Positions 1 through 64,000 of a stretch of 64,000 bases of DNA are shown here, piece after piece. The position numbers and the translations under genes are program-made. The DNA is from Clostridia bacterium (GTDB taxonomy: Bacteria > Bacillota > Clostridia > Oscillospirales > Acutalibacteraceae). The notes below the pieces were generated by a model that did no database searches, was not told where the DNA came from, and saw only the letters and a list, made by a program, of their open reading frames with translations. How positions within the stretch are numbered: the stretch's first letter is position 1; every line of letters starts with the position of its first letter. Location of the stretch: positions 297,502-361,501 of the forward strand of contig JAFVTQ010000002.1 of the NCBI GenBank assembly GCA_017503135.1, written 5' to 3'.

Positions 1-795
1 ACCCTCACGGTCACAAAGAAGTTTGAATGCTTCGGCATAACCTTCGCAAACACACAAACCATTAATTAATGCGCCATAGACATCATAAATATTAGGCTCT
101 GAAAGTGTGTCGTCGTACACCAAATTATTCGCAAGATAGTCATTGATTGATTTAAGTTTTTCGTGTCGGCTTATTCCATTAACTTTAATGGTTGCCAATT
201 TATCAACGACTGCATCATATTTAGTTTGAACATCGTTATAATCGGCGAAATGTGTCGTATCCAGACTCATAGTGATGGTCAACGCCGTAATTGTGCAGAC
301 ATAACTCATTCCACTTTTTTCAACTATGCCGTCAGGAATGAAAGAAAATCCTGCTGACCAGAAAAACAAGGGCTTATCTTCATTAAGTGCAGTAATTGCC
401 ATAATAATATCCTGCTGAGCACTGCTAACAGCATTGTTCTGGCAAGTTGAAGACAATGCTGATGTGCTGGTAATCGATATACCCGTCATATCAATATCAA
501 TAGTTTCGACAGGCCCTGCAGCCCAAATCTGGTCATAAATCTTCTTTTGATTATTTGTTAACTGATTATAAAAATATTTTGTAGTATCAACTTCTGCTCC
601 TGCACTATAAAACTTATTTATAGTGTTGCCACCAACCTGCACATCAATTTTTGTTTCAGGTGAAAACTTAATAATCGGAACATTCTCAACCAATTCCCAT
701 TCCACATCTTCTGCAAACGCCGTAACAGGCAGGAGCCCTAAAAAAACGCAAAGTGCCACTATGACTGACAGCACTTTAAAAACTGTTTTCTTCAT
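1..795 (-). CDS. Secreted transglutaminase-like protein (partial, C-terminus off window)
   Basis: An open frame runs leftwards from an ATG at 795 to the window edge without a stop. The product begins with a Sec signal peptide (MKKTVFKVL, a hydrophobic run, then a TAFA site). Roughly 215 residues of unrecognised domain follow, ending in a transglutaminase-like core with the segment GLCVCEGYAEAF, where the second Cys fits the catalytic position. The His and Asp of the triad lie beyond the edge. An RBS (GAGGTG) lies just upstream and nrdR ends 25 bases before the start, so it may be cotranscribed. Such secreted proteins are common in gut Clostridia, where they are thought to act on wall or surface proteins. 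The substrate is unknown. Confidence 0.75.
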   Translation of the reverse strand, partial: MKKTVFKVLSVIVALCVFLGLLPVTAFAEDVEWELVENVPIIKFSPETKIDVQVGGNTINKFYSAGAEVDTTKYFYNQLTNNQKKIYDQIWAAGPVETIDIDMTGISITSTSALSSTCQNNAVSSAQQDIIMAITALNEDKPLFFWSAGFSFIPDGIVEKSGMSYVCTITALTITMSLDTTHFADYNDVQTKYDAVVDKLATIKVNGISRHEKLKSINDYLANNLVYDDTLSEPNIYDVYGALINGLCVCEGYAEAFKLLCDREG

Positions 796-820
796 AACGA
801 CACCTCATTTTTAATATTAA

Positions 821-1276
821 TTATTTTTTATCAAGGAAGTTTGAAAGTTCTTCCATAAATGCGTTTACATCTTTGAACTGCTTATAAACAGATGCGAAAC
901 GCACATAAGCCACCTGGTCGATTTCTTTAAGTTGTTCCATAACGAGTTCACCAACATGAACTGATGTTACTTCACGGTCGAGAGAATTCTGCAAAGTTGA
1001 TTCGATTTCGCTGACTGCTCTTTCGATAGTTTCCATTGAAACAGGACGCTTTTCACAAGCAGTGAGCATACCCTTAATGAGCTTTTGCCTGTCGAAAACT
1101 TCGCGTGTTTTGTCTTTCTTAACAACAACAATCGGAACACTTTCGATAATTTCATAGGTTGTAAATCTCTTTGTGCATTTGATACATTCACGACGACGAC
1201 GGATTCTCTCACCCTCATCAGTTGGACGTGAGTCGATAACCTTGCTTTCTTCAAATCCACAGAATGGACATCTCAT
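821..1276 (-). CDS. nrdR: Transcriptional repressor NrdR
   Basis: The 151-residue product has the full NrdR layout. The N-terminal zinc ribbon is [17 protein letters not shown] with a second Cys pair (CIKCTKRF) near residues 31-34, followed by an ATP-cone at about 46-136 starting [17 protein letters not shown]. NrdR senses ATP/dATP and represses ribonucleotide reductase genes. The length is normal for the family. No nrd structural gene is in the window, but a palindrome resembling an NrdR box lies at 1296-1309 over its own promoter, suggesting autoregulation. Confidence 0.97.
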
Positions 1277-1295
1277 AAAAACACTTCCTATATTT

Positions 1296-1309
1296 TACTA
1301 TATATAGTA
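1296..1309. promoter_or_regulatory. NrdR-box-like palindrome at the nrdR promoter
   Basis: This is a perfect 14-bp palindrome, TACTATATATAGTA. Its inner part matches the known NrdR-box core CWATATATWG. It lies directly downstream of a minus-strand -10 (TACAAT, 1309-1314) with a TTTACA -35 at 1333-1338 (18-bp spacer). Binding is inferred from the match and the position; an AT-rich palindrome can also arise by chance. Confidence 0.5.
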
Positions 1310-1342
1310 TTGTATCACAATTAAATGCACAATGTAAAGGGT

Positions 1343-2125
1343 TTAAAGCAATTTTTTAAGCTCATTGAGAGCAAAAGTCAGTTCTTTGTCATTGTCGTAG
1401 CCACTTTCGTAGAGTTCAATGATATAGTCTCCATTATAGTTACAGCTTTTCATAAGGTCAAAGAACTTTTTGAAATCAAATGTTCCATTTTTGCAAGGTA
1501 CGAAGCAATCCTTTTCTGCATTATGGTCACTTATGTGAATATGACGAATATATTTATGCAATTTTTCTGCAAAATCAAAGGGATTTATTCCTGTTCTCAC
1601 AGACTGCTTTATATCAAAAACCATATTGAAATCGTCGCCGATATATTCGCCCATTCGACAGAGAAAATCAGGACTTTCGCTTCGATAATGCACAACATTT
1701 TCTTGGCACACTTTAAGCCCTTCTGCCTTGCCCATAAGAATTAATTCACCAAAGCGCGCAAAATATTCTTCATCGGGGATACTGCCCGGTTTCTTTATGC
1801 CGTGCATAACGAGAATTTCTGCACCGAGAGTGTGCATAACATCAAAATGCCGTTTGAATGAAGTTTCTTTTGCTTCATAATATCTTCTGTTATATGAGCT
1901 GAAAAGATGAAAGGACTCTGTGAATGACCCCATTGTGTGCACAGAAGCAACTTTAACACCATAGGATTTGCAGATTTCTGCCATATTACGAACATATACA
2001 GGCTCAAATTCTGAATCTGCATTCATAAATATTTCAATTGTCCGAGCACCCGTTTTACAGGCTCTTATAACAGATTTCTCTGTTTCTAAAGGGTAAAAAC
2101 AAGCCGAAGATAAACCGATATCCAT
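1343..2125 (-). CDS. Sugar phosphate isomerase/epimerase-like TIM-barrel protein
   Basis: The 260-residue product fits the xylose-isomerase-like TIM-barrel (AP endonuclease 2) superfamily. Metal-ligand type motifs are visible: VASVHTMG, EILVMHG, CQENVVHY, MVFDIKQS, IRHIHISDHN and YIIELYESG, which supply the His, Glu and Asp ligands of these enzymes. Members include IolE, IolI and tagatose 3-epimerases, but this protein is too generic for a substrate call. It lies between nrdR and the transglutaminase/ATP-grasp operon, 9 bases downstream of the latter, so it may be its last gene. Confidence 0.8.
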   Translation of the reverse strand: MDIGLSSACFYPLETEKSVIRACKTGARTIEIFMNADSEFEPVYVRNMAEICKSYGVKVASVHTMGSFTESFHLFSSYNRRYYEAKETSFKRHFDVMHTLGAEILVMHGIKKPGSIPDEEYFARFGELILMGKAEGLKVCQENVVHYRSESPDFLCRMGEYIGDDFNMVFDIKQSVRTGINPFDFAEKLHKYIRHIHISDHNAEKDCFVPCKNGTFDFKKFFDLMKSCNYNGDYIIELYESGYDNDKELTFALNELKKLL

Positions 2126-2134
2126 AAAATGTTC

Positions 2135-2911
2135 CTATCTTTTTGTTACTTTAAGACCTACTGTTTGTGTCTGCATTCCACCACCAGTTAAAAGTCCACG
2201 ATTTATGCCACAATCGGCAAAATCACGGCCACGACTGATGATGATATAATTTTCATCTGCAAGACGATTGTTTGTTGGGTCAACACCGTGCCAGTTACCA
2301 TTGTGATAAACCTCAACCCAAGCGTGAGTTTCACCTTCACCCACCATCATACCAACAACATAACGGCAAGGGATTCCCGCTTTTCTAAGAAGTGCCAAAA
2401 GAATGTGCGAATAATCCTGACACACACCTGCACCATTTAAAAGTGCTTCTTCGGCAGTTGTGATTACACTAGTTGAGCCTGATTTATAAACAATATTTGC
2501 ACGGATTGCACGGGTGAATTTAAGTGCGGTATCAACTGCATCTTGAGAAATACCAATCTGAATGCGGTCATACATTCTGTTAAGCTCTGCACCACATTGT
2601 GTAAGATGTGTTGGATATTTATAAACAGGATTCAAATCAGTTTCAGGTATTATGTGTGCCCCTGTTGTTACTGTGCCCGTAACGTCAACGGTAAATTCAT
2701 TATGCATTGTAACAATTCGGTCAGTTACAAGAATATTACCAAATCCGTCGTTTGAATAAGTAAGTTCATTTTCGGGGAAAACAGTCACTTTAATATCTTC
2801 AATGTGCTGATTTTCACACTCTAATGGAATACAACGGAGTGTATAACAATGCTTGATTACGGGCATTGAGAATTTGATTGACATATTATAAGTAAAATCT
2901 AATGTTGCCAC
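2135..2911 (-). CDS. Transglutaminase-like cysteine protease family protein
   Basis: The 258-residue product has an N-terminal beta-rich region and a transglutaminase-like core. The core shows the Cys-His-Asp triad in GAGVCQDYSH, THAWVEVYH and VDPTNN, an arrangement typical of the transglutaminase partner of circularly permuted ATP-grasp/alpha-E operons. No signal peptide is seen, so it probably acts in the cytoplasm. The start is GTG, with a GGGTGG RBS lying in the end of the preceding gene and 1 base between the genes. Predicted role: hydrolysis or transfer on a peptide made or modified by the ATP-grasp enzyme. The substrate is unknown. Confidence 0.85.
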   Translation of the reverse strand: MATLDFTYNMSIKFSMPVIKHCYTLRCIPLECENQHIEDIKVTVFPENELTYSNDGFGNILVTDRIVTMHNEFTVDVTGTVTTGAHIIPETDLNPVYKYPTHLTQCGAELNRMYDRIQIGISQDAVDTALKFTRAIRANIVYKSGSTSVITTAEEALLNGAGVCQDYSHILLALLRKAGIPCRYVVGMMVGEGETHAWVEVYHNGNWHGVDPTNNRLADENYIIISRGRDFADCGINRGLLTGGGMQTQTVGLKVTKR

Positions 2912-2912
2912 A

Positions 2913-3599
2913 TTACACCACCCCTGTTACAAAAAGCTGACACAACTCATTCTGAATTGAGATTTTGTATGGTGCATAGTCATCTTCTTCTAAAATCATT
3001 TTAGTAAGACGGTCTATTGCACCCACATTACAGTCAATTCCCACCTTATAAAGACGGTTGAGCATAATTGAAAATTCCTTGCGAAGCATTTCTATCGGAT
3101 AATCAAGTCTTGTGTATAAATCAAGACGCTCAATACTTCTGCCGAATTTTAAAATGTTTCTTGAAACTTCTGCTTCGATATTATCGTCAGCACTACCCCA
3201 GAATGCGAAAATCCAGTCTGTTACTTCTTGCACCTTGAGAAGTGGCGCATTACTGCTACTGCTCTTTTCCATAATATCAACTGCAAGTTGAAGATATGAC
3301 AATGTATCAGAAGAAATAACATTTCGCATTTCAACCGCATTGTCGTATGCGTGCAAAAGAGAAGAATAGATTGACGCAGGGTCGTTTGAGTCAAACAAGA
3401 ACGAACTGATGAATTCTTGACGGCAAGAATAATTATTTGCAATTCCAAGTCTGCGACAGAAATTGATATATTCTTCATCATTTATATCAATCATAATATC
3501 ATAGCACTCGGTAAAGGCTTTAAGAGTTGTGAAAACTCTCTCTACATATCGACCAAGCCAGAAAAGATTGTCACTTGATTTTATCGAGATAACACCCAT
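2913..3599 (-). CDS. Alpha-E domain protein (DUF403-like)
   Basis: The 228-residue, largely helical product opens with the family signature MGVISIKSSDNLFWLGRYVERV. Alpha-E proteins are found next to, or fused with, circularly permuted ATP-grasp enzymes and transglutaminases in a conserved three-gene arrangement, exactly as here. It overlaps the upstream ATP-grasp gene by 19 bases, so the two are translationally coupled. The molecular role is not established; it is thought to assist the ATP-grasp ligase. Confidence 0.9.
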   Translation of the reverse strand: MGVISIKSSDNLFWLGRYVERVFTTLKAFTECYDIMIDINDEEYINFCRRLGIANNYSCRQEFISSFLFDSNDPASIYSSLLHAYDNAVEMRNVISSDTLSYLQLAVDIMEKSSSSNAPLLKVQEVTDWIFAFWGSADDNIEAEVSRNILKFGRSIERLDLYTRLDYPIEMLRKEFSIMLNRLYKVGIDCNVGAIDRLTKMILEEDDYAPYKISIQNELCQLFVTGVV

Positions 3600-4894
3600 G
3601 TGTCTTTAAAGCCTCCTCCCTGTGAAGAATTAACTACGAATGAATTTGCATCTTTTGAGAATCGTGTAAGTCCACTCTTCCAGACAACAGGCTCCTCACC
3701 CGTCAATACAAACGCACGTAAATCCGCTTTACGCTCTGTCCAAGCACCGTTTTCAACAACTTTAAGGTCATTGAACTGAATAACTTCTTGCGCAATAAAT
3801 CGGCGTGGCTCTTTCTGAATAAGCTTTTTAAGCTCATAAACTCTTTCAAGAGATAATTCACTGCCGAAAACAACACCATAGCCACCTGATTCTGCAACAT
3901 CTTTGATAACAAGCTTTTGAATATTTTGGAGAACATATTTCATATCTTCTTCGTAGAATGGCAGATATGTCGGTGCATTTGAAAGAATTGGCTCTTCGCC
4001 TAAATAATATTTAATCATTGCAGGCACATAGTAATAAATACCCTTATCGTCTGCAACAGAGTTACCAGGTGCATTGACAAGCGCCACATTACCTGCTCTG
4101 TAAGCATCCATAATATGTGGCACACCCAAAAGTGAATCTGCACGAAATGTCATAGGGTCCATAAAGTCGTCATTTATTCTGCGATAAACTGCACCAACTC
4201 GTTGACGCTTGCCTGAATATTCATTGTAATAAAGCACATTACCCTCAACAAATAAATCCTGTGGCATTGCGAAAACTGCACCTGTTTTTTCTGCTAAATA
4301 TGAATGTTCAAAGAAAGCAGAATTAAAGCGACCGGGAGTGAGCACAACATTAATTCCACCAGTATTTACATAGTCAAGAGCATTTCGGAGCAAATCACCA
4401 TAATTACGATTATCCACAACTGTGTTTGCACGGAATGTATCAGGGCTAGCACGACGGCACAATTCACGAGCAATCATCGGATATGACGCACCTGATGGCA
4501 CGCGAAGATTATCCTCAAGCACATACCAACGCATATCGTTACCTTGCACAAGGTCGATACCTGAAATGTGAGCAAAAACATCCTTTGGTGGCACTGCACC
4601 CTCACATTCCATCATATATCCTGCTGCACCATAGACAAATTCTTCAGGTATAATTTTATCTTTGATAATCTGTTTTTTGGTATAGATATCTTTTAAGAAT
4701 ATGTTAAGTGCTTTAACACGCTGTTTAAGTCCGCGTTCAAGATATTCAAATTCATCCTTTGAAATGATGCGTGGCACTGCATCAAATGGGAAAAGACGCT
4801 CGTTGAAAACATTGTTTTTGTAAATACCGAATTTTACGCCGTATCGTGCTAAAAGTCGGTTGATTTCGTCTGTATGCTCTATAAGTCCGTACAA
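3581..4894 (-). CDS. Circularly permuted ATP-grasp family protein
   Basis: The product has about 437 residues. It shows the family marks RLFPFDAVPRII, a long N-terminal part with FAHISGIDLVQ and LEDNLRVPSGASYP, and ATP-grasp nucleotide-binding residues in VIKDVAESGGYGVVFG. The best start is TTG at 4894, 8 bases after GGGAG (giving MYGLIEHTDE); a GTG at 4903 abuts that RBS. These enzymes are predicted carboxylate-amine ligases that make or extend small peptides. It is the first gene of an operon with alpha-E and transglutaminase genes. No precursor gene is visible. Confidence 0.88.
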   Translation of the reverse strand: MYGLIEHTDEINRLLARYGVKFGIYKNNVFNERLFPFDAVPRIISKDEFEYLERGLKQRVKALNIFLKDIYTKKQIIKDKIIPEEFVYGAAGYMMECEGAVPPKDVFAHISGIDLVQGNDMRWYVLEDNLRVPSGASYPMIARELCRRASPDTFRANTVVDNRNYGDLLRNALDYVNTGGINVVLTPGRFNSAFFEHSYLAEKTGAVFAMPQDLFVEGNVLYYNEYSGKRQRVGAVYRRINDDFMDPMTFRADSLLGVPHIMDAYRAGNVALVNAPGNSVADDKGIYYYVPAMIKYYLGEEPILSNAPTYLPFYEEDMKYVLQNIQKLVIKDVAESGGYGVVFGSELSLERVYELKKLIQKEPRRFIAQEVIQFNDLKVVENGAWTERKADLRAFVLTGEEPVVWKSGLTRFSKDANSFVVNSSQGGGFKDTWVLSR

Positions 4895-5011
4895 TTTTTT
4901 CACTCCCGAAATTCAAATAGAATTATACATTATAATTATAGACTTTTTGAGAGTTTAAGTAAATGAGAGAAATTACCAAATATAACGGTGTTTTTTTGGT
5001 TATAAAGAAAA

Positions 5012-5034
5012 AACGGCGGGGTCAAGACCCCACC
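5012..5034. repeat. GC-rich palindromic intergenic repeat, copy 1
   Basis: AACGGCGGGGTCAAGACCCC followed by ACC. It can fold on itself (GG-GGGTC / GACCCC). A near-identical unit in the same orientation is at 5537-5563, on the other side of the deacylase gene. It is far richer in GC than its surroundings. Confidence 0.6.
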
Positions 5035-5043
5035 TTACAATTT

Positions 5044-5514
5044 TCATTCAATTGGTTTTGATATTTCTACCCATTCTTTATAGTTTGAATATTTCTCTAA
5101 TTCCGGAATTGTGAGTTCAATAGCACTATTTGAGCCACCAACTGCTGGAAAAACTGTTTCAAATCGTTTTAAAGATTCGTCGAGATAAACATCTACGCCA
5201 TTTTTAATACCAAACGGACAAACTCCGCCAATCTGATGGCCTACATATTCTTCCAATTGGTCAGGTGACATCATTTTTGCTTTTGCGTGGAAAAAGCCTT
5301 TATATTTTGAATTATCAACCTTAACGTCCCCTGCCATAAGGATAAGAATTGGCTGTTCGCCCACCATAAATGAGAGAGTTTTTGCAATTTTTGCCCCCTC
5401 AACGCCTAAAGCCTGTGCTGCGAGTTCGACTGTTGCACTTGAAACAGAGAATTCTTGTACTCTGTCTTCCATTCCAAATTGACGGAAATATTCTCTGCCT
5501 TTTTCAATAGACAT
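5044..5514 (-). CDS. YbaK/EbsC-family aminoacyl-tRNA deacylase
   Basis: The 156-residue product matches the YbaK/ProX-type deacylase family. It shows AKTLSFMVGEQPILILMAGDVKVDNSKYK, with the conserved Lys of the substrate pocket, and IGGVCPFGIKNGVDVYLDESL. These proteins hydrolyse mischarged tRNAs such as Cys-tRNA(Pro), or act as free-standing editing factors. The RBS is AAGGAA, 9 bases before ATG. It sits 3' of the iol genes and is flanked on both sides by a GC-rich palindromic repeat. The exact tRNA specificity is not readable. Confidence 0.88.
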   Translation of the reverse strand: MSIEKGREYFRQFGMEDRVQEFSVSSATVELAAQALGVEGAKIAKTLSFMVGEQPILILMAGDVKVDNSKYKGFFHAKAKMMSPDQLEEYVGHQIGGVCPFGIKNGVDVYLDESLKRFETVFPAVGGSNSAIELTIPELEKYSNYKEWVEISKPIE

Positions 5515-5536
5515 AATTTTTCATTCCTTTATAGAT

Positions 5537-5563
5537 AACGGCGGGGTCAAGACCCCGCCCTAC
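5537..5563. repeat. GC-rich palindromic intergenic repeat, copy 2
   Basis: The second copy of the 5012-5034 unit, with a perfect pair of arms GGCGGGGTC and GACCCCGCC around AA. It lies between iolG and the deacylase gene. It could serve as a transcript end or mRNA-stabilising hairpin, but its recurrence suggests a dispersed element. Confidence 0.6.
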
Positions 5564-5578
5564 CATTATGTTTTTTAA

Positions 5579-6586
5579 TTAGTTAATCTCTGAGAGTTTA
5601 ACACGTCTCTGCTCATTTGCTGATTTTTCAGCAGCAAGAGCAATCTTAACTGACTGTAAACCTGCGTGGATACCAACAGGAGTTTCTTTGTCATTTACAC
5701 AGCAGTCAACAAACTGTCTAACTTCTTCTGCGAATGAGCCCATATATCTTTCAAGGAAGAAATAGAGTGGTTTTTCACCTGTTACACCGTTAGCGTCTGC
5801 AATAACTGCAGTTGAAAGTGTGTCGTTAGCAGTTGCAACCATCCCCTTTGAGCCGAAGAGCTCTGCTCTCTGGTCATAACCATACATAGCCTGACGAGAG
5901 TTGTCAATAACTGCAAGAGCACCGTTAGCCATTTTCATTGAGATAATTGCTGTATCGAAATCACCATATTCACGGATGCCTGGGTTGATAAGAGCATCTG
6001 CATAAACATAAAGTTCTTCAACATCGCTATTTGTAAGGAAGCAAGCCATATCAAAATCATGAATTGTCATATCAAGGAAAATGCTTGCTGCACAGTAGCC
6101 AACAGGTGGTGCCTGTGGGTCACGAGATGTGATTTTAAGAATCTGTGCTTCACCAATTTTGCCTTCGTCATAAGCTTTTCTAACTGCTGCGAAGTTGTGG
6201 TCAAAACGGCGGTTAAAACCAACTTGGAACTTAACTTCTGGATGAGCTTTGAGAGCATCTGCAATTTCAAGAATCTTGTCAACTGTATTTGCAAGTGGTT
6301 TTTCACAGAATACGTGTTTGCCTGCGTTGATTGCTTCAATAGAAATTGGAGCGTGTGTGTCAGTTGATGAACAAACAAGAACAGCATCAATATCCTTATC
6401 TTCAATAATCTTTGTGTAGTCTGTGTAGATTTTTTCAACACCAAAGCCTTCACAGAAAGCACAAGTTTCGTCATTCATAAATGGGTCTGCAATAGCAACA
6501 ACTTCAGCACCCTTAACGTGATATGAAATTGATTCAAGGTGCACCTTACCAATACGGCCAGCACCGATAATACCGATTTTAAGCAT
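5579..6586 (-). CDS. iolG: Myo-inositol 2-dehydrogenase
   Basis: The 335-residue GFO/IDH/MocA-family oxidoreductase starts MLKIGIIGAGRIGKVHLESI (Rossmann GxGxxG). It carries the EKPLA motif near residue 95 with the catalytic Lys, and DMTIHDFDMACFL with the conserved Asp and His. The ATG at 6586 follows GGAGAAAATT; longer forms run into iolA. It oxidises myo-inositol to scyllo-inosose with NAD, the first step of inositol breakdown. The position in an iol cluster makes the assignment firm, although scyllo-inositol dehydrogenases look alike. It lies 22 bases after iolA. Confidence 0.93.
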   Translation of the reverse strand: MLKIGIIGAGRIGKVHLESISYHVKGAEVVAIADPFMNDETCAFCEGFGVEKIYTDYTKIIEDKDIDAVLVCSSTDTHAPISIEAINAGKHVFCEKPLANTVDKILEIADALKAHPEVKFQVGFNRRFDHNFAAVRKAYDEGKIGEAQILKITSRDPQAPPVGYCAASIFLDMTIHDFDMACFLTNSDVEELYVYADALINPGIREYGDFDTAIISMKMANGALAVIDNSRQAMYGYDQRAELFGSKGMVATANDTLSTAVIADANGVTGEKPLYFFLERYMGSFAEEVRQFVDCCVNDKETPVGIHAGLQSVKIALAAEKSANEQRRVKLSEIN

Positions 6587-6608
6587 AATAATTTTCTCCT
6601 TTAATATT

Positions 6609-8117
6609 TTATATTGTTCCGTCCCATGTGCTAACGGCTGTATTTGTCTTCTCTTCTTCATCAAACCAGTGCTGTGTAACTGCTTTTGATTCTGTGTAGA
6701 AACGGTATGCATCCTTACCTAAGCAGTGTAAATCACCGAAGAAAGACTGCTTGTGACCTGAGAATGGGAAGAATCCAACAGGAACAGGAATACCAACATT
6801 GATACCAACCTGACCACCGTCTGTGTAACGAGCAAACTGACGTGCAAAGTAACCACTCTGTGTATAGATAACAGAACCGTTTGCATATGGGTTGTCGTTC
6901 ATAATCTTAAGACCTTCTTCAAAGTTCTTGCAGCGCTTAATGCAAAGAACAGGTCCGAATACTTCTTCGTCACCGATTGTCATATCAGCAGTAACCTTAT
7001 CGAAGATTGTAGGTCCGATAAAGTAGCCGTTTTCATAGCCTTCCACTTTAACATCACGACCGTCAAGAACAAGCTCCGCTCCTTCGTCGATACCTTTCTG
7101 AATATCAGCGAGAACTTCTTCATAATGCTTTTTATATGTAATTGGTCCGAGTTTTGAATCTTTTTCCCAAGATGGACCAACTTTAATATTCTTTGCCTGT
7201 TTAACGAGTTCTGCAACAAACTTATCTGCGATTGCTTCTTCAACAACACAGCAAGTAAGAGCCATACAACGCTGACCTGCACAACCATAAGCAGAGTTGA
7301 TAACACCTGCAACAGTTCTTTCAAGTGCACAGTCTGACATAACAAGAGCATGGTTCTTAGCCTGAGTAAGAGCCTGACAACGCTTACCTGCAGCTGCTGC
7401 ACGAGAATAAACCTTAAGACCAACAGGAGTAGAACCAACAAATGTGATACCCTTAACATCAGGATGGTCAAGAATTGTATTTACTTCATTTCTTGAACAA
7501 GTGATAACATTGATAACCCCGTCAGGAACGCCTGCTTCTTTATAAATCGCAGCAAATTTCATTGCTGTTTTTGGTGTGAGAGATGCTGCTTTGAGAACCA
7601 TTGTATTACCTGTTGCAATACAAGTTGGAGCCATCCAACCAAATGGAATCATTGCAGGGAAGTTAACAGGAACGATACCAGCAAATACACCGAGTGGCTC
7701 ACGGTATTTAACTGTGTCATAGCCTGATGATGCGTCCATAAGGCTTTCACCCATCATAAGAGACGGAACCTGAGTTGCAAGTTCTGTGCCTTCTTTTGCC
7801 TTGAGAACATCGCCTTCTGCTTCGCCCCAAACCTTACCGTTTTCACAAGCAACGCACATTGTAAGCTCTTCCATATCACGAATGATAAGTTCACGGATTT
7901 TATAAAGAATCTGTGCTCTCTTGATTGCAGGAGTTGCTCTCCATCCTGGGTATGCTGCTTTTGCAGCCTCAATTGCTTCAAGAACTTCATCATTTGTACA
8001 GCAAGGTGCTTGGCCAACAACTTCACCTGTGCTTGGATTGTGAAGGTCATACCAAACGTCAGTTTTTGAGTCTTTGAACTGACCGTTCACAAAATATTGT
8101 AATTTTTCTACTGCCAT
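6609..8117 (-). CDS. iolA: Methylmalonate/malonate-semialdehyde dehydrogenase (acylating)
   Basis: The 502-residue aldehyde dehydrogenase shows the MmsA/IolA pattern: VPVNFPAMIPFGWMAP, ITFVGSTPVG, the catalytic Cys in YGCAGQRCMALT, and EEVFGPVL. It converts malonate semialdehyde, NAD and CoA to acetyl-CoA and CO2, the last step of the inositol route. The RBS AAGGAGAT precedes the ATG. It lies between iolE (38 bases upstream) and iolG. Confidence 0.94.
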   Translation of the reverse strand: MAVEKLQYFVNGQFKDSKTDVWYDLHNPSTGEVVGQAPCCTNDEVLEAIEAAKAAYPGWRATPAIKRAQILYKIRELIIRDMEELTMCVACENGKVWGEAEGDVLKAKEGTELATQVPSLMMGESLMDASSGYDTVKYREPLGVFAGIVPVNFPAMIPFGWMAPTCIATGNTMVLKAASLTPKTAMKFAAIYKEAGVPDGVINVITCSRNEVNTILDHPDVKGITFVGSTPVGLKVYSRAAAAGKRCQALTQAKNHALVMSDCALERTVAGVINSAYGCAGQRCMALTCCVVEEAIADKFVAELVKQAKNIKVGPSWEKDSKLGPITYKKHYEEVLADIQKGIDEGAELVLDGRDVKVEGYENGYFIGPTIFDKVTADMTIGDEEVFGPVLCIKRCKNFEEGLKIMNDNPYANGSVIYTQSGYFARQFARYTDGGQVGINVGIPVPVGFFPFSGHKQSFFGDLHCLGKDAYRFYTESKAVTQHWFDEEEKTNTAVSTWDGTI

Positions 8118-8154
8118 TATTATATCTCCTTAAATGGAATTATTTATGATTTTA

Positions 8155-9048
8155 TTATAAACCGCTAACTTCTGCTATGTACTTACGAGCTTTTACTGCA
8201 TATTCAAATGGATTTGCGATTGCAGGGTCCTGCTCTGCTTCAACAAGAACATATCCTTCGTAGCCTGTTTCTTCAAGAACATCAAATACAGGTTTGAAAT
8301 CGATTACACCGTCACCGGGAACTGTGAAAGCACCTGCACGAACGCCCTGCAAGAAGCTCATTTTTTCTGCTTTAACCTTTGCCACAACATCAGGACGGAT
8401 ATCCTTGAGATGTACGTGACGGATTCTCTTTGCATATTTTTTAAGCACTGCCATATAATCTTCACCACAATATGCAAGGTGACCTGTGTCGAAAAGAAGA
8501 CCGAAAAGTTCAGGGTCTGTATTTTCCATCATTCTGTCAATTTCAGCTGCTGTCTGAACAACTGTACCCATGTGATGGTGGAAGCAAAGTGCGATACCCA
8601 TATCCTTTGCTACTTTACCAAGCTTATTGATACCTGTGCAGAGCATATCCCATTCTTCGTCATTCATAACATATTTGTCATCAAAAATTGAAAGGTCTGT
8701 ACCCTGAATTGAATGTCCCTGTTCAGAAATACCAACAACTTTTGCACCCATTTCTTTAAGGAAAGTGATGTGCTCGATAAAGTCTTTTTCAACTTCTTCA
8801 TAAGGTTTTGTAATAAGGAAGCTTGAGAACCAAGCGTTACAAATCTGCATACCACGAAGTTCGAGTGCCTTTTTAAGAACCTTTGTATCTCTTGGGTACT
8901 TATTACCGACTTCACAACCTGTGAAACCTGCAAGTGCCATTTCAGAAATGCATTGTTCAAATGTGTTTTCAGCACCAAGGTCAGGCATATCATCATTTGT
9001 CCAAGCGATAGGTGCAATACCGAGTTTTACTTTTGACTTATCAAGCAT
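8155..9048 (-). CDS. iolE: Inosose dehydratase (2-keto-myo-inositol dehydratase)
   Basis: The 297-residue TIM-barrel enzyme begins [25 protein letters not shown], the hallmark of IolE. Metal-site segments are visible ([32 protein letters not shown]). It dehydrates scyllo-inosose to 3D-trihydroxycyclohexane-1,2-dione. The ATG at 9048 has AAGGAGATATTA inside the end of iolD, and only 1 base separates the two genes. Confidence 0.95.
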
Positions 9049-9049
9049 A

Positions 9050-10969
9050 TTAATATCTCCTTGCTTTGTTTTTATTTTCTTCCTTCTCCAAGAAGGCATT
9101 GTTTACTTTTTCGTTTGTTGAAACAGATGGAACACCTGTATGCCACCAAGCACCGTACCCGTCAGTCATTGATTTTGGAAGTACTTTAATGTCAATAAGT
9201 GTTGAAACTGTCTGTTTCTGTGAATCAATAAGTGCGAATTCAAGTTCTTCCATTGTTTTTGCTGTGTATGTCTTGCAACCATAAGCCGCAGCAGCCATAG
9301 CAAAGTCAATAGGAATAAGGTCACCTAAAAGTTCACCGTTGTCATCACGATAACGGAATTCTGTCGCAAGATTACCGATACCATTTGACATTTGAAGGTT
9401 GTTGATACAACCAAATCCGCTGTTATCAAAAAGAAGAACATTAATCTTCTTGTTTTCCTGAATACTTGTTACAAGTTCAGAGTGGAGCATTAAGTAACTT
9501 CCGTCGCCGCACATTGCGTAGCTTTCGCATTCCGGATGAGCCATTTTGCTACCTAATGCACCTGCGATTTCATAACCCATACAAGAATAGCCATATTCCA
9601 TATTGTATGAATAGCGCTTGTCAGAAGTCCACATTCTCTGTAAACAACCAGGAAGCGAGCCCGCCGCACCTGTGCAAAGAGCATCTGCAGGAATAAGCTT
9701 TCTAATCATAGCGAGTGCTGCTGTCTGTGTAATCACACCGCCGATTTTCTCAACAAATTCAGGGATTGTCTTTTCATCACGAGCCTCAATAAGTGGCTTG
9801 AAGTTTTCGTCATAATTATAGTTTGCAAGGAATTCCATTTCCTTGTCCCAATCTGCTTTTGCGTCTTGGATTTCAGTTGTGTATGCAGATTTATAGTTTG
9901 CTTTACGGAGTTCATCACCGAGTGCAAGAATACCGAGTTTAGCATCAGCAACCATTTTAACTGCATCAAGCTTATATGCATCAAAACGAGATGTATTGAT
10001 TGTAACCATCTTAACATCATCTTTGAAAAGTGACTTTGAAGCAGTTGTGAAGTCAGAGAAACGAGTACCGATACCAATTACAACGTCTGCATATTTTGCC
10101 ATTGCATTACCTGCTGAGTTACCTGTAACACCAAGTCCACCAAGGTTAAATTTATCAGATGAAAGACAAGCAGTTTTACCACTCTGTGTTTCTGCGAAAG
10201 GAATGTTGAATTCTGCGCAGAACTTTTCAAGTGCTTCGCCTGCTTCTGAATAACGAACACCGCCGCCACAGATTACAAGTGGTTTTTTAGCATTCTTAAC
10301 TACTGCTACAACATCTTCTAATTCTTCACAAGAAACTGGCATACGAACAATTTTATGTACTCTTTTTGCAAAGAATGAATCTGGGTAATCGTAACTTTCG
10401 CCTTCAACATCCTGACAAAGACAAATTGCAACTGCACCTGCATTTGCTGTGTCTGTCAATGCTCGCATAGCATTTATCATTGCTGACATAAGTTGTTCTG
10501 GACGTGCGATTCTATCCCAATATCTTGTAACTGCTTTATAAGCGTCATTTGTTGTTGTAGCAAGTGAATTTTCCTGCTCAAACTGTTGAAGAACAGGGTC
10601 AGGCTGACGAGTTGAGAATGTGTCAGCAGGGAACAAAAGAAGTGGCACATTGTTAACTGTTGCAGTTGCCGCCGCAGTAATCATATTAGCAGCGCCAGGG
10701 CCAATTGAAGATGCACAAGCGATAATTTTTCGTCTGTTGTTCATCTTTGCAAAGGCAGTAGCAACATGAGCCATACCTTGCTCGTTTTTGCCCTGATAAA
10801 CTTTAAGTCCGCCATTGTCAGAATCAAGTGCCTCACCAAGACCTAAAACAATACCGTGACCGAAAACTGTAAATATTCCGTCAACGAATTTTGTTTCAAC
10901 GCCGTCAAAAGACACATACTGATTGTCAAGGAACTTAACAAGCGCCTGAGCCATTGTCATTTTTGCCAT
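9050..10969 (-). CDS. iolD: 3D-(3,5/4)-trihydroxycyclohexane-1,2-dione hydrolase
   Basis: The 639-residue thiamine-diphosphate enzyme has three domains typical of the family. The N-terminal pyrimidine-binding part contains [14 protein letters not shown], the middle domain [11 protein letters not shown], and the C-terminal PP-binding part [15 protein letters not shown] followed by [15 protein letters not shown]. It opens the ring to 5-deoxy-glucuronate. Length and sequence match IolD rather than acetolactate synthase, and the neighbours are iolB and iolE. Confidence 0.96.
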
Positions 10970-10997
10970 AATATAATCCTCCTATAAAAAGGTTTGT

Positions 10998-11765
10998 TTA
11001 TAAATCTAATAACCATTTGTGGTCTGGGTCGTCAATTCGTGTTTTAATCCAAGGGTCGTTTTCAAGATGTCTAATCATCCACACATAGCACATTGAGTAG
11101 CCAGGGGCTGCAACCTGCTGATGTGTTTTCATTGGTGTAATGCAAAGTACACCTTGGTCTTCAACCTTATAACAGTCATCACCGTTAAAGCCTACACCAA
11201 ATCCCTGTGGCTTATCAAATTCATAGTAATAAACCTCAGGCTGTGGATGATAGTGTGGTGGATAACTTGACCAGCAACCTGGCTTGTGAATCACTTCACC
11301 AAGTACCATATTTGAATATGGTGCATTTTCGTAATCAAATAATGTAAGAACTTGTCTATGTGCAGTGCCGTTCCATTGGTCCTTGCCGAATTCCTGTAAA
11401 ATCACATTTTCAGGACTATACCAAACGAAACCAAAATCATTTTCGTTATCTGTCTGCTGAATAAGAATTCTTGAGTCAGCATTTGCAGTAACTGTTACTG
11501 TGTTGTTTCTTGAAAAATGAACACAATATGGACGGTCAACAAACTGATTTGCTCTTTTTGCATTTTCAGTTTTGCCGTCAAACTTATATGTAACATCACC
11601 TGAAAGCAAAAGTAGTGCAGTTTCGTTTTTATTGTCACAAATTGCAACTGACTCCCCTGCTTTTAACACCTTTGTTTTAATATCCATAAGCATATCAGCA
11701 TTTTTGCCACCCATTTCACAAAGGATTTTTTCATTGTTTTCGTTAAATTTTGGATTTTCGTACAT
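10998..11765 (-). CDS. iolB: 5-deoxy-glucuronate isomerase
   Basis: The 255-residue cupin carries the metal-binding motif SYPPHYHPQPEVYYYEF and a C-terminal HQQVAAPGYSMCYVWMIRH that is characteristic of IolB. It converts 5-deoxy-glucuronate to 2-deoxy-5-keto-gluconate. The RBS is AAAGGTGATACT before the ATG. It lies between the SanA-like gene (10 bases upstream) and iolD (28 bases downstream), in one apparent transcript. Confidence 0.95.
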   Translation of the reverse strand: MYENPKFNENNEKILCEMGGKNADMLMDIKTKVLKAGESVAICDNKNETALLLLSGDVTYKFDGKTENAKRANQFVDRPYCVHFSRNNTVTVTANADSRILIQQTDNENDFGFVWYSPENVILQEFGKDQWNGTAHRQVLTLFDYENAPYSNMVLGEVIHKPGCWSSYPPHYHPQPEVYYYEFDKPQGFGVGFNGDDCYKVEDQGVLCITPMKTHQQVAAPGYSMCYVWMIRHLENDPWIKTRIDDPDHKWLLDL

Positions 11766-11775
11766 AGTATCACCT

Positions 11776-12465
11776 TTATACTCTATCTTTATCGTCAGTC
11801 AACGAGCCACTCGCACTTATTGGTATTTCTTCACCTAAATATGTGGGCTCTGGTTGAACAATACAATAAACAAAGTCTTTTGTTCTTGCCAATGCTTCGC
11901 GAATATCATTTGTAATTGGATATTCTAATCTTTCTGCTGCGAAGCCATAAGCATCAATACCAAGTTTTCTAGCATCATAAACTGCTCTGTATAAATGATA
12001 TTTTTGTGTGACTATCACCATTTTTTCGACTTGGAATATATCGCGAGCACGATACATTGACTCATAGGTTGAAAAACCTGCGTGGTCCATAAAAATTTTG
12101 TCAGCAAGAACACCATTTTCGATTGCAACATCTTTCATTTTGTTGACTTCGTCATATTCTTCGCGACCGTGGTCACCACTCATAAGCATTTTATCTGTGC
12201 AACCAGTTTCATAAGCTTTAAGACCAAAATCAAGTCTTTCTTGAAGCATTGGTGATGGCTCACCATCCCAAAGACCAGCACCGAGCACCATTATGCAATC
12301 GAAATTTTCGTTTTTAAGGTCTTCTTCTGTGAGAATGTAATCATTTACATAAGAAATCATATAGGCATTAATGCCAACAACGGCTACCCCACCGAGCAAA
12401 CAAAGACAAAGGACCGCAATTATTACCCCTTTAACTGCTTTGTTTTTTAATAATTTCTTAATCAT
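11776..12465 (-). CDS. SanA/YdcF-like membrane protein (DUF218)
   Basis: The 229-residue product has one N-terminal membrane helix (about residues 13-35) and an extracytoplasmic DUF218 domain: DCIMVLGAGL, MLMSGDHG, STYESMYRARDIFQ and VIVTQKYHLYRAVY. The SanA/YdcF group is linked to envelope integrity; the biochemical activity is unproven. It is inserted between the Thr-rich lipoprotein and iolB, although nothing in inositol breakdown calls for it. Confidence 0.85.
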   Translation of the reverse strand: MIKKLLKNKAVKGVIIAVLCLCLLGGVAVVGINAYMISYVNDYILTEEDLKNENFDCIMVLGAGLWDGEPSPMLQERLDFGLKAYETGCTDKMLMSGDHGREEYDEVNKMKDVAIENGVLADKIFMDHAGFSTYESMYRARDIFQVEKMVIVTQKYHLYRAVYDARKLGIDAYGFAAERLEYPITNDIREALARTKDFVYCIVQPEPTYLGEEIPISASGSLTDDKDRV

Positions 12466-12489
12466 TTTAGTTCACCATTTTTGCTTCTT

Positions 12490-13140
12490 CTATATTGATG
12501 AAAATTCTATTGTGTATGTACCCGGACTGTCTACACTCCAAGCCATACTTCCTGTACCTTGTTCACCAATGTTGAGCATGCCTGCACTTGTGCTTGTTTT
12601 TCTCACGATATTTCCGTTTGAATCTTTTATTACCATTCGTGTAGTTGCGACCTTTTCTTCGGCTATACCGTCATCACAGCGTTTCATAGTAATACAAATA
12701 TCAAACAAATAATTTTCCTCATCATACCAGTAACCATTTTGGGTAGAAGCCTTTACAACCTCAAATTCTGCACCAAAAGCAGTTACCTTAACAGGAAGTT
12801 TTTGAGAAAAAACAAATTTAGGAGCAGCCTTTTGTGGCTTTGTTGTTGTAGGTTTAGTTGTTGTCGTTTTTTTGGTTGTTGTTGGCTTTGTCTCAGTAGG
12901 TTTCTGTGTTTTTTCTGTTGATTTAGCCTCTGTTGTAGTGGTTGTTGTCGTTGCAGTGGTAGTAGTTGTAGTCGTTGTTGTGGTGGTTGTTGTAGTCGTA
13001 GTTGTGGTGGTAGTGGTTGTAGTTGTTGTGCTTTCTGTTGTAGAAGTATCATCTACAGAAGTTTTGCCACAAGAAGTTAAAGCAAAAAGCATTGCCACAG
13101 ACAATAAAACTGCGCACCATTTTTTAATGCTTTTTTCCAT
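12490..13140 (-). CDS. Thr-rich putative lipoprotein
   Basis: The 216-residue product starts MEKSIKKWCAVLLSVAMLF and has a lipobox-like ALTSC at about residues 23-27. A long, almost pure Thr linker (about residues 34-70) and a Thr/Lys/Pro stretch lead to a C-terminal beta-type domain of about 100 residues that I do not recognise. The preferred start is the ATG at 13140, since a longer version would bury the signal peptide. The linker suggests that the C-terminal domain is held away from the membrane across the wall. The Thr codons form a simple-sequence tract. Confidence 0.75.
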   Translation of the reverse strand: MEKSIKKWCAVLLSVAMLFALTSCGKTSVDDTSTTESTTTTTTTTTTTTTTTTTTTTTTTTTATTTTTTTEAKSTEKTQKPTETKPTTTKKTTTTKPTTTKPQKAAPKFVFSQKLPVKVTAFGAEFEVVKASTQNGYWYDEENYLFDICITMKRCDDGIAEEKVATTRMVIKDSNGNIVRKTSTSAGMLNIGEQGTGSMAWSVDSPGTYTIEFSSI

Positions 13141-13195
13141 ATCTATCAATCCCCTATCTTTTATTATGAAAAATACAACATATTTTTGAATAGAT

Positions 13196-13273
13196 TTTTC
13201 GTAAGACAATGTTGCCGAGGCGAAGTTGTATCGGGTATACCACGAGCCGAAAGCAACGAAGTATTACGGAAAA
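13196..13273. repeat. 78-bp element with imperfect terminal inverted repeats
   Basis: The ends are related by inversion: the left end TTTTCGTAAGACAATGTTGC matches the complement of the right end at about 16 of 20 positions with one gap. The perfect palindrome GGTATACC lies in the middle (13234-13241). It fills the gap between iolC and the lipoprotein gene. It may be a MITE-like remnant or a structured RNA. Confidence 0.45.
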
Positions 13274-13287
13274 TACATCAAAAAGAA

Positions 13288-14304
13288 TTATGCTCTGGCT
13301 ATCATTTCGCCGTATTCTGCTTTTTCATCTGCAATAAATTTCTTAACAGCATCAACTGTTGGCATATCTTGTGAGCAAGCATGACTTGCTACGAGCATAG
13401 CCGCTGAAGCTGAGCCAAATTCAAGAGCATCAATAATTTCCCAACCTTCAAAAATACCATAAAGGAATGCAGATGCATATCCGTCTCCGCCACCGAATGA
13501 TTTAAGAAGTTTTACAGGGAATGGTTTAATTGAATAACTCTCACCATCATTTGTATAAGCTGTTGAGCCTTCTTTACCATGTTTGATAATCACGATTTTT
13601 GCATTCTGTGAGTGCCAGTATGCAGCTGTTTCTTTGTCAGTCATGCCGACCTTGATAAACTTTTCAGTAAGGTCATATTCTTCACGAGAGCCGAGAATGA
13701 TATCTGCTTCACGAGCAACTGATGAATAATAAATTGCGATTTCGTCAGCATTTTTCCAGTTATATGCACGGTAGTCAATATCAAAGATGATTGGCACACC
13801 GTTTTTCTTAGCCAAAGCTACTGCTTTGAGAGCTGCTTCTCTTGATGGACTTTCAGCAAGTGCAGTACCAGAAATAAGAATTGCTTTTGCTTTGTTTATA
13901 TAATCTTCGTCGATATCCTCAACATCTAATTTAAGGTCAGCTGCCTCGTTACGATACATAACGATTGAGCTTTCTGTTTCTGACTTGATTTCAGTAAATG
14001 TAAGACCGATTTTTTCACCATTCTGGCAACGCTTAATATGAGAAGTGTCAATTCCCTCATTATCAAAATAGTCTGTTACAAATGTGCCTAACTGGTCATC
14101 AGAAACACGAGCAAAGAAACCACATTTTTTGCCAAGACGAGCAAGACCGACTGCGATATTTGCAGGTGAGCCTCCTAAATATCTTTTGAAAGTTGTGCTT
14201 TCGTTAAGTGGGCAATAATAGTCAACTGGATTCAAGTCAACTGCCACACGGCCTAAAAGGATTAAATCAAATTCTTTGCTATTATCAAATTCAATGTATT
14301 TCAT
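13288..14304 (-). CDS. iolC: 5-dehydro-2-deoxygluconokinase
   Basis: The 338-residue PfkB-family kinase starts MKYIEFDNSKEFDLILLGRVAVDLNPVDYY, typical of IolC. It has GGSPANIAVGLARLGKK near residue 50 and the PfkB signature GGGDGYASAFLYG, where Asp is the catalytic base. It phosphorylates 2-deoxy-5-keto-gluconate. iolJ ends 3 bases upstream, so the two are coupled. Confidence 0.95.
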   Translation of the reverse strand: MKYIEFDNSKEFDLILLGRVAVDLNPVDYYCPLNESTTFKRYLGGSPANIAVGLARLGKKCGFFARVSDDQLGTFVTDYFDNEGIDTSHIKRCQNGEKIGLTFTEIKSETESSIVMYRNEAADLKLDVEDIDEDYINKAKAILISGTALAESPSREAALKAVALAKKNGVPIIFDIDYRAYNWKNADEIAIYYSSVAREADIILGSREEYDLTEKFIKVGMTDKETAAYWHSQNAKIVIIKHGKEGSTAYTNDGESYSIKPFPVKLLKSFGGGDGYASAFLYGIFEGWEIIDALEFGSASAAMLVASHACSQDMPTVDAVKKFIADEKAEYGEMIARA

Positions 14305-14307
14305 AAT

Positions 14308-15150
14308 TTATCTCTCCATAAAGCTAAATACTTTTATATGTCTTTTTACATTTTCATAAACGCCGATTGATTCTTGCTTGCTTAACTCAAAATAGTTTGC
14401 TTTTTCGATTGGTTTGCAATAATCAAGTGCATATTTTGCAAGGCTATCGAAGCTTGCCGTCGCAATATTGATTTTGCGAACACCCAACATAATTGCTTGT
14501 TGGAACATTTCGTCAGTAATGCCTGTTCCACCGTGTAACACAAGTGGGGTGTCAACCATTTTGTTAATATCGTCAAGCACATCAAATCGAAGGTTTGGAA
14601 GCACGGGGTAATTGCCGTGAGCGTTACCGATTGCAACTGCCAATGCATCAACCCTTGTTTCATCACAGAAAAGTTTTGCATCGTCAGGATTTGTGCAAAG
14701 GATTTCGTGAGCTGCACCGTCGCCTTCATTACCGCCAACAACACCAAGCTCTGCTTCAACTGTTGCGCCATATTTATCTGCCATTTCTCTGACTTGTTTT
14801 ACTGCCTTAATGTTCTCTTCAAGTGGTAAAGTTGAGCCATCAAACATAACAGAAGTGAATCCCATTTCTAATGCTTTTTGAACAGTTTCAATACGAAGTC
14901 CGTGGTCAAGGTGAACTGCAATTTCAACCTTTGCATTTTTTGCTGCTGAAAGCATCATAGGCCCCATAAGCTCAAGCGGTGAATTTTTAAGTCTGCACTC
15001 TGCAATCTGTAAAATAATTGGTGTGTTGAGCTCTTCTGCAGCAGCCACAGCGCCCATAACCATTTCCATATTGCCAACAGAAAAAGCACCCACAGCCATA
15101 TTTTCTTTTTCGGCTTTTTCAAGGAGAGTTTTCATTGGAACTAATGCCAA
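14308..15150 (-). CDS. iolJ: Class II aldolase, probably 6-phospho-5-dehydro-2-deoxy-D-gluconate aldolase
   Basis: The product has about 280 residues. Class II aldolase zinc ligands and motifs are visible: VHLDHGL, VEAELGVVGG, AIGNAHG and LHGGTG. A TTG at 15150, 9 bases after GGAG, gives MALVPMKTLLEKAEKENMAVGAF, which matches the usual family start; an internal ATG at 15135 is the alternative. The place beside iolC favours IolJ, which splits 2-deoxy-5-keto-gluconate 6-phosphate into dihydroxyacetone phosphate and malonate semialdehyde. A fructose-bisphosphate aldolase activity cannot be excluded. Confidence 0.88.
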   Translation of the reverse strand: MALVPMKTLLEKAEKENMAVGAFSVGNMEMVMGAVAAAEELNTPIILQIAECRLKNSPLELMGPMMLSAAKNAKVEIAVHLDHGLRIETVQKALEMGFTSVMFDGSTLPLEENIKAVKQVREMADKYGATVEAELGVVGGNEGDGAAHEILCTNPDDAKLFCDETRVDALAVAIGNAHGNYPVLPNLRFDVLDDINKMVDTPLVLHGGTGITDEMFQQAIMLGVRKINIATASFDSLAKYALDYCKPIEKANYFELSKQESIGVYENVKRHIKVFSFMER

Positions 15151-15187
15151 AATTACCCACTCCAATCCATTTTATTATAATCAATTT

Positions 15188-15216
15188 ATTGTATCACTTT
15201 AAACGCGTAAAATCAA
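15188..15216 (-). promoter_or_regulatory. SigA-type promoter of the iolJ-iolC operon
   Basis: On the minus strand, TTGATT (15211-15216) and TACAAT (15188-15193) are separated by 17 bases, 38 bases before the iolJ TTG. No clear operator palindrome is seen, and no IolR-like gene is in the window. Confidence 0.6.
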
Positions 15217-15272
15217 TGTTTTGAGTGTGTTCAAGATATAAAAAATAGAACCAAAAAACTGTGCAAAAACAC

Positions 15273-15307
15273 AATAAAAAGTCCGTCAACCATATCGGTT
15301 AACGGAC
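15273..15307 (-). terminator. Terminator after the membrane protein pair
   Basis: The stem AGTCCGTcAACC / GGTTaACGGACT is followed on the minus strand by TTTTTATTG. It separates the transporter-like pair from the iolJ promoter. Confidence 0.8.
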
Positions 15308-15323
15308 TGTTGAATAAGTTAAA

Positions 15324-15998
15324 TTATTTAACCCACTTTAACTTCCACATAACAAATGCACCGAGTACAGATGCGATGATGCCAGGAATAAGAAGTGTGC
15401 CTGCATCAAGTGTAGGAGCAACAAGCAATACACCAAGCATTACAAGAATTGGGAAGATTGAAATCTTCCAGTGCTTTGAGAAATAGCCTGCTGCAAGAGC
15501 ACCGAAAAGTGCAGGTTGAACCTGTTTGAAAGCAGGCATTAAAAGCTCGCTGCTTGTAAATGATGCAAGGAATGGTTTGAACACCAAAACACCTGCTGCA
15601 ATGATAATTGTTGTAACAATTGAAGATGTTGCAATAGCGATTGTTGAGATAACTTCGCCTTCTTCTGAGTTCGCTTTAACCTTTGCATTTTCCATAGCAC
15701 CGATTGCACAAGGAAGTTTAAGGTTTGTGATATTACCTGTTACAAATGAAAGATATGTACCACCTGCACCGAGCATTGGTGTGTACATAAGCACTTCAAT
15801 AACTGCAAGAGACCAATAAAGTGGAATGAGCTTCATAAGACCGCCCATAACACCGCTGAGTGATGGCCACACGCCTAAATACAAGCAAATTGAAAGTGGG
15901 AACATAATAAGCACACAAAGTGCAGTGATACTTGAAATTCTACCCCAAGTATGGACACGGTCAAAATATGATTTTTCTACTTTGTTCTTCTTACTCAT
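15324..15998 (-). CDS. Multi-pass membrane protein, partner of the upstream gene
   Basis: The 224-residue product has about six hydrophobic segments and short loops. It starts MSKKNKVEKSYFDRVHTWGR at the ATG after GAGGGG. The conserved-looking segments LGAGGTYLSFVTGNITNLKLPCA and a long STIAIATSSIVTTIIIAAGVL helix suggest a transporter. The preceding gene, also an integral membrane protein, ends 2 bases upstream. I do not recognise a named family. Confidence 0.75.
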   Translation of the reverse strand: MSKKNKVEKSYFDRVHTWGRISSITALCVLIMFPLSICLYLGVWPSLSGVMGGLMKLIPLYWSLAVIEVLMYTPMLGAGGTYLSFVTGNITNLKLPCAIGAMENAKVKANSEEGEVISTIAIATSSIVTTIIIAAGVLVFKPFLASFTSSELLMPAFKQVQPALFGALAAGYFSKHWKISIFPILVMLGVLLVAPTLDAGTLLIPGIIASVLGAFVMWKLKWVK

Positions 15999-16000
15999 AA

Positions 16001-16822
16001 TTAACCCCTCCATTCCAAAACAGCAAGGTCTGCTGGCAATACGTTATATGCAACAACTGCAGCAACCATTGCAAGAATCATACCAATTGGCATAACAAAT
16101 GGTTCAAGCCATGTAAGTTTGAATTTAGTTGCAATCTTTTCAAGAACAATTGAACCAACAACCGCAACAACAAGTGTAATCAACGATACCACACCTGCAC
16201 CGTCGCCGAATGTTTCTGGTTTACCTTTACCTGCAATTGCACGAGCAACGAAAGCGCCGATAAGACCAATGAAAACTGCAGGAGTTAAAAGGTCGATAAA
16301 ACCTGCAATACCGCCTGACTTTTTCTCTTTCTTTTCTGCTGATTCTTCTGCATTCTCATCTTTTTTACCTAAATTAAGAACCTTTTTATGTAATGGCTTT
16401 GCAACAAAAGGCAAAAGAACAAGTGAGAAACAAATACCAAGAGTCATAACCCACGCAACACCCGCAAAAATTGCAGGGTCAGTGATTACTGATGAGATTC
16501 CACCCTCTTGACCTAATGAAGTCATTGCATCGCCTGCTGCTTTTGTTTCATAGAGAAGATTACCAAGAACCGATAATCTTACCCAAGGGATAACAAGTCC
16601 CAATGATGGTGCCAAAACAATAACTGTTGCCAAAACTGACAACGCTGATGGAATTGTGAAAACTGCACTTGATGTAATAGCATTGCGTAATTTCTTCTTA
16701 TCAAGGCCTAATTTTTCACCTTGTTTCCATGCTTTAACAAGGAAGAAAATAGACTGTGCAAGAACGAACAAAATAACGCCGCCGGCAATCAAGTACAAAC
16801 CTGTACTTTCTTTAAAGTCCAT
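16001..16822 (-). CDS. Multi-pass membrane protein, DUF5058-like
   Basis: The 273-residue product has about seven membrane segments and a charged cytoplasmic loop (KKDENAEESAEKKEKK) near the middle. It resembles what I recall as the DUF5058 family (moderate confidence). The start chosen is the ATG at 16822, 9 bases after AGGAG; the ATG at 16831 abuts the RBS. With its downstream partner it looks like a two-subunit membrane complex. Position next to iolJ and the absence of any other permease suggest, but do not prove, a role in solute uptake. Confidence 0.75.
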   Translation of the reverse strand: MDFKESTGLYLIAGGVILFVLAQSIFFLVKAWKQGEKLGLDKKKLRNAITSSAVFTIPSALSVLATVIVLAPSLGLVIPWVRLSVLGNLLYETKAAGDAMTSLGQEGGISSVITDPAIFAGVAWVMTLGICFSLVLLPFVAKPLHKKVLNLGKKDENAEESAEKKEKKSGGIAGFIDLLTPAVFIGLIGAFVARAIAGKGKPETFGDGAGVVSLITLVVAVVGSIVLEKIATKFKLTWLEPFVMPIGMILAMVAAVVAYNVLPADLAVLEWRG

Positions 16823-16853
16823 ATCTTTCATCTCCTAAAAATATTATGGGTAT

Positions 16854-16882
16854 ATTAAAACATTTTTCTAGAAGAAAATCAA
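16854..16882 (-). promoter_or_regulatory. Promoter of the membrane protein pair
   Basis: TTGATT (16877-16882) and TTTAAT (16854-16859) with 17 bases between them on the minus strand, about 30 bases before the start codon. Confidence 0.45.
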
Positions 16883-16920
16883 TAATAATTGCAGAATTTC
16901 CCTTTACATTATTTGGCGTA

Positions 16921-16949
16921 TTAACAAAAACTATGGTGTCTGTTAAAAT
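16921..16949 (+). promoter_or_regulatory. Promoter of the SH3/C39-like gene
   Basis: TTAACA (16921-16926) and TAAAAT (16944-16949) with a 17-base spacer. The gene starts at 16995 behind the RBS GAGGTG. Confidence 0.55.
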
Positions 16950-16994
16950 TATGCATGCATATATGCTTAAAATCTTTTTTGAAGAGGTGAAAAA

Positions 16995-17954
16995 ATGAAA
17001 CGAATTACGTCTTTGTTTTTATCAATGATTTTGTGTTTCGGTTTTCTTTTGATACCTATAAAATCAAACGCAGCAACTCTTAACAGTCAGGTCGGTGTTG
17101 TTTCTGTCACAAGTGGACGACTTAATGTGCGAAGTTCTGCTTCAACGAGTGGAACAGTTATAGCAAGTCTTTCAAAGGATAGTTTAGTTACACTCATTTC
17201 AAAAAGTGGTGACTGGTGGCGCGTTGAATATGCCGATAATGTTTATGGCTATTGCCACGCAAACTATATTAAAACAACAACGGGCTCACCTGCAACAGTA
17301 AAGCTCTCATCAGGTAGTCTTAATGTGCGAAACGGTGCCGGAACATCATACGGAAAAATCGCAAGTCTTTATAATGGTGAAGTTGTGATTGTTCTCTCAA
17401 CTTCAAACGGTTGGAGCAAAATTCTTTTTAACGGTACAAAGACAGGATATGTAAGTTCTAAATATCTTTCAAATGGTGGATATTCTGCTGTATCTTTGAA
17501 TGTTCCCAGTTTTAAGCAGACAGACTCTCGTTGGGCTAATGTAAAAATTGGCTCATCAGGTAAAACTATTGCTCAAATTGGTTGTGTTACAACTGCTATT
17601 GCCATGATGGAATCTTATCGCACAGGCACAATTATTTATCCTGATGCTATGTCTAAAAAACTTTCATATTCATCATCAGGTAATGTTTATTGGCCAAGCC
17701 ATTTCAAAGTGGTAACAAGCAGTTCAAATTATCTCAATGGGATTTACAATCAACTTAAAAACGGTAAACCTGTACTTTTAGGTGCAAAGAAATATTCAGG
17801 CACTCAGCATTGGGTTGTAGTTACAGGATTTACAGGTGGAAGCACCCTTTATGCATCTAATTTCACTATCAACGACCCAGGTTCAAACACAAGAAAAAAT
17901 CTACAGCAATTTTTGAATGAGTACCCCGTGTTTTATAAGTATTTTTATTATTAA
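16995..17954 (+). CDS. Secreted SH3-domain protein with C39-like peptidase domain
   Basis: The 319-residue product has a signal peptide (MKRITSLFLSMILCFG...SNAA). Two bacterial SH3 repeats follow at about residues 30-90 and 95-155, both with LNVR. The C-terminal papain-like C39 domain holds Cys in QIGCVTTAIAMM, His in HWVVVTGF and an Asn-Asp pair in TINDPG. SH3 repeats of this type bind peptidoglycan. It may be a wall endopeptidase; the C39 fold here resembles the peptidase_C39_2 group rather than bacteriocin exporters. Confidence 0.85.
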   Translation: MKRITSLFLSMILCFGFLLIPIKSNAATLNSQVGVVSVTSGRLNVRSSASTSGTVIASLSKDSLVTLISKSGDWWRVEYADNVYGYCHANYIKTTTGSPATVKLSSGSLNVRNGAGTSYGKIASLYNGEVVIVLSTSNGWSKILFNGTKTGYVSSKYLSNGGYSAVSLNVPSFKQTDSRWANVKIGSSGKTIAQIGCVTTAIAMMESYRTGTIIYPDAMSKKLSYSSSGNVYWPSHFKVVTSSSNYLNGIYNQLKNGKPVLLGAKKYSGTQHWVVVTGFTGGSTLYASNFTINDPGSNTRKNLQQFLNEYPVFYKYFYY

Positions 17955-17959
17955 TTCCG

Positions 17960-17988
17960 TTGACAAACCTTTGTGAAAACTATAAAAT
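17960..17988 (+). promoter_or_regulatory. Promoter of the HAD phosphatase gene
   Basis: Consensus TTGACA (17960-17965), a 17-base spacer, then TAAAAT (17983-17988), about 30 bases before the ATG at 18020. Confidence 0.7.
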
Positions 17989-18019
17989 GTGATTAACAAC
18001 AAGTTTTCAGAGGTATTAT

Positions 18020-18844
18020 ATGAAAAAGCTTTATATAAGTGATATGGATGGTACTTTGCTTCAGAGTGACGGGAGCTTAAGCCAATACACAAAAGCAAAA
18101 CTCAATGAATTTTATGACAAAGGCATTCCCTTTGCTGTGGCAACTGCTCGCAGTATGGTCAGTGCAATGCCCATTCTTGATGGTGTGCGTTTTAAAGCAC
18201 CCATTGTGCTTATGAATGGTGTTTTTGTCTATGACACGGAAACAAAAAAAGCTGTAAAATATCACGAAATTCCATATTCGGCAATTCAAAAAGTTCTTGA
18301 TATTTTCTATTCACACAATTTGCATCCATTTATGTTTTTATATGGTGATGATTACAAATTATCTATTAAATACACCATTTTCGACAACGACGGAATGAAA
18401 GAATTTTATAATATGCGCGTTGATATGCTCGACGGTCGTTTCACACAAACAGATGATATGACCATTATCCCTGACGAGCAACATTCGGTTTATATCAACT
18501 ATTACGCATTACCAGAAATTCTTGACCCTGTTGTTGAAAAGTTAAAATGCATATCTGAAATCGACTTTGCTTATTACAAAGACTCTTATTCTGATGACTG
18601 GTTAGTTGAGATTTATTCTCACACTGCATCAAAAGCAAATGCCGCAAGAGAAGCTTGTGAAATCATTGGTGCTGAGCACATTGTGGCGTTTGGTGATAAT
18701 CTTAATGATATAAAGATGTTGCAAGGTGCTGACACCGCTGTTGCAGTAAGCAATGCAGTGCCACAAGTAAAAGAAATTGCAGATATTATAATCGGGAACA
18801 ATAATGACGACAGTGTTGTAAAATTCATTGAAAACGATAACTAA
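18020..18844 (+). CDS. Cof-type HAD-IIB family phosphatase
   Basis: The 274-residue product has HAD motif I in YISDMDGTLLQ, motif II in VATARS, motif III Lys in TASKANAAREAC, and motif IV in VAFGDNLNDIKML. The cap lies between residues of about 85 and 190 as in Cof hydrolases. These act on sugar phosphates, flavin or pyridoxal phosphate; the substrate is not readable. It is a monocistronic unit with its own promoter and a shared terminator. Confidence 0.92.
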   Translation: MKKLYISDMDGTLLQSDGSLSQYTKAKLNEFYDKGIPFAVATARSMVSAMPILDGVRFKAPIVLMNGVFVYDTETKKAVKYHEIPYSAIQKVLDIFYSHNLHPFMFLYGDDYKLSIKYTIFDNDGMKEFYNMRVDMLDGRFTQTDDMTIIPDEQHSVYINYYALPEILDPVVEKLKCISEIDFAYYKDSYSDDWLVEIYSHTASKANAAREACEIIGAEHIVAFGDNLNDIKMLQGADTAVAVSNAVPQVKEIADIIIGNNNDDSVVKFIENDN

Positions 18845-18845
18845 A

Positions 18846-18885
18846 AAAAGCCGGTGTGAACACTATAAGTTCACGCCGACTTTTC
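18846..18885. terminator. Bidirectional terminator between the HAD gene and holin
   Basis: The stem GCCGGTGTGAAC / GTTCACGCCGAC is flanked by an A-run on the left and a T-run on the right, serving the converging HAD (plus) and lysis cassette (minus) transcripts. Confidence 0.85.
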
Positions 18886-18888
18886 TTT

Positions 18889-19134
18889 TTATTCAGCTTT
18901 TTTAAGTTGTTTAAACACCTGATTGCCATAAACTGCTGTACCAGTTACAAGCACACCTTGAATAACGCTTTCTGGTGAAATTCCCATTATTGCTACTGCA
19001 CCTAAAATGCCAAAAAACAACAATATGATTGGTATGTATTTATGAGGTATTTTCTCTGTGTTTTTAATAATCATTCCGATAATATTGAGCACCGGAATTA
19101 ACAAAAGTGCATTTTCTGAAATATATTCTATCAT
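18889..19134 (-). CDS. Phage-type holin
   Basis: The 81-residue product has three hydrophobic stretches (ENALLLIPVLNIIGMII, YIPIILLFFGILGAVAIMG, VIQGVLVTGTAVYGNQV) and a basic tail, resembling the small phage holins of the Hol44/phage_holin_5 type. It would form pores that release the lysozyme encoded two genes upstream. The start is the second of two adjacent ATGs, 5 bases after AGGAGG. It is the last gene of the lysis cassette. Confidence 0.8.
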   Translation of the reverse strand: MIEYISENALLLIPVLNIIGMIIKNTEKIPHKYIPIILLFFGILGAVAIMGISPESVIQGVLVTGTAVYGNQVFKQLKKAE

Positions 19135-19143
19135 CATATCCTC

Positions 19144-19401
19144 CTATGCTAAAAATGTATTCACAAGCACGCCACAAATAGCACCAATAAGCGCTACAAC
19201 AACTCTATCCCACAGCCAACTTGGTCGTTTTTTGAGAGTTTCGATGCTCTCTTTCATCTCCCCCAGGGTGAGAAGCATACTATCAAGCTTTGTGTTGCTT
19301 GTGACCTGCGAAAGTGTCACATCATTGACTTTTTTATAGAGAATTTTAATATCTGCTTCTGCCGTGTCAAGTCTGTGATTTATTACTTCAAAATCCGACA
19401 T
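19144..19401 (-). CDS. XhlA/BhlA-like lysis accessory membrane protein
   Basis: The 85-residue product has an N-terminal coiled coil (about residues 5-58) and a single C-terminal membrane helix (VVVALIGAICGVLVNTFLA). This is the plan of PBSX XhlA and related haemolysin/holin-associated proteins. The RBS GAGG is 7 bases before the ATG. It lies between lysozyme (4 bases upstream) and holin (6 bases downstream), the usual order in Bacillus-type lysis modules. Confidence 0.72.
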   Translation of the reverse strand: MSDFEVINHRLDTAEADIKILYKKVNDVTLSQVTSNTKLDSMLLTLGEMKESIETLKKRPSWLWDRVVVALIGAICGVLVNTFLA

Positions 19402-19405
19402 ATCA

Positions 19406-20272
19406 TTACCTCATATCATAACGGTCAACAAATCCCGTCACATATTTTGACATAGGCTTTCTTTCAACATTTGAAAGCGAATTGGTAACTCGATATCGTC
19501 CTTCAAAGTAAATTCCGTCATAAATGTAATATGTGCCACTTATATAGTTTGAAACCCTGTCAGTATAAGCAGAACTATAAAGTTTTGCATTTTTGAGCAC
19601 TACTTTTTGCCCTGCATTAAAGCCACGCTTTGCAGGTGGGGCAGGGATTTCTTTACCATATCCGTTAAGTCCGTTATATTTCATAATTGACGGATAATTT
19701 TTATATGACTCATTCAAGTCCACATTTGTATCAATTCCGTCAACCTTACCCTTTGATGATTTTTGCCAGATTCCATAAGGCTTTTTAAAAGTTGGTTTAT
19801 CCGTCCATTGAGCAAGCCAGATATCATATTTTTGAAAAATCTCATCAGTAAAATAATTATTTAACCAATAGAGATTTGCATAAATACAGACATAATAGCC
19901 ATAACTTTCCATTCTCTCACAAAAGGCTTTTGCAATAGCAGAAATCTTTTCTTTGCCAAGAGTGGCTATTCTGTTTTCTTCCATATCATAGGCAATTGGA
20001 TATTCAAACTTTTTGCCCTTGATTACAGAATAACACCAATCAGCCTCTTTGATTGCCTCTTCAGGTGTTGTTGCATAAGAATAATGATAAGCCCCCACTG
20101 CTATACCCACTTCTTTGGCATTTTTATAATTATATTCAAAGCATTTATCCTTATATTCTCCCCAACCAAAAGTAGCACGAATCATTGCAAACTGGATACC
20201 TGCATTTTTGACCTTTGACCAGTTGATTTCGCCCTGCCATTTGGATACATCTATTCCTTTATAAGCTGTCAA
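19406..20272 (-). CDS. GH25 family lysozyme (endolysin)
   Basis: The product has about 288 residues. The GH25 domain (about 1-200) starts YKGIDVSKWQGEINW and contains MIRATFGWGEYKD, GAYHYSY and YDMEENR, with the Asp/Glu pairs of the family active site. The C-terminal part (about 215-288) looks SH3-like and probably binds the wall. There is no signal peptide, so export depends on the holin. The likely start is TTG at 20272, 9 bases after GGAG; ATGs at 20281 and 20278 are too close to the RBS. It overlaps the upstream gene by 14 bases. Confidence 0.9.
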   Translation of the reverse strand: MTAYKGIDVSKWQGEINWSKVKNAGIQFAMIRATFGWGEYKDKCFEYNYKNAKEVGIAVGAYHYSYATTPEEAIKEADWCYSVIKGKKFEYPIAYDMEENRIATLGKEKISAIAKAFCERMESYGYYVCIYANLYWLNNYFTDEIFQKYDIWLAQWTDKPTFKKPYGIWQKSSKGKVDGIDTNVDLNESYKNYPSIMKYNGLNGYGKEIPAPPAKRGFNAGQKVVLKNAKLYSSAYTDRVSNYISGTYYIYDGIYFEGRYRVTNSLSNVERKPMSKYVTGFVDRYDMR

Positions 20273-20507
20273 GCTCATCATCTCCTTTATAATAATTTTT
20301 AAGTGTATCGGCAGTTTCAGAGAGTTCTCTTTTTATCTCATAAAATTTTTGTAATTTTGATTTCAATTCTAAAACTGCATTATTATCCCCCACCTTTTCG
20401 GCTCTTTTTATATGGTCTTTACATTTATCTATGAAATATTGTTGCATTTCAATATGTTTTTCATACTCTTGTGCAAGCTCGGCAAGAGTCATTTTTTTAT
20501 TATTCAA
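20259..20507 (-). CDS. Small coiled-coil protein of the lysis cassette
   Basis: The 82-residue acidic and lysine-rich helical protein has heptad-like spacing over most of its length and no membrane segment or known domain. The start is TTG, 7 bases after AAGGAG, and overlaps the stop of the regulator (TTGA). The overlap on both sides shows it is a real member of the operon. The function is unknown. Confidence 0.7.
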   Translation of the reverse strand: MNNKKMTLAELAQEYEKHIEMQQYFIDKCKDHIKRAEKVGDNNAVLELKSKLQKFYEIKRELSETADTLKNYYKGDDELDSL

Positions 20508-20899
20508 TGTAAATCTCCTTTAATAAATTCAATAAAATCTGATACGGAATATCGTTGCACATCGTCTTCATAGATGAGCACATATTTTAAATATTTCTCA
20601 ATTTTCTTTTTGGCGCTGTTTAAATTTCTATAAATGGCGGCTCTTGAAAGCTCATATTTTTGCGCTAAATCCTCAACCTTTAATTCTTTCCCCCAAAAAT
20701 CAAGAACAAGCTCTTTTTCTAAACTATTGAGTTCGTTTTCAATGATTTTTTTGGCTGTGTTAAGAATATTTCTTTTTCTGTTGAAGACAATATAACCCAC
20801 ACCATTTTTTATTTCATCTTTATTTGCAAATTCAAAATTTTCTGTAAGAAAAGCATATTCGTCCACAGCAATTTCAGTTATTTGACCATTAAAAAACAA
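20504..20899 (-). CDS. Sigma-70 region 4-like phage-type regulator
   Basis: The 131-residue product has a C-terminal helix-turn-helix of sigma region 4 type (LNSLEKELVLDFWGKELKVEDLAQKYELSRAAIYRNLNSAKKKIEKYL, shown here only to mark the span, about residues 57-105). It lacks an obvious region 2. The pattern resembles late-gene activators of the ArpU/XpaF kind or small alternative sigma factors. The start is TTG, 8 bases after AGGAGG. It is the first gene after an SOS-box promoter and overlaps the next gene by 4 bases. Confidence 0.7.
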   Translation of the reverse strand: MFFNGQITEIAVDEYAFLTENFEFANKDEIKNGVGYIVFNRKRNILNTAKKIIENELNSLEKELVLDFWGKELKVEDLAQKYELSRAAIYRNLNSAKKKIEKYLKYVLIYEDDVQRYSVSDFIEFIKGDLH

Positions 20900-20930
20900 T
20901 GCCTATTCCTCCTTTTTTGAAAAACAATAA

Positions 20931-20962
20931 AGAACGCACGATTTCTCTCGCGCGTTCTTTAT
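20931..20962 (-). terminator. Leader hairpin / possible attenuator
   Basis: The arms AAAGAACGCGCG and CGTGCGTTCTTT (one mismatch) form a strong stem between the SOS box and the RBS of the regulator gene. On the minus strand it is followed by ATTGTTTTT. It could end transcription early or protect the mRNA. Confidence 0.55.
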
Positions 20963-20976
20963 CGAACATTTGTTCG
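20963..20976 (-). promoter_or_regulatory. LexA (SOS) box
   Basis: On the minus strand CGAACAAATGTTCG: perfect 5-base arms CGAAC / GTTCG with a 4-base centre, fitting the Gram-positive LexA/DinR consensus CGAAC-N4-GTTCG. It lies 14 bases downstream of the -10, so bound LexA would block the start region of the lysis operon. Confidence 0.85.
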
Positions 20977-20989
20977 CCTTGCAATTATT

Positions 20990-21018
20990 ATTGTAGCAAT
21001 GTTTTTATAAGTTGTCAA
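20990..21018 (-). promoter_or_regulatory. Strong SigA promoter of the lysis cassette
   Basis: Consensus TTGACA (21013-21018), exactly 17 bases, then TACAAT (20990-20995) on the minus strand. The predicted start of transcription is near 20983, just ahead of the LexA box. Confidence 0.85.
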
Positions 21019-21037
21019 TATTTTTGTTTAACAAAAT

Positions 21038-21068
21038 AAAAAAGACGGAAGTTATAAAACTTCCGTCT
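21038..21068 (-). terminator. Terminator of the secreted Asp-rich protein gene
   Basis: Stem AGACGGAAGTT / AACTTCCGTCT with a TTTTTTATTTTG tail on the minus strand. It isolates the lysis cassette from the upstream gene. Confidence 0.9.
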
Positions 21069-21096
21069 GTATAATCAAAATTATGTTATGTAAAAA

Positions 21097-21819
21097 TTAT
21101 TCAGCGTCTTCGCTCTTTTTTCTTGTGAGAACAAGTGCTGCACCTGCTACAAGTGCTACTGTTGCAACTGCAACTACTGATGTATCACCTGTGTCAGAAA
21201 CCTGTGAATCATTGTTATTGTCATCTGCTGGTTGGTCGTCGCCCCATAAGTCGTCATTATCGTCTGATGGTTCTTCTGGAGTTTCTTCTCCACCACTACC
21301 AAAGAGAATGTCGCCGAGACCACCAAGAACACCAAGGATTGTGTCAAGGAAGCTGCTTGAGCTATCTGAATCATCTTCTTCAAGGTCTGGCTCTTGGTTT
21401 GGAGTGTTTGGTGCAACATTACCATCTGCAGGGTTGCCGATATAACCGTCAATGTTTATATCAAGGTTTTCTTCTACTTCATATTCCCATTCAGCTTCAT
21501 CCAAGCCCCAGCCATAAGCTGCAACCAAGTCATCGTTAACTGCATTTAAAACTTCTTCTGCTGCAACTGTATCTGTGATTACATCAGCAACAGCAGCATC
21601 AAGTGTTGCATAGAAAAGTGCTTTTGAAGCAGGCATATTTGCAACGATAGTATCTATTTTAGCATCGTCAGCAAGAGCTGTATCAGCAAGAACTTCTTTA
21701 TAATAGCTTACCCAAGCATCATAGTCAGCATCTGCTGCTGGAGCTACAGCTGCGAATGCGCAAACGCTCATTGAAAGAACAAGAGCCATAGCAACTACAA
21801 ATGAAATAACTTTTTTCAT
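21097..21819 (-). CDS. Secreted acidic protein with a sortase-like C-terminal anchor
   Basis: The 240-residue product has a signal peptide (MKKVISFVVAMALVLSMSVCAFAA) and an alpha-helical central domain that I do not recognise. A low-complexity Asp/Asn/Pro/Ser-rich stretch follows (about residues 120-205). The C-terminus is SDTGD, a hydrophobic helix and RKKSEDAE, resembling the (L/N)PxTGD wall-sorting signals of gut Clostridia with the Pro lost. The start is the ATG behind GAAAGGA. Confidence 0.78.
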   Translation of the reverse strand: MKKVISFVVAMALVLSMSVCAFAAVAPAADADYDAWVSYYKEVLADTALADDAKIDTIVANMPASKALFYATLDAAVADVITDTVAAEEVLNAVNDDLVAAYGWGLDEAEWEYEVEENLDINIDGYIGNPADGNVAPNTPNQEPDLEEDDSDSSSSFLDTILGVLGGLGDILFGSGGEETPEEPSDDNDDLWGDDQPADDNNNDSQVSDTGDTSVVAVATVALVAGAALVLTRKKSEDAE

Positions 21820-21877
21820 AACAATTTTTCCTTTCGCGTAAAACGATTTTGAGGCAATTACACCTCTATTCCTAGTC

Positions 21878-21906
21878 ATTATACAATATGATTTTTCAAA
21901 AGTCAA
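21878..21906 (-). promoter_or_regulatory. Promoter of the secreted Asp-rich protein gene
   Basis: TTGACT (21901-21906), 17 bases, TATAAT (21878-21883) on the minus strand; the leader is about 50 bases. Confidence 0.75.
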
Positions 21907-22010
21907 TATTATATCAATACATTTTATTTTCAATTTTTGCAAAATCTGATGATTTTTTCTTTGAAAATTCATAGTACTACGAGAAAAAATAATATTGTGG
22001 AGGTGAAACT

Positions 22011-22196
22011 ATGTTTTTGAAGAAAAACAATAAGCAAAAGACTAACGAAGCAAGACAAAAAATTGAAAAAATGACCGCTGAAATTTCAGAAATTTGGACT
22101 GGTGAAGAAAACGCCAAGCAATTTGATGCAAACGGTTGGTACACAGGTAATCCGCAGAATTCCATTATTCCTGAACAAGATGCAGACGACCTTTAA
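22011..22196 (+). CDS. Small hypothetical protein
   Basis: The 61-residue product is basic at the N-terminus (LKKNNKQKTNEARQK) and then acidic, ending EQDADDL, with no membrane segment. A strong RBS (GGAGGTGA) lies 6 bases before the ATG, which makes it credible as a gene. It lies alone between the Asp-rich protein gene and the rimP operon. No family recognised. Confidence 0.6.
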   Translation: MFLKKNNKQKTNEARQKIEKMTAEISEIWTGEENAKQFDANGWYTGNPQNSIIPEQDADDL

Positions 22197-22250
22197 AATG
22201 CATTTTTTCATGCTTATATATTATATTGTATGTAAAAATGCAAAAAACTA

Positions 22251-22279
22251 TTGATTTTTATAAAATTGTATGTTATATT
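22251..22279 (+). promoter_or_regulatory. Promoter of the rimP-nusA-infB operon
   Basis: TTGATT (22251-22256), 17 bases, TATATT (22274-22279). Confidence 0.55.
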
Positions 22280-22307
22280 TTCTATGGTAAGAATATTGGT
22301 ATTGACA

Positions 22308-22333
22308 GAGAGTGGGGCGACCCGCTCTCTTGA
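22308..22333 (+). promoter_or_regulatory. GNRA-capped leader hairpin upstream of rimP
   Basis: GAGAGTGGG and CCCGCTCTC pair around the tetraloop GCGA in the rimP leader, about 40 bases before the RBS. A similar stem in front of rimP/ylxS is familiar in Firmicutes. It has no T-run tight enough to be a standard terminator. Confidence 0.5.
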
Positions 22334-22370
22334 ATTTATACGGACAATTTAATATTTATAGGAGGTTTTT

Positions 22371-22853
22371 ATGAAGAAAAATACCGCCGCAGTAGTGTGG
22401 GATATTGCAAAACCTATCGCAGACGAATTAGGTCTCATTCTTTGGGATGTTAAATTTGTTAAAGAAGGCGCTCGTTGGTATCTTCGCATTACTATTGACA
22501 AAGAAGATGGTGTGACAATCGATGACTGTGTTGATATGCACCACGCAATTGACAAACCGCTTGATGATGCTGACCCTATTGAACAGGCGTACAACTTGCA
22601 GGTTCAATCTCCCGGCATTGAGCGTGAGCTCACCCGTGATTTTCACTTTGAAACATATATGGGTGAAAAAATTATGGTAAGACTTATCAAAGCGTTTGAA
22701 GGCAAGAGAGAATATAAAGGTATTCTCACAGCTTTTGATAAAGAAGGCGTAACCATTGCTCTGGATGAAGAAACAGAGCTTAATATTAAATATAAAGAAG
22801 CATCTTGGATTAAAGCCGACGATTTTGAAGGTATCGGCAGTTTTGAAGACTAA
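22371..22853 (+). CDS. rimP: Ribosome maturation factor RimP
   Basis: The 160-residue product has the two-domain RimP fold with the marks LGLILWDVKFVKEGARWYLRITIDKEDGVTIDDC and LQVQSPGIERELT. It is needed for 30S subunit maturation. The RBS AGGAGG is 5 bases before the ATG. It is the first gene of the rimP-nusA operon, in the order usual for Firmicutes. Confidence 0.97.
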   Translation: MKKNTAAVVWDIAKPIADELGLILWDVKFVKEGARWYLRITIDKEDGVTIDDCVDMHHAIDKPLDDADPIEQAYNLQVQSPGIERELTRDFHFETYMGEKIMVRLIKAFEGKREYKGILTAFDKEGVTIALDEETELNIKYKEASWIKADDFEGIGSFED

Positions 22854-22883
22854 TCCAGATTATTTTAGGAGGTTTTTGGAAAA

Positions 22884-23960
22884 ATGGCAAAGGCAAAAGC
22901 AAAAAAGAATGAATTTAAAGAATTTTTCGAAGCTGTTGAATTGATGGCTAACGAAAAAGGTATTGATGTTGATTATCTCTATGAAAGAATCGCAAACGCT
23001 ATCGTTGTTGCTCTTAGAAGAGATTACGGCGGAAAAGATGTTGTTTCTTGTTTAATCGACGCTGAAAAGCAAACAATTAAGGTAGTTGTTACTCTCAACA
23101 TCGTTGACGAAATCGACGACTATGACACAGACATTCTCGTTGAAGATGCAAAGGCTTATCGCGAAGATGCAAAAGCCGGCGAAGTGCTTGAAATCGAAAA
23201 GAGCACAATGGAGTTCGGCAGAATTGCTGCTCAGACTGCAAAACATGTTATCCGTCAGGGTATCAAAGAAGCAGAACGCGGACAGGTAATCAGAGAATTC
23301 CAGTCAAAGAGTCGCGACCTTGTTACAGCAAAGGTTAGCAGAATTGACCCAATCAACGGCAATGTTACTCTTGAAATCGGCAAGGGCACAGCAGTTCTTC
23401 CAAAGAGTGAACAAGTGCCAGGCGAAACATTCGTTGAAGGTGAACTCACAAAGGTTTATGTTGTTGAAGTTAAAGACACAGACCGTGGTCCAAGAGTTAT
23501 GATTTCAAGAACTCATTCAGGTCTTGTAAAGAGACTTTTCGAGCAAGAAGTTCCTGAAATTTATGACGGACTTGTTACTATTCATTCAGTTTCTCGTGAA
23601 GCAGGTGCAAGAACAAAGATGGCTGTTAGCAGTTCTGATGAAAACGTTGACCCAATCGGTGCTTGTATCGGTCAGCGCGGTGCTCGTGTAAACAACATTG
23701 TTGAAGTGCTCGGCGGAGAAAAGATTGATATTGTTAAATACAGTGACGACCCAGCAGAATTCATTGGTGCATCTTTAGCGCCTGCAAATGTTCTCAGCGT
23801 TGAAATCACTGATGAAGAAAAGAAAACTTGTCAGGTTACTGTTCCTGACCACCAACTTTCACTTGCTATCGGCAACAAGGGTCAGAATGCTCGCCTTGCT
23901 GCTAAGCTTACAGGTTGGAATATTGACATTAAACCCGAAAGTGGTTTTTATGAAGGCTAA
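22884..23960 (+). CDS. nusA: Transcription termination/antitermination factor NusA
   Basis: The 358-residue product shows the NusA N-terminal domain (about 1-125), an S1 domain (about 135-200) and two KH domains with IGACIGQRGARVNNIVEVLGGEKID and LAIGNKGQNARLAAKLTGW. It binds RNA polymerase and controls pausing and termination. It lacks the acidic C-terminal repeats of proteobacterial NusA, as is normal in Firmicutes. An RBS AGGAGG precedes the ATG. Confidence 0.98.
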   Translation: MAKAKAKKNEFKEFFEAVELMANEKGIDVDYLYERIANAIVVALRRDYGGKDVVSCLIDAEKQTIKVVVTLNIVDEIDDYDTDILVEDAKAYREDAKAGEVLEIEKSTMEFGRIAAQTAKHVIRQGIKEAERGQVIREFQSKSRDLVTAKVSRIDPINGNVTLEIGKGTAVLPKSEQVPGETFVEGELTKVYVVEVKDTDRGPRVMISRTHSGLVKRLFEQEVPEIYDGLVTIHSVSREAGARTKMAVSSSDENVDPIGACIGQRGARVNNIVEVLGGEKIDIVKYSDDPAEFIGASLAPANVLSVEITDEEKKTCQVTVPDHQLSLAIGNKGQNARLAAKLTGWNIDIKPESGFYEG

Positions 23961-23984
23961 TTAAACTAAACGGAGGCATCAGCA

Positions 23985-24254
23985 ATGAAGCAAAAGAAAA
24001 TTCCAATGCGCAAATGCAATGGTTGTGGTGAACAGAAACCTAAAAAAGAACTTGTCAGAATAGTGAAAAGTCCTGATGGTGAAGTTTCTCTTGATCTTAC
24101 AGGCAAGGCATCAGGCAGAGGCGCATATATTTGCAACGATGCCGAATGCCTTAAAAAAGCCAGAAAATCACGCAGGATTGACAAAGCCTTTGAAATTGCG
24201 ATTCCTGACGAAGTTTATGAACAGATGTTAGCGGAGATTTCAAAAGATGAATAA
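23985..24254 (+). CDS. ylxR: YlxR/RnpM family RNA-binding protein
   Basis: The 89-residue product has the YlxR signature: IPMRKCNGCGEQKPKKELVRIV and GRGAYICNDAECLKKA. The Cys residues frame an RNA-binding site. In Bacillus the homologue is reported as a modulator of RNase P (RnpM). It overlaps the next gene by 8 bases. Confidence 0.93.
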   Translation: MKQKKIPMRKCNGCGEQKPKKELVRIVKSPDGEVSLDLTGKASGRGAYICNDAECLKKARKSRRIDKAFEIAIPDEVYEQMLAEISKDE

Positions 24255-24579
24255 TGATTTAAAAGGTATTCTCGGTCTTTGCAGACGAGCAGGAAAAATG
24301 TCATTGGGGCACGATGCCGCAGTTACATCAATAAAGCAAAGAAAAGCTTTTCTTGCTATCACCTGTTCTGACGCATCTGACAGACTCAAAAAAGAAATCG
24401 CAGAAGAATGTGGATTTGATTCTCGAAAGACTAAATTTTTAGTCGCTGATTTTACTATGCAGGATTTAGATCTTGTAATCGGCAAAAAAGCAGGCGTTTT
24501 CACCATTGATGAAGAGAATTTCGCAAACAGGCTTTACACTATTTTAACGGGAGGTCACGAGTATGACGAAAAAATATAA
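24247..24579 (+). CDS. ylxQ: L7Ae-like ribosomal protein YlxQ
   Basis: The 110-residue member of the L7Ae/L30e/S12e/Gadd45 fold family shows [36 protein letters not shown] and a C-terminal KKAGVFTI. This group binds kink-turn RNA and lies between ylxR and infB in most Firmicutes. It overlaps infB by 17 bases. Confidence 0.9.
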
Positions 24580-26914
24580 AATACATGAGCTTGCAAAAGA
24601 TTTTGACATTCAAAGCAAGTATGTTATAGAAAACCTTTCAAAGCATTTTGAAGGTGAAAAGAAGTCACAGACAGCTCTTGAAGAAAAAGAACTCGACTTT
24701 CTTTTCGATATAATTACAAAAGATAACTCTGTTGAAAGTTTTGATGCATATTTCAATGCTGTTCCAAAAGAAAAACCAAAGGCAGAGAAAAAAGAAGCTC
24801 CTGCTCCAAAAGCAGAAAAAGCTCCACAAAAATCAGCAAAGAAAGAAAATGCTCCTGCAACAGCTACAACAAAACCTGTTGAGCAGCCAAAGAAGAAAGA
24901 AAAAGACCCATCAAAGCCAATGCAGGCTCGTACAAAGGGTGAAAAGCGTACAATCGACACAAGAGCAAACTCTTTTGATGCTGAAAAATACAACGAAAAA
25001 TATGAAAATATTGCTCCTGCTAACACACACAACAGTGATAATATGGTTAAAAAGCAGAAGCTTAAACAAAAGAGCCAGCAATACCGCAAGCAAGGTATGA
25101 GAAGTGGCAAAAAAGAAACAGAAGCAGAAAGACTTCAGAGAATTGCAGCAGAAAGAGCAAAGAAACCACCTGTAATCACAGTTGGTGACGAAATCACAGT
25201 TGGTGAACTTGCATCTCGTCTTAAAATGACTGCTGCTGAAGTTATCAAGAAACTCTTCACTCTTGGTATGATGGTTTCTGTTAACGAAGTTATCGACTAT
25301 GACACAGCTGAAATCGTTGCAACTGAACTTGGTGCAAAGGTTAATCGTGAAGTTGTGGTAACAATCGAAGAAAGAATTATTGACGACTCAGAAGATGATG
25401 AAGAAAACCTTGTAACCCGTGACCCTGTTGTAGTTGTTATGGGACACGTTGACCACGGTAAAACATCACTTCTTGATGCTATTAAGAACACAAATGTTAC
25501 TGCTACTGAAGCAGGTGGTATTACTCAGCACATCGGTGCTTACAGAGTAAACCTTAACGGTCAGTACATTACATTCCTTGACACACCTGGTCACGCAGCA
25601 TTCACATCAATGCGTGCTCGTGGTGCTAAGGCTACTGACATTGCTATTCTTGTTGTTGCTGCTGACGACGGTATTATGCCACAGACTATCGAAGCTATTA
25701 ACCACGCTAAAGCTGCAGAAGTTGACATTATTGTTGCTATTAACAAGATGGATAAACCAGGCACAACAGTTGATAAGATTATGCAACAGCTTACAGAACA
25801 TGGCCTTGTTCCTGAAGAATGGGGTGGCGATATTATCTGTGTTCCTGTTTCTGCAAAGACACATATGAACATTGATACACTTCTTGAAAATGTTCTTCTC
25901 ACAGCTGAAATGAGAGAACTCAAGGCTAATCCTAACAGAGCTGCTAAGGGTATCGTTATCGAAGCTCGTCTTGATAAGGGTAAGGGTCCTGTTGCAACAC
26001 TTCTTGTTCAGAATGGTACACTTCACTCAGGTGACATTGTTGTTGCAGGCACTGCAGTTGGTCGTGTTCGTGTTATGGTTGACGACAAGCACCGTTCAAT
26101 CAAAGAAGCTGGTCCGTCAGTTCCTGTTGAAATTATGGGTCTTGACGAAGTTCCACAGTCAGGTGACGTATTCAATGCAGTTTCTGACGAAAGACTTGCT
26201 CGTGAACTTGTTGAACAGAGAAAGCAAGAAAAGAAAGAAGAACAGTTCAATCAGTATCAAAAAGTTACTCTTGATAACTTGTTCTCATCAATCAATGCAG
26301 GTAAAATTAAGACTCTCAACATTATTGTTAAAGCTGACGTTCAGGGCTCAGTTGAAGCAGTTAAGCAAAACCTTGAAAAACTTTCTAACGAAGAGGTTCA
26401 GGTTAAAGTTATCCACGGTGGTGTTGGTGCAGTGAGCGAATCAGACATTATGCTTGCAAGTGCATCAAATGCTATTATCGTTGGTTTCAACGTTCGTCCT
26501 GACCCTGTTGCTACTGAAATTGCAGAGCGTGACGGCGTTGATATGAGAATGTATCGTATCATCTATGACTGTATCGAAGAAATCGAAGATGCTATGAAAG
26601 GTATGCTTGCACCTAAGTTCCGCGAAGTATTACTTGGTCGTATCGAAGTTCGTAACGTCTTCAAACTTTCATCAGTTGGTATGGTTGCAGGTTCTTATGT
26701 TCAGAACGGTAAAGTGACAAGAAACGCACAAATCCGTGTTGTTCGTGACGGTATTGTTATTGCTGAAGACTCAATTTCATCACTTAAGAGATTTAAGGAT
26801 GATGTTAAGGAAGTAGCTTCAGGTTATGAATGTGGTATTGGTCTTAATAAGTTTAACGACGTTAAAGAAGGCGACATTTTTGAAGCTTTCATTATGGAGG
26901 AATATAGAGACTAA
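24563..26914 (+). CDS. infB: Translation initiation factor IF-2
   Basis: The 783-residue product has an N-terminal IF2_N domain and a long Lys/Ala/Glu-rich linker (about residues 70-190), then a second IF2_N domain. The GTPase follows with G1 [15 protein letters not shown]3 DTPGHAAF and G4 NKMDKP, and then domains II-IV. It brings initiator tRNA to the 30S subunit. The start at 24563 lies inside ylxQ with GGGAGG in front, and the stop overlaps rbfA by 1 base (TAATG). Confidence 0.98.
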
Positions 26915-27273
26915 TGGCAGGATACAGAACAGGCAGAGTTGCCGAAGATATCAAACGTGAAATAGTTGCTATTATCCGTGAACTTAAAGACCCAAGAGTG
27001 AGAGATAAAATTCTCACTGTTGTTCGTGTTGATGTTAGTTCAGACCTTTCTTTTGCAAAGGTTTATGTTAGCTCAATGAGTGGCATAGAAGATGCAAAAG
27101 AAGCAGTTAAAGGGCTTACATCCGCAACAGGTCTTATTCGCAGAGAAGTTGGCAGCAAGCTTCATCTTCGCAAAACTCCCGAGCTTAAATTCATCGCAGA
27201 TGATTCAGTTGAGCACGGTATGGAAATATTCAAAAAAATCGAAAGCACAAAACTTGCTGACGACGAGGAATAA
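26914..27273 (+). CDS. rbfA: Ribosome-binding factor A
   Basis: The 119-residue KH-like protein has RVAEDIKREIVAIIRELKDPRV at its start and LHLRKTPELKFIADDSVEHG near its end, the two RbfA signatures. It takes part in 16S rRNA 5'-end maturation and cold adaptation. Coupled to infB by TAATG. Confidence 0.97.
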   Translation: MAGYRTGRVAEDIKREIVAIIRELKDPRVRDKILTVVRVDVSSDLSFAKVYVSSMSGIEDAKEAVKGLTSATGLIRREVGSKLHLRKTPELKFIADDSVEHGMEIFKKIESTKLADDEE

Positions 27274-27276
27274 TTT

Positions 27277-28227
27277 ATGAATAGACTTGATGTAAAAGAG
27301 TGTGTATCACTTTTAAAAGAATATGATAATTATCTTATTCTCACACATCGCAATCCTGACGGTGACACTTTGGGCAGTGCTTTTGCACTGCACCGTGCAC
27401 TGTCAAAACTTAATAAAAAATCAATGGTACGTTGTGTTGACCCAATTCACCCAAAGTATTCTTATCTCTGGGATGGAATTGACAACGAAGACATTGAATT
27501 CGATAAAATCATTGCAGTTGATGTTGCCGACAAAAAGCTTTTAGGTGAAAGCTTTGAAGAAATGTATGGTGACAATGTGTTTTTATGCATTGACCATCAC
27601 CTTTCAAACCGCGAATATGCAGAAAATCTTCTTTTAGAAGACAGAGCAGCGGCAGCAGTGATTATCTATGAAATCGTTCGTGAAATGGGCATTGAATTCA
27701 CACCAGAAATTGCTAACTGTATTTATACCGGTCTTGCAACTGACACAGGTTGTTTCTTGTTCTCAAACACAACACCAACAGTTCACAGAATCGCAGCAGA
27801 TGTTATGGAAAAAGGTGCTGATTACACCTTTATCAATCGTCTTATGTTTGAAACAAAGACTCTGTCATATTTAAGACTTGAACAGATGGCTGTTTCATCT
27901 ATCGAATCTCATTTTGACGGTAAATGTGCAATTATGATGGTTACTCGCAAAATGATTGAAGAAAGTGGTTCAAGCGCATCTGATTGTGATGGTATTGCAG
28001 CAATCCCACGAAAAATCGAGGGCGTAAAAATTGCAGTTACTATTCGCGAGCGTCACGACGGTAGTTATAAGGTTTCACTTCGCACTGTTGAGCCTTATGA
28101 TGCTGCCAAAATCTGCGCTAACTTCGGTGGTGGCGGTCATCACGCTGCGGCAGGTTGTGATTTCAACTGTTCAATCCAAGAAGTTAAGAACGCATTACTT
28201 AAAGTTATAAAGGAAGAACTTGAATGA
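27277..28227 (+). CDS. nrnA: DHH/DHHA1 phosphoesterase, NrnA-type
   Basis: The 316-residue product has the DHH motifs THRNPDGDTLGSAFAL, AVDVAD and CIDHHLSN and, at the C-terminus, the DHHA1 glycine-rich motif NFGGGGHHAAAG. NrnA-type enzymes hydrolyse oligoribonucleotides and pAp, and some cleave c-di-AMP intermediates. The location between rbfA and truB is the conserved one. It overlaps truB by 4 bases (ATGA). Confidence 0.92.
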   Translation: MNRLDVKECVSLLKEYDNYLILTHRNPDGDTLGSAFALHRALSKLNKKSMVRCVDPIHPKYSYLWDGIDNEDIEFDKIIAVDVADKKLLGESFEEMYGDNVFLCIDHHLSNREYAENLLLEDRAAAAVIIYEIVREMGIEFTPEIANCIYTGLATDTGCFLFSNTTPTVHRIAADVMEKGADYTFINRLMFETKTLSYLRLEQMAVSSIESHFDGKCAIMMVTRKMIEESGSSASDCDGIAAIPRKIEGVKIAVTIRERHDGSYKVSLRTVEPYDAAKICANFGGGGHHAAAGCDFNCSIQEVKNALLKVIKEELE

Positions 28228-29117
28228 CGGGTATAATTTGTCTTGACAAACCAAAGGGTATGTCATCATTTATGGCAGTAAAACGAGCATCTCGCATTCT
28301 CGGTGTCAAAAAAGCAGGGCACACAGGCACTCTTGACCCTATGGCAACAGGTGTGCTTGTAATTATGCTTGGTCACTCAACCCGTTTCATTGAACTTTTG
28401 CCGGAACACAAGAAAAGTTACACAGCAAGGGTAAAACTAGGTATTACTACTGATACCCTTGATATTACAGGTGAAGTTTTAACTCAATCCCCTGTTTCTG
28501 TTACAGAAGAACAGTTATTATCTGTTGCTAATGGGTTCAAAGGTGATATTTTACAAACACCACCAATGTATTCGGCTCTAAAAAAAGACGGTGAACGCCT
28601 TTATGACCTTGCGCGAAAAGGTATTGAAGTCACTCGTGAGCAAAGACAAATCACCATTGAACAATTAGACATCTATGATTTTGATGGTGTTGAATTCTCA
28701 ATGGATGTCATCTGCTCTGCCGGTACATATATCCGTTCACTTTGCGACGACATTGGTCGTAAGTTGGGCTGTGGTGCAGTTATGACTGAACTCCGTCGCA
28801 CAAGTGCTAACGGTTTTTCAATCGAAACTGCAGTTACACTTGAAGAGTTAGAAACGCTTGTCAATGAAAACAGTATTGAAAGTGCACTCACAACTGTTGA
28901 AAAGGCACTTTTGAGTTATAATGAAATTACTGTTACAAAGCCACAAGCAAACCGTTTTCATAATGGTGGTGGCTTGGCTTATGACAGATTGCACGGCAAC
29001 TACCCTATTGGTATTTATCGTGTGTATTCTCCTGAGCGAAAACTTTTAGGCTTGGGTGAAATTAAAGAAGAAAAGGGAGACCTTGAAGTCAGGAGGGTGC
29101 TTGTTTCTGATGAATAA
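28224..29117 (+). CDS. truB: tRNA pseudouridine(55) synthase
   Basis: The 297-residue product carries the TruB catalytic motif KKAGHTGTLDPMATGVLVI, with the nucleophilic Asp, plus YTARVKLGITTDTLD and CSAGTYIRSLCDDIG. It makes pseudouridine 55 in the T-loop of tRNAs. Its end overlaps the ribF start by 8 bases. Confidence 0.97.
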   Translation: MTGIICLDKPKGMSSFMAVKRASRILGVKKAGHTGTLDPMATGVLVIMLGHSTRFIELLPEHKKSYTARVKLGITTDTLDITGEVLTQSPVSVTEEQLLSVANGFKGDILQTPPMYSALKKDGERLYDLARKGIEVTREQRQITIEQLDIYDFDGVEFSMDVICSAGTYIRSLCDDIGRKLGCGAVMTELRRTSANGFSIETAVTLEELETLVNENSIESALTTVEKALLSYNEITVTKPQANRFHNGGGLAYDRLHGNYPIGIYRVYSPERKLLGLGEIKEEKGDLEVRRVLVSDE

Positions 29118-30006
29118 AATTGCATTAGCCCTTGGCACCTTTGATGGCTTGCACAAAGGGCACTTGAATGTATTGAAAACCACAAAAGAATTTGCTCTTG
29201 ATGGTTTTGTTCCAGCAGTGCTTCTTTTTGACTGTCACCCATTGGTTGCAGTTAAAGGTTATGCACCACCAATGCTTATCACAAGAGAAGACAAAGAAGA
29301 GTCAATTAAAAAGATGGGGCTTTTGCCTATTCCAATAAGCTTTGAAGAAATTCGAAATCTTACCCCTGAAGAGTTTGTTAAAAATATTCTCATTGAAAAA
29401 CTCCATGCGGGTGCAGTGGTAAGTGGCAACAACTTTCACTTCGGTAAAAACGGACAGGGCAACAGCGAAATTCTTGAAACTCTTTGCGAAAAATATGATA
29501 TTATCTATAAAAAAGCAGAAAACGTTTCGTATGATGGTCAGTTAATCAGCTCAACTCGCATCAGAAACGCACTTGAAAATGGTGATATTCAAGCGGCAAA
29601 CGAAATGCTTGGCAGAAAATTCTCTTATGATTTTCTTGTGGTTGAGGGCAACAAAATAGGTAAAAAATATTTTGGTTTTCCTACAATCAATCAGCATTTC
29701 CCCGTTGGTTTTATCAACTTAAAGCACGGTGTTTATGCATCACAATCAACTGTTGACGGAATAATTTATCCGTCAGTTACAAATTTCGGCTGTCACCCCA
29801 CAATCGGTGGCGACAAGGTGCTTTCTGAAACCTGTATTTTAGGTTTCGACGGTGACCTTTACAACCAGAGAATTAAAGTAGAGTTGCTCTCGTTTATTCG
29901 TGGTGAAAAGAAATTCGATTCAAAGGATGAATTAAAAGAGCAAATCGACAAAGACAGTAAATTAGCTGTTGAAATTTTCAACAGTCAAAATAAAAATCAA
30001 AAATGA
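29110..30006 (+). CDS. ribF: Bifunctional riboflavin kinase / FAD synthetase
   Basis: The 298-residue product has an N-terminal FMN adenylyltransferase domain (MNKIALALGTFDGLHKGHLN, SSTRIRNALENGDI). The C-terminal riboflavin kinase domain (about 180-298) has GKKYFGFPTIN and HGVYASQSTVDG. It makes FMN and FAD. The start at 29110 is supported by AGGAGG about 16 bases upstream and family length; earlier codons lie inside truB without family similarity. Confidence 0.95.
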   Translation: MNKIALALGTFDGLHKGHLNVLKTTKEFALDGFVPAVLLFDCHPLVAVKGYAPPMLITREDKEESIKKMGLLPIPISFEEIRNLTPEEFVKNILIEKLHAGAVVSGNNFHFGKNGQGNSEILETLCEKYDIIYKKAENVSYDGQLISSTRIRNALENGDIQAANEMLGRKFSYDFLVVEGNKIGKKYFGFPTINQHFPVGFINLKHGVYASQSTVDGIIYPSVTNFGCHPTIGGDKVLSETCILGFDGDLYNQRIKVELLSFIRGEKKFDSKDELKEQIDKDSKLAVEIFNSQNKNQK

Positions 30007-30020
30007 AAGGGATATGTTTT

Positions 30021-31229
30021 ATGAATCAATTTTACAAAGCTTATTGCAGAGTTTTCCAGAAAGTTATGTTTGTAGCTGAGTGCTTTATGCCATGGGGCGA
30101 GCCATTTATGCTCACAGGACCTGGTAGCATTCGCAAACTTCCTAACCTTATTAAAGAAAAGGGACTTAAGAAAGTGCTTATCGTAACTGATAAAGGTCTT
30201 ACCTCACTTGGTCTTCTTAACTCTCTTTATGAAGAAATGGATAACGCTGGCGTTGAGTATGTAGTTTATGACGGTACTCAACCAAATCCAACAATCGAAA
30301 ACATTGAAGAAGCAAAAGATATGTATAATGCTAACGGTTGTCAGGGTATTATCGCTTTCGGTGGTGGCTCACCAATGGACTGCGCAAAGATTGCAGCCGC
30401 AAGAGTTGTTAAACCAAATCAGCCAGTTGAAAAAATGCGTGGTCTTATGAAGATTCTTCGTCCACTTCCACCATTCTTTGCAGTTCCAACAACAGCAGGT
30501 ACAGGTTCTGAATGTACTCTCGCAGCAGTTGTCTCAAACTCAAAGACTCACGAAAAAAATGCTTGTAATGACCCATTCCTTCGTCCAAGATTTGCAGTGT
30601 TTGACCCTGAGCTTACAGTTGGTCTTCCACCACATATCACATCAACAACAGGTATGGACGCTCTTACACACGCTGTTGAAGCATACATAGGCAAATCAAA
30701 TGTTAAATCAACAACAAACTATGCTGAAAAGGCAACAAAGATGATTTTTGAAAACCTTGAAACAGCATACACAGATGGTAAAAATATTGAAGCAAGAAAC
30801 AATATGCTTCTCGCTTCTTACTATGCTGGTATGGCATTCACTCGTGCTTATGTTGGTTATGTTCACGCAGTTGCACACAACCTTGGCGGTCAATACGGCA
30901 TCCCTCACGGTCTTGCAAATGCAGTTATTCTTCCTGTAATGCTCGAGTCTTACGGCAGTGCAGTTTATGGCTCACTCTCAAAGCTTGCTGACCTTGTTGG
31001 CATCAAGGGCGATAGCGAAGAAGAAAAAGCAAAGGCATTCATTGCAGAAATTTATGCTATGAATGAAAGAATGGGTATTCCAAAGGGCTTCGCTCAGATT
31101 CAAGAAAAGGATATTCCTATTATCGTTGAACGCGCACTCAAAGAAGGCAACCCACTCTATCCGGTACCTGTAATCTATGGCGAAGAAGAAATGACAGCTA
31201 TTGTTAAATCACTTATGATTACAGAATAA
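30021..31229 (+). CDS. Iron-containing alcohol dehydrogenase
   Basis: The 402-residue group III alcohol dehydrogenase has the NAD-binding GGGSPMDCAK, PTTAGTGSE and metal ligands in GMDALTHAVEAYIG and AVAHNLGGQYGIPHGLANA. It belongs to the butanol or 1,3-propanediol dehydrogenase type; the substrate is unknown. The ATG at 30021 follows GAAAGGG by 9 bases and is preferred over 30003, which overlaps ribF. It is the last gene of the long plus-strand run. Confidence 0.93.
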   Translation: MNQFYKAYCRVFQKVMFVAECFMPWGEPFMLTGPGSIRKLPNLIKEKGLKKVLIVTDKGLTSLGLLNSLYEEMDNAGVEYVVYDGTQPNPTIENIEEAKDMYNANGCQGIIAFGGGSPMDCAKIAAARVVKPNQPVEKMRGLMKILRPLPPFFAVPTTAGTGSECTLAAVVSNSKTHEKNACNDPFLRPRFAVFDPELTVGLPPHITSTTGMDALTHAVEAYIGKSNVKSTTNYAEKATKMIFENLETAYTDGKNIEARNNMLLASYYAGMAFTRAYVGYVHAVAHNLGGQYGIPHGLANAVILPVMLESYGSAVYGSLSKLADLVGIKGDSEEEKAKAFIAEIYAMNERMGIPKGFAQIQEKDIPIIVERALKEGNPLYPVPVIYGEEEMTAIVKSLMITE

Positions 31230-31250
31230 TTGAATATTTTATAAAAAGTT

Positions 31251-31280
31251 AAGGGACTTCCAATTGGAAGTCCCTTTTTT
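31251..31280. terminator. Bidirectional terminator between the alcohol dehydrogenase gene and dnaJ
   Basis: AAGGGACTTCCA and TGGAAGTCCCTT form a near-perfect stem with an A-run to the left and TTTTTT to the right, serving both converging transcripts. Confidence 0.92.
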
Positions 31281-31284
31281 GTGT

Positions 31285-32433
31285 TTATTTCTTTTTCTTT
31301 CCAAAGAAGCCTTTTTTGTCGTCACCTAAATTGTCAACATTGAACTCAATAGCAAGTTGCTTAATGAGTTCTTCTTGTTTATCGGTGAGTTTCTTTGGAA
31401 CATCAACAATAATGCGAACAAGCTGGTCGCCTTTGCCGATACCACTACGGCTTTGGATACCTCGACCACGAAGTTTAAACACATCACCCGGTTGTGAACC
31501 CGCAGGAATTGTGTATTCAACTGTTCCTTCAAGTGTTGGAACTTTGATTTTGCAACCCAATGCCACCTGCATAAATGACACGTGTGCATCATACCAAACA
31601 TTATAACCATCACGCTCAAAGAATGGGTGTGGTCTAACATTAACAACAATATTAAGGTCACCGGCTGGTCCACCATTGACACCTTTATTACCCTGACCAC
31701 GAACTGTCAGGATTTGACGGTCATCAACACCGGCAGGAATATTAATATCAATTTTAACACTCTTTCTGACTCTGCCTGCACCGTTACACTTCTTACAAGG
31801 ATTTTCAATGATTGTTCCTCTGCCGTTACAACGAGTACAAGGTTTTGCAGACTGAATAACGCCAAATGGTGTTCTTTGCTGAACTGTTACCTGACCACGA
31901 CCGTTACATTCAGGACAAGTTTTTGGTGAATGTCCGCTTTGACAACCACTGCCCTTACACTCGTCACAGGTTTCAATTCTCATTGTATCTATTGAACGAG
32001 GACAGCCCTTTGCTGCTTCTTCAAATGAGATTGTAACACTTGCCTGAGTATCACTACCGCGTTGTGGCGCGTTAGGGTTTGCTCTGCCACCGCCACCGAA
32101 TCCGCCAAAGCCATTGCCGAAAATTGAGCCGAAGATGTCGCCAAGGTCGAAATCCATTCCACCAAAGCCACCACCATAGCCACCCTGCCCTGCACCGTAG
32201 TTAGGGTCAACACCTGCGTGGCCGAATTGGTCATATCTTGCTTTTTTCTCACTATCAGAAAGAATTTCATAAGCCTCGTTTGCTTCTTTGAACTTTTCTT
32301 CTGCCTCTTTATTACCAGGATTTAAGTCGGGGTGATATTTTTTTGCTGCTTTTCGGTAAGCCTTTTTTATCTCATCATCAGATGCAGATTTATCAACACC
32401 GAGCACCTCATAATAATCTCTTTTTTCTGCCAT
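31285..32433 (-). CDS. dnaJ: Chaperone DnaJ
   Basis: The 382-residue product has a J-domain with HPD ([10 protein letters not shown]), a Gly/Phe-rich region (about 75-115), and four zinc repeats ([32 protein letters not shown]), followed by the substrate-binding C-terminal domain. It stimulates the DnaK ATPase and delivers clients. Last gene of the hrcA operon. Confidence 0.98.
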
Positions 32434-32459
32434 AAGTATTCTCCAAATAATAGGGATTC

Positions 32460-32490
32460 ACGGACAGCCCATTTTGTGAACTGTCCGTTT
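32460..32490 (-). other. Stem-loop between dnaK and dnaJ
   Basis: ACGGACAG and CTGTCCGT pair around a loop of 13 bases. On the minus strand no T-run follows, so it is more likely an mRNA processing or stabilising structure than a terminator. Confidence 0.5.
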
Positions 32491-32499
32491 ATTTTATAA

Positions 32500-34386
<1,887 letters not shown>

Positions 34387-34393
34387 TTACAGT

Positions 34394-34900
34394 TTAATTA
34401 ACTACTTTTACGATTGCTGGGCGGATTACTCTGTCACCCATTTTGTATCCTGTTGAGAATACGTCTGAAATACTGTTTTCAGGTAAGTTTTCGTCTTCAC
34501 CGTGCATTACTGCATTGTGGATATTAGGGTCAAATTCATCACCCTTTTCACCGAATGATTCAACACCCAACTTTTTGAATGTTTCACCATACTGATTAAA
34601 AATCATTTCAATACCTTTTTTGAACGAGTCAATGTCAGTCGCGTCTGCACTCATTGCTCTTTCGAAGTTATCATATACAGGTAAAAACTCTGCGATTGTG
34701 CTAGCCTTTGTGTCTCCATATGCCATCTCTTTTTCTTTTTGTGAACGCTTACGGAAATTATCATATTCTGCCATAACTCTCAAAAGCTTATCTTTTGTCT
34801 CGTTAAGCTCGGCTGTGAGCTTTTCTTCTGCAGTTGGCTCTGTATTTTCTACTGTTTCTTCAACTGTTTCTTCTTGAAGATTTTCTTTGTTCTCTGCCAT
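34394..34900 (-). CDS. grpE: Nucleotide exchange factor GrpE
   Basis: The 168-residue product has a Glu-rich N-terminal coiled coil (about 1-55) and the GrpE signature YDNFRKRSQKEKEMAY, with the C-terminal beta wing ending VFSTGYKMGDRVIRPAIVKV. It releases ADP from DnaK. It lies 1 base after hrcA. Confidence 0.97.
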   Translation of the reverse strand: MAENKENLQEETVEETVENTEPTAEEKLTAELNETKDKLLRVMAEYDNFRKRSQKEKEMAYGDTKASTIAEFLPVYDNFERAMSADATDIDSFKKGIEMIFNQYGETFKKLGVESFGEKGDEFDPNIHNAVMHGEDENLPENSISDVFSTGYKMGDRVIRPAIVKVVN

Positions 34901-34901
34901 T

Positions 34902-35930
34902 TTAATCCTCCAAAGTGTCCGACATTATATTGCCGACGATTTCTGTTAAATATTTAAGACTTGGAATAAGTCTTGCATAATCTATTCTTGTTGGACCGAT
35001 AAGTCCCAATGTGCCACTGTCTTTACCACTTACAGAATAATGTGAGAAAATCACGCTTGAATCCTGAAGTTCACGATAGAGATTTTCTTTGCCGATAAGC
35101 ACATTTGCGTCCCCTTGTGACTTATGATTTGAGAAAAGATTTGTGAGTGGCTCACCACGTCTTAAAAATTCCATCAATTCATAAGCATTAGGATAATCAG
35201 CGTAATTTAGCAAGTTTGACTGACCTTCTAACAGAAGTTGTGTTTGCTCGGTCATCTGTGCCAAATCTGAAAGGGTTACAAGAAGTGGTGAAATCGCAAG
35301 CGATTTGCTACCAAGTGAAAGCGCCAAGGTCTGAATGAGTGCTATACTCACTTCGCTTGCAGATTTGCCGATAAAATGCTTTGAAACTATATTATAGAAT
35401 GTTTCGATAAGCTCGAGATTTAACTCACTATCTGTTCTGCAAACCCGACTTTTAAGAATACCCGATGATGAGAGCATAACCATCATAGCAGTGTGAGTGC
35501 CAAGTGGCACTAACTCAACTCTACGGATTACTGCGTTTGTATCACTCGGTGTTGTGGACACAACTGCGCAGTTTGTAAGCTCTGCTAACACCTGACCCGC
35601 TTGTTCAAGTATCTGCTGTGGCTCGCCACCTGCGTCAGAAAGCCTTGCCTCAATCAGTCTTTTCTCATTAAGTGGCAATTCATAGCGATTCATCAGCTTA
35701 TCAACATAATAACGATAGCCCAACTGTGACGGCACACGCCCTGCTGATGTGTGGGGTTGGTCAAGAAAGCCAAGACGAGAAAGCTCTGCCATTTCATTTC
35801 GGATTGTTGCCGAAGAAACGGGCATTGAAGAGAATTCAAGCAATGTTTTTGAGCCAACTGGCTCACCCGTTGCAATATAGCGTTCAACTATTGCTGCAAG
35901 GATTCGTTCTTTTCTCCCGCTGAGTTGCAT
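34902..35930 (-). CDS. hrcA: Heat-inducible transcription repressor HrcA
   Basis: The 342-residue product has an N-terminal winged helix (LSGRKERILAAIVERYIATGEPVGSKTLL, SSATIRNEMAELSRLGFLDQPHTSAGRVPS) and a C-terminal GAF-like domain. It represses its own operon by binding CIRCE, and a perfect copy of CIRCE lies 25 bases upstream. Confidence 0.98.
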   Translation of the reverse strand: MQLSGRKERILAAIVERYIATGEPVGSKTLLEFSSMPVSSATIRNEMAELSRLGFLDQPHTSAGRVPSQLGYRYYVDKLMNRYELPLNEKRLIEARLSDAGGEPQQILEQAGQVLAELTNCAVVSTTPSDTNAVIRRVELVPLGTHTAMMVMLSSSGILKSRVCRTDSELNLELIETFYNIVSKHFIGKSASEVSIALIQTLALSLGSKSLAISPLLVTLSDLAQMTEQTQLLLEGQSNLLNYADYPNAYELMEFLRRGEPLTNLFSNHKSQGDANVLIGKENLYRELQDSSVIFSHYSVSGKDSGTLGLIGPTRIDYARLIPSLKYLTEIVGNIMSDTLED

Positions 35931-35954
35931 CTCGTCACCCCTTTTTTGTGGTGT

Positions 35955-35981
35955 TTAGCACTCTCGTTGTTAGAGTGCTAA
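35955..35981 (-). promoter_or_regulatory. CIRCE operator
   Basis: TTAGCACTC, 9 bases, GAGTGCTAA: a perfect CIRCE element in the hrcA leader, overlapping the predicted start of transcription. Confidence 0.98.
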
Positions 35982-35992
35982 CTCTATTAAAT

Positions 35993-36021
35993 AATATACA
36001 TTCTTTTCTGAAAAATGTCAA
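35993..36021 (-). promoter_or_regulatory. SigA promoter of the heat-shock operon
   Basis: TTGACA (36016-36021), 17 bases, TATATT (35993-35998) on the minus strand, immediately upstream of CIRCE. Confidence 0.9.
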
Positions 36022-36102
36022 GGAAATATTTGTAAATAATTTGTTAAGATGAGAAAATTTCGCAATAAAAAAGAGTGGAAGTTCTCTTCCACCCTTTTCA
36101 AC

Positions 36103-37257
36103 CTATTCAATTATATCTTCGACCGTTTCTTCTACTATTTCTGCAACGATTTCTTCAACAATTTCTTTTGTTTTTTCTTCGATTGAGTCTTCGGCTGTTG
36201 GAACAATCTCTTCAACCTGTTCTAAGATTTCTTCAACTTTTTTCTCATTGATTTCTGCTAAAATTTCAGGGTCTGGCAATTCGTCAATAGCGGGCACAAC
36301 AGGTGCTGTCACTTCTTTGTGAAGTTCAACCTTTTCGTTGAGCCAGTTTATAATATCCTCATAAATCTCCTGACGATTTGTTTCGTTGAGAATTTCGTGA
36401 CGAGCATCTTCATAAAGCTTCATTGTGACATTTTTGTGCCCCGTCTTTTTAAGTTTCGTATAAACCTCTTCAACACCCTTGCCATAGTCACCTATTGGGT
36501 CTTTTGAGCCTGAAAGCATTAAAATATGCATACTGAGGGGCACAGAGTTAAACCAACGGCGTGATGAAACCTGTTTCAAGAGAGTGAACAACGCTCTCAT
36601 ACCGCTGACAGTGTATTTATATCCGCAAAGGTCGTCTGCAATAAACTTGTCCACTTCTTCTTCGTCGCGAGATACCCAATCACAATGTGTTCTTTTTGGT
36701 GTTTTTCTGTTATAACCACCAAAAGCGATAGTATCAATCAGTTCTGAACGGTGCATTGGTCCATTCTGCTTGATATATGTATTTGCAAGTTGAATACCGA
36801 TTCCAACTGCAGAATTTTCGCCACTTGTACCTGTATAAATTACACCATCAAGCAAATAACCATATTTTGCTGTGTATTTTCTCGCAATCAAAGAGCCCAT
36901 TCCGTGTCCCAACATAAAGAACGGTAAATCAGGATATTCAGTCTTGATTATATCTGTCAAAGTTTTCAAGTCTTCAACAAAATGTTCTTCACCGTCAGTC
37001 TCACCGAAGAAACCGAGCATATCACGGTCAGTTATTGATGAGCCGTGGCCAATATGGTCACTGACAAAAACTGCATAACCCTCTTTGCAAAGTTCAAGAG
37101 CAAATCGAGCATAACGGTTTGAATATTCAGCCATACCGTGAGAAATCTGCACAACTCCCTTAATTGAACCATAGTCAATTGGTGCTGCACTTTGAGCATA
37201 TATATCACACAATCCCGAATGCGACGGAAAACTATATTCCTTTGTTAAGAATTCCAA
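36103..37257 (-). CDS. Alpha/beta hydrolase (monoacylglycerol-lipase type) with acidic tail
   Basis: The product has about 384 residues. The hydrolase_4 domain (about 1-290) has QISHGMAEYSNRY, the nucleophile elbow LGHGMGSLIA, an Asp in SGSKDPIGD and a His in YEDARHEILNE. It is followed by about 80 residues rich in Glu, Ile and Val (repeats of EEIV and VEE). The start is best placed at TTG 37257 after AGGTGA (MEFLTKEYSFPS); an ATG at 37284 has no RBS. Predicted lysophospholipase or monoglyceride lipase. The acidic tail is unusual for the family. Confidence 0.87.
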   Translation of the reverse strand: MEFLTKEYSFPSHSGLCDIYAQSAAPIDYGSIKGVVQISHGMAEYSNRYARFALELCKEGYAVFVSDHIGHGSSITDRDMLGFFGETDGEEHFVEDLKTLTDIIKTEYPDLPFFMLGHGMGSLIARKYTAKYGYLLDGVIYTGTSGENSAVGIGIQLANTYIKQNGPMHRSELIDTIAFGGYNRKTPKRTHCDWVSRDEEEVDKFIADDLCGYKYTVSGMRALFTLLKQVSSRRWFNSVPLSMHILMLSGSKDPIGDYGKGVEEVYTKLKKTGHKNVTMKLYEDARHEILNETNRQEIYEDIINWLNEKVELHKEVTAPVVPAIDELPDPEILAEINEKKVEEILEQVEEIVPTAEDSIEEKTKEIVEEIVAEIVEETVEDIIE

Positions 37258-37356
37258 AAAATCACCTACAAAATTTGATAACATATTTTATCATATATGA
37301 AACAAAAAATCAAATCGTTGAAAACAGACACGATTTATGTTAGAATTTAAGTGTTC

Positions 37357-37432
37357 GGGGGCGTAGCTCAGCTGGGAGAGCGTTTGACTGGCAGTCAAAA
37401 GGTCATGGGTTCGAACCCCACCGTCTCCACCA
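37357..37432 (+). tRNA. tRNA-Ala (anticodon GGC)
   Basis: The 76-base cloverleaf has acceptor GGGGGCG / CGTCTCC, D-arm GCTC...GAGC, anticodon stem TTTGA / TCAAA with loop CTGGCAG, and T-loop TTCGAAC. The G3-U70 pair that defines alanine is present. CCA is encoded. The first T-stem pair is mismatched (A-C). Confidence 0.95.
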
Positions 37433-37436
37433 AAAC

Positions 37437-37470
37437 AAAAAAGGAATTCTCAAATGAGAATTCCTTTTTT
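37437..37470. terminator. Bidirectional terminator after tRNA-Ala
   Basis: AAAGGAATTCTCA and TGAGAATTCCTTT form a stem with an A-run to the left and TTTTTT to the right. It ends the tRNA and the converging anti-sigma transcript. Confidence 0.9.
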
Positions 37471-38428
37471 ATTTAAGCTCTAATGAATTAAAAATTATAC
37501 CTACTTCTTTATTTGTCAATCCTTTGGTGAATAATGTGTATATGCTGTAATCTGTATTGCTTTGGATATTTATAACATATCCTTTGTTTTCTCCGATTCC
37601 GTATCCCATACACTCATATCCTTCTTTTTCGCAATTTATATATGCGTCACCGATGGGTACAAGCACATTGACAAGCGAATAAAAGGCACGCGCCTTACAA
37701 TAATTGTTAGGCGACATAAATATTCCACTTTCAACTTCAGGTTGGCTTATCAAAAATTTCATAAGCTTGATATTTGATTCAGGTGAAATTGTCGTGTCAA
37801 AACCATAAAGCTCTAACCCTCTTTTTACGAATGGTGAAACTATATATCTTTCTGTGCCTGTAAATCCATCTGCATATTCATCATATGTTTCAATTTTAAC
37901 CGACTTGTTTATACTAATCATTTTGTTATTCCCAAAATCAAGAGTAACACTTTTGTAATCAGTTCCATTTGTTTCACTGACTTTATATTCACCCAATTTG
38001 CTATCCACATAAAAGCTTGCAAGATTACATTCAAAATTGCTCTCTGCTTTTGTTTCTTCTGATAAAGTGATGCTTTTCTTAACACTTTCAAGCATAAGAC
38101 TTTCATATTGTTTTTTGCCAAAAAAAACAGGCGCTCTCATACTGACAAACGAGCCTACTATCAAAACCATTGCCAATACTATCACAACTGCTTTAACAAC
38201 AGCTTTTTTCTTATCTTTTTTTATTTTCTTGCCTGTATTTTTTACAGCTTGAGTCATATCGTCATCAACCTTTATATTTACATCCGTTGTTTTTACGTCG
38301 TCAAAGATTTGTTTGCACTGTGGACAAGTAGAAATGTGCTCGTTTATAAAATCTTTTGAGCTATCACTACAAACCCCATCTAAATAAAGTGGTATTAAAT
38401 CTCTTGTAATATCACAGTTTTTATTCAT
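37469..38428 (-). CDS. Anti-sigma factor with zinc finger and one membrane helix
   Basis: The 319-residue product has an N-terminal zf-HC2 type zinc-binding anti-sigma domain (DITRDLIPLYLDGVCSDSSKDFINEHISTCPQCK). A membrane helix follows at about residues 77-97 (AVVKAVVIVLAMVLIVGSFVS), then a 220-residue extracellular part that I do not recognise. It should hold the ECF sigma factor encoded just upstream, whose gene it overlaps by 8 bases. The outer domain is probably the sensor. Confidence 0.88.
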   Translation of the reverse strand: MNKNCDITRDLIPLYLDGVCSDSSKDFINEHISTCPQCKQIFDDVKTTDVNIKVDDDMTQAVKNTGKKIKKDKKKAVVKAVVIVLAMVLIVGSFVSMRAPVFFGKKQYESLMLESVKKSITLSEETKAESNFECNLASFYVDSKLGEYKVSETNGTDYKSVTLDFGNNKMISINKSVKIETYDEYADGFTGTERYIVSPFVKRGLELYGFDTTISPESNIKLMKFLISQPEVESGIFMSPNNYCKARAFYSLVNVLVPIGDAYINCEKEGYECMGYGIGENKGYVINIQSNTDYSIYTLFTKGLTNKEVGIIFNSLELK

Positions 38429-38900
38429 TATTATTCATCCTTTCTGCTATTTTCTGTCTGGCTCTGTAATATGTAACCCTTGCCCAGTTCTCACTTTTAG
38501 AAAAGATTTCACCTATCACCGAATAGCTAAGTTCACCCATAGTTCTCATATAAAACACATCTTTATATGGACTCTCGAGCTCTGTAGCATATTCCAAAAC
38601 AATTTTTGCTTGTTCTCTGTTTTCAAGCCTAACGACAAAGTCGTCAAAATTCGGTATTATCTCTTGCTTAAGTTGCAGATTTTTCTCTTTTCTTTTTAAA
38701 GCTAAAAACTCGTTCTTTGCAATTTTACATAGCCACGTTTCCATTTTACATTCGTTTCGAAACTTATCAATATTGATTAAAGCCTTATAAAAGGTTTCTT
38801 GAGTTATTTCTTCTGCTAAATACTCGTCAAAGCACAAAGAAACAGCATAGCTTTTCACATATTTATAATATTTTTGAAAAATCAACTCTATATTCTCCAT
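38421..38900 (-). CDS. ECF-family RNA polymerase sigma factor
   Basis: The 159-residue product has sigma region 2 (about 20-75: LAEEITQETFYKALINIDKFRNECKMETWLCKIAKNEF in outline) and region 4 (about 105-155: ELSYSVIGEIFSKSENWARVTYYRARQKI). The start is the ATG at 38900 behind GGGAG. Paired with the membrane anti-sigma factor downstream, so it probably responds to envelope signals. The target genes are unknown. Confidence 0.93.
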   Translation of the reverse strand: MENIELIFQKYYKYVKSYAVSLCFDEYLAEEITQETFYKALINIDKFRNECKMETWLCKIAKNEFLALKRKEKNLQLKQEIIPNFDDFVVRLENREQAKIVLEYATELESPYKDVFYMRTMGELSYSVIGEIFSKSENWARVTYYRARQKIAERMNNNE

Positions 38901-39002
38901 GCTCTGCTCCCTTTCTTTTGACTTCATATATTAGATGAACCAAAACCGATTTTGTTACAAAAACTTGCAAAAAACTGAGGGTAGTAAACTTATATGCAAA
39001 CT

Positions 39003-39052
39003 ATCTCTCCCCCAGTCTTCTTACGCAGACAGCCCCCTCGTCAGAGGGGGCC
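39003..39052. repeat. Double-hairpin dispersed repeat (Firmicutes type)
   Basis: Two neighbouring stems: GTCT...AGAC (39016-39030) and GCCCCCTC / GAGGGGGC with a GTCA loop (39032-39051). I recognise this kind of element as a common multicopy intergenic repeat of gut Firmicutes (from memory). It lies between valS and the sigma factor gene. Confidence 0.55.
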
Positions 39053-39067
39053 GCTATTGGATTTCCT

Positions 39068-41770
39068 TTATTTATTTGCAATCTTTGCGATGCTTTCTTC
39101 AAGCATTGCAAGTTTTTCGTTGTATTTTGCAAGTTTTTCACGTTGTTCATTAACGAGTGCTTCAGGTGCTTTTGCAACGAATTTTTCGTTGTTGAGTTTG
39201 CCTGAAACGAATGCGATTTCTTTAAGCACGCCTGCTTTTTCTTTTTCAAGACGCTCTAATTCAGCCTTGAAGTCAACGAGTTCGTCAAGTGGAATAAAGA
39301 GTCTTGCGTCTTCTGTAATGATAGCAACTGCGCCGTCTTCTTCATAGCCCTTAACGATTTCAACATCACTTGCAGATGCAAGTCTTACGAAGAAATTAGC
39401 ACCCTCAGAGAATGTGTTTTCATAAGCAGTTTCAATGAAAATCTTTGCTTTCTTTGATGGTGGAACATTCATTTCTGCACGACGGTTACGAACAGCCTTA
39501 ATTGCAGTCATAATCTTTTCCATTTCTGCTTCGTCAGCCTTGAATGAAAGTTCATCACTGAATACAGGCCATTCTGAAATCATAATTGAATCGCCATCGT
39601 GTGGAAGTGTCTGCCAGATTTCTTCTGTGATGAATGGCATAAATGGATGTAAAAGTTTGAGCGTATTTGACATTACATAAACGAGCACTGCTTTAACAGT
39701 TGCTTTTGCAGTTGCACACTCGCCGTTAAGACGGATTTTTGCGATTTCGATATACCAGTCGCAGAAGATATCCCAAATGAAGTCATAGAGTTTCTGTACT
39801 GCAAGACCGAGTTCAAACTTTTCAAGTGATTCTGTAACATCTTTTACAAGGTCATTGTATTTAGACAAAATCCATTTATCTTCAATAGCAAGGTTATTTG
39901 GAACATATGGTGCATATTCGTTTTCATCAAGATTCATAAGAATGAAACGAGCAGCATTCCAAATCTTGTTAGCAAAGTTACGGCTTGCTTCAACTTTTTC
40001 GTCAGAGAAACGCATATCGTTACCTGGGCTGTTACCTGTTGCAAGAGTAAATCTCAATGCGTCAGCGCCGTACTGGTCGATAATTTCAAGTGGGTCAATA
40101 CCGTTACCGAGAGATTTTGACATCTTTCTACCCTGTGCGTCACGAACAAGACCATGAATAAGAACTGTGTCAAATGGAACTTGTCCTGTGTATTCAAGAG
40201 CAGAGAAAATCATACGAGAAACCCAGAAACCGATAATATCGTAACCTGTTACAAGTGTATTTGTTGGGTAGTAATGTTTAAGGTCTTCTGTCTGTTCAGG
40301 CCAACCAAGTGTTGAGAATGGCCAGAGTGCTGATGAGAACCAAGTGTCAAGAGTATCTTCATCCTGACGAAGATGTGTGCTGCCACATTTTGGACAAGTA
40401 GTTACTTCTGTCTTTGAAACGATTGTTTCACCACAGTCATCACAATACCAAGCAGGAATTCTGTGTCCCCACCAGAGCTGACGAGAAATACACCAGTCAC
40501 GAGTTCCGTTCATCCAGTTAAGATAGTTCTTTGTAAATCTTTCAGGAATAAACTTTGTTTCGCCCTTTTCTACTGCTTCAATAGCAGGTTTTGCCAAAGG
40601 AACCATACGAACAAACCACTGTTTTGAAACCATTGGTTCAATTGTGTTGTGACAACGATAGCAAGTACCAACCTCGTGCTTACGTGGTTCTGTTTCTTTA
40701 AGGTATCCACCTGCTTTAAGGTCAGCAAGTATTGCTTTTCTTGCTTCCATTGTTGTCATACCAGCATATTTGCCACAATCAAGAACTTCAGGCTCGTTTT
40801 CAGTAGCCCTTCCACTTGCGATAAGCTCGTCTGCAATTCTCTTGTCTTCTGCACCTGTTAAGTGACCGTCATAAGTAAATGTACGAACAATAGGAAGATT
40901 GTGTCTTTGACCTACTTCAAAGTCGTTAGGATCGTGAGCAGGAGTAATTTTTACAACACCTGTACCCTTTGTCATATCTGCGTGCTCGTCACAAACGATT
41001 GGAATTTCTTTATTAAGAAGTGGCAAGATTACATGACAGCCATGAAGATGCTTATATCTCTCGTCTTCTGCATTGATAGCAACAGCAGTATCACCAAGCA
41101 TTGTTTCAGGACGAGTTGTTGCAAGTTCAAGTTGCTCGCCTGTTTCTTTAACTGTGTAAAGAAGATGCCAGAAGAAGCCGTCCTGTTCTTCATATTCAAC
41201 TTCTGCATCAGAAATTGATGTATTACAGCAAGGACACCAGTTAACCATGCGGTTACCACGATAGATAAGGTCTTTTTCATAAAGACGAACGAAAACTTCG
41301 TTAACAGCCTTACTGCAACCTTCGTCAAGAGTAAATCTTTCTCTATCCCAGTCGCAAGATGAACCGAGTTTCTTTAACTGTTCAATAATTCTGCCACCAT
41401 ATTGCTTTTTCCAGTCCCAAGCTCTTTCTAAAAAGCCATCACGACCTAAATCGTCTTTTGTAATACCTTCTGCTCTCATTGTTTCAACAATTTTTGCTTC
41501 AGTTGCGATAGATGCGTGGTCAGTACCTGGAAGCCAAAGTGTATCATAACCTGCCATTCTGTGATAACGGATAAGAATATCCTGTAATGTGTTATCAAGA
41601 GCATGGCCCATATGAAGTTGACCTGTGATGTTTGGAGGTGGAATTACAATAGTGTAAGTCTTTTTGCCTTCCTCACGCTTTGCGTGGAAATATTTGTTTG
41701 AAAGCCAGTCTTTGTATATCCTGTCTTCAACATTTTTCGGATTATACTGTTTTTCAAGTTCCTTAGACAT
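39068..41770 (-). CDS. valS: Valyl-tRNA synthetase
   Basis: The 900-residue class I enzyme has the HIGH-type motif [15 protein letters not shown], an editing (CP1) domain, the zinc-type knuckle CDDCGE...CPKCGS, the KMSKS loop [14 protein letters not shown], and a C-terminal coiled coil arm (about 835-900). It charges tRNA-Val. The ATG at 41770 is 8 bases after AAAGGA. It is controlled by the T-box leader directly upstream. Confidence 0.98.
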
Positions 41771-41802
41771 ATATTTCATCCTTTCAGTTAATTTATAAAA
41801 TA

Positions 41803-42040
41803 AAAATCGTCCCATACAAAATGTATGAGACGAAAAAATATCCGTGGTACCACTCAAATTGCTGTTTTAAAACAGCCACTTAAAATTCTTAACGGGAATT
41901 ACTCGTTTTCACTTAACGGTATTTCTACTTTAGGCGAAACCACTCGAAAGCTACATATCAATTTAAGGGTTGTATTGTCTTGCACCAAGCGACAACTCTC
42001 TGAAAGCTAACACAATAAATCTTACTCTTTGTCATAGTGT
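41803..42040 (-). promoter_or_regulatory. T-box riboswitch (valine)
   Basis: The leader on the minus strand contains the T-box core GAGTGGTACCACGG (41842-41855). It is followed by a terminator stem CGTCTCATACA / TGTATGGGACG with a T-run (41803-41837). A GTA triplet (minus strand of 41952-41954) in the upstream stem I region is a fitting Val specifier codon. Uncharged tRNA-Val would favour the antiterminator and valS expression. The specifier is inferred. Confidence 0.92.
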
Positions 42041-42062
42041 TTATTTTATTTAATTCCAAATG

Positions 42063-42091
42063 ATTTTAACAGTAAATAGGCTAATTGTCAA
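42063..42091 (-). promoter_or_regulatory. Promoter of valS
   Basis: TTGACA (42086-42091), 17 bases, TAAAAT (42063-42068) on the minus strand. The -35 lies within the last codons of comF. Confidence 0.8.
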
Positions 42092-42797
42092 GGTCTTTTG
42101 ACACCTTTTTACCCGTTAGTGCAACAGTGACGCAATAAACCTTTTCTGCGCCACGAATTTTGAGAATTTTGGCACATTCATTAAGTGTTGCACCCGTTGT
42201 TTTGATGTCATCAACCAATAAAATTGTTTTGCCGTTAACATCTTCATTTTCTCTCACATCATAGACACCGAGCACATTACCCTTGCGCCTGTTCTGTGTT
42301 GATTCGTGCTGTATATCATTGTCAAAAATCTTTATAAGAACATTCCTCACGGGTAATGACAATAATTTTGAAAGCTCTGTTGCAAGCAACTCGCTTTGAT
42401 TATAATCTCTGTGTCTTTGTTGAAATGACGATATTGGCACAAAAGTCATATAGTCAAAATTTATATGAGCAAAATCTGTTTCTATGGACTTTGCCATATC
42501 TTTTGCAAAGTGATATGCCATAAAATCTCTTCCGCCAAATTTAAGCCTTGCTATTCCGTCAACAACACCATCTTCATAATAAAATGGCGAGGTTATTCCG
42601 TCATATCTCATTTTATGCTTATTACACTTGCATCTAATTTTACCTGCACCACAATATTTGCAACGCTCACCCGTTATTCTCGGCAAATGGTTTTTGCAAT
42701 CTTCGCAAAGGGTTTCGCCCTTATTTAAAAGCTTGCCACAATAGGTGCATTTATTGGTAAGAAGCAACCAAAGAAGTGCATCTTTTATTCTGCCCAT
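42081..42797 (-). CDS. comF: ComF family protein (phosphoribosyltransferase fold)
   Basis: The 238-residue product has an N-terminal double zinc finger (CTYCGKLL...CEDC, CKYCGAGKIRCKC) and a C-terminal PRTase domain with ILLVDDIKTTGATLNECAKIL. ComF is needed for DNA uptake in competent Bacillus, but the family is widespread in non-competent species too. Coupled to the preceding gene by TAATG. Confidence 0.92.
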   Translation of the reverse strand: MGRIKDALLWLLLTNKCTYCGKLLNKGETLCEDCKNHLPRITGERCKYCGAGKIRCKCNKHKMRYDGITSPFYYEDGVVDGIARLKFGGRDFMAYHFAKDMAKSIETDFAHINFDYMTFVPISSFQQRHRDYNQSELLATELSKLLSLPVRNVLIKIFDNDIQHESTQNRRKGNVLGVYDVRENEDVNGKTILLVDDIKTTGATLNECAKILKIRGAEKVYCVTVALTGKKVSKDLDN

Positions 42798-43351
42798 TAC
42801 ACAGTGAGAGATGTAATAATTGATGAATAAACTTTAACAGGGTCATCAATAAAATTCTTCTTAACTGTTTCAAGCTGAAGACTGTCAACAACATATATTG
42901 AGAGCTTCATAAGCTCTGTGCCCCTATCAAAGAGAGTGAATGTGATTGTGTATCCACCATCTTCGTGTTTTTCCACTTCAATTTTATTCTCGCGTTCAAT
43001 TTTGGCACGAGTAACTAATCTGATTGCAGAGTTAATTGCTTTTTCACGGACAGTTTTTGGCAAAGATGTCTGCAAAAGCTCTGCTGCTTCTCTACCTTTA
43101 TCTGTAACTGATAAAACTTCTTCCATATCTAAAATATCTGCAGTGATATTACCTGTTTTCAAAAGTTCTTCAATAGCCTGACCGACTTCAAAATAGTTTG
43201 CAAGACCATCTTCTTGCATTGCTTCATTGAGCATCTGTCTTGTCATTGGAGCATCGACACTCTTTAACAAATAACAAATGAGCAAACGGATATCATCACG
43301 ATTACGAAGTCCACCTAATTCAATTCCTGCATCAAATGCATCATATTGCAT
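42797..43351 (-). CDS. DUF4364-like protein
   Basis: The 184-residue product is predicted to have an N-terminal winged helix (about 15-95: RDDIRLLICYLLKSVDAPMTRQML) and a beta-rich C-terminal half. This is the layout of the clostridial DUF4364 family as I recall it. No function is known; the helix part suggests a regulator. It sits between the HAD phosphatase and comF genes. Confidence 0.8.
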   Translation of the reverse strand: MQYDAFDAGIELGGLRNRDDIRLLICYLLKSVDAPMTRQMLNEAMQEDGLANYFEVGQAIEELLKTGNITADILDMEEVLSVTDKGREAAELLQTSLPKTVREKAINSAIRLVTRAKIERENKIEVEKHEDGGYTITFTLFDRGTELMKLSIYVVDSLQLETVKKNFIDDPVKVYSSIITSLTV

Positions 43352-43357
43352 AATTCT

Positions 43358-44155
43358 TTACTCCTGTAAAAGACCTAAAATTTCTTTAATATCATTATAG
43401 ACATAAGTTGGTTTGATTTCGCTGTTGTCAATATCTTCTTGTGTGCTTTCACCACTGAGAACACAAATTGTATCAACACCCGCGTTCACACCGGAAGCAA
43501 TGTCAGTATAGAGTCTGTCGCCAATAACAACAGTTTCTTCTTTTGTAAACTTTGAACGGCTTACAGAATAATCAATCATAAAACCATCGGGTTTACCAAT
43601 ATAAAGAGGTCTGCGACTCGTTGCATAGTTGATTGCTTCACACATTGCAAAGCAGTCCGGCACAAGACCAAATTCTGTTGGGCATCCCCTATCAGGATTT
43701 GTCGCGATATATGGAATGTCCTTTTTAGTCTGCAACAAATATGAAACATCCCAAAGCTTTTTATATGTAAGCTCCGTATCATAACCAACGCAGATACAAT
43801 CAGTATCTTCGTCTGCTTCTGTTGTGATATTAACGCCGAACTTTTTCATTTCTTCAATCATTGAGACAGTGCCCATACAATAAATCTTCTTGCCTTCAAA
43901 ATGCTCGTTCAGATAAAGAGCAGTTGCCTGAGAAGATGTAAAAAAATTGTCTTCGGTCACCTTAATTCCCATTTTTGAAAGCTTTATAACATAATCCTTG
44001 ACTGAACGGGATGAGTTGTTTGTGATGAACACATATTGCCCACCAATGCTCTCAATATGTGCTAAAAACTCGTTAACACATTCAAAAAGACGAGCACCCT
44101 CATAAATTGTTCCGTCCATATCAAGAAGAAACAACTTCTTGTCTTTTAATGCCAC
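43358..44155 (-). CDS. HAD-IIA family phosphatase (NagD/PGP type)
   Basis: The 265-residue product has motif I LLDMDGTIYEG, motif II FITNNSSRS, and IGKPDGFMID plus VIGDRLYTDIASGVNAG for motifs III and IV. The start is GTG, 10 bases after AAGGA. It probably dephosphorylates a small sugar phosphate or a nucleotide; the substrate is unknown. Confidence 0.9.
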   Translation of the reverse strand: MALKDKKLFLLDMDGTIYEGARLFECVNEFLAHIESIGGQYVFITNNSSRSVKDYVIKLSKMGIKVTEDNFFTSSQATALYLNEHFEGKKIYCMGTVSMIEEMKKFGVNITTEADEDTDCICVGYDTELTYKKLWDVSYLLQTKKDIPYIATNPDRGCPTEFGLVPDCFAMCEAINYATSRRPLYIGKPDGFMIDYSVSRSKFTKEETVVIGDRLYTDIASGVNAGVDTICVLSGESTQEDIDNSEIKPTYVYNDIKEILGLLQE

Positions 44156-44168
44156 TATATATCAATCC

Positions 44169-45227
44169 TTATCTATTTGCTTTAAGCTTTGCGAAAAGTT
44201 TTACATTGCCTGACTTAACCTTAGAGATTATTGTGCTTTCAAGATATACAAGGCTTGTTGAATTCATCTTGTATGGAATAAGCATAATTTTCATAACCGT
44301 TGAGTTAGGTTGTGCAATTTTAAGTGCAGTTTTTGTTCTGTCACTATTAAGCATTGATTTGATTGCTGCTTTTTTCTCTTTTGTTGAAAGTGTGCAAGCA
44401 GTATTTGTAACATTCTCAACACATCCAACAATTCTTTCGATATAACGGCGCTGAATCATCTCTTGACTTTCTGCGCTGTCAACATCCCAATGCTTATAAA
44501 GGTCAAGCATCCAGCCGTGCTCTTCTTCACGCTTATCGAGCATATCACTTCTGTATTTAGCTGTTTCACTATCTGCACGAGCTCTCATAAAGTGATAGTA
44601 TTTATCTTCCATAAGAACAACTCTTTCCACATCACGAACAACATCAAGGTTGAATGGAAAATCGTCCCAGAAAGTATTTCTGAATCGGATGTCGTTATCC
44701 ATTATATATTTTCTCTCGAAAAGTTTGTTCCAAGGTGTATAGAGAAGGTTTTTATCAAACATATTGTGAGCATATTCACGGAATTCACGCTGATTTGCAA
44801 ACACCTTTGTTGGAAGTGCCTGTTCCTGTGAATAGAATTCTGTATCTGAATAATATGTGTCAATATAATAACCTGCAACAACAAGTTGAGCGTTATTTTC
44901 TTTTGCCATTTTATACATATCTTCAAACATTGTTGGCTCTGCCCAGTCGTCTGAGTCAACAAAATAGAGATATTCACCCTTTGCCTGTGGAATAGCAGTA
45001 TTACGGGCACTTGGTGCTCCACCATTTTCTTTGTGAATAACAGTTATACGGCTATCGTTTTTTGCATATTCATCACAAATTGCACCTGAATTATCAGGTG
45101 AGCCGTCATCAACTGCAATAAGTTCCCATTCTGTAAGAGTTTGTGCCTGAAGACTTTCAATGCATTTACCGATAAATTTTTCAACATTATAAACCGGCAT
45201 AATTGCAGAAATTTTTACATCGCTCAT
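44169..45227 (-). CDS. Glycosyltransferase family 2
   Basis: The 352-residue GT2 (GT-A fold) enzyme starts ISAIMPVYNVEKFIGKCIESL, with the nucleotide-binding DDGSPDNSG and the DxD-like FVDSDDW near residue 95. There is no membrane helix. It follows glf by 2 bases, so it likely adds galactofuranose or another sugar in a cell-surface glycan. Confidence 0.92.
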   Translation of the reverse strand: MSDVKISAIMPVYNVEKFIGKCIESLQAQTLTEWELIAVDDGSPDNSGAICDEYAKNDSRITVIHKENGGAPSARNTAIPQAKGEYLYFVDSDDWAEPTMFEDMYKMAKENNAQLVVAGYYIDTYYSDTEFYSQEQALPTKVFANQREFREYAHNMFDKNLLYTPWNKLFERKYIMDNDIRFRNTFWDDFPFNLDVVRDVERVVLMEDKYYHFMRARADSETAKYRSDMLDKREEEHGWMLDLYKHWDVDSAESQEMIQRRYIERIVGCVENVTNTACTLSTKEKKAAIKSMLNSDRTKTALKIAQPNSTVMKIMLIPYKMNSTSLVYLESTIISKVKSGNVKLFAKLKANR

Positions 45228-45229
45228 AA

Positions 45230-46339
45230 TTATAACTCCTCATCACAAAGGTTAAGTGCAGCTTCAATGCACTTGTCCATATCGTAATATTTATACATAC
45301 CAAGACGACCACCAAAAAGGATTCCATCTTGTTCTTTTGCCAACTGAGCATACTGCTCATAGAGAGAATTGTTCTGCTCGTCGTTGATTGGATAATAAGG
45401 CTCGTCACCCTCGTGCCAATCTGCAGGATATTCTCTTGTAATAACTGTCTTTGGTTGCTTGCCGAATTCAAAATGCTTGTGTTCAATTATTCTTGTGAAT
45501 GGAATTTCACGCTCGTTATAATTGACAACTGCAACGCCTTGATAATTCTCGCAATCAAGAGTTTCTGTTTCGAAATTAAGGCTTCTGTATCCTAAATGTC
45601 CTAATTTATAATCAAAGAAAGCATCGACTGTACCAGTATAAAGACATTTGTCTGCTAATGCCAAGAAACCTTCTTTATCACTGAAAAAGTCTGTGTTAAG
45701 ACGAACTTCAATTCCATCGAGCAACTTTTCAATGATTACATTATAGCCACCTTCTGGAATACCTTGATAACGGTCATTGAAATAGTTATTATCATAAGTA
45801 TATCTGACAGGCAAACGCTTGATAATGAAAGGTGGAAGGTCCTTGCAATCTCTACCCCATTGTTTTTCTGTGTAGCCTTTGATAAGTTTTGTGTAGATTT
45901 CACGACCTACCAAGCTGATTGCTTGTTCTTCAAGGTTCTGTGGTTCACCTTTGATTTCAGCTCTTTGCTCAGCAATAACCTTCTGTGCTTCTTCAGGTGT
46001 TGAAATGCCAAACATTTTTGAAAAAGTATTCATATTAAAAGGCAAGTTATACATTTCGCCTTTGTATTTTCCAACAGGTGAATTTATGAAATTATTGAAT
46101 TCGCAAAGCTCGTTAACATAATCCCATACTCTTTTGTTGCTTGTATGGAAAATGTGAGCACCATATTTATGAACTGTGATACCCTCAATGTTTTCACAAT
46201 AAATGTTACCACCAATATGGTCTCTTTTTTCAATAACGAGACATTTCTTACCTTTTTTTGTCGCTTCATGAGCAAAAACTGCACCAAAAAGCCCACTACC
46301 AACTATAAGATAATCATATTTTTTCACATTGTTTGTCAT
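45230..46339 (-). CDS. glf: UDP-galactopyranose mutase
   Basis: The 369-residue flavoenzyme has YLIVGSGLFGAVFAHEATKKGKKCLVIEKRDHIGGN as its FAD-binding N-terminus and the Glf marks HKYGAHIFHTSNKRVWDYV, KGYTEKQWG and RLPVRYTYDNNYFNDRYQGIP. It converts UDP-galactopyranose to UDP-galactofuranose. An operon with the GT2 gene downstream points to a galactofuranose-containing surface glycan. Confidence 0.97.
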   Translation of the reverse strand: MTNNVKKYDYLIVGSGLFGAVFAHEATKKGKKCLVIEKRDHIGGNIYCENIEGITVHKYGAHIFHTSNKRVWDYVNELCEFNNFINSPVGKYKGEMYNLPFNMNTFSKMFGISTPEEAQKVIAEQRAEIKGEPQNLEEQAISLVGREIYTKLIKGYTEKQWGRDCKDLPPFIIKRLPVRYTYDNNYFNDRYQGIPEGGYNVIIEKLLDGIEVRLNTDFFSDKEGFLALADKCLYTGTVDAFFDYKLGHLGYRSLNFETETLDCENYQGVAVVNYNEREIPFTRIIEHKHFEFGKQPKTVITREYPADWHEGDEPYYPINDEQNNSLYEQYAQLAKEQDGILFGGRLGMYKYYDMDKCIEAALNLCDEEL

Positions 46340-46395
46340 AGTATCACCTTTTCAATATTTTGAAGTTGTAACAACCCGATTTTACCTTTGAGAAT

Positions 46396-46431
46396 TATGT
46401 TTTTGAGACCAAAGGCTTACGAGTGTAAGTC
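46396..46431. repeat. 36-bp direct repeat, copy 1
   Basis: A 36-base unit containing a small hairpin (CTTAC-GAGT-GTAAG). It matches the unit at 46552-46587 at 35 of 36 positions, in the same direction. Confidence 0.85.
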
Positions 46432-46551
46432 CATTACCAATATAATACACCATCAACTGAGAATTGCTGGTAAAATAGATGTAATTTTGCTTTTCTAGTT
46501 AACTTCACACCTATTTCAACCACAAAGAATTGCTTGGATTTTGGATGAAAA

Positions 46552-46587
46552 TATGTTTTTGAGACCGAAGGCTTACGAGTGTAAGTC
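46552..46587. repeat. 36-bp direct repeat, copy 2
   Basis: The second copy, in the same orientation, 120 bases from the first. Both lie between yebC and glf, in about 285 bases that hold no gene or clear promoter. Confidence 0.85.
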
Positions 46588-46624
46588 GAGGGTGAAAAAG
46601 CGGAATTTCGCCAAAAGACTGCAA

Positions 46625-47365
46625 TTATCCTTCGTAGTCTTCTTCGTTTTCCCAGTTATGATAAACGTTCTGAACATCGTCGTTTTCTTCAAACATTTCA
46701 AGCATTCTACCCATATTCTTAATGTCGTCTGGGTTTGTGAGTGCTGTGTATGTGCTTGGCACATATTCAACCTCTGCTGAAACGAATTTATAGCCCTTTG
46801 CTTCAAGGTCGTCACGAACAGCGCCCATATCATTAGCTTCTGTACGAACATCATATATTTCGTCTTCTGCGATAAAGTCGATTGCACCTGCTTCAAGAGC
46901 ATCTTCCATAAGCTGGTCTTCGTCGATTCCGTCTTTTTCGAAGATGATTACACCCTGACGGCTGAACATAAATGAAACACAACCGCTCATACCCATATTG
47001 CCACCGAATTTATCAAAATAGTGACGAACATCAGCAGCTGTTCTGTTTCTGTTGTCTGTAAGTGCTTCAACGATAACCGCGATACCCGATGGGCCATAAC
47101 CCTCATATACGATTTCATCGTAGTTTTCGCCGCTGCCTTCACCTGCTGCCTTTTTAATAACTCTTTCAATGTTATCATTTGGCATATTTGCAGCTTTAGC
47201 TTTTGCGATTACGTCCTTAAGCTTTGAGTTGCCTGCTGGGTCTGGACCACCCGCTTTAACAGCAACTGCGATTTCACGACCAATTTTGGTGAAAACCTTA
47301 GCTCTGGCGTTATCTGTTTTCTCTTTTTTTCTTTTGATTGTACTCCATTTTGAATGTCCTGACAT
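46625..47365 (-). CDS. YebC/PmpR family protein
   Basis: The 246-residue product has the full family signature: [32 protein letters not shown] and [37 protein letters not shown]. Homologues are DNA-binding regulators, and a role in relieving ribosome stalling has been proposed for some. Monocistronic. Confidence 0.96.
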
Positions 47366-47568
47366 AAAAACATACCTCTCGGTTTAAAATTTATTTATAA
47401 TCAGCTTATTGTAGCATATTATAACTCTTTTTTCAATAGTTAGTTATGGTTTCAGCTATGACAAAACAGTAACAAAATTACAAAATTTTAATGGTTTCTC
47501 TATGATTTTTCAAAAATGTGTGATAGAATAAAAAGTAATAAAAGCAAATCTTTCAAAAAGGTGATTTT

Positions 47569-48975
47569 ATGAGACAATTTATGGGTGAAGATTTTCTTTT
47601 GACAACAGAAACTGCTCAAAAGATTTTTGAAAAAGGTGCTAAAAACACACCGATTTTTGACTGGCATTGTCATCTCTCTCCAAAAGAGATTTATGAGAAT
47701 AAGAAGCCTCGTGATATTGCAGAGCTTTGGCTTGGTGGCGACCACTATAAATGGCGTGGTATGCGTGGTTATGGTATTGATGAAAAATACATCACAGGAG
47801 ATAGCACTCCAAAAGAGAAATTTTTAAAGTATGCTGAAGCTTTGCCATATTGCATCGGTAATCCACTTTATCATTGGACACATCTTGAACTTCAAAGATA
47901 TTTTGGAATCACAAAGCCATTAAGCAGTGCGACTGCAGAAGAAATCTGGGAAAAATGTAACCGCCAGATTGAAGAAGGCGGATTCACACCAAGAGATCTT
48001 ATTGAAAAATCAAATGTGTATTGCGTATGCACAACTGACGATGCAGCTGATTCTCTTGAATATCACAAGCTTTTGGCGGAAGACAAAACATTCAAGTGTA
48101 AGGTACTCCCCGCTTTTCGTCCTGACAAATCGTTTTTGATTGATGCTCCTGTTTTCAAAGAATGGATTATTGCGATGGAAAATGCAGCGAAAATGGAAAT
48201 TAAATCTTTCAAAGATTTGCTTGTGGCACTCGAAAAGAGAATTAACTTCTTTGACGAAATGGGATGTAGAGCGTCTGACCACGCACTTAATTATTGCCCC
48301 TTTGAGTTGGCAACTGACGAAGAATTAGAAACCATCTTTGCAAAAGCAATAAAAGGCAATGAAACATTCACGGTCAAAGAATTAGACCAATATCGCACAG
48401 CACTTTTACAATTCTTCGGTGCAGAATACGCAAAGCGTGGTTGGGTTATGGAATTACACTTCGGTGCAATGAGAAACAACAACACAAAGATGTTTAAAAA
48501 TCTCGGTGCTGACACAGGTTTCGACTCTGTTGATGATTATAATCTTGCACACGGACTTTCTCGTTATCTCGACTCTCTTGCAGTTAAGGATTTGTTACCA
48601 AAGACCGTACTTTTCACACTTAATCCAAAAGATAATTATGTGCTTGGCACAATGCTTGGCAACTTCCAGGGCACAGAAGCAGCATCAAAGATTCAATTTG
48701 GCTCAGGTTGGTGGTTTAATGACCATTATGACGGAATGCGCAAGCAAATGATTGACCTTAGCAACCTTGGTGTGCTTGGCAAATTTGTTGGTATGGTTAC
48801 AGACTCACGAAGCTTTTTATCATATCCAAGACACGAATATTTCAGAAGAATTCTCTGTGAAATTATTGGTGATTTGGTTGAAGACGGCAAATATCCTGCT
48901 GACATTGAATTCCTTTCACAGATTGTTGAAGACATTTCATTTAATAATGCTAAAAATTATTTCAATTTAGATTAA
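47569..48975 (+). CDS. uxaC: Glucuronate isomerase
   Basis: The 468-residue amidohydrolase-fold uronate isomerase has FDWHCHLSPKEIYENK, LGGDHYKWRGMRGYGI, the MELHFGAMRNNNT segment, and LVTDSRSF-type ends (MVTDSRSFLSYPRHEYFRRILC). It converts glucuronate to fructuronate, or galacturonate to tagaturonate. No other hexuronate gene is nearby. The RBS AAAGGTGA precedes the ATG. Confidence 0.96.
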   Translation: MRQFMGEDFLLTTETAQKIFEKGAKNTPIFDWHCHLSPKEIYENKKPRDIAELWLGGDHYKWRGMRGYGIDEKYITGDSTPKEKFLKYAEALPYCIGNPLYHWTHLELQRYFGITKPLSSATAEEIWEKCNRQIEEGGFTPRDLIEKSNVYCVCTTDDAADSLEYHKLLAEDKTFKCKVLPAFRPDKSFLIDAPVFKEWIIAMENAAKMEIKSFKDLLVALEKRINFFDEMGCRASDHALNYCPFELATDEELETIFAKAIKGNETFTVKELDQYRTALLQFFGAEYAKRGWVMELHFGAMRNNNTKMFKNLGADTGFDSVDDYNLAHGLSRYLDSLAVKDLLPKTVLFTLNPKDNYVLGTMLGNFQGTEAASKIQFGSGWWFNDHYDGMRKQMIDLSNLGVLGKFVGMVTDSRSFLSYPRHEYFRRILCEIIGDLVEDGKYPADIEFLSQIVEDISFNNAKNYFNLD

Positions 48976-49025
48976 ACGATAAAATTAAAAGGACTCTCAT
49001 AGGTGTTGTACGGTTAAGGACAGTA

Positions 49026-49062
49026 AAAAAAGGAAGCACAAAATTTTTGTGCTTCCTTTAAT
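49026..49062. terminator. Bidirectional terminator inside the cassette, left end
   Basis: AAAGGAAGCACAAAA and TTTTGTGCTTCCTTT form a long stem with an A-run on the left and T-rich sequence on the right. It ends the hydrolase transcript (minus) and probably uxaC read-through (plus). Confidence 0.85.
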
Positions 49063-49075
49063 TTTGTCTCATACC

Positions 49076-49117
49076 GTAACAAGCAGGACATTTAGGCGCC
49101 CAAATGTCACTTGTTAG
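49076..49117 (-). other. Large stem-loop 3' of the cassette hydrolase gene
   Basis: AACAAG-GACATTT and AAATGTC-CTTGTT pair with a small bulge around GGCGCC. It has no T-run. It lies between the hydrolase stop and the terminator; the purpose is unknown. Confidence 0.55.
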
Positions 49118-49173
49118 GAGAACCTAAAACCCTCTTCTAAACAAATATCACCTATTCGATAAATTGGAACTTG

Positions 49174-49917
49174 TCAGCATCCGTTTATCTCTCGGATTTT
49201 ATTTGCGTAGTCTATGCCCTTATTTATAGAAAACTCACCGTGATACAAATCCGGAAGGACATGTAATACACTCTCTTGCAAAGCTTGATGAATTATTTTG
49301 GCAGATTTTTGCATCGCGATATTTTCTTTTTCGCCAACAAATATATGAACCTTTGCAGTACAGTTTTTTATGGATTTCTTTAAGGAATATAAGGAATTTG
49401 CTTGCAAAAAAGCAATCATATCGTTCTTGGATATGGCACAAGTATCTCTAAAATAGCAGTCAAATAAATCAGGTTTTATTTTCAGCGACTTGAATTGCAG
49501 TTTCGAAAACCACTTGTACTGTATTAACCCATAACAACTTCCAAATGCAGGTTTAATCATGGAATACGTTAGTTTTGAGGGTATAACCAGCGCACTTTCA
49601 ATGATGGCATATTTACAAATATCATGGCGTTGCGACAAAATCTCCAATAAAATCTGCCCACCTAAGGATAAACCACCAATTAGAAAAACAGAACCGCCCC
49701 AATGTGCATCAATAAAGGCTATGATTTCTTCGGCATTATCTTCTATGGTTGTAAAAGGTTTTTCGCTTTTTGCGTGGCCATCCAGTATTGGCAGGATTAC
49801 ATGGTAATCGTTTTGAAGTGATTTTGCTACGTCTTCGTAATTCCACCATGACAACCCACCTCCATGCAAAAGAAGGATTATGTTATTGTTTTCTTTTCCG
49901 AATTCAACATAATGCAA
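49174..49917 (-). CDS. Alpha/beta hydrolase, cassette cargo
   Basis: The 247-residue product has LLLHGGGLSWWNYEDVA (oxyanion region), the nucleophile elbow GGLSLGG, and a C-terminal His in DLYHGEFSINKG. The start is TTG (MHYVEFGKENNN), 7 bases after GAGGTG, and matches the normal family start. It is richer in Cys and Ile than its neighbours. It could be an esterase or lactonase-type enzyme; the substrate is unknown. It is the only gene between the inverted repeats. Confidence 0.88.
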   Translation of the reverse strand: MHYVEFGKENNNIILLLHGGGLSWWNYEDVAKSLQNDYHVILPILDGHAKSEKPFTTIEDNAEEIIAFIDAHWGGSVFLIGGLSLGGQILLEILSQRHDICKYAIIESALVIPSKLTYSMIKPAFGSCYGLIQYKWFSKLQFKSLKIKPDLFDCYFRDTCAISKNDMIAFLQANSLYSLKKSIKNCTAKVHIFVGEKENIAMQKSAKIIHQALQESVLHVLPDLYHGEFSINKGIDYANKIREINGC

Positions 49918-50001
49918 ATTCCTTCACCTCTTTTACAAATTCTTATTTATCGGTTAGTTGTATTATAGCACAACTTGACCAACAAAGAAAGAGAATATTA
50001 T

Positions 50002-50037
50002 AAACACCCTTAGTTTTTTAAAAAACTAAGGGTGTTT
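50002..50037. terminator. Long AT-rich hairpin at the right end of the cassette
   Basis: AAACACCCTTAGTTTTTT and AAAAAACTAAGGGTGTTT are nearly perfect complements. It lies upstream of the hydrolase gene, so it may shield the gene from outside transcription. Confidence 0.7.
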
Positions 50038-50111
50038 TCGTGTATTGTTGTACTGTCCTTTAGAGTACGACCCATATGAGAGTCCTTTTTTATTAGATAA
50101 AATCGCAAAAA

Positions 50112-50147
50112 CAAAAGAGCAGATAGCCTTTCGGTTATCTGCTCTAA
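50112..50147 (-). terminator. Terminator of gapA
   Basis: GAGCAGATA and TATCTGCTC pair around GCCTTTCGGT; on the minus strand TTTTGTTTTTG follows. Confidence 0.9.
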
Positions 50148-50166
50148 TTATTTATACTTTTAAGAA

Positions 50167-51201
50167 TTAAAGTTCTGCAAAGTATTTGATTGTTCTAACC
50201 ATCTGTGATGTGTAGCTGTTTTCGTTGTCATACCAAGAAACAACCTGAACTTCATAGAGGTCGTCAGCAATCTTAGCAACCATTGTCTGTGTTGCATCGA
50301 AGAGTGAACCGTATCTCATACCGATAACGTCTGAAGAAACGATTGGGTCTTCGTTGTAGCCGAAGCTTTCTGAAGAAGCAGCCTTCATAGCAGCGTTGAT
50401 GCCATCAACTGTGATGTCAGCGCCCTTAACAACTGCTGTAAGGATTGTTGTTGAACCTGTTGGAACTGGAACTCTCTGTGCAGCACCGATGAGTTTGCCG
50501 TTGAGTTCTGGAATAACAAGGCCGATAGCTTTTGCAGCACCTGTTGAGTTAGGAACGATGTTAGCAGCACCAGCACGAGCTCTTCTCATATCGCCCTTTC
50601 TGTGTGGGCCGTCGAGAATCATCTGGTCGCCTGTGTAAGCATGGATTGTAGCCATGATACCGCTCTGGATTGGAGCATAATCGTTAAGCGCCTTTGCCAT
50701 AGGAGCAAGGCAGTTTGTTGTGCAAGATGCAGCTGAGATGATTGTGTCGTCAGCTGTAAGAGTGTTTTCATTTACTGAGTAAACGATTGTCTTAAGGTCG
50801 TTACCTGCAGGAGCAGAAATAACAACTTTCTTAGCACCAGCATCGATATGAGCCTGGCTCTTTGCTTTTGAGCAATAGAAACCTGTGCATTCGAGAACTA
50901 CGTCAACACCGATTTCACCCCATGGGAGTTCAGCAGCGTTAGCCATAGCATAGATTTTAAGAGTTTTACCGTCAACTGTGATTGTACCTGCTTCGTCGTC
51001 AGCTTCAACTGTGTGAAGACCTTCGCCGATTCTTCCGCAGTAACCGCCCTGAGCTGTGTCGTACTTAAGAAGAGTAGCAAGCATTGATGGTTTTGTGAGG
51101 TCGTTGATAGCAACAACATCATAACCTTCTGCGCCGAACATCTGTCTGAAAGCAAGACGTCCGATACGGCCGAAACCGTTAATAGCAACTTTAACTGACA
51201 T
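50167..51201 (-). CDS. gapA: Glyceraldehyde-3-phosphate dehydrogenase
   Basis: The 344-residue type I GAPDH has the NAD-binding start [19 protein letters not shown], the catalytic Cys in [12 protein letters not shown], and [18 protein letters not shown] and [14 protein letters not shown]. It is the glycolytic enzyme. The ATG at 51201 follows GGAGGAATT. A TTGCAT-17-TAAAAT promoter lies at 51261-51289. Confidence 0.98.
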
Positions 51202-51260
51202 TTTGAATTCCTCCAAATAAATTATTTACAAATATTAGTATGCATATTATTGCATTTATT

Positions 51261-51289
51261 ATTTTATATCTTTTTAATCAATTATGCAA
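51261..51289 (-). promoter_or_regulatory. Promoter of gapA
   Basis: TTGCAT (51284-51289), 17 bases, TAAAAT (51261-51266) on the minus strand. Confidence 0.6.
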
Positions 51290-51384
51290 GCATATTTTTG
51301 ATTTTTTTGGTGTTTCGTTAACTTTTTGTCAATGTGTTCAAATTTTAGTGAATATTTACCCAAAATGAGTATAAAATTTATAGT

Positions 51385-52023
51385 ATGAATACTGATTTTA
51401 ATACTAAACCTTATGAAGAACTCAACGAACGCGAAAATCTGCAAGAACTTTTTGATACTTCGTTTATTAAAAACGACCTTAAAAGCCTTCGCACTCACTA
51501 TAAGACATTAAGAAAATTAGAACTCAGCACCCCTTTGGATTTTAATTTGGAAAATGTTGATGTTTCTTCTCTTGCTGAAAATCTCGCTCTCGCCTGTGAC
51601 ATAATTTGCGCTGAAAATGGAGCAAGTTTCATTTATTGTGGCGACTCCACATCAATAGCAAGAGCCAACCAAAGACTGTTTACAAAAGCTATTCTCAACC
51701 TGTTATCAAATGCTTTTTTATATGGTCGTGGCAATCTCATTACTGTAAAAACTATCGAAAAGACCGATTTCATAAGCATTGAAATTCAAAACGCAGGTTG
51801 GTTAAACAATGATTTCAAGTTTGGCAACGGACTTGAATATGTTAATCACATATGTCAAAAATTAAATGGTCATTTTTTTATAGCGACAGAATTGTTGTCC
51901 GTAAAAGCGATTATGCTAATTCCAAAATCGCAGAATATTAAAGAAATTGTAACTACCCCCGATTTCTGCGAATTTTTAGGCAACCGATTATCTCCTGTTT
52001 ATATAGAATTTTTCGGCATTTAA
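51385..52023 (+). CDS. Orphan histidine-kinase-type ATPase domain protein
   Basis: The 212-residue product has an HATPase fold. The N-box is at about 110-130 (NQRLFTKAILNLLSNAFLYG), and the G2-box is FGNGLEYVNHICQKLNG. The usual DxGxG of the G1-box is replaced by NAG. There is no membrane segment and no phospho-acceptor His region. The start follows a TATAAA box by only 9 bases with no RBS, so it may be leaderless. It could be a partial sensor kinase, an anti-sigma-like kinase, or a regulator lacking catalysis. Confidence 0.7.
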   Translation: MNTDFNTKPYEELNERENLQELFDTSFIKNDLKSLRTHYKTLRKLELSTPLDFNLENVDVSSLAENLALACDIICAENGASFIYCGDSTSIARANQRLFTKAILNLLSNAFLYGRGNLITVKTIEKTDFISIEIQNAGWLNNDFKFGNGLEYVNHICQKLNGHFFIATELLSVKAIMLIPKSQNIKEIVTTPDFCEFLGNRLSPVYIEFFGI

Positions 52024-52152
52024 TTTCGCACCCCAAATACAGCACAGAGTTAGATACATTAGGGTTTGTGGAACAGAACGAGAGTGCAAAGTGCAAAGTG
52101 CAGAACGTTGGAACTGCGTTGCGATTATAGATGTAACCAATTGGGTTAGTTT

Positions 52153-52182
52153 GTAGGGGACGCCGGGGTCGTCGTCCCCTAC
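52153..52182. repeat. GC-rich palindromic intergenic element
   Basis: GTAGGGGACG and CGTCCCCTAC are perfect 10-base arms around CCGGGGTCGT. Short CAAAGTG repeats lie nearby (52085-52100). The rest of 52024-52252 shows no gene. Confidence 0.6.
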
Positions 52183-52251
52183 ACAGTTCGTTGGTCGATT
52201 ATAATGAAATATAAAAATTAAAAACATCCCAACAATTTCAAATCTGCAAAA

Positions 52252-52280
52252 ATTAACCCCGATTTTTAATCGGGGTTAAT
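52252..52280. terminator. Bidirectional terminator
   Basis: ATTAACCCCGATT and AATCGGGGTTAAT around TTT, with an A-run before and TTTTT after. It serves the HATPase gene and the converging small Cys protein gene. Confidence 0.9.
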
Positions 52281-52289
52281 TTTTATTCT

Positions 52290-52556
52290 TTAATCCAAGT
52301 TTAAATCAGTATTATAAAATTCAAAAGCTTCGTCTGTCATTGTAACCATTCCAATATCTCTATTAAAACAATGGTTGCCATCCTTCATTTTAAAACGGGT
52401 AAGCATTTTTTCAGTATCAAGTGTTCGTCGAGTTACTCTAACAGGTACCATATTTTTACAAAATCCACGCCAATCAATATCAGGCTCGTTTTCGTTCTTG
52501 CAAACACCTTTATCTTGATATATGCAGAAATAATTTTCACATTTTATAACATTCAC
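52290..52556 (-). CDS. Small Cys-containing hypothetical protein
   Basis: The 88-residue product has four Cys in its first 35 residues (C6, C11, C19, C33), spaced like a metal site, then a basic stretch and an acidic C-terminus. The start is GTG directly abutting AAAGG; no other in-frame start exists. Its own promoter (52589-52617) supports expression. Divergent from an XRE regulator gene. No family recognised. Confidence 0.65.
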   Translation of the reverse strand: MNVIKCENYFCIYQDKGVCKNENEPDIDWRGFCKNMVPVRVTRRTLDTEKMLTRFKMKDGNHCFNRDIGMVTMTDEAFEFYNTDLNLD

Positions 52557-52588
52557 CCTTTATTTTACAAATTCGCATCTTTAACACA

Positions 52589-52617
52589 ATTATATTTACT
52601 AAATATGTTAAAGTCAA
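52589..52617 (-). promoter_or_regulatory. Promoter of the small Cys protein gene
   Basis: TTGACT (52612-52617), 17 bases, TATAAT (52589-52594) on the minus strand. Confidence 0.75.
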
Positions 52618-52622
52618 GAAAA

Positions 52623-52641
52623 ATGTGCATTATTAGCACAT
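52623..52641. promoter_or_regulatory. Inverted repeat, possible XRE operator
   Basis: ATGTGC and GCACAT around ATTATTA, placed between the two divergent genes, just upstream of the minus-strand -35 and close to the XRE start. Operator function is inferred. Confidence 0.5.
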
Positions 52642-52663
52642 AATATGCTTGGAGATGTTGATT

Positions 52664-52897
52664 TTGAAAATATACAATTATGAGGGTAAGAAAAATATTT
52701 GTGGCAAAAAGGTTCGCGAAATCAGAAAGAAAAACGATATTACACAAGATGAACTCGCTGCACGTCTTCAAGTAGAAGGTGTTAACATTGAGCGTGATAG
52801 CATTAGCCGTTTAGAGAAAGGAACACGATTTGTTGCCGATTATGAACTTGTGATTTTGGCAAAAGTTTTAGGAGTCACAATCGAAGATTTAATTTGA
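52664..52897 (+). CDS. XRE-family helix-turn-helix regulator
   Basis: The 77-residue product is essentially a single Cro/CI helix-turn-helix (VREIRKKNDITQDELAARLQ...ERDSISRLEKGTRFVADYELVILAKVL in outline). The start is most likely the TTG at 52664, 9 bases after GGAG; earlier codons overlap that RBS. It probably controls itself and the divergent Cys-protein gene. Confidence 0.83.
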   Translation: MKIYNYEGKKNICGKKVREIRKKNDITQDELAARLQVEGVNIERDSISRLEKGTRFVADYELVILAKVLGVTIEDLI

Positions 52898-52957
52898 AAC
52901 ATAAATCAGTTGTACTAGGGGCGATTCATCTCGACAAATTCAAATTTGTCAAAACAA

Positions 52958-52990
52958 AATCAGCGGGAGCTTGGCTCCCGCTTTATTTTT
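52958..52990 (-). terminator. Terminator of the SPFH-NfeD operon
   Basis: AGCGGGAG and CTCCCGCT around CTTGG, with a T-rich run on the minus strand. Confidence 0.85.
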
Positions 52991-53019
52991 ATGTTGTCGA
53001 TATGTGATTATACACGCAA

Positions 53020-53913
53020 TTAGTCTTTCTTTGCAAGCTCTGTAAGAGATGTTGCAAGACCTGCAAGACCTTGAATTTCTGATGGAATAATAATCTTTGT
53101 TGCTTTGCCGTCTGCTGCTTTCTCGAAAGATTCAAGAGCCTTAATGCTAATGAACTCTTGACTTGGATTAACCTTGTTAATCATATCGATACCAGCTGCA
53201 GTTGCTTCTTGAATTTTAAGGATTGCTGCTGCTTCACCTTCTGCTTCACGGATTTTTGACTCTTTAATAGCGTCGGCACGAAGAATTGCAGATTCCTTTT
53301 CACCTTCAGCAACAAGGATAGCTGCTTTCTTTTCACCTTCTGCCTGAAGAATCTTTTCACGGCGTTCACGTTCAGCTTTCATCTGCTTTTCCATTGAATC
53401 CTGAATTTCGCGTGGTGGCATAATGTTCTTTAATTCCACACGGTTAATCTTGATACCCCAAGCATCTGTTGCTTCGTCAAGAACTTCAGTGATTTTTGAG
53501 TTGATTGTATCTCTTGATGTGAGAGTTGCGTCAAGCTCAAGGTCACCGATAATGTTACGAAGAGTTGTTGCTGTAAGGTTTTCAATAGCCATCATTGGTC
53601 TTTCAACGCCATAAGTATAGAGTTTTGGGTCAATGATTCGATAGAAAACAACTGTATCGATTGACATTGTAACGTTATCCTTTGTAATAACTGGCTGTGG
53701 TGGAAAATCCACAACTGCTTCTTTAAGGCTTACTCTTTTTGCTACTCTGTCGATAATAGGAACTTTTACATGAAGACCTGTGTCCCAAGTTGTATAGTAT
53801 GCGCCAAGTCTTTCAATAACGAATGCGTTTGCCTGTGGTACAATGCGTACGTTTGCAATAATGATTGCGATAATGATAACTGCGATGATTGTTGGTATGA
53901 ATAATAATTCCAT
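53020..53913 (-). CDS. SPFH/band 7 (stomatin-like) membrane protein
   Basis: The 297-residue product has an N-terminal membrane helix (ELLFIPTIIAVIIIAIIIANV), then the band 7 domain (QANAFVIERLGAYYTTWDTGLHVKVPIIDRV, GVERPMMAIENLTATTLRNIIGDLELD in outline). A long Glu/Lys/Ala coiled coil follows (about 180-245). Such proteins form oligomers in membrane microdomains and pair with NfeD, whose gene lies 15 bases upstream. Confidence 0.93.
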   Translation of the reverse strand: MELLFIPTIIAVIIIAIIIANVRIVPQANAFVIERLGAYYTTWDTGLHVKVPIIDRVAKRVSLKEAVVDFPPQPVITKDNVTMSIDTVVFYRIIDPKLYTYGVERPMMAIENLTATTLRNIIGDLELDATLTSRDTINSKITEVLDEATDAWGIKINRVELKNIMPPREIQDSMEKQMKAERERREKILQAEGEKKAAILVAEGEKESAILRADAIKESKIREAEGEAAAILKIQEATAAGIDMINKVNPSQEFISIKALESFEKAADGKATKIIIPSEIQGLAGLATSLTELAKKD

Positions 53914-53928
53914 AGTTTTTCTCCTTTT

Positions 53929-54372
53929 TTAATTAAATTTAGTTACAACAAGAGTTGTGCCTTGCACACTCTTGATAACTGCTTTTTCATTTTGTGAAAT
54001 AATTTCACCATTTTCGGTGATTGCTTTCCAATAAATGTCGCCTAATTTGACTCTTCCGTTGATAGCATTTGTTTCATCAATAATTGTTACTATTTTCCCC
54101 AGAAGTTTCTCATTCTGGTCAACATCGTCAACGGGTTTCTTAATGTATTTTTTATAAATTTTGCGGAAGACTACCATAAATACTGCACTAAGTAAAACGA
54201 ATATGGCAACTTGCCAGATTGCGCTTTTAATTACAAATGACAATAAACAGGTAATTATTGCCGCAGGTACGAACCATATAGATACTAATGCTGTTGTGCA
54301 AAGTTCAACGATTAAGAAGAACACGCCAACTGCAATCCATATAGCCCATGGGTTAGCCATTAGATATTCCAT
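53929..54372 (-). CDS. NfeD family membrane protein
   Basis: The 147-residue product has two or three membrane helices (about 8-75) and a C-terminal OB-fold domain with LLGKIVTIIDETNAINGRVKLGDIYWKA. It is the known partner of SPFH/stomatin proteins. The RBS GGAGG precedes the ATG. Confidence 0.92.
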   Translation of the reverse strand: MEYLMANPWAIWIAVGVFFLIVELCTTALVSIWFVPAAIITCLLSFVIKSAIWQVAIFVLLSAVFMVVFRKIYKKYIKKPVDDVDQNEKLLGKIVTIIDETNAINGRVKLGDIYWKAITENGEIISQNEKAVIKSVQGTTLVVTKFN

Positions 54373-54384
54373 AAAATCCTCCCT

Positions 54385-54717
54385 TTACATTTTATATTGA
54401 TAGAGCGCGTTTTCAACAGAGTTTGCGAAACTGTCTGATGCGCCCCAGTCAAATCTGAAAAATCCTGAGCCACCGCCACCACCAACTGCGTGAACACGGG
54501 TAAGCCCTTGAAGATTATCAACAGTCAAGGTAAGGGTCAAACGGTTCTCTGCTCTGTAATAATGCTTTTCATAGATAACCACTCTGACTTCTCTGCCGTT
54601 TTCTGTTGTGCAAATATGCTCATCAATTTTTTCACCTGTGATGGACCCGTTGACAATTTCTTTATCAACCAAATCCACTGCTTCTTGTGGTGATATTCTC
54701 ACCAAAAACTCAACCAT
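54385..54717 (-). CDS. DUF6054-like protein
   Basis: The 110-residue product ends with THVHAVGGGGGSGFFRFDWGASDSF-type glycine-rich sequence (VHAVGGGGGSGFFRFDWGA is visible), which I associate with the clostridial DUF6054 family. No signal peptide or membrane helix. It lies between the DUF1836-like and NfeD genes with short spacers, so it is probably cotranscribed. The function is unknown. Confidence 0.75.
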   Translation of the reverse strand: MVEFLVRISPQEAVDLVDKEIVNGSITGEKIDEHICTTENGREVRVVIYEKHYYRAENRLTLTLTVDNLQGLTRVHAVGGGGGSGFFRFDWGASDSFANSVENALYQYKM

Positions 54718-54734
54718 ATAACCTCTCCTTCAAA

Positions 54735-55295
54735 TTACATCAGTTGCATAAATGCTTTTTGTGCCATCTCTCTTATTTGTGTTGAGAGAAACGCCAACAC
54801 CATTGCTCTCAATGCAGTTTTAAGTTTTTTGACGGACACCGCATCGCTGATTTTAATTTTTTCAATTTGTGCTTCAATAACTTTATCGAGATAATCTGTA
54901 TCAAGAGCCGAACTTTCTTCACAGATATATATTATATTGCACAGAATATTGAATAAGTCCTTGTCGGGTAAAATATCGTCTGCTCGGTCATCCACCGACC
55001 CATTTATATAGCTCATCAGAAATGCTATCTGTTCAAGTTGCATTGAGCCACGCATCATATTTATAAGTATAATGCGCATTACTTGTTCTTCACCATAGCG
55101 TTTTCCTTCGGGATTTTTTACCCAGCCACGTTTTACCCAATTTTGAATTGTTGACGGTTCAAGCCCCGTCAGCGCAGTTACCTGAGCTAAGGTGAGCCCT
55201 TTTGTTACCGTCAGAAGCGGAGAAATCAATGAATAACTATTTTCTGCCGCTGAACTGTTAAATGAAAGTACCGTTCCCGGTATTTTTTCTAACAT
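54735..55295 (-). CDS. DUF1836-like MerR-type regulator
   Basis: The 186-residue product has a MerR-like helix-turn-helix at about 35-75 (LTLAQVTALTGLEPSTIQNWVKRGWV) and a helical C-terminal half. This is the DUF1836 layout. It is the first gene of the SPFH-NfeD operon, and a palindrome lies in the spacer of its promoter, so it probably regulates the operon. Confidence 0.85.
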   Translation of the reverse strand: MLEKIPGTVLSFNSSAAENSYSLISPLLTVTKGLTLAQVTALTGLEPSTIQNWVKRGWVKNPEGKRYGEEQVMRIILINMMRGSMQLEQIAFLMSYINGSVDDRADDILPDKDLFNILCNIIYICEESSALDTDYLDKVIEAQIEKIKISDAVSVKKLKTALRAMVLAFLSTQIREMAQKAFMQLM

Positions 55296-55329
55296 ATAGC
55301 TTTTACCCTCCTTCCATCATTGTAACCTG

Positions 55330-55358
55330 ATTATATCACAGGTTCACGTGAACTTCAA
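55330..55358 (-). promoter_or_regulatory. Promoter with palindrome in its spacer
   Basis: On the minus strand TTGAAG (55353-55358), 17 bases, TATAAT (55330-55335). The perfect 12-base palindrome GTTCACGTGAAC (55342-55353) lies in the spacer and touches the -35, as is typical of regulators acting on RNA polymerase binding. Confidence 0.8.
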
Positions 55359-55476
55359 GTCAGTTTTTCTGACTATTTTGACAAAATTTTAATATTTTTG
55401 GAATATTGTTATGCTTTTTCTTTAACTTTCATAATTTTTCTTGATTTTTCATATATTTTTCTCGTTTTTTGCAAGA

Positions 55477-55510
55477 AAAAAGCAGAGCTTAGTGCTCTGC
55501 TTTAACTTTT
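55477..55510 (-). terminator. Terminator of the MATE gene
   Basis: AAGCAGAGC and GCTCTGCTT around TTAGT; a T-run follows on the minus strand. Confidence 0.88.
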
Positions 55511-56888
55511 ATATTATTATATCTTGCATTTTCTTTTTTGCTTTTTTCAAAGTTTTCAAGAGGAATATTGCACTCAATATAAGCGACACCACTTCTGCTA
55601 TGGGGAATGCGAACCACACAAGCTCAAGCTTGCCTGTTTGTGCCAACAACCACGCACAAGGCAAAAGCACAACCAACTGACGACAAACTGAAACAATCAA
55701 ACTATAATTAGGGTTGCCGATTGCCTGACAAACTGAGCCTGCAATAATACAGAAGCCTGCAAAAATCAAGTGAATACCGATAATCCTCAATGCAGGCACA
55801 CCAATTGCAAGCATTTCTTCTGACGCATTGAACAATAATAACAATTTATCCGGAATTGTTTCAAATGCAGCAACACCGATTAACATAATTGATACTGCAG
55901 TAATAAGTGTTATAATAATTGTCTTTTTAACACGACCGAATTTTCTCGCACCATAGTTATATGCAATAATTGGCACCATTCCATTATTAAGACCAAAAAT
56001 CGGCATAAACACAAAGCTCTGAAGCTTGAAATATGCCCCGAAAACTGCCGTTGCGGTTGTTGTGAATGAAATAAGAATTTTGTTGAGTGTAAATGTCATT
56101 ACAGAGCCTATTGACTGCATTACTATTGATGGCAATCCGATTTTGTAAATATCCTTTACAATTTCTTTATCAAAACGAATAAGCTTTGTGCTGAAATGAA
56201 TTTCTTTGTTAAATTTAAGATTGAAAATTATAGCGCCGATTGCCGCAACAATTTGCCCTGCAACTGTCGCAATAGCAGCACCGGCAACCTCAAGTTTTGG
56301 AAATCCAAATAAGCCGAAAATCAAAATCGGGTCTAAAATAATATTTGTTATTGCACCAATTAAATGTGTAATCATTGTGCAAAATGTTCTGCCTGTTGAT
56401 TGCAACAACTTTTCAAAGCAGAATTGCCCAACGATACCGAATGAAAGCACCATACAAATCATTGTGTATTGTGTTCCGTAATTAACGATTTCTTCTACAT
56501 CTGTCTGTGCTAAAAAGAATGGTTTTGTAACCAAAAGTCCAACCACAGCAAATACTATACTTGAACATATAGCAAGAAAAATACCTGTATTTGCAATTTT
56601 GTTTGCTCTTTCAAAATTCTTTGCGCCCAAGGCTCTTGAAAGAAGCGCATTCATACCAACAGATGTACCACCGCACACAGCAATCATAATCTGTTGCATT
56701 GGGAATGCCAAAGACACCGCATTCAATGCATTTTCACCAAGTTGTGAAACAAAAATACTGTCAACAATATTATAGCAAGCCTGAACAAGCATTGAAATCA
56801 TCATTGGTGTCGCCATTGAAGCTAACAACTTGCCTTCGGGCATAACACCCATTTTATTCTCTTGTAAATTATTTCTTTGTTCTGACAT
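55509..56888 (-). CDS. MATE family efflux transporter
   Basis: The 459-residue product has 12 predicted membrane helices and the MATE marks MATPMMISMLVQACYNIVDSIFVSQLGENALNAVSLAFP and, in the second half, NYGARKFGRVK. It exports cationic compounds or metabolites by sodium or proton exchange; the substrate cannot be read. Monocistronic. Confidence 0.94.
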   Translation of the reverse strand: MSEQRNNLQENKMGVMPEGKLLASMATPMMISMLVQACYNIVDSIFVSQLGENALNAVSLAFPMQQIMIAVCGGTSVGMNALLSRALGAKNFERANKIANTGIFLAICSSIVFAVVGLLVTKPFFLAQTDVEEIVNYGTQYTMICMVLSFGIVGQFCFEKLLQSTGRTFCTMITHLIGAITNIILDPILIFGLFGFPKLEVAGAAIATVAGQIVAAIGAIIFNLKFNKEIHFSTKLIRFDKEIVKDIYKIGLPSIVMQSIGSVMTFTLNKILISFTTTATAVFGAYFKLQSFVFMPIFGLNNGMVPIIAYNYGARKFGRVKKTIIITLITAVSIMLIGVAAFETIPDKLLLLFNASEEMLAIGVPALRIIGIHLIFAGFCIIAGSVCQAIGNPNYSLIVSVCRQLVVLLPCAWLLAQTGKLELVWFAFPIAEVVSLILSAIFLLKTLKKAKKKMQDIII

Positions 56889-56917
56889 ATTTAAATCCTA
56901 ATTTCTACACTACCGAA

Positions 56918-56950
56918 AAATAAGCCGTACGTCAAGTACGGCTTTCATTT
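56918..56950 (-). terminator. Terminator of the BY-kinase gene
   Basis: AGCCGTAC and GTACGGCT around GTCAA; TATTTTTCGG follows on the minus strand. Confidence 0.88.
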
Positions 56951-58429
56951 TTATTTCTTTTTATTTTTGTATTCTTCACCATAGCCATAACCATAACCGT
57001 AACCATATCCGTAGCCATAGCCATAACCCTTCTTGCTCTTCTTACCAGCCTTGATAAGATTTACTGCCGAGCTGCTGTCGGCATCATTATAGATAACACC
57101 GAGAAGGTCAGTACCTGTACCGTTAATATCTTCCATTGTCTTTCTGATACGACGCATTGGAGCACGGTCGTTACGAACAATCATTACTGTTGCATCTGCA
57201 TGCTGAGCAAGAATTGTTGCATCAGCAACAAGACCTGCAGGTGGAGTATCAATAATAACATAGTCAAACTCGTTCTTAACTGCTTCAAGAATTTCTTCTG
57301 TTTCATCAGCTGAAAGAAGTTCAGCAGATTCTGAAACAGCCTGACTTGAAATAAGAAGGAAGAGATTGAATTTTTCAAAATATTTAATTGATTCGCTAAG
57401 TGTCTTTTCGCCTGTGATTACACCTGCAAGACCTGCTTCATTTGTTGCTGAAACACCAAGAGTTTTATAAACTGATGGTTTACGAAGGTCGGCATCAATC
57501 AAGAGAACTGACTTGCCATTCTTTGCAAGAGCCAAAGCTGTGTTTGTAGCAATTGTTGTTTTTCCTTCATTTTCCGCAGTACTTGTGAAAACAAAAGTCT
57601 TATAATTATGACGTTTTGCTGTATTCTCAAGCTTTGCACGAATGGTCTTGAATGCTTCAATGAACATAAAGCCTGTTTTCTTGTCTGTGAAGAGAAGGCT
57701 ACCTTTTTCATTCTTTTTGATATGGATGATTGAGCCAACAAGCTTGCTGTTGAGTTTGTTTGTAATGTCATCAGTAAGCTTAACTGTATCTTTAATGAAA
57801 ATGCTGATACAGATAATAGCAACAACAAGACCGGCACCGAATACAAAGCCTAACAAAGTGTAAAGTAATTTTGAGTTGTCGCCGTTTGGTGATGTTGGCA
57901 TTACAGGCTCGTCAATAACAATAGCTCTTGTGTTACTATGAGCTTTATCTGTTGTCTGTGCATAGTTGTTAAGATAGCTTGTTGCAACTGCAAAAGACAC
58001 TTCAGGGTCAGATGTTGTTACATTAAGAGCAACAATTGATGTATCTTCAACAAGTGTGCCTCTGAGCATACCTTTAACCTGGTCACCAGTAATTTCATAA
58101 CCACTGTTTTTAGCAACTGCATCCATAAGAGAGTTTGTTTCTGTCATAATAACGACATAGTCACGAGCAAGCTGCATACCAGCATTAATGTCACTTGCAC
58201 TCTGTCCACCTGATACTGTGTTTTCATTTTTGTTGTCGATAACGAAACGCATTGTGCAAGTATATTGTGGCACATAAGTAACCTTTGCAACAACAAAGCC
58301 AGCACTTGCACAGATAACAGCAGCCAATAAAACAGCCCACCATTTCTGAATAACACGAAGTGCATATTGCATTATGGTTGCAATATCAATACCTTTTTCA
58401 ATTTGAGAGTTGTTTGTATTATATTCCAT
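56951..58429 (-). CDS. Wzz/CpsC-CpsD fusion: polysaccharide chain-length/tyrosine kinase
   Basis: The 492-residue product has an N-terminal Wzz domain with helices at about 31-49 and 188-212. A C-terminal BY-kinase follows, with Walker A TAENEGKTT (about 284-292), Walker A' LIDADLRKP (about 310-318) and VIIDTPPAG. The tail is a run of Gly-Tyr pairs (about 471-486), the autophosphorylation cluster. Such proteins control export of capsule or exopolysaccharide. It is the adaptor-kinase fusion form, unlike the two-gene form usual in Firmicutes. No polymerase genes are nearby. Confidence 0.92.
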   Translation of the reverse strand: MEYNTNNSQIEKGIDIATIMQYALRVIQKWWAVLLAAVICASAGFVVAKVTYVPQYTCTMRFVIDNKNENTVSGGQSASDINAGMQLARDYVVIMTETNSLMDAVAKNSGYEITGDQVKGMLRGTLVEDTSIVALNVTTSDPEVSFAVATSYLNNYAQTTDKAHSNTRAIVIDEPVMPTSPNGDNSKLLYTLLGFVFGAGLVVAIICISIFIKDTVKLTDDITNKLNSKLVGSIIHIKKNEKGSLLFTDKKTGFMFIEAFKTIRAKLENTAKRHNYKTFVFTSTAENEGKTTIATNTALALAKNGKSVLLIDADLRKPSVYKTLGVSATNEAGLAGVITGEKTLSESIKYFEKFNLFLLISSQAVSESAELLSADETEEILEAVKNEFDYVIIDTPPAGLVADATILAQHADATVMIVRNDRAPMRRIRKTMEDINGTGTDLLGVIYNDADSSSAVNLIKAGKKSKKGYGYGYGYGYGYGYGYGEEYKNKKK

Positions 58430-58526
58430 ATCAATACTCCTCTTTTATTACATATCCAAAAGATTATATCAAAATCAATTTGAATATGCAATGTTTTTTA
58501 TAAACTTTTATATGGTTTTTAATAAA

Positions 58527-58793
58527 TTATTCATCAAGCAAATTGTGTTTTTTAAGCTTCTCGACAAGCGCCTCAAAATCTCTCTTCACAATCTCTGCAT
58601 CCACATTATAATCACTTGCAATCTTTGCAACAATTTCTTCAGGAGAATTTGTGCCGTCAAGCAAATTAAAAATCTCTGCACCAACACTATTGAAAGTGAT
58701 TACACCATTGAACGAAAGTCTTGCTTCGCCTGTAGCAATAACGATTTTACTACCTGCAACATCTTTTAATATGAAACCATCTTTAATTTTCAT
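58527..58793 (-). CDS. PqqD-like peptide-binding protein
   Basis: The 88-residue product has the PqqD fold marks: GVITFNSVGAEIFNLLDGTNSPEEIVAKIASDYNVDAEIVKRDFEALVEKLKKHNLL in outline. PqqD-type proteins bind the leader peptides of ribosomally made modified peptides. It overlaps the HPr-kinase-like gene by 11 bases. No radical SAM enzyme or precursor gene is visible nearby. Confidence 0.85.
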   Translation of the reverse strand: MKIKDGFILKDVAGSKIVIATGEARLSFNGVITFNSVGAEIFNLLDGTNSPEEIVAKIASDYNVDAEIVKRDFEALVEKLKKHNLLDE

Positions 58794-59502
58794 TTTTTAT
58801 CAACCTTTCAATTTCGCTATAAGCAGTAATTGCCGCATCTTTTTTCACATTGCAATGCAAAATGAAAACTGGAACTTCACGAAGAAGCAAATCCAATGTT
58901 TCTAACATTTTTATCGCCAAGGTCTTGTCTACAGGATTAATTGTCTGTTCCAACACCAAAGGAGCTGCCATAGAATTATCTAATTTTTTAACCTTGTTTT
59001 CTTTTCCACGAAACAAAAACACGATTGCTCTGACAGGGATTTTTACATCTAAGTTTTCATTAGTTTTGCCTGAAAATGGAGTTCCGCAAGCATACCAGAC
59101 ACCATTTTCTCTAAATAACGCAGGTTTGTCATCGTTGATAATTCTTGTGTTTTCAAGATTTTCAAGCCAAAGATGAGTGTGGGTTGATTTGCCCGTTCCA
59201 CTTCTTGCTGAAAACAAATATGCAAAACCATCTTTCTCGACGCAAGAAGAATGAAGCATCATTCCGTCAAATTTTAAAATCTCGTTATAGAAAGCATCAC
59301 AAGTCCACATATATTCGTGTTCATCCCAGGACAAGTTAGGAAATTTTTGTCTTTTCATTTCTATGAAATCTTCACGAATATTGAGCTTTATTTGTGTTTC
59401 ACTATCGTCAAAATCTGCTTTATATTTTTCAGAGCGTTCACGGAGCAGTTCGCCACGAACATTATATTCAGTTTTTATTCCTGCAATAATAAATTTTTCC
59501 AT
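58783..59502 (-). CDS. HPr-kinase-like P-loop protein
   Basis: The 239-residue product has a P-loop of HPr-kinase type, SARSGTGKSTHTHLW at about 98-112, then INDDKPALFRENGVWYACGTPFSGKT. It lacks the N-terminal domain of true HprK. Proteins of this kind occur with PqqD-like partners in peptide modification clusters. The ATG at 59502 is chosen; a longer frame would overlap the M23 gene by over 100 bases. The substrate is unknown. Confidence 0.8.
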   Translation of the reverse strand: MEKFIIAGIKTEYNVRGELLRERSEKYKADFDDSETQIKLNIREDFIEMKRQKFPNLSWDEHEYMWTCDAFYNEILKFDGMMLHSSCVEKDGFAYLFSARSGTGKSTHTHLWLENLENTRIINDDKPALFRENGVWYACGTPFSGKTNENLDVKIPVRAIVFLFRGKENKVKKLDNSMAAPLVLEQTINPVDKTLAIKMLETLDLLLREVPVFILHCNVKKDAAITAYSEIERLIKNEN

Positions 59503-59506
59503 AATT

Positions 59507-61228
59507 TTAGCTGTTCGGTCTTGTTTTAATTCCAAGATATGGAGCAGGATTAACCTTGTTACCATTAACTCTAACTTCAAAGTGAAGGTGTGGTCCGGTA
59601 ACAAATCCCGACGAACCAATCTGACCGATTTGTTGTCCTCGTTTAACTTTTTGTCCTGCCGATACTCTTAATGAGCCCGGTTTCATATGTGCATAAAGGG
59701 TTTGAAGTCCTTTGCCGTGGTCAATAATAACGCAATAGCCATAAGAACTATAAACTCTTGCAAGTTTAACTGTGCCTGCTTCTGCAGCAAGAACAGGTGC
59801 GCCTGTACTTCTGCCGCCTGGACGAGTAATATCTATACCACCATGCCATCCGTTAAGACTTCTCTTGCCATAGTATGATGAAACGTGTGTAGCCCCACCA
59901 CTTGCAGGCCATACAAAGCGACCACCATAAGAAATAACAGGTCCGCCAGATGAACCGTAAGAATTCTTCTTTGTACCAATCTGAACCTTTTCGTCAACTG
60001 CTTCTTTGACAGTTACTCTTGACACTTCTTTTGTTGAAACTCTTACACCGTCAATATATGTTACCAATTCAGTAACCTGCTGAACTCCATTTACACCCTT
60101 TGTCACGACTTTTTTGTCGCCAACATAAAGACTGTCTGTGTTAACCTTTATTGTATTATACGGAACTTCAACTGTGCGAACTTCTGTTTTTGTTGTTTGA
60201 ACCTGAACAAACCCAACTTCACCCGAAAGCAAAATTTGTTGACCAACATAAATTCTTTCACGAAGTTCTGGATTAAGGTTAAAAACTTCAGTTGTCTTCA
60301 TATTGAACTGCTTTGCAATTTTTGAAACAGTATCACCTGACTGAACTGTATAATATCTTGCTTCGCTCTTCTTTGAACGGAGTTTTTCATTAAGATAAGC
60401 TGCGTCACGCACAATGTTTTCTTCGTCAGGATAAAGCCCTTGAACATATTCAATGTTTTGCACAAAGCTTACAACCGCGTTTGCTTCACCTGTTTCGTGT
60501 TCCGCGAGAATGCTGTCGAAAACACTGAGTGCATCAGTTTCGTTCTTAACTGCACAAACAAAAGCGTTGTCTATATAAACACCACATGCGTTTGTGATGT
60601 TACTATCTGATTTTTCTATGAGTTTGTCGCAAATTGTGGATGCATCATTAATCTGACTTAATTTAACAGGTTTTATTTTATATTCTGCGTCACCAATAAC
60701 ATCTTTATCTGTTGAAGTTGCCACAGAGATATCAAGGCGGTCAATAGCCTGTTGGTGTGCTTCCTTATAAACAGCTTCACTGCTCACATAACCGATAACT
60801 TCATCATTATAATTAACCTCAAGAGCAAAGGTCATATCTGACAAACCAGACACAACATTGAAAAGTATTATAAGAGATATCACAGGCAATGCAACATTCA
60901 ATACATATGTAAAAGACTTTTTATATCTTTTGAATGCTTTCAACACATAGCCCTTGAAAACATCTCTTCTTTTTGTTTCTGGTGTTCTTGTTTTGAAATC
61001 TGACATAACTCTTTTGGTTTCAGAAACCAGCTCTTTAAACTCATCAACACTTTCGTGAAAGAGTTTTAAAACAAGTTTATCAATAACGATTATAAGCGTA
61101 AAAACCAGAGTTCCCACAAATTTTATTGGTTTAAGCAACAACGCACCAAGCCATCTGAAAAAGCGTTTGCCATAACGGATAGCCTGAATACCAATGTAAT
61201 ATATTTGATTGTAGATTAAGTCAAACAT
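59507..61228 (-). CDS. Membrane-anchored LysM-G5-M23 peptidase
   Basis: The 573-residue product has a hydrophobic N-terminus and a membrane helix at about 107-125. A beta-rich region, LysM (about 291-336) and G5 (about 344-420) follow. The C-terminal M23 domain (about 460-565) has HGGIDITRP, YGYCVIIDHG, LYAHM and the zinc motif GPHLHFEVR. It should cut peptidoglycan cross-links outside the cell. It precedes the HPr-kinase-like gene by 4 bases. Confidence 0.93.
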   Translation of the reverse strand: MFDLIYNQIYYIGIQAIRYGKRFFRWLGALLLKPIKFVGTLVFTLIIVIDKLVLKLFHESVDEFKELVSETKRVMSDFKTRTPETKRRDVFKGYVLKAFKRYKKSFTYVLNVALPVISLIILFNVVSGLSDMTFALEVNYNDEVIGYVSSEAVYKEAHQQAIDRLDISVATSTDKDVIGDAEYKIKPVKLSQINDASTICDKLIEKSDSNITNACGVYIDNAFVCAVKNETDALSVFDSILAEHETGEANAVVSFVQNIEYVQGLYPDEENIVRDAAYLNEKLRSKKSEARYYTVQSGDTVSKIAKQFNMKTTEVFNLNPELRERIYVGQQILLSGEVGFVQVQTTKTEVRTVEVPYNTIKVNTDSLYVGDKKVVTKGVNGVQQVTELVTYIDGVRVSTKEVSRVTVKEAVDEKVQIGTKKNSYGSSGGPVISYGGRFVWPASGGATHVSSYYGKRSLNGWHGGIDITRPGGRSTGAPVLAAEAGTVKLARVYSSYGYCVIIDHGKGLQTLYAHMKPGSLRVSAGQKVKRGQQIGQIGSSGFVTGPHLHFEVRVNGNKVNPAPYLGIKTRPNS

Positions 61229-61294
61229 AGTCGTTTCCTCAATTCAATCATAAAATCCCAATATATATTTATATTTTATCACAAAAAAAGAAAA

Positions 61295-61329
61295 AAGGCA
61301 AGTCGCAGTATATTTCTGCAACTTGCCTT
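61295..61329 (-). terminator. Terminator of the diguanylate cyclase gene
   Basis: AAGGCAAGT-GCAG and CTGC-ACTTGCCTT pair with a mismatch; a long T-run follows on the minus strand. Confidence 0.88.
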
Positions 61330-61335
61330 GAATTT

Positions 61336-62511
61336 TTATCTGTATATTTCGTTTTTGTATGATACGCAATTTTTTTCGTTCTTTTTCGCGTTATAGAGTT
61401 GTGCGTCAGCTTTTTCGATAAAATACTGTGTTGATTTTTTCTTGCTGTTAAGACTTGTATAAACACCAACACTCACCGAAATCGGCTCTTTTACACCTTC
61501 AATTTTTATTTGGTTGATATTTTTAAGTAATTTTGTTATGTATTCAACCAACGCAGGCACATTTCTTTGAGCCGTAACCACCAAAAACTCTTCGCCACCA
61601 TAACGGACACAAAGGTCAGTAGGTCTTGAAAAATGCTCTCTGATGCTTTTTGCAACTGCTTTAATGCAAATATCACCTTTTATGTGCCCATAGACATCGT
61701 TGAACTTTTTAAAGTTATCAATATCTACCATTATAAAGCAAACATCGTAGCCGTTAGCGTCACAGAAGCCCCTCATAGCATTAATTCTGCTATCAAATCC
61801 GCGTCTGTTCATAAACTCTGTCAATGGGTCACCATTTGCAGAGAATTCTAACTTTTTATTCACAAGGGCATTTGCCATATAATAGAAAAATCTGATATGT
61901 GAACAAAGCATACCTGCGACAGCCAAGGCTATACAAACGACTATTGTACCCAACGAGCCATCTGTATATAAAATCAGATAAACTTCAGTTGCCATTGAAA
62001 ATGTGAAAACAAAGAGTTTTGGAATTGGCTCAATAACAGGTAAAAATGTGAAGATAATCATAAATGTTATATAATTGTTAATTGCGCCACGGTCAAGATA
62101 TTCCATAACCGAAAAAGACAAAGCCTCTATCATATAAATAATCCAATAGCCTATATAAACACTTTTCTTTTTCTTGTTTGAAATAAAGCTTCTTCTCAAA
62201 TCCACCTCAATAGCTATGATTATGCAAATTGAGATAAACGCGAAAATGCCACAGGACCACAAAAAGCCCTTGCCATAATCAAATTTAACATTAGTCCAGA
62301 TTGCCCAAATCATTCCACAGATTTCAATAACCAACAAAACAACTGTTGCAGGGATAATTCTGATATAATTTGAGTGTATTCTGTCTGCTTCTATTTCACG
62401 ATAAATTGGATTTTCACTTTTTCTTTCGCGTCTGGCAGTAGTGACATCTGCAACCTGCGAAATCATTCGATTAGCTATTTGAGTCAATTCACCTAAAAGT
62501 TTGCTTTTCAT
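61336..62511 (-). CDS. Membrane diguanylate cyclase (GGDEF)
   Basis: The 391-residue product has about six membrane helices (roughly 50-220) and a C-terminal GGDEF domain with RYGGEEFLVV at the active site, and DPLTEFMNRRGFD at its start. It should make c-di-GMP. The I-site RxxD is not obvious. The ATG at 62511 is 6 bases after GGGGG; the ATG at 62517 abuts it. No EAL or PilZ gene is in the window. Confidence 0.92.
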   Translation of the reverse strand: MKSKLLGELTQIANRMISQVADVTTARRERKSENPIYREIEADRIHSNYIRIIPATVVLLVIEICGMIWAIWTNVKFDYGKGFLWSCGIFAFISICIIIAIEVDLRRSFISNKKKKSVYIGYWIIYMIEALSFSVMEYLDRGAINNYITFMIIFTFLPVIEPIPKLFVFTFSMATEVYLILYTDGSLGTIVVCIALAVAGMLCSHIRFFYYMANALVNKKLEFSANGDPLTEFMNRRGFDSRINAMRGFCDANGYDVCFIMVDIDNFKKFNDVYGHIKGDICIKAVAKSIREHFSRPTDLCVRYGGEEFLVVTAQRNVPALVEYITKLLKNINQIKIEGVKEPISVSVGVYTSLNSKKKSTQYFIEKADAQLYNAKKNEKNCVSYKNEIYR

Positions 62512-62644
62512 AATCATCCCCCTTTCAGTTTTCTAATAAAATTTTATCACATTTTGTTCTCTCTTTCAAGAAGTTGTAACAAGATAATAGAAATTTCATA
62601 AAATGGTACTGTCAGTTGACAATTTTTTATTAGGAGGAACAGAG

Positions 62645-63466
62645 ATGTCAGAAAATAGAAACTGTATCCAATCAAAAATCAAAGAAGCCGTTTGTATCGA
62701 TACAAACCGAGTTTATGACTCTTGCGCAGACAAAGATTGCCTTGAAGATTTGAGAGTTTATTTCACATCGTCAGCACAATGCCTTATCGACAAAGCAACA
62801 AATGTCCGTTGCAGAGGCAGCGAAGTACTTAACGCATTTATTGAGGTTGAAAGAGTACCTTTTAACCGCGGATTTTATTCAGTAGATATCACTTATTTCT
62901 TCAAGGTTTGCCTTGATGTTTTCTGTGGCCACGCAAGCTCACCAACAATCGTCGAAGGACTTGCAAGTTTTTCTAAAAAATGTATTCTTTATGGCTCAGA
63001 GGGTAATGTGAAAGTATTTTCATCTGAATTTGCAAACTGCGAAACAGACACTCAGCTTCAGATGACTAACACAAACCCACGAGCAAAAGTGCAGACTGTT
63101 GACCCAATTTGCCTTGATGCAAAGCTTCGCAAAGCCCACGACTGTTGCGACCCTTGTCACAAGCCAGGCAGATTACCAAAATGTGTTTGCCGTTGCTTTG
63201 ACGGAGATTTCGACTGCTATGATAGCGAGCCTGAAAAGGTTGTTACTGTTACTCTTGGAATTTTTACAATTGTTCAACTTGAGAGAGATGTGCAGATGCT
63301 TATCCCTGCCTATGACTTCTGTATTCCAAGCAAAGAATGTAGTTGTGACACCGATAATCCTTGCGACGCATTCAGAAAAATCCAATTCCCTGTTGACGAA
63401 TTTTTCCCACCAAAAGAGGGCTGCTTAAAAGGCGACACCTTCACAGGCTGCGGTTGCGGAGATTAA
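62645..63466 (+). CDS. Conserved Cys-rich protein of clostridia
   Basis: The 273-residue product is rich in Cys, with clusters near 180-200 (CCDPC...CVCRC) and at the C-terminus (CSCDTDNPCDAF, CLKGDTFTGCGCGD). The N-terminal half (EAVCIDTNRVYDSCADKDCLEDLRVYF in outline) matches a pattern I recall from uncharacterised clostridial proteins. It has no signal peptide. It may be a coat-like or self-assembling protein; this is a guess. The ATG at 62645 follows AGGAGG. Confidence 0.8.
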   Translation: MSENRNCIQSKIKEAVCIDTNRVYDSCADKDCLEDLRVYFTSSAQCLIDKATNVRCRGSEVLNAFIEVERVPFNRGFYSVDITYFFKVCLDVFCGHASSPTIVEGLASFSKKCILYGSEGNVKVFSSEFANCETDTQLQMTNTNPRAKVQTVDPICLDAKLRKAHDCCDPCHKPGRLPKCVCRCFDGDFDCYDSEPEKVVTVTLGIFTIVQLERDVQMLIPAYDFCIPSKECSCDTDNPCDAFRKIQFPVDEFFPPKEGCLKGDTFTGCGCGD

Positions 63467-63508
63467 AGCACATCGATAAATTAGGCGCTTGTATATCCCA
63501 TATGCACA

Positions 63509-63535
63509 AAAAAGCCACTCAAACGAGTGGCTTTA
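63509..63535. terminator. Bidirectional terminator
   Basis: AAAGCCACTC and GAGTGGCTTT around AAAC, with an A-run to the left and TTTT to the right, between converging genes. Confidence 0.88.
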
Positions 63536-63556
63536 ATTTTATAAACTACTTTTAAA

Positions 63557-64000
63557 TCAATCAATATAATCAAGACAAAGGTTAAGAACACGCATTGCAG
63601 TTCTCTGCATTTCACCAGATGTGATACCATCTGTCTTGCCAAATGTTTTAAGAAGTGTTCCGTCAGGTTTTTCTTTGCCTGTACGCTTGCCACCCGGCAT
63701 AAGCACATCAACTGATGAGCGCACACGATAAGCCTGGTCATGAAGGCTTGGGAATTCAGGGCACTCTGATGAACGCATCCACCAGTCTGTCATAACCATA
63801 CCATCAAAGCCCCATTCATCACGAAGAACTCTCTGGCAAAGTTCATAATTATAATGTCCCCAGACACCGTTAATCTTGTTGTAAGATGTCATAATTGTCT
63901 TTGGATTTGCAGTTTTAACGCAGATTTCAAAGACTTTAAGATAGATTTCACGAAGAGCTCTTTCAGAAACTCTTGAATCATTATGAGTTCTGTTAAACTC
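63557..64000 (-). CDS. GH3 beta-glucosidase-type glycosidase (partial, C-terminal end)
   Basis: An open frame of 147 residues enters from the right edge. It has ERALREIYLKVFEI, TSYNKINGVWG and the nucleophile motif DGMVMTDWW, which belong to the (beta/alpha)8 domain of GH3. The protein ends only about 75 residues after the nucleophile, so the second domain cannot follow; it must be missing or lie N-terminal (reversed order). Reversed GH3 enzymes are known in Ruminococcus and Butyrivibrio. The N-terminus is off the window. Confidence 0.88.
   Translation of the reverse strand, partial: EFNRTHNDSRVSERALREIYLKVFEICVKTANPKTIMTSYNKINGVWGHYNYELCQRVLRDEWGFDGMVMTDWWMRSSECPEFPSLHDQAYRVRSSVDVLMPGGKRTGKEKPDGTLLKTFGKTDGITSGEMQRTAMRVLNLCLDYID

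What the first reader, a model, noticed from the sequence alone, without database searches (positions are those of the whole stretch)
18889..21018. SOS-controlled stand-alone lysis cassette
Seen: a consensus promoter, a LexA-type box just downstream, and a tightly overlapping five-gene run (sigma-region-4-like regulator, small coiled coil protein, GH25 lysozyme, XhlA-like protein, holin) with terminators on both sides and no capsid, tail, integrase or replication gene around it. Known: holin plus lysozyme opens cells, and LexA boxes give DNA-damage induction. Inference: a domesticated, damage-triggered lysis system. It may release a cargo (toxin, tailocin, vesicles or a gene transfer agent encoded elsewhere) or cause altruistic death. 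The regulator may also switch on late genes elsewhere, as TcdR/UviA-type sigma factors act with holin genes in clostridia.
Basis: partly seen in the sequence, partly recalled or inferred. Interest (0 to 1): 0.8.

Follow-up and report, generated by a model that had tools for sequence, protein, structure and literature searches.

The report
Damage-triggered release locus for capsids
A small cluster of phage-derived genes that should burst the cell looks set to switch on when DNA is damaged, and it is probably the release half of a two-part, inherited virus-like DNA-packaging system in gut bacteria whose capsid half sits elsewhere in the same genome.

Summary
In detail: promoter, perfect LexA-type box, five tight genes (sigma-4-like regulator, helical-hairpin protein, GH25 lysozyme, XhlA-like protein, holin), no prophage around it. 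The same box precedes dinB and uvrBA in sister species, and 39 of 57 regulators of this family have an exact box against 3 of 438 control genes. The genes are under purifying selection. The cassette is not self-sufficient, though: the window's own genome, and all 60 genomes with a regulator of this type at E <= 1e-20, also carry a conserved capsid/packaging locus elsewhere (terminases, portal, capsid; 248 of 395 family genomes, 71 of 111 genera). A fibre-like gene, absent here, is in 13 of 22 close cassettes. This matches the two-locus gene transfer agent reported in 2026 for Faecalibacterium (FpGTA I and II). Best reading: a LexA-controlled regulator and lysis locus of a GTA-like system, here without detectable tail genes. 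Induction, packaging and transfer are untested. New over the published case, as far as my searches went: LexA-type control, the leader terminator, the regulator, and the breadth across a bacterial family.

The parts
21043..21068 (-). terminator that insulates the cassette from the upstream gene 21097-21822
   Evidence: 11-pair stem with T-run on the minus strand
20990..21018 (-). promoter TTGACA-17-TACAAT
   Evidence: 11 of 12, TG before -10; promoter-like sequence at the same place in sister cassettes by eye
20963..20976 (-). LexA-type box CGAACAAATGTTCG
   Evidence: zero mismatch, only one in the window; box type shared with dinB and uvrBA in sister genomes; exact in 39 of 57 regulator upstreams
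20925..20964 (-). leader terminator between box and first gene (17-pair stem, T-run)
   Evidence: -22.9 kcal/mol; 22 of 22 leaders (window plus 21 relatives) have one, 3.1 expected in shuffles
20504..20899 (-). regulator, sigma-region-4-like HTH, 131 aa, TTG start behind AAGGAGG
   Evidence: model; family alignments
20259..20507 (-). 82-aa helical-hairpin ('coil') protein, LKNYY motif
   Evidence: alignment; model with two helices, mean pLDDT 87.1
19406..20281 (-). GH25 endolysin
   Evidence: PF01183 2.2e-35; phrog_291 endolysin 3.4e-51; best solved-chain match is a muramidase (1jfx)
19144..19401 (-). XhlA-like membrane protein
   Evidence: PF10779 0.0034, below cut-off; phrog_689 8.2e-5; same slot in sister cassettes
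18889..19137 (-). holin, Hol44 family
   Evidence: PF16079 2.4e-20; phrog_1129 1.6e-26
18852..18878 (.). bidirectional terminator at the far end
   Evidence: T-run on both strands

Best explanation
The cassette is the regulatory and release locus of a two-locus, inherited, GTA-like capsid system. Proposed steps: (1) DNA damage removes LexA from the box; (2) transcription reaches the genes only past the leader terminator, which keeps leakage low; (3) the sigma-4-like regulator, perhaps with the hairpin protein, raises expression of this operon and of the head/packaging operon elsewhere in the genome (own genome: about G000:C4:278.6-284.6 kb); (4) heads package DNA; (5) holin, XhlA-like protein and GH25 lysozyme open the cell and release them. 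In relatives a fibre-like protein made by this locus would decorate the particle; the window's cassette has none. Shown by sequence: the anatomy, box, leader terminator, purifying selection and co-occurrence with the head locus. Inferred: steps 1 to 5 as events, and that the two loci act together.
For: 60 of 60 genomes with a regulator of this type at E <= 1e-20 have the locus-I capsid, against 188 of 335 other genomes (Fisher p 5.6e-14; by genus 13 of 13 against 58 of 98, p 0.0038). A terminase large subunit hit in 35 of 35 such genomes searched; the 19 of these loci read hold an operon TerS-TerL-portal-protease-(decoration)-capsid-connectors or parts of it. The window's own genome has it with open frames. 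Published precedent: Faecalibacterium FpGTA I (terminases, portal, scaffold, capsid) and FpGTA II (baseplate, fibre, RBP, holin, endolysin), about 125 kb apart in one strain, proteins of both detected in a particle sample (PMC12946183, section read). Fibre-like gene inside 13 of 22 close cassettes (PHROGs). SOS box evidence, LexA protein in the window's genome, leader terminators, dN/dS 0.025-0.263 in 20 measurable comparisons, regulator and capsid distances correlate (r 0.42, p 0.0001, 18 genomes).
Against: 188 genomes have the capsid locus without a regulator passing my threshold, so the dependence is one-way. The window's cassette has no fibre gene, nor have 8 of the 21 close relatives. A baseplate-J profile found nothing in 32 of 35 genomes, sheath nothing in 33 of 35, so no injection device is evident and transfer may not occur. 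No exact LexA box stands in the eight genus head loci mapped, and the motif upstream of TerS is not at the cassette promoter, so joint control is unproven. 9 of 57 regulators have no box even with one mismatch. Of 44 loci from genome stretches, 9 have no lysis gene recognised behind the regulator by eye (L089, L094, L104-L106, L109, L110, L113, L120). The hairpin gene was recognised in only 6 of 22 close cassettes, so it cannot be essential to all. lexA itself has no box within 120 bp in 3 of 9 loci, one of them of the same genus. A serine-recombinase-like gene lies 0.4 kb beyond the L093 cassette. Co-occurrence within one family is not independent of descent.
Confidence: 0.68

Rival explanations
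1. An autonomous, damage-triggered lysis (altruistic death, vesicle or public-good release) system that has nothing to do with capsids; the capsid locus is merely another conserved element of the family.
For: The window's cassette has only regulator, hairpin and lysis genes; holin plus endolysin suffice for lysis (established knowledge); no shared regulatory motif with the head locus was found; 188 genomes have the capsid locus without this regulator at my threshold.
Against: 60 of 60 co-occurrence, 13 of 13 genera; fibre-like genes inside the operon of 13 of 22 close cassettes; FpGTA II precedent.
Confidence: 0.17
2. A decaying prophage end: the distal late genes of a lost phage, kept by chance.
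For: Gene order fibre, XhlA, holin, endolysin resembles the end of a phage late operon (recalled); one regulator homologue lies directly upstream of terminase genes in a prophage (L117); a recombinase-like gene near L093.
Against: dN/dS 0.025-0.263 in all 20 comparisons that could be measured, 5 more being saturated; the same neighbours in several species; box and leader terminator preserved; none of 57 loci has the locus-I terminase signature nearby.
Confidence: 0.05
3. A colicin-like release unit: in relatives the fibre-like protein with an enzyme tip (GDSL esterase, M14 peptidase) is the effector, released by lysis; the window keeps only the release part.
For: LexA-type box, effector-like gene, then lysis genes; enzyme domains in two of the seven fibre-like proteins scanned (L085 GDSL 3.1e-17, L091 M14 2.8e-14).
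Against: PHROGs tail-fibre matches in four of six scanned (L081, L085, L172, L048); collagen-like or YadA-like repeats; co-occurrence with capsid genes. An immunity gene was not searched for.
Confidence: 0.1

Closest known systems
FpGTA (Faecalibacterium gene transfer agent-like element), loci I and II; PMC12946183: abstract, outline, passages, and sections 9, 10 and 26 read
   Same: Two separate chromosomal loci; locus I terminases, portal, scaffold, capsid; locus II fibre and lysis genes with holin and endolysin; no replication genes reported; Gram-positive gut bacteria.
   Different: FpGTA II includes baseplate and RBP; the window's locus has neither. LexA is not mentioned there (0 occurrences of 'lexa', listing). 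Sequence homology to FpGTA could not be tested. FpGTA I was reported in 12 of 12 Faecalibacterium genomes and not in Gemmiger or Subdoligranulum; here the head locus is in 71 of 111 genera of one family.
PBSX of Bacillus subtilis (Xre/Xpf control; xhlA-xhlB-xlyA lysis genes)
   Same: DNA-damage induced, sigma-like positive control factor, XhlA plus holin plus endolysin at the distal end (gene names and order recalled; Xpf role seen in PMC10141391, passages only).
   Different: PBSX is one contiguous element with a contractile tail (recalled); Xpf is listed with sigma-2 and sigma-4; the regulator here shows sigma-4 only and the loci are split.
Colicin operons and C. perfringens uviA/uviB-bcn (recalled, not fetched)
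   Same: LexA-controlled operon that ends in lysis or holin genes, tight repression.
   Different: No toxin gene recognised here; the regulator lacks a detectable sigma-2 region.
SigO-RsoA two-subunit sigma factor of B. subtilis (listed in a table of PMC10141391, passage)
   Same: A sigma-domain protein paired with a small partner (an analogy only).
   Different: No sequence or structural match was shown; the hairpin protein reached no Pfam cut-off and is missing or unrecognised in most close cassettes.

Membership tests
GTA-like two-locus system (FpGTA type) | capsid and packaging operon elsewhere in the same genome | tested here: met
   own genome L264; 60 of 60 genomes with this regulator
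GTA-like two-locus system (FpGTA type) | second locus with fibre or RBP plus holin and endolysin | tested here: inconclusive
   holin and endolysin met; fibre in 13 of 22 close cassettes but not in the window
GTA-like two-locus system (FpGTA type) | no integrase or replication genes; vertical inheritance | tested here: met
   window ORFs and gene maps read by eye, no family search for integrases; exceptions L117 (prophage) and a recombinase-like gene near L093; purifying selection; Mantel r 0.42, p 0.0001
GTA-like two-locus system (FpGTA type) | sequence homology to FpGTA proteins | not tested
   FpGTA sequences are not in the collections at hand
GTA-like two-locus system (FpGTA type) | packages random host DNA and transfers it | not testable with these tools
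   needs particles and sequencing
GTA-like two-locus system (FpGTA type) | tail or baseplate for delivery | tested here: not met
   baseplate-J profile without match in 32 of 35, sheath in 33 of 35, tail endopeptidase in 27 of 35, none in the window's genome; a divergent or short tail could be missed
LexA (SOS) regulon | box of the species' LexA type next to the promoter | tested here: met
   shared with dinB and uvrBA of sister genomes, named by eye; lexA loci: box with at most one mismatch in 6 of 9
LexA (SOS) regulon | LexA encoded in the genome | tested here: met
   PF01726 at G000:C4:251477; 33 of 35 genomes
LexA (SOS) regulon | binding and induction by damage | not testable with these tools
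   bench work
PBSX/Xpf-type ECF sigma factor | sigma-2 and sigma-4 regions | tested here: not met
   only sigma-4-like hits and fold
TcdR/UviA sigma group | sigma-2 plus sigma-4, toxin or bacteriocin target (recalled) | tested here: not met
   no sigma-2; no toxin gene recognised among the cassette and neighbour genes scanned
XhlA (PF10779) | score above the curated cut-off | tested here: not met
   18 bits against 34.7; position and shape fit only

The most novel reading that the evidence does not exclude
Most genera of a bacterial family (Oscillospirales, judging by record titles of close relatives) carry an inherited, usually single-copy, DNA-packaging head system, in the lineages studied here without tail genes, and DNA damage releases it by lysis through a LexA box, a leader terminator and a sigma-4-like switch, in some species with a helical-hairpin partner whose LexA-controlled paralogue is itself part of the SOS regulon. 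It would be a tailless capsid that carries DNA out of damaged cells, either a GTA stripped of its tail or a different means of DNA release.
Probability: 0.35. Interest if true: 0.87.

Novelty: new variant of a known kind. Interest (0 to 1): 0.74.

Why it matters
If right, capsid-based DNA packaging is a widespread trait of a major gut bacterial family rather than a Faecalibacterium peculiarity, its trigger in these lineages is the SOS response, and DNA-damaging agents would be expected to set off release. It also gives concrete, testable coordinates for the regulator, the leader terminator and the two loci, and may explain why some stretches of these loci are filed as phage contigs in public collections.

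Tried and rejected
Prophage end: rejected by neighbours and selection. HK97 capsid PF05065 as absence test (match in 10 of 35, none in the window's genome) misled me at first; the locus-I capsid scores only 25.1 bits on it (cut-off 24.2) and was found by way of its terminase. Tail endopeptidase PF06605 matched in 8 of 35, sheath PF04984 in 2 of 35, baseplate-J in 3 of 35. phrog_2 matched 35 of 35 but rang in 11 of 14 controls at that threshold and was not used for counting, though many of its best hits are the same terminases. GTA genes under perfect LexA boxes: none seen among the sites read. A shared promoter motif of both loci: a one-site-per-sequence motif search over 17 TerS upstreams (2 of 19 dropped, start not recognised) scored 110 against at most 54.5 in 8 single-base shuffles run with fewer restarts; the model places a site in every sequence by construction and related sequences inflate it; not found at the cassette. 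Regulator and lysozyme in viral contigs: one short regulator match, six lysozyme matches at 28-34 percent identity, none for two other regulators. Regulator in annotated phages: H1/H2 match only the XRE part of a Lactobacillus phage, H3 is an unannotated contig. Capsid in annotated phages: five unannotated faecal contigs at 48-61 percent and three records of real phages at 22-24 percent identity. A first hairpin finder was too strict (12 of 22) and was replaced by an RNA-folding test (22 of 22). One search counted 61 genomes at 'E <= 1e-20' but had included G032 (1.3e-20, hit over residues 39-105, not inspected); one search corrects this to 60. The threshold is mine; G004 (4.8e-20) and the inspected cassettes of G261 and G375 (about 1e-13) fall below it, all three capsid-positive. 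Of the 60 genomes I read the locus in 42; of G188 I read only a prophage copy. Rows dropped: L117 (prophage) and duplicates L174, L180, L183. In one search the regulator was picked up in two of seven pairs only, and several synonymous distances exceed 1. Foldseek hits for the regulator are all above E 0.01 and serve only as a fold hint. PMC4243946 was opened for Xpf and gave no passage.
Full report
OBSERVATION. The genes overlap or nearly touch. Pfam and PHROGs support holin and GH25 endolysin firmly, XhlA weakly, the regulator only as a sigma-region-4-like or UPF0122-like helix-turn-helix, and the small protein not at all. The neighbours (HAD hydrolase by Pfam; rimP, nusA and ylxR by eye) and the other ORFs of the window show no prophage by eye.

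SISTER LOCI. In G098, a 99 percent complete genome of the same genus, the order regulator, GH25, XhlA, holin recurs with promoter, an identical box and a leader terminator, beside thrS. Seven further genus genomes and 15 of the 18 named loci mapped (three of the 15 are the same contigs) show variants of it. The named relatives are MAGs titled Clostridia, Oscillospiraceae, Ruminococcaceae, Ruminococcus or Bacillota. At least seven stand at the window's own site (rimP or the 60-aa gene beside it seen in L082, L084, L172, L176, L179, L181, L182). Of 22 distinct cassettes of this kind, 13 have a fibre-like gene and 9 do not, among them the window, G098 and the closest relative L182; the hairpin gene was recognised in 6 (L179 has a further one by eye). 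All 22 leaders fold into a terminator-like hairpin with a T-run (3.1 expected from shuffles).

WIDER FAMILY. In other genera the regulator is often longer, with an XRE-like C-terminus, followed in many loci by the hairpin protein, fibre-like proteins and diverse endolysins and holins; several have a divergent XRE-S24 repressor (read by eye). Of 44 loci from genome stretches, 35 have lysis-type genes behind the regulator by eye; the rest, among them all six of genus g4, have the regulator with or without the hairpin gene. Of 57 loci in all, 39 have an exact GAAC-N4-GTTC box within 230 bp upstream and 48 have one with at most one mismatch; among 438 control genes of the same loci the numbers are 3 and 26. 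Nine have none, among them three of the window's genus (L081, L083, L085) that keep promoter and leader terminator. One homologue (L117) sits directly upstream of terminase genes in a prophage, the place of a late-gene regulator.

IS IT LEXA. The window's genome encodes LexA, as do 33 of 35 genomes searched. Strict GAACAWWTGTTC sites in the genus (37; reversed control 13) stand, among those read, upstream of dinB, uvrBA, a small membrane protein, an orphan paralogue of the hairpin protein, a 55-aa protein, an integrase and the cassette; some stand by no recognisable SOS gene (gene names by eye). Of nine lexA starts located, six have a box with at most one mismatch within 120 bp, one of them exact; three, including G098, have none. 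So the box is of this group's LexA type. Binding is untested.

SELECTION. The 20 gene comparisons that could be measured have dN/dS between 0.025 and 0.263, five more were saturated; fibres diverge most (39-78 percent identity where GH25 of the same pairs keeps 79-91). This is maintenance, not decay.

THE OTHER HALF. Capsid, tail endopeptidase and sheath models were mostly negative in 35 genomes with this regulator. A literature search led to PMC12946183 (listed; passages, outline and abstract; sections 9, 26 and 10 read), which reports a two-locus GTA-like element in Faecalibacterium. The terminase model PF03237 then rang in 35 of 35 genomes. The surrounding operon, read in 19 of them, is TerS, TerL, portal, a protease or scaffold-like gene, often a decoration protein, capsid and connectors, between housekeeping genes (one is cut by a contig end), with PHROG and Pfam support for the members scanned. 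In the window's genome it spans about G000:C4:278.6-284.6 kb. Eighteen capsids from nine genera share 42-70 percent identity with two reference sequences. A profile found the capsid in 248 of 395 family genomes, 71 of 111 genera, with one match in 243 of the 248. All 60 genomes with the regulator at E <= 1e-20 are among them, against 188 of 335 others (p 5.6e-14; by genus 13 of 13 against 58 of 98, p 0.0038). Relatedness inflates the first figure; the genus figure is the fairer one. Regulator and capsid distances correlate (r 0.42, p 0.0001).

NO TAIL. A baseplate-J profile made from longer versions of the head locus found nothing in 32 of 35 genomes. Of the three with a match, only G006 has it continuous with its head locus. 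The window's cassette also has no fibre. Delivery of DNA is therefore doubtful here, even if packaging and release occur.

REGULATION OF THE HEAD LOCUS. No exact box lies in the eight genus head loci mapped. A shared element (about CTATAGGTGAAGG, often just behind a T-run) was found by a one-site-per-sequence search in 17 TerS upstreams (score 110 against at most 54.5 in shuffles). It is not at the cassette promoter, so what connects the loci is open. The regulator's model has a confident sigma-4-like part and no sigma-2 match; the partner is a two-helix hairpin. A split sigma-like factor is a testable idea, not a finding, and cannot hold where the hairpin gene is missing.

MECHANISM AND STATUS. 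Most likely: damage, LexA release, read-through of the leader terminator, regulator (with hairpin protein where present), late expression of heads and lysis genes, lysis, release. The sequence shows the parts and their joint inheritance. It does not show induction, packaging or transfer.

NOVELTY. The two-locus plan is known from Faecalibacterium. Searches listed no paper that, by title and abstract, describes the LexA-controlled cassette, its leader terminator, or a family-wide distribution; most subscription journals and preprints are not in that library. I rate it a new variant of a known kind.

Noticed in passing
G000:C4:212905 (L011, L223) and L206, L214, L221: An orphan paralogue of the hairpin protein, preceded by a perfect LexA-type box, in four genomes of the genus: a conserved small SOS gene of unknown function.
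   Followed up: partly
L003 1557-1799; L147, L154, L205, L213: A 73-81 aa protein with one membrane stretch by eye, directly behind a perfect LexA-type box, near obg in L205 and L213; a YneA-like division inhibitor is one guess. L003 has no Pfam match.
   Followed up: partly
L144, L156, L157: A 55-56 aa protein behind a perfect LexA-type box in three genomes of the genus; not searched in family libraries.
   Followed up: no
L203 (MT835647), L364 (MT835508): INPHARED 'Bacteriophage sp.' contigs that hold the cassette or the head locus between bacterial housekeeping genes, probably mislabelled bacterial DNA.
   Followed up: partly
L290 10001-10981 and L292 7359-8366 (IMG/VR contigs): Phage-like contigs with a lone locus-I-type capsid gene; L290 also has head genes of its own. 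Possible capsid interference, or chimeric assemblies.
   Followed up: no
L331, L361, L293-L295: Longer head loci in other lineages that continue into hub, spike, gp25-like and baseplate-J-like genes, some with a sheath-like gene (by eye): possibly the ancestral, tailed form.
   Followed up: partly
L089, L095, L096, L097 upstream of the regulator: By eye, a palindrome AATAGTnnnACTATT or near it next to the promoter where a divergent XRE-S24 repressor is present, so dual control by LexA and a CI-like repressor is possible.
   Followed up: no
upstream of TerS in several head loci, e.g. L264, L266, L279, L283: Besides the shared motif, a TGTAAACAA-like element and a hairpin with T-run recur upstream of the head operon (by eye).
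   Followed up: partly
window 41823-42044: T-box leader upstream of the aminoacyl-tRNA synthetase-like gene 39068-41857; ordinary.
   Followed up: no
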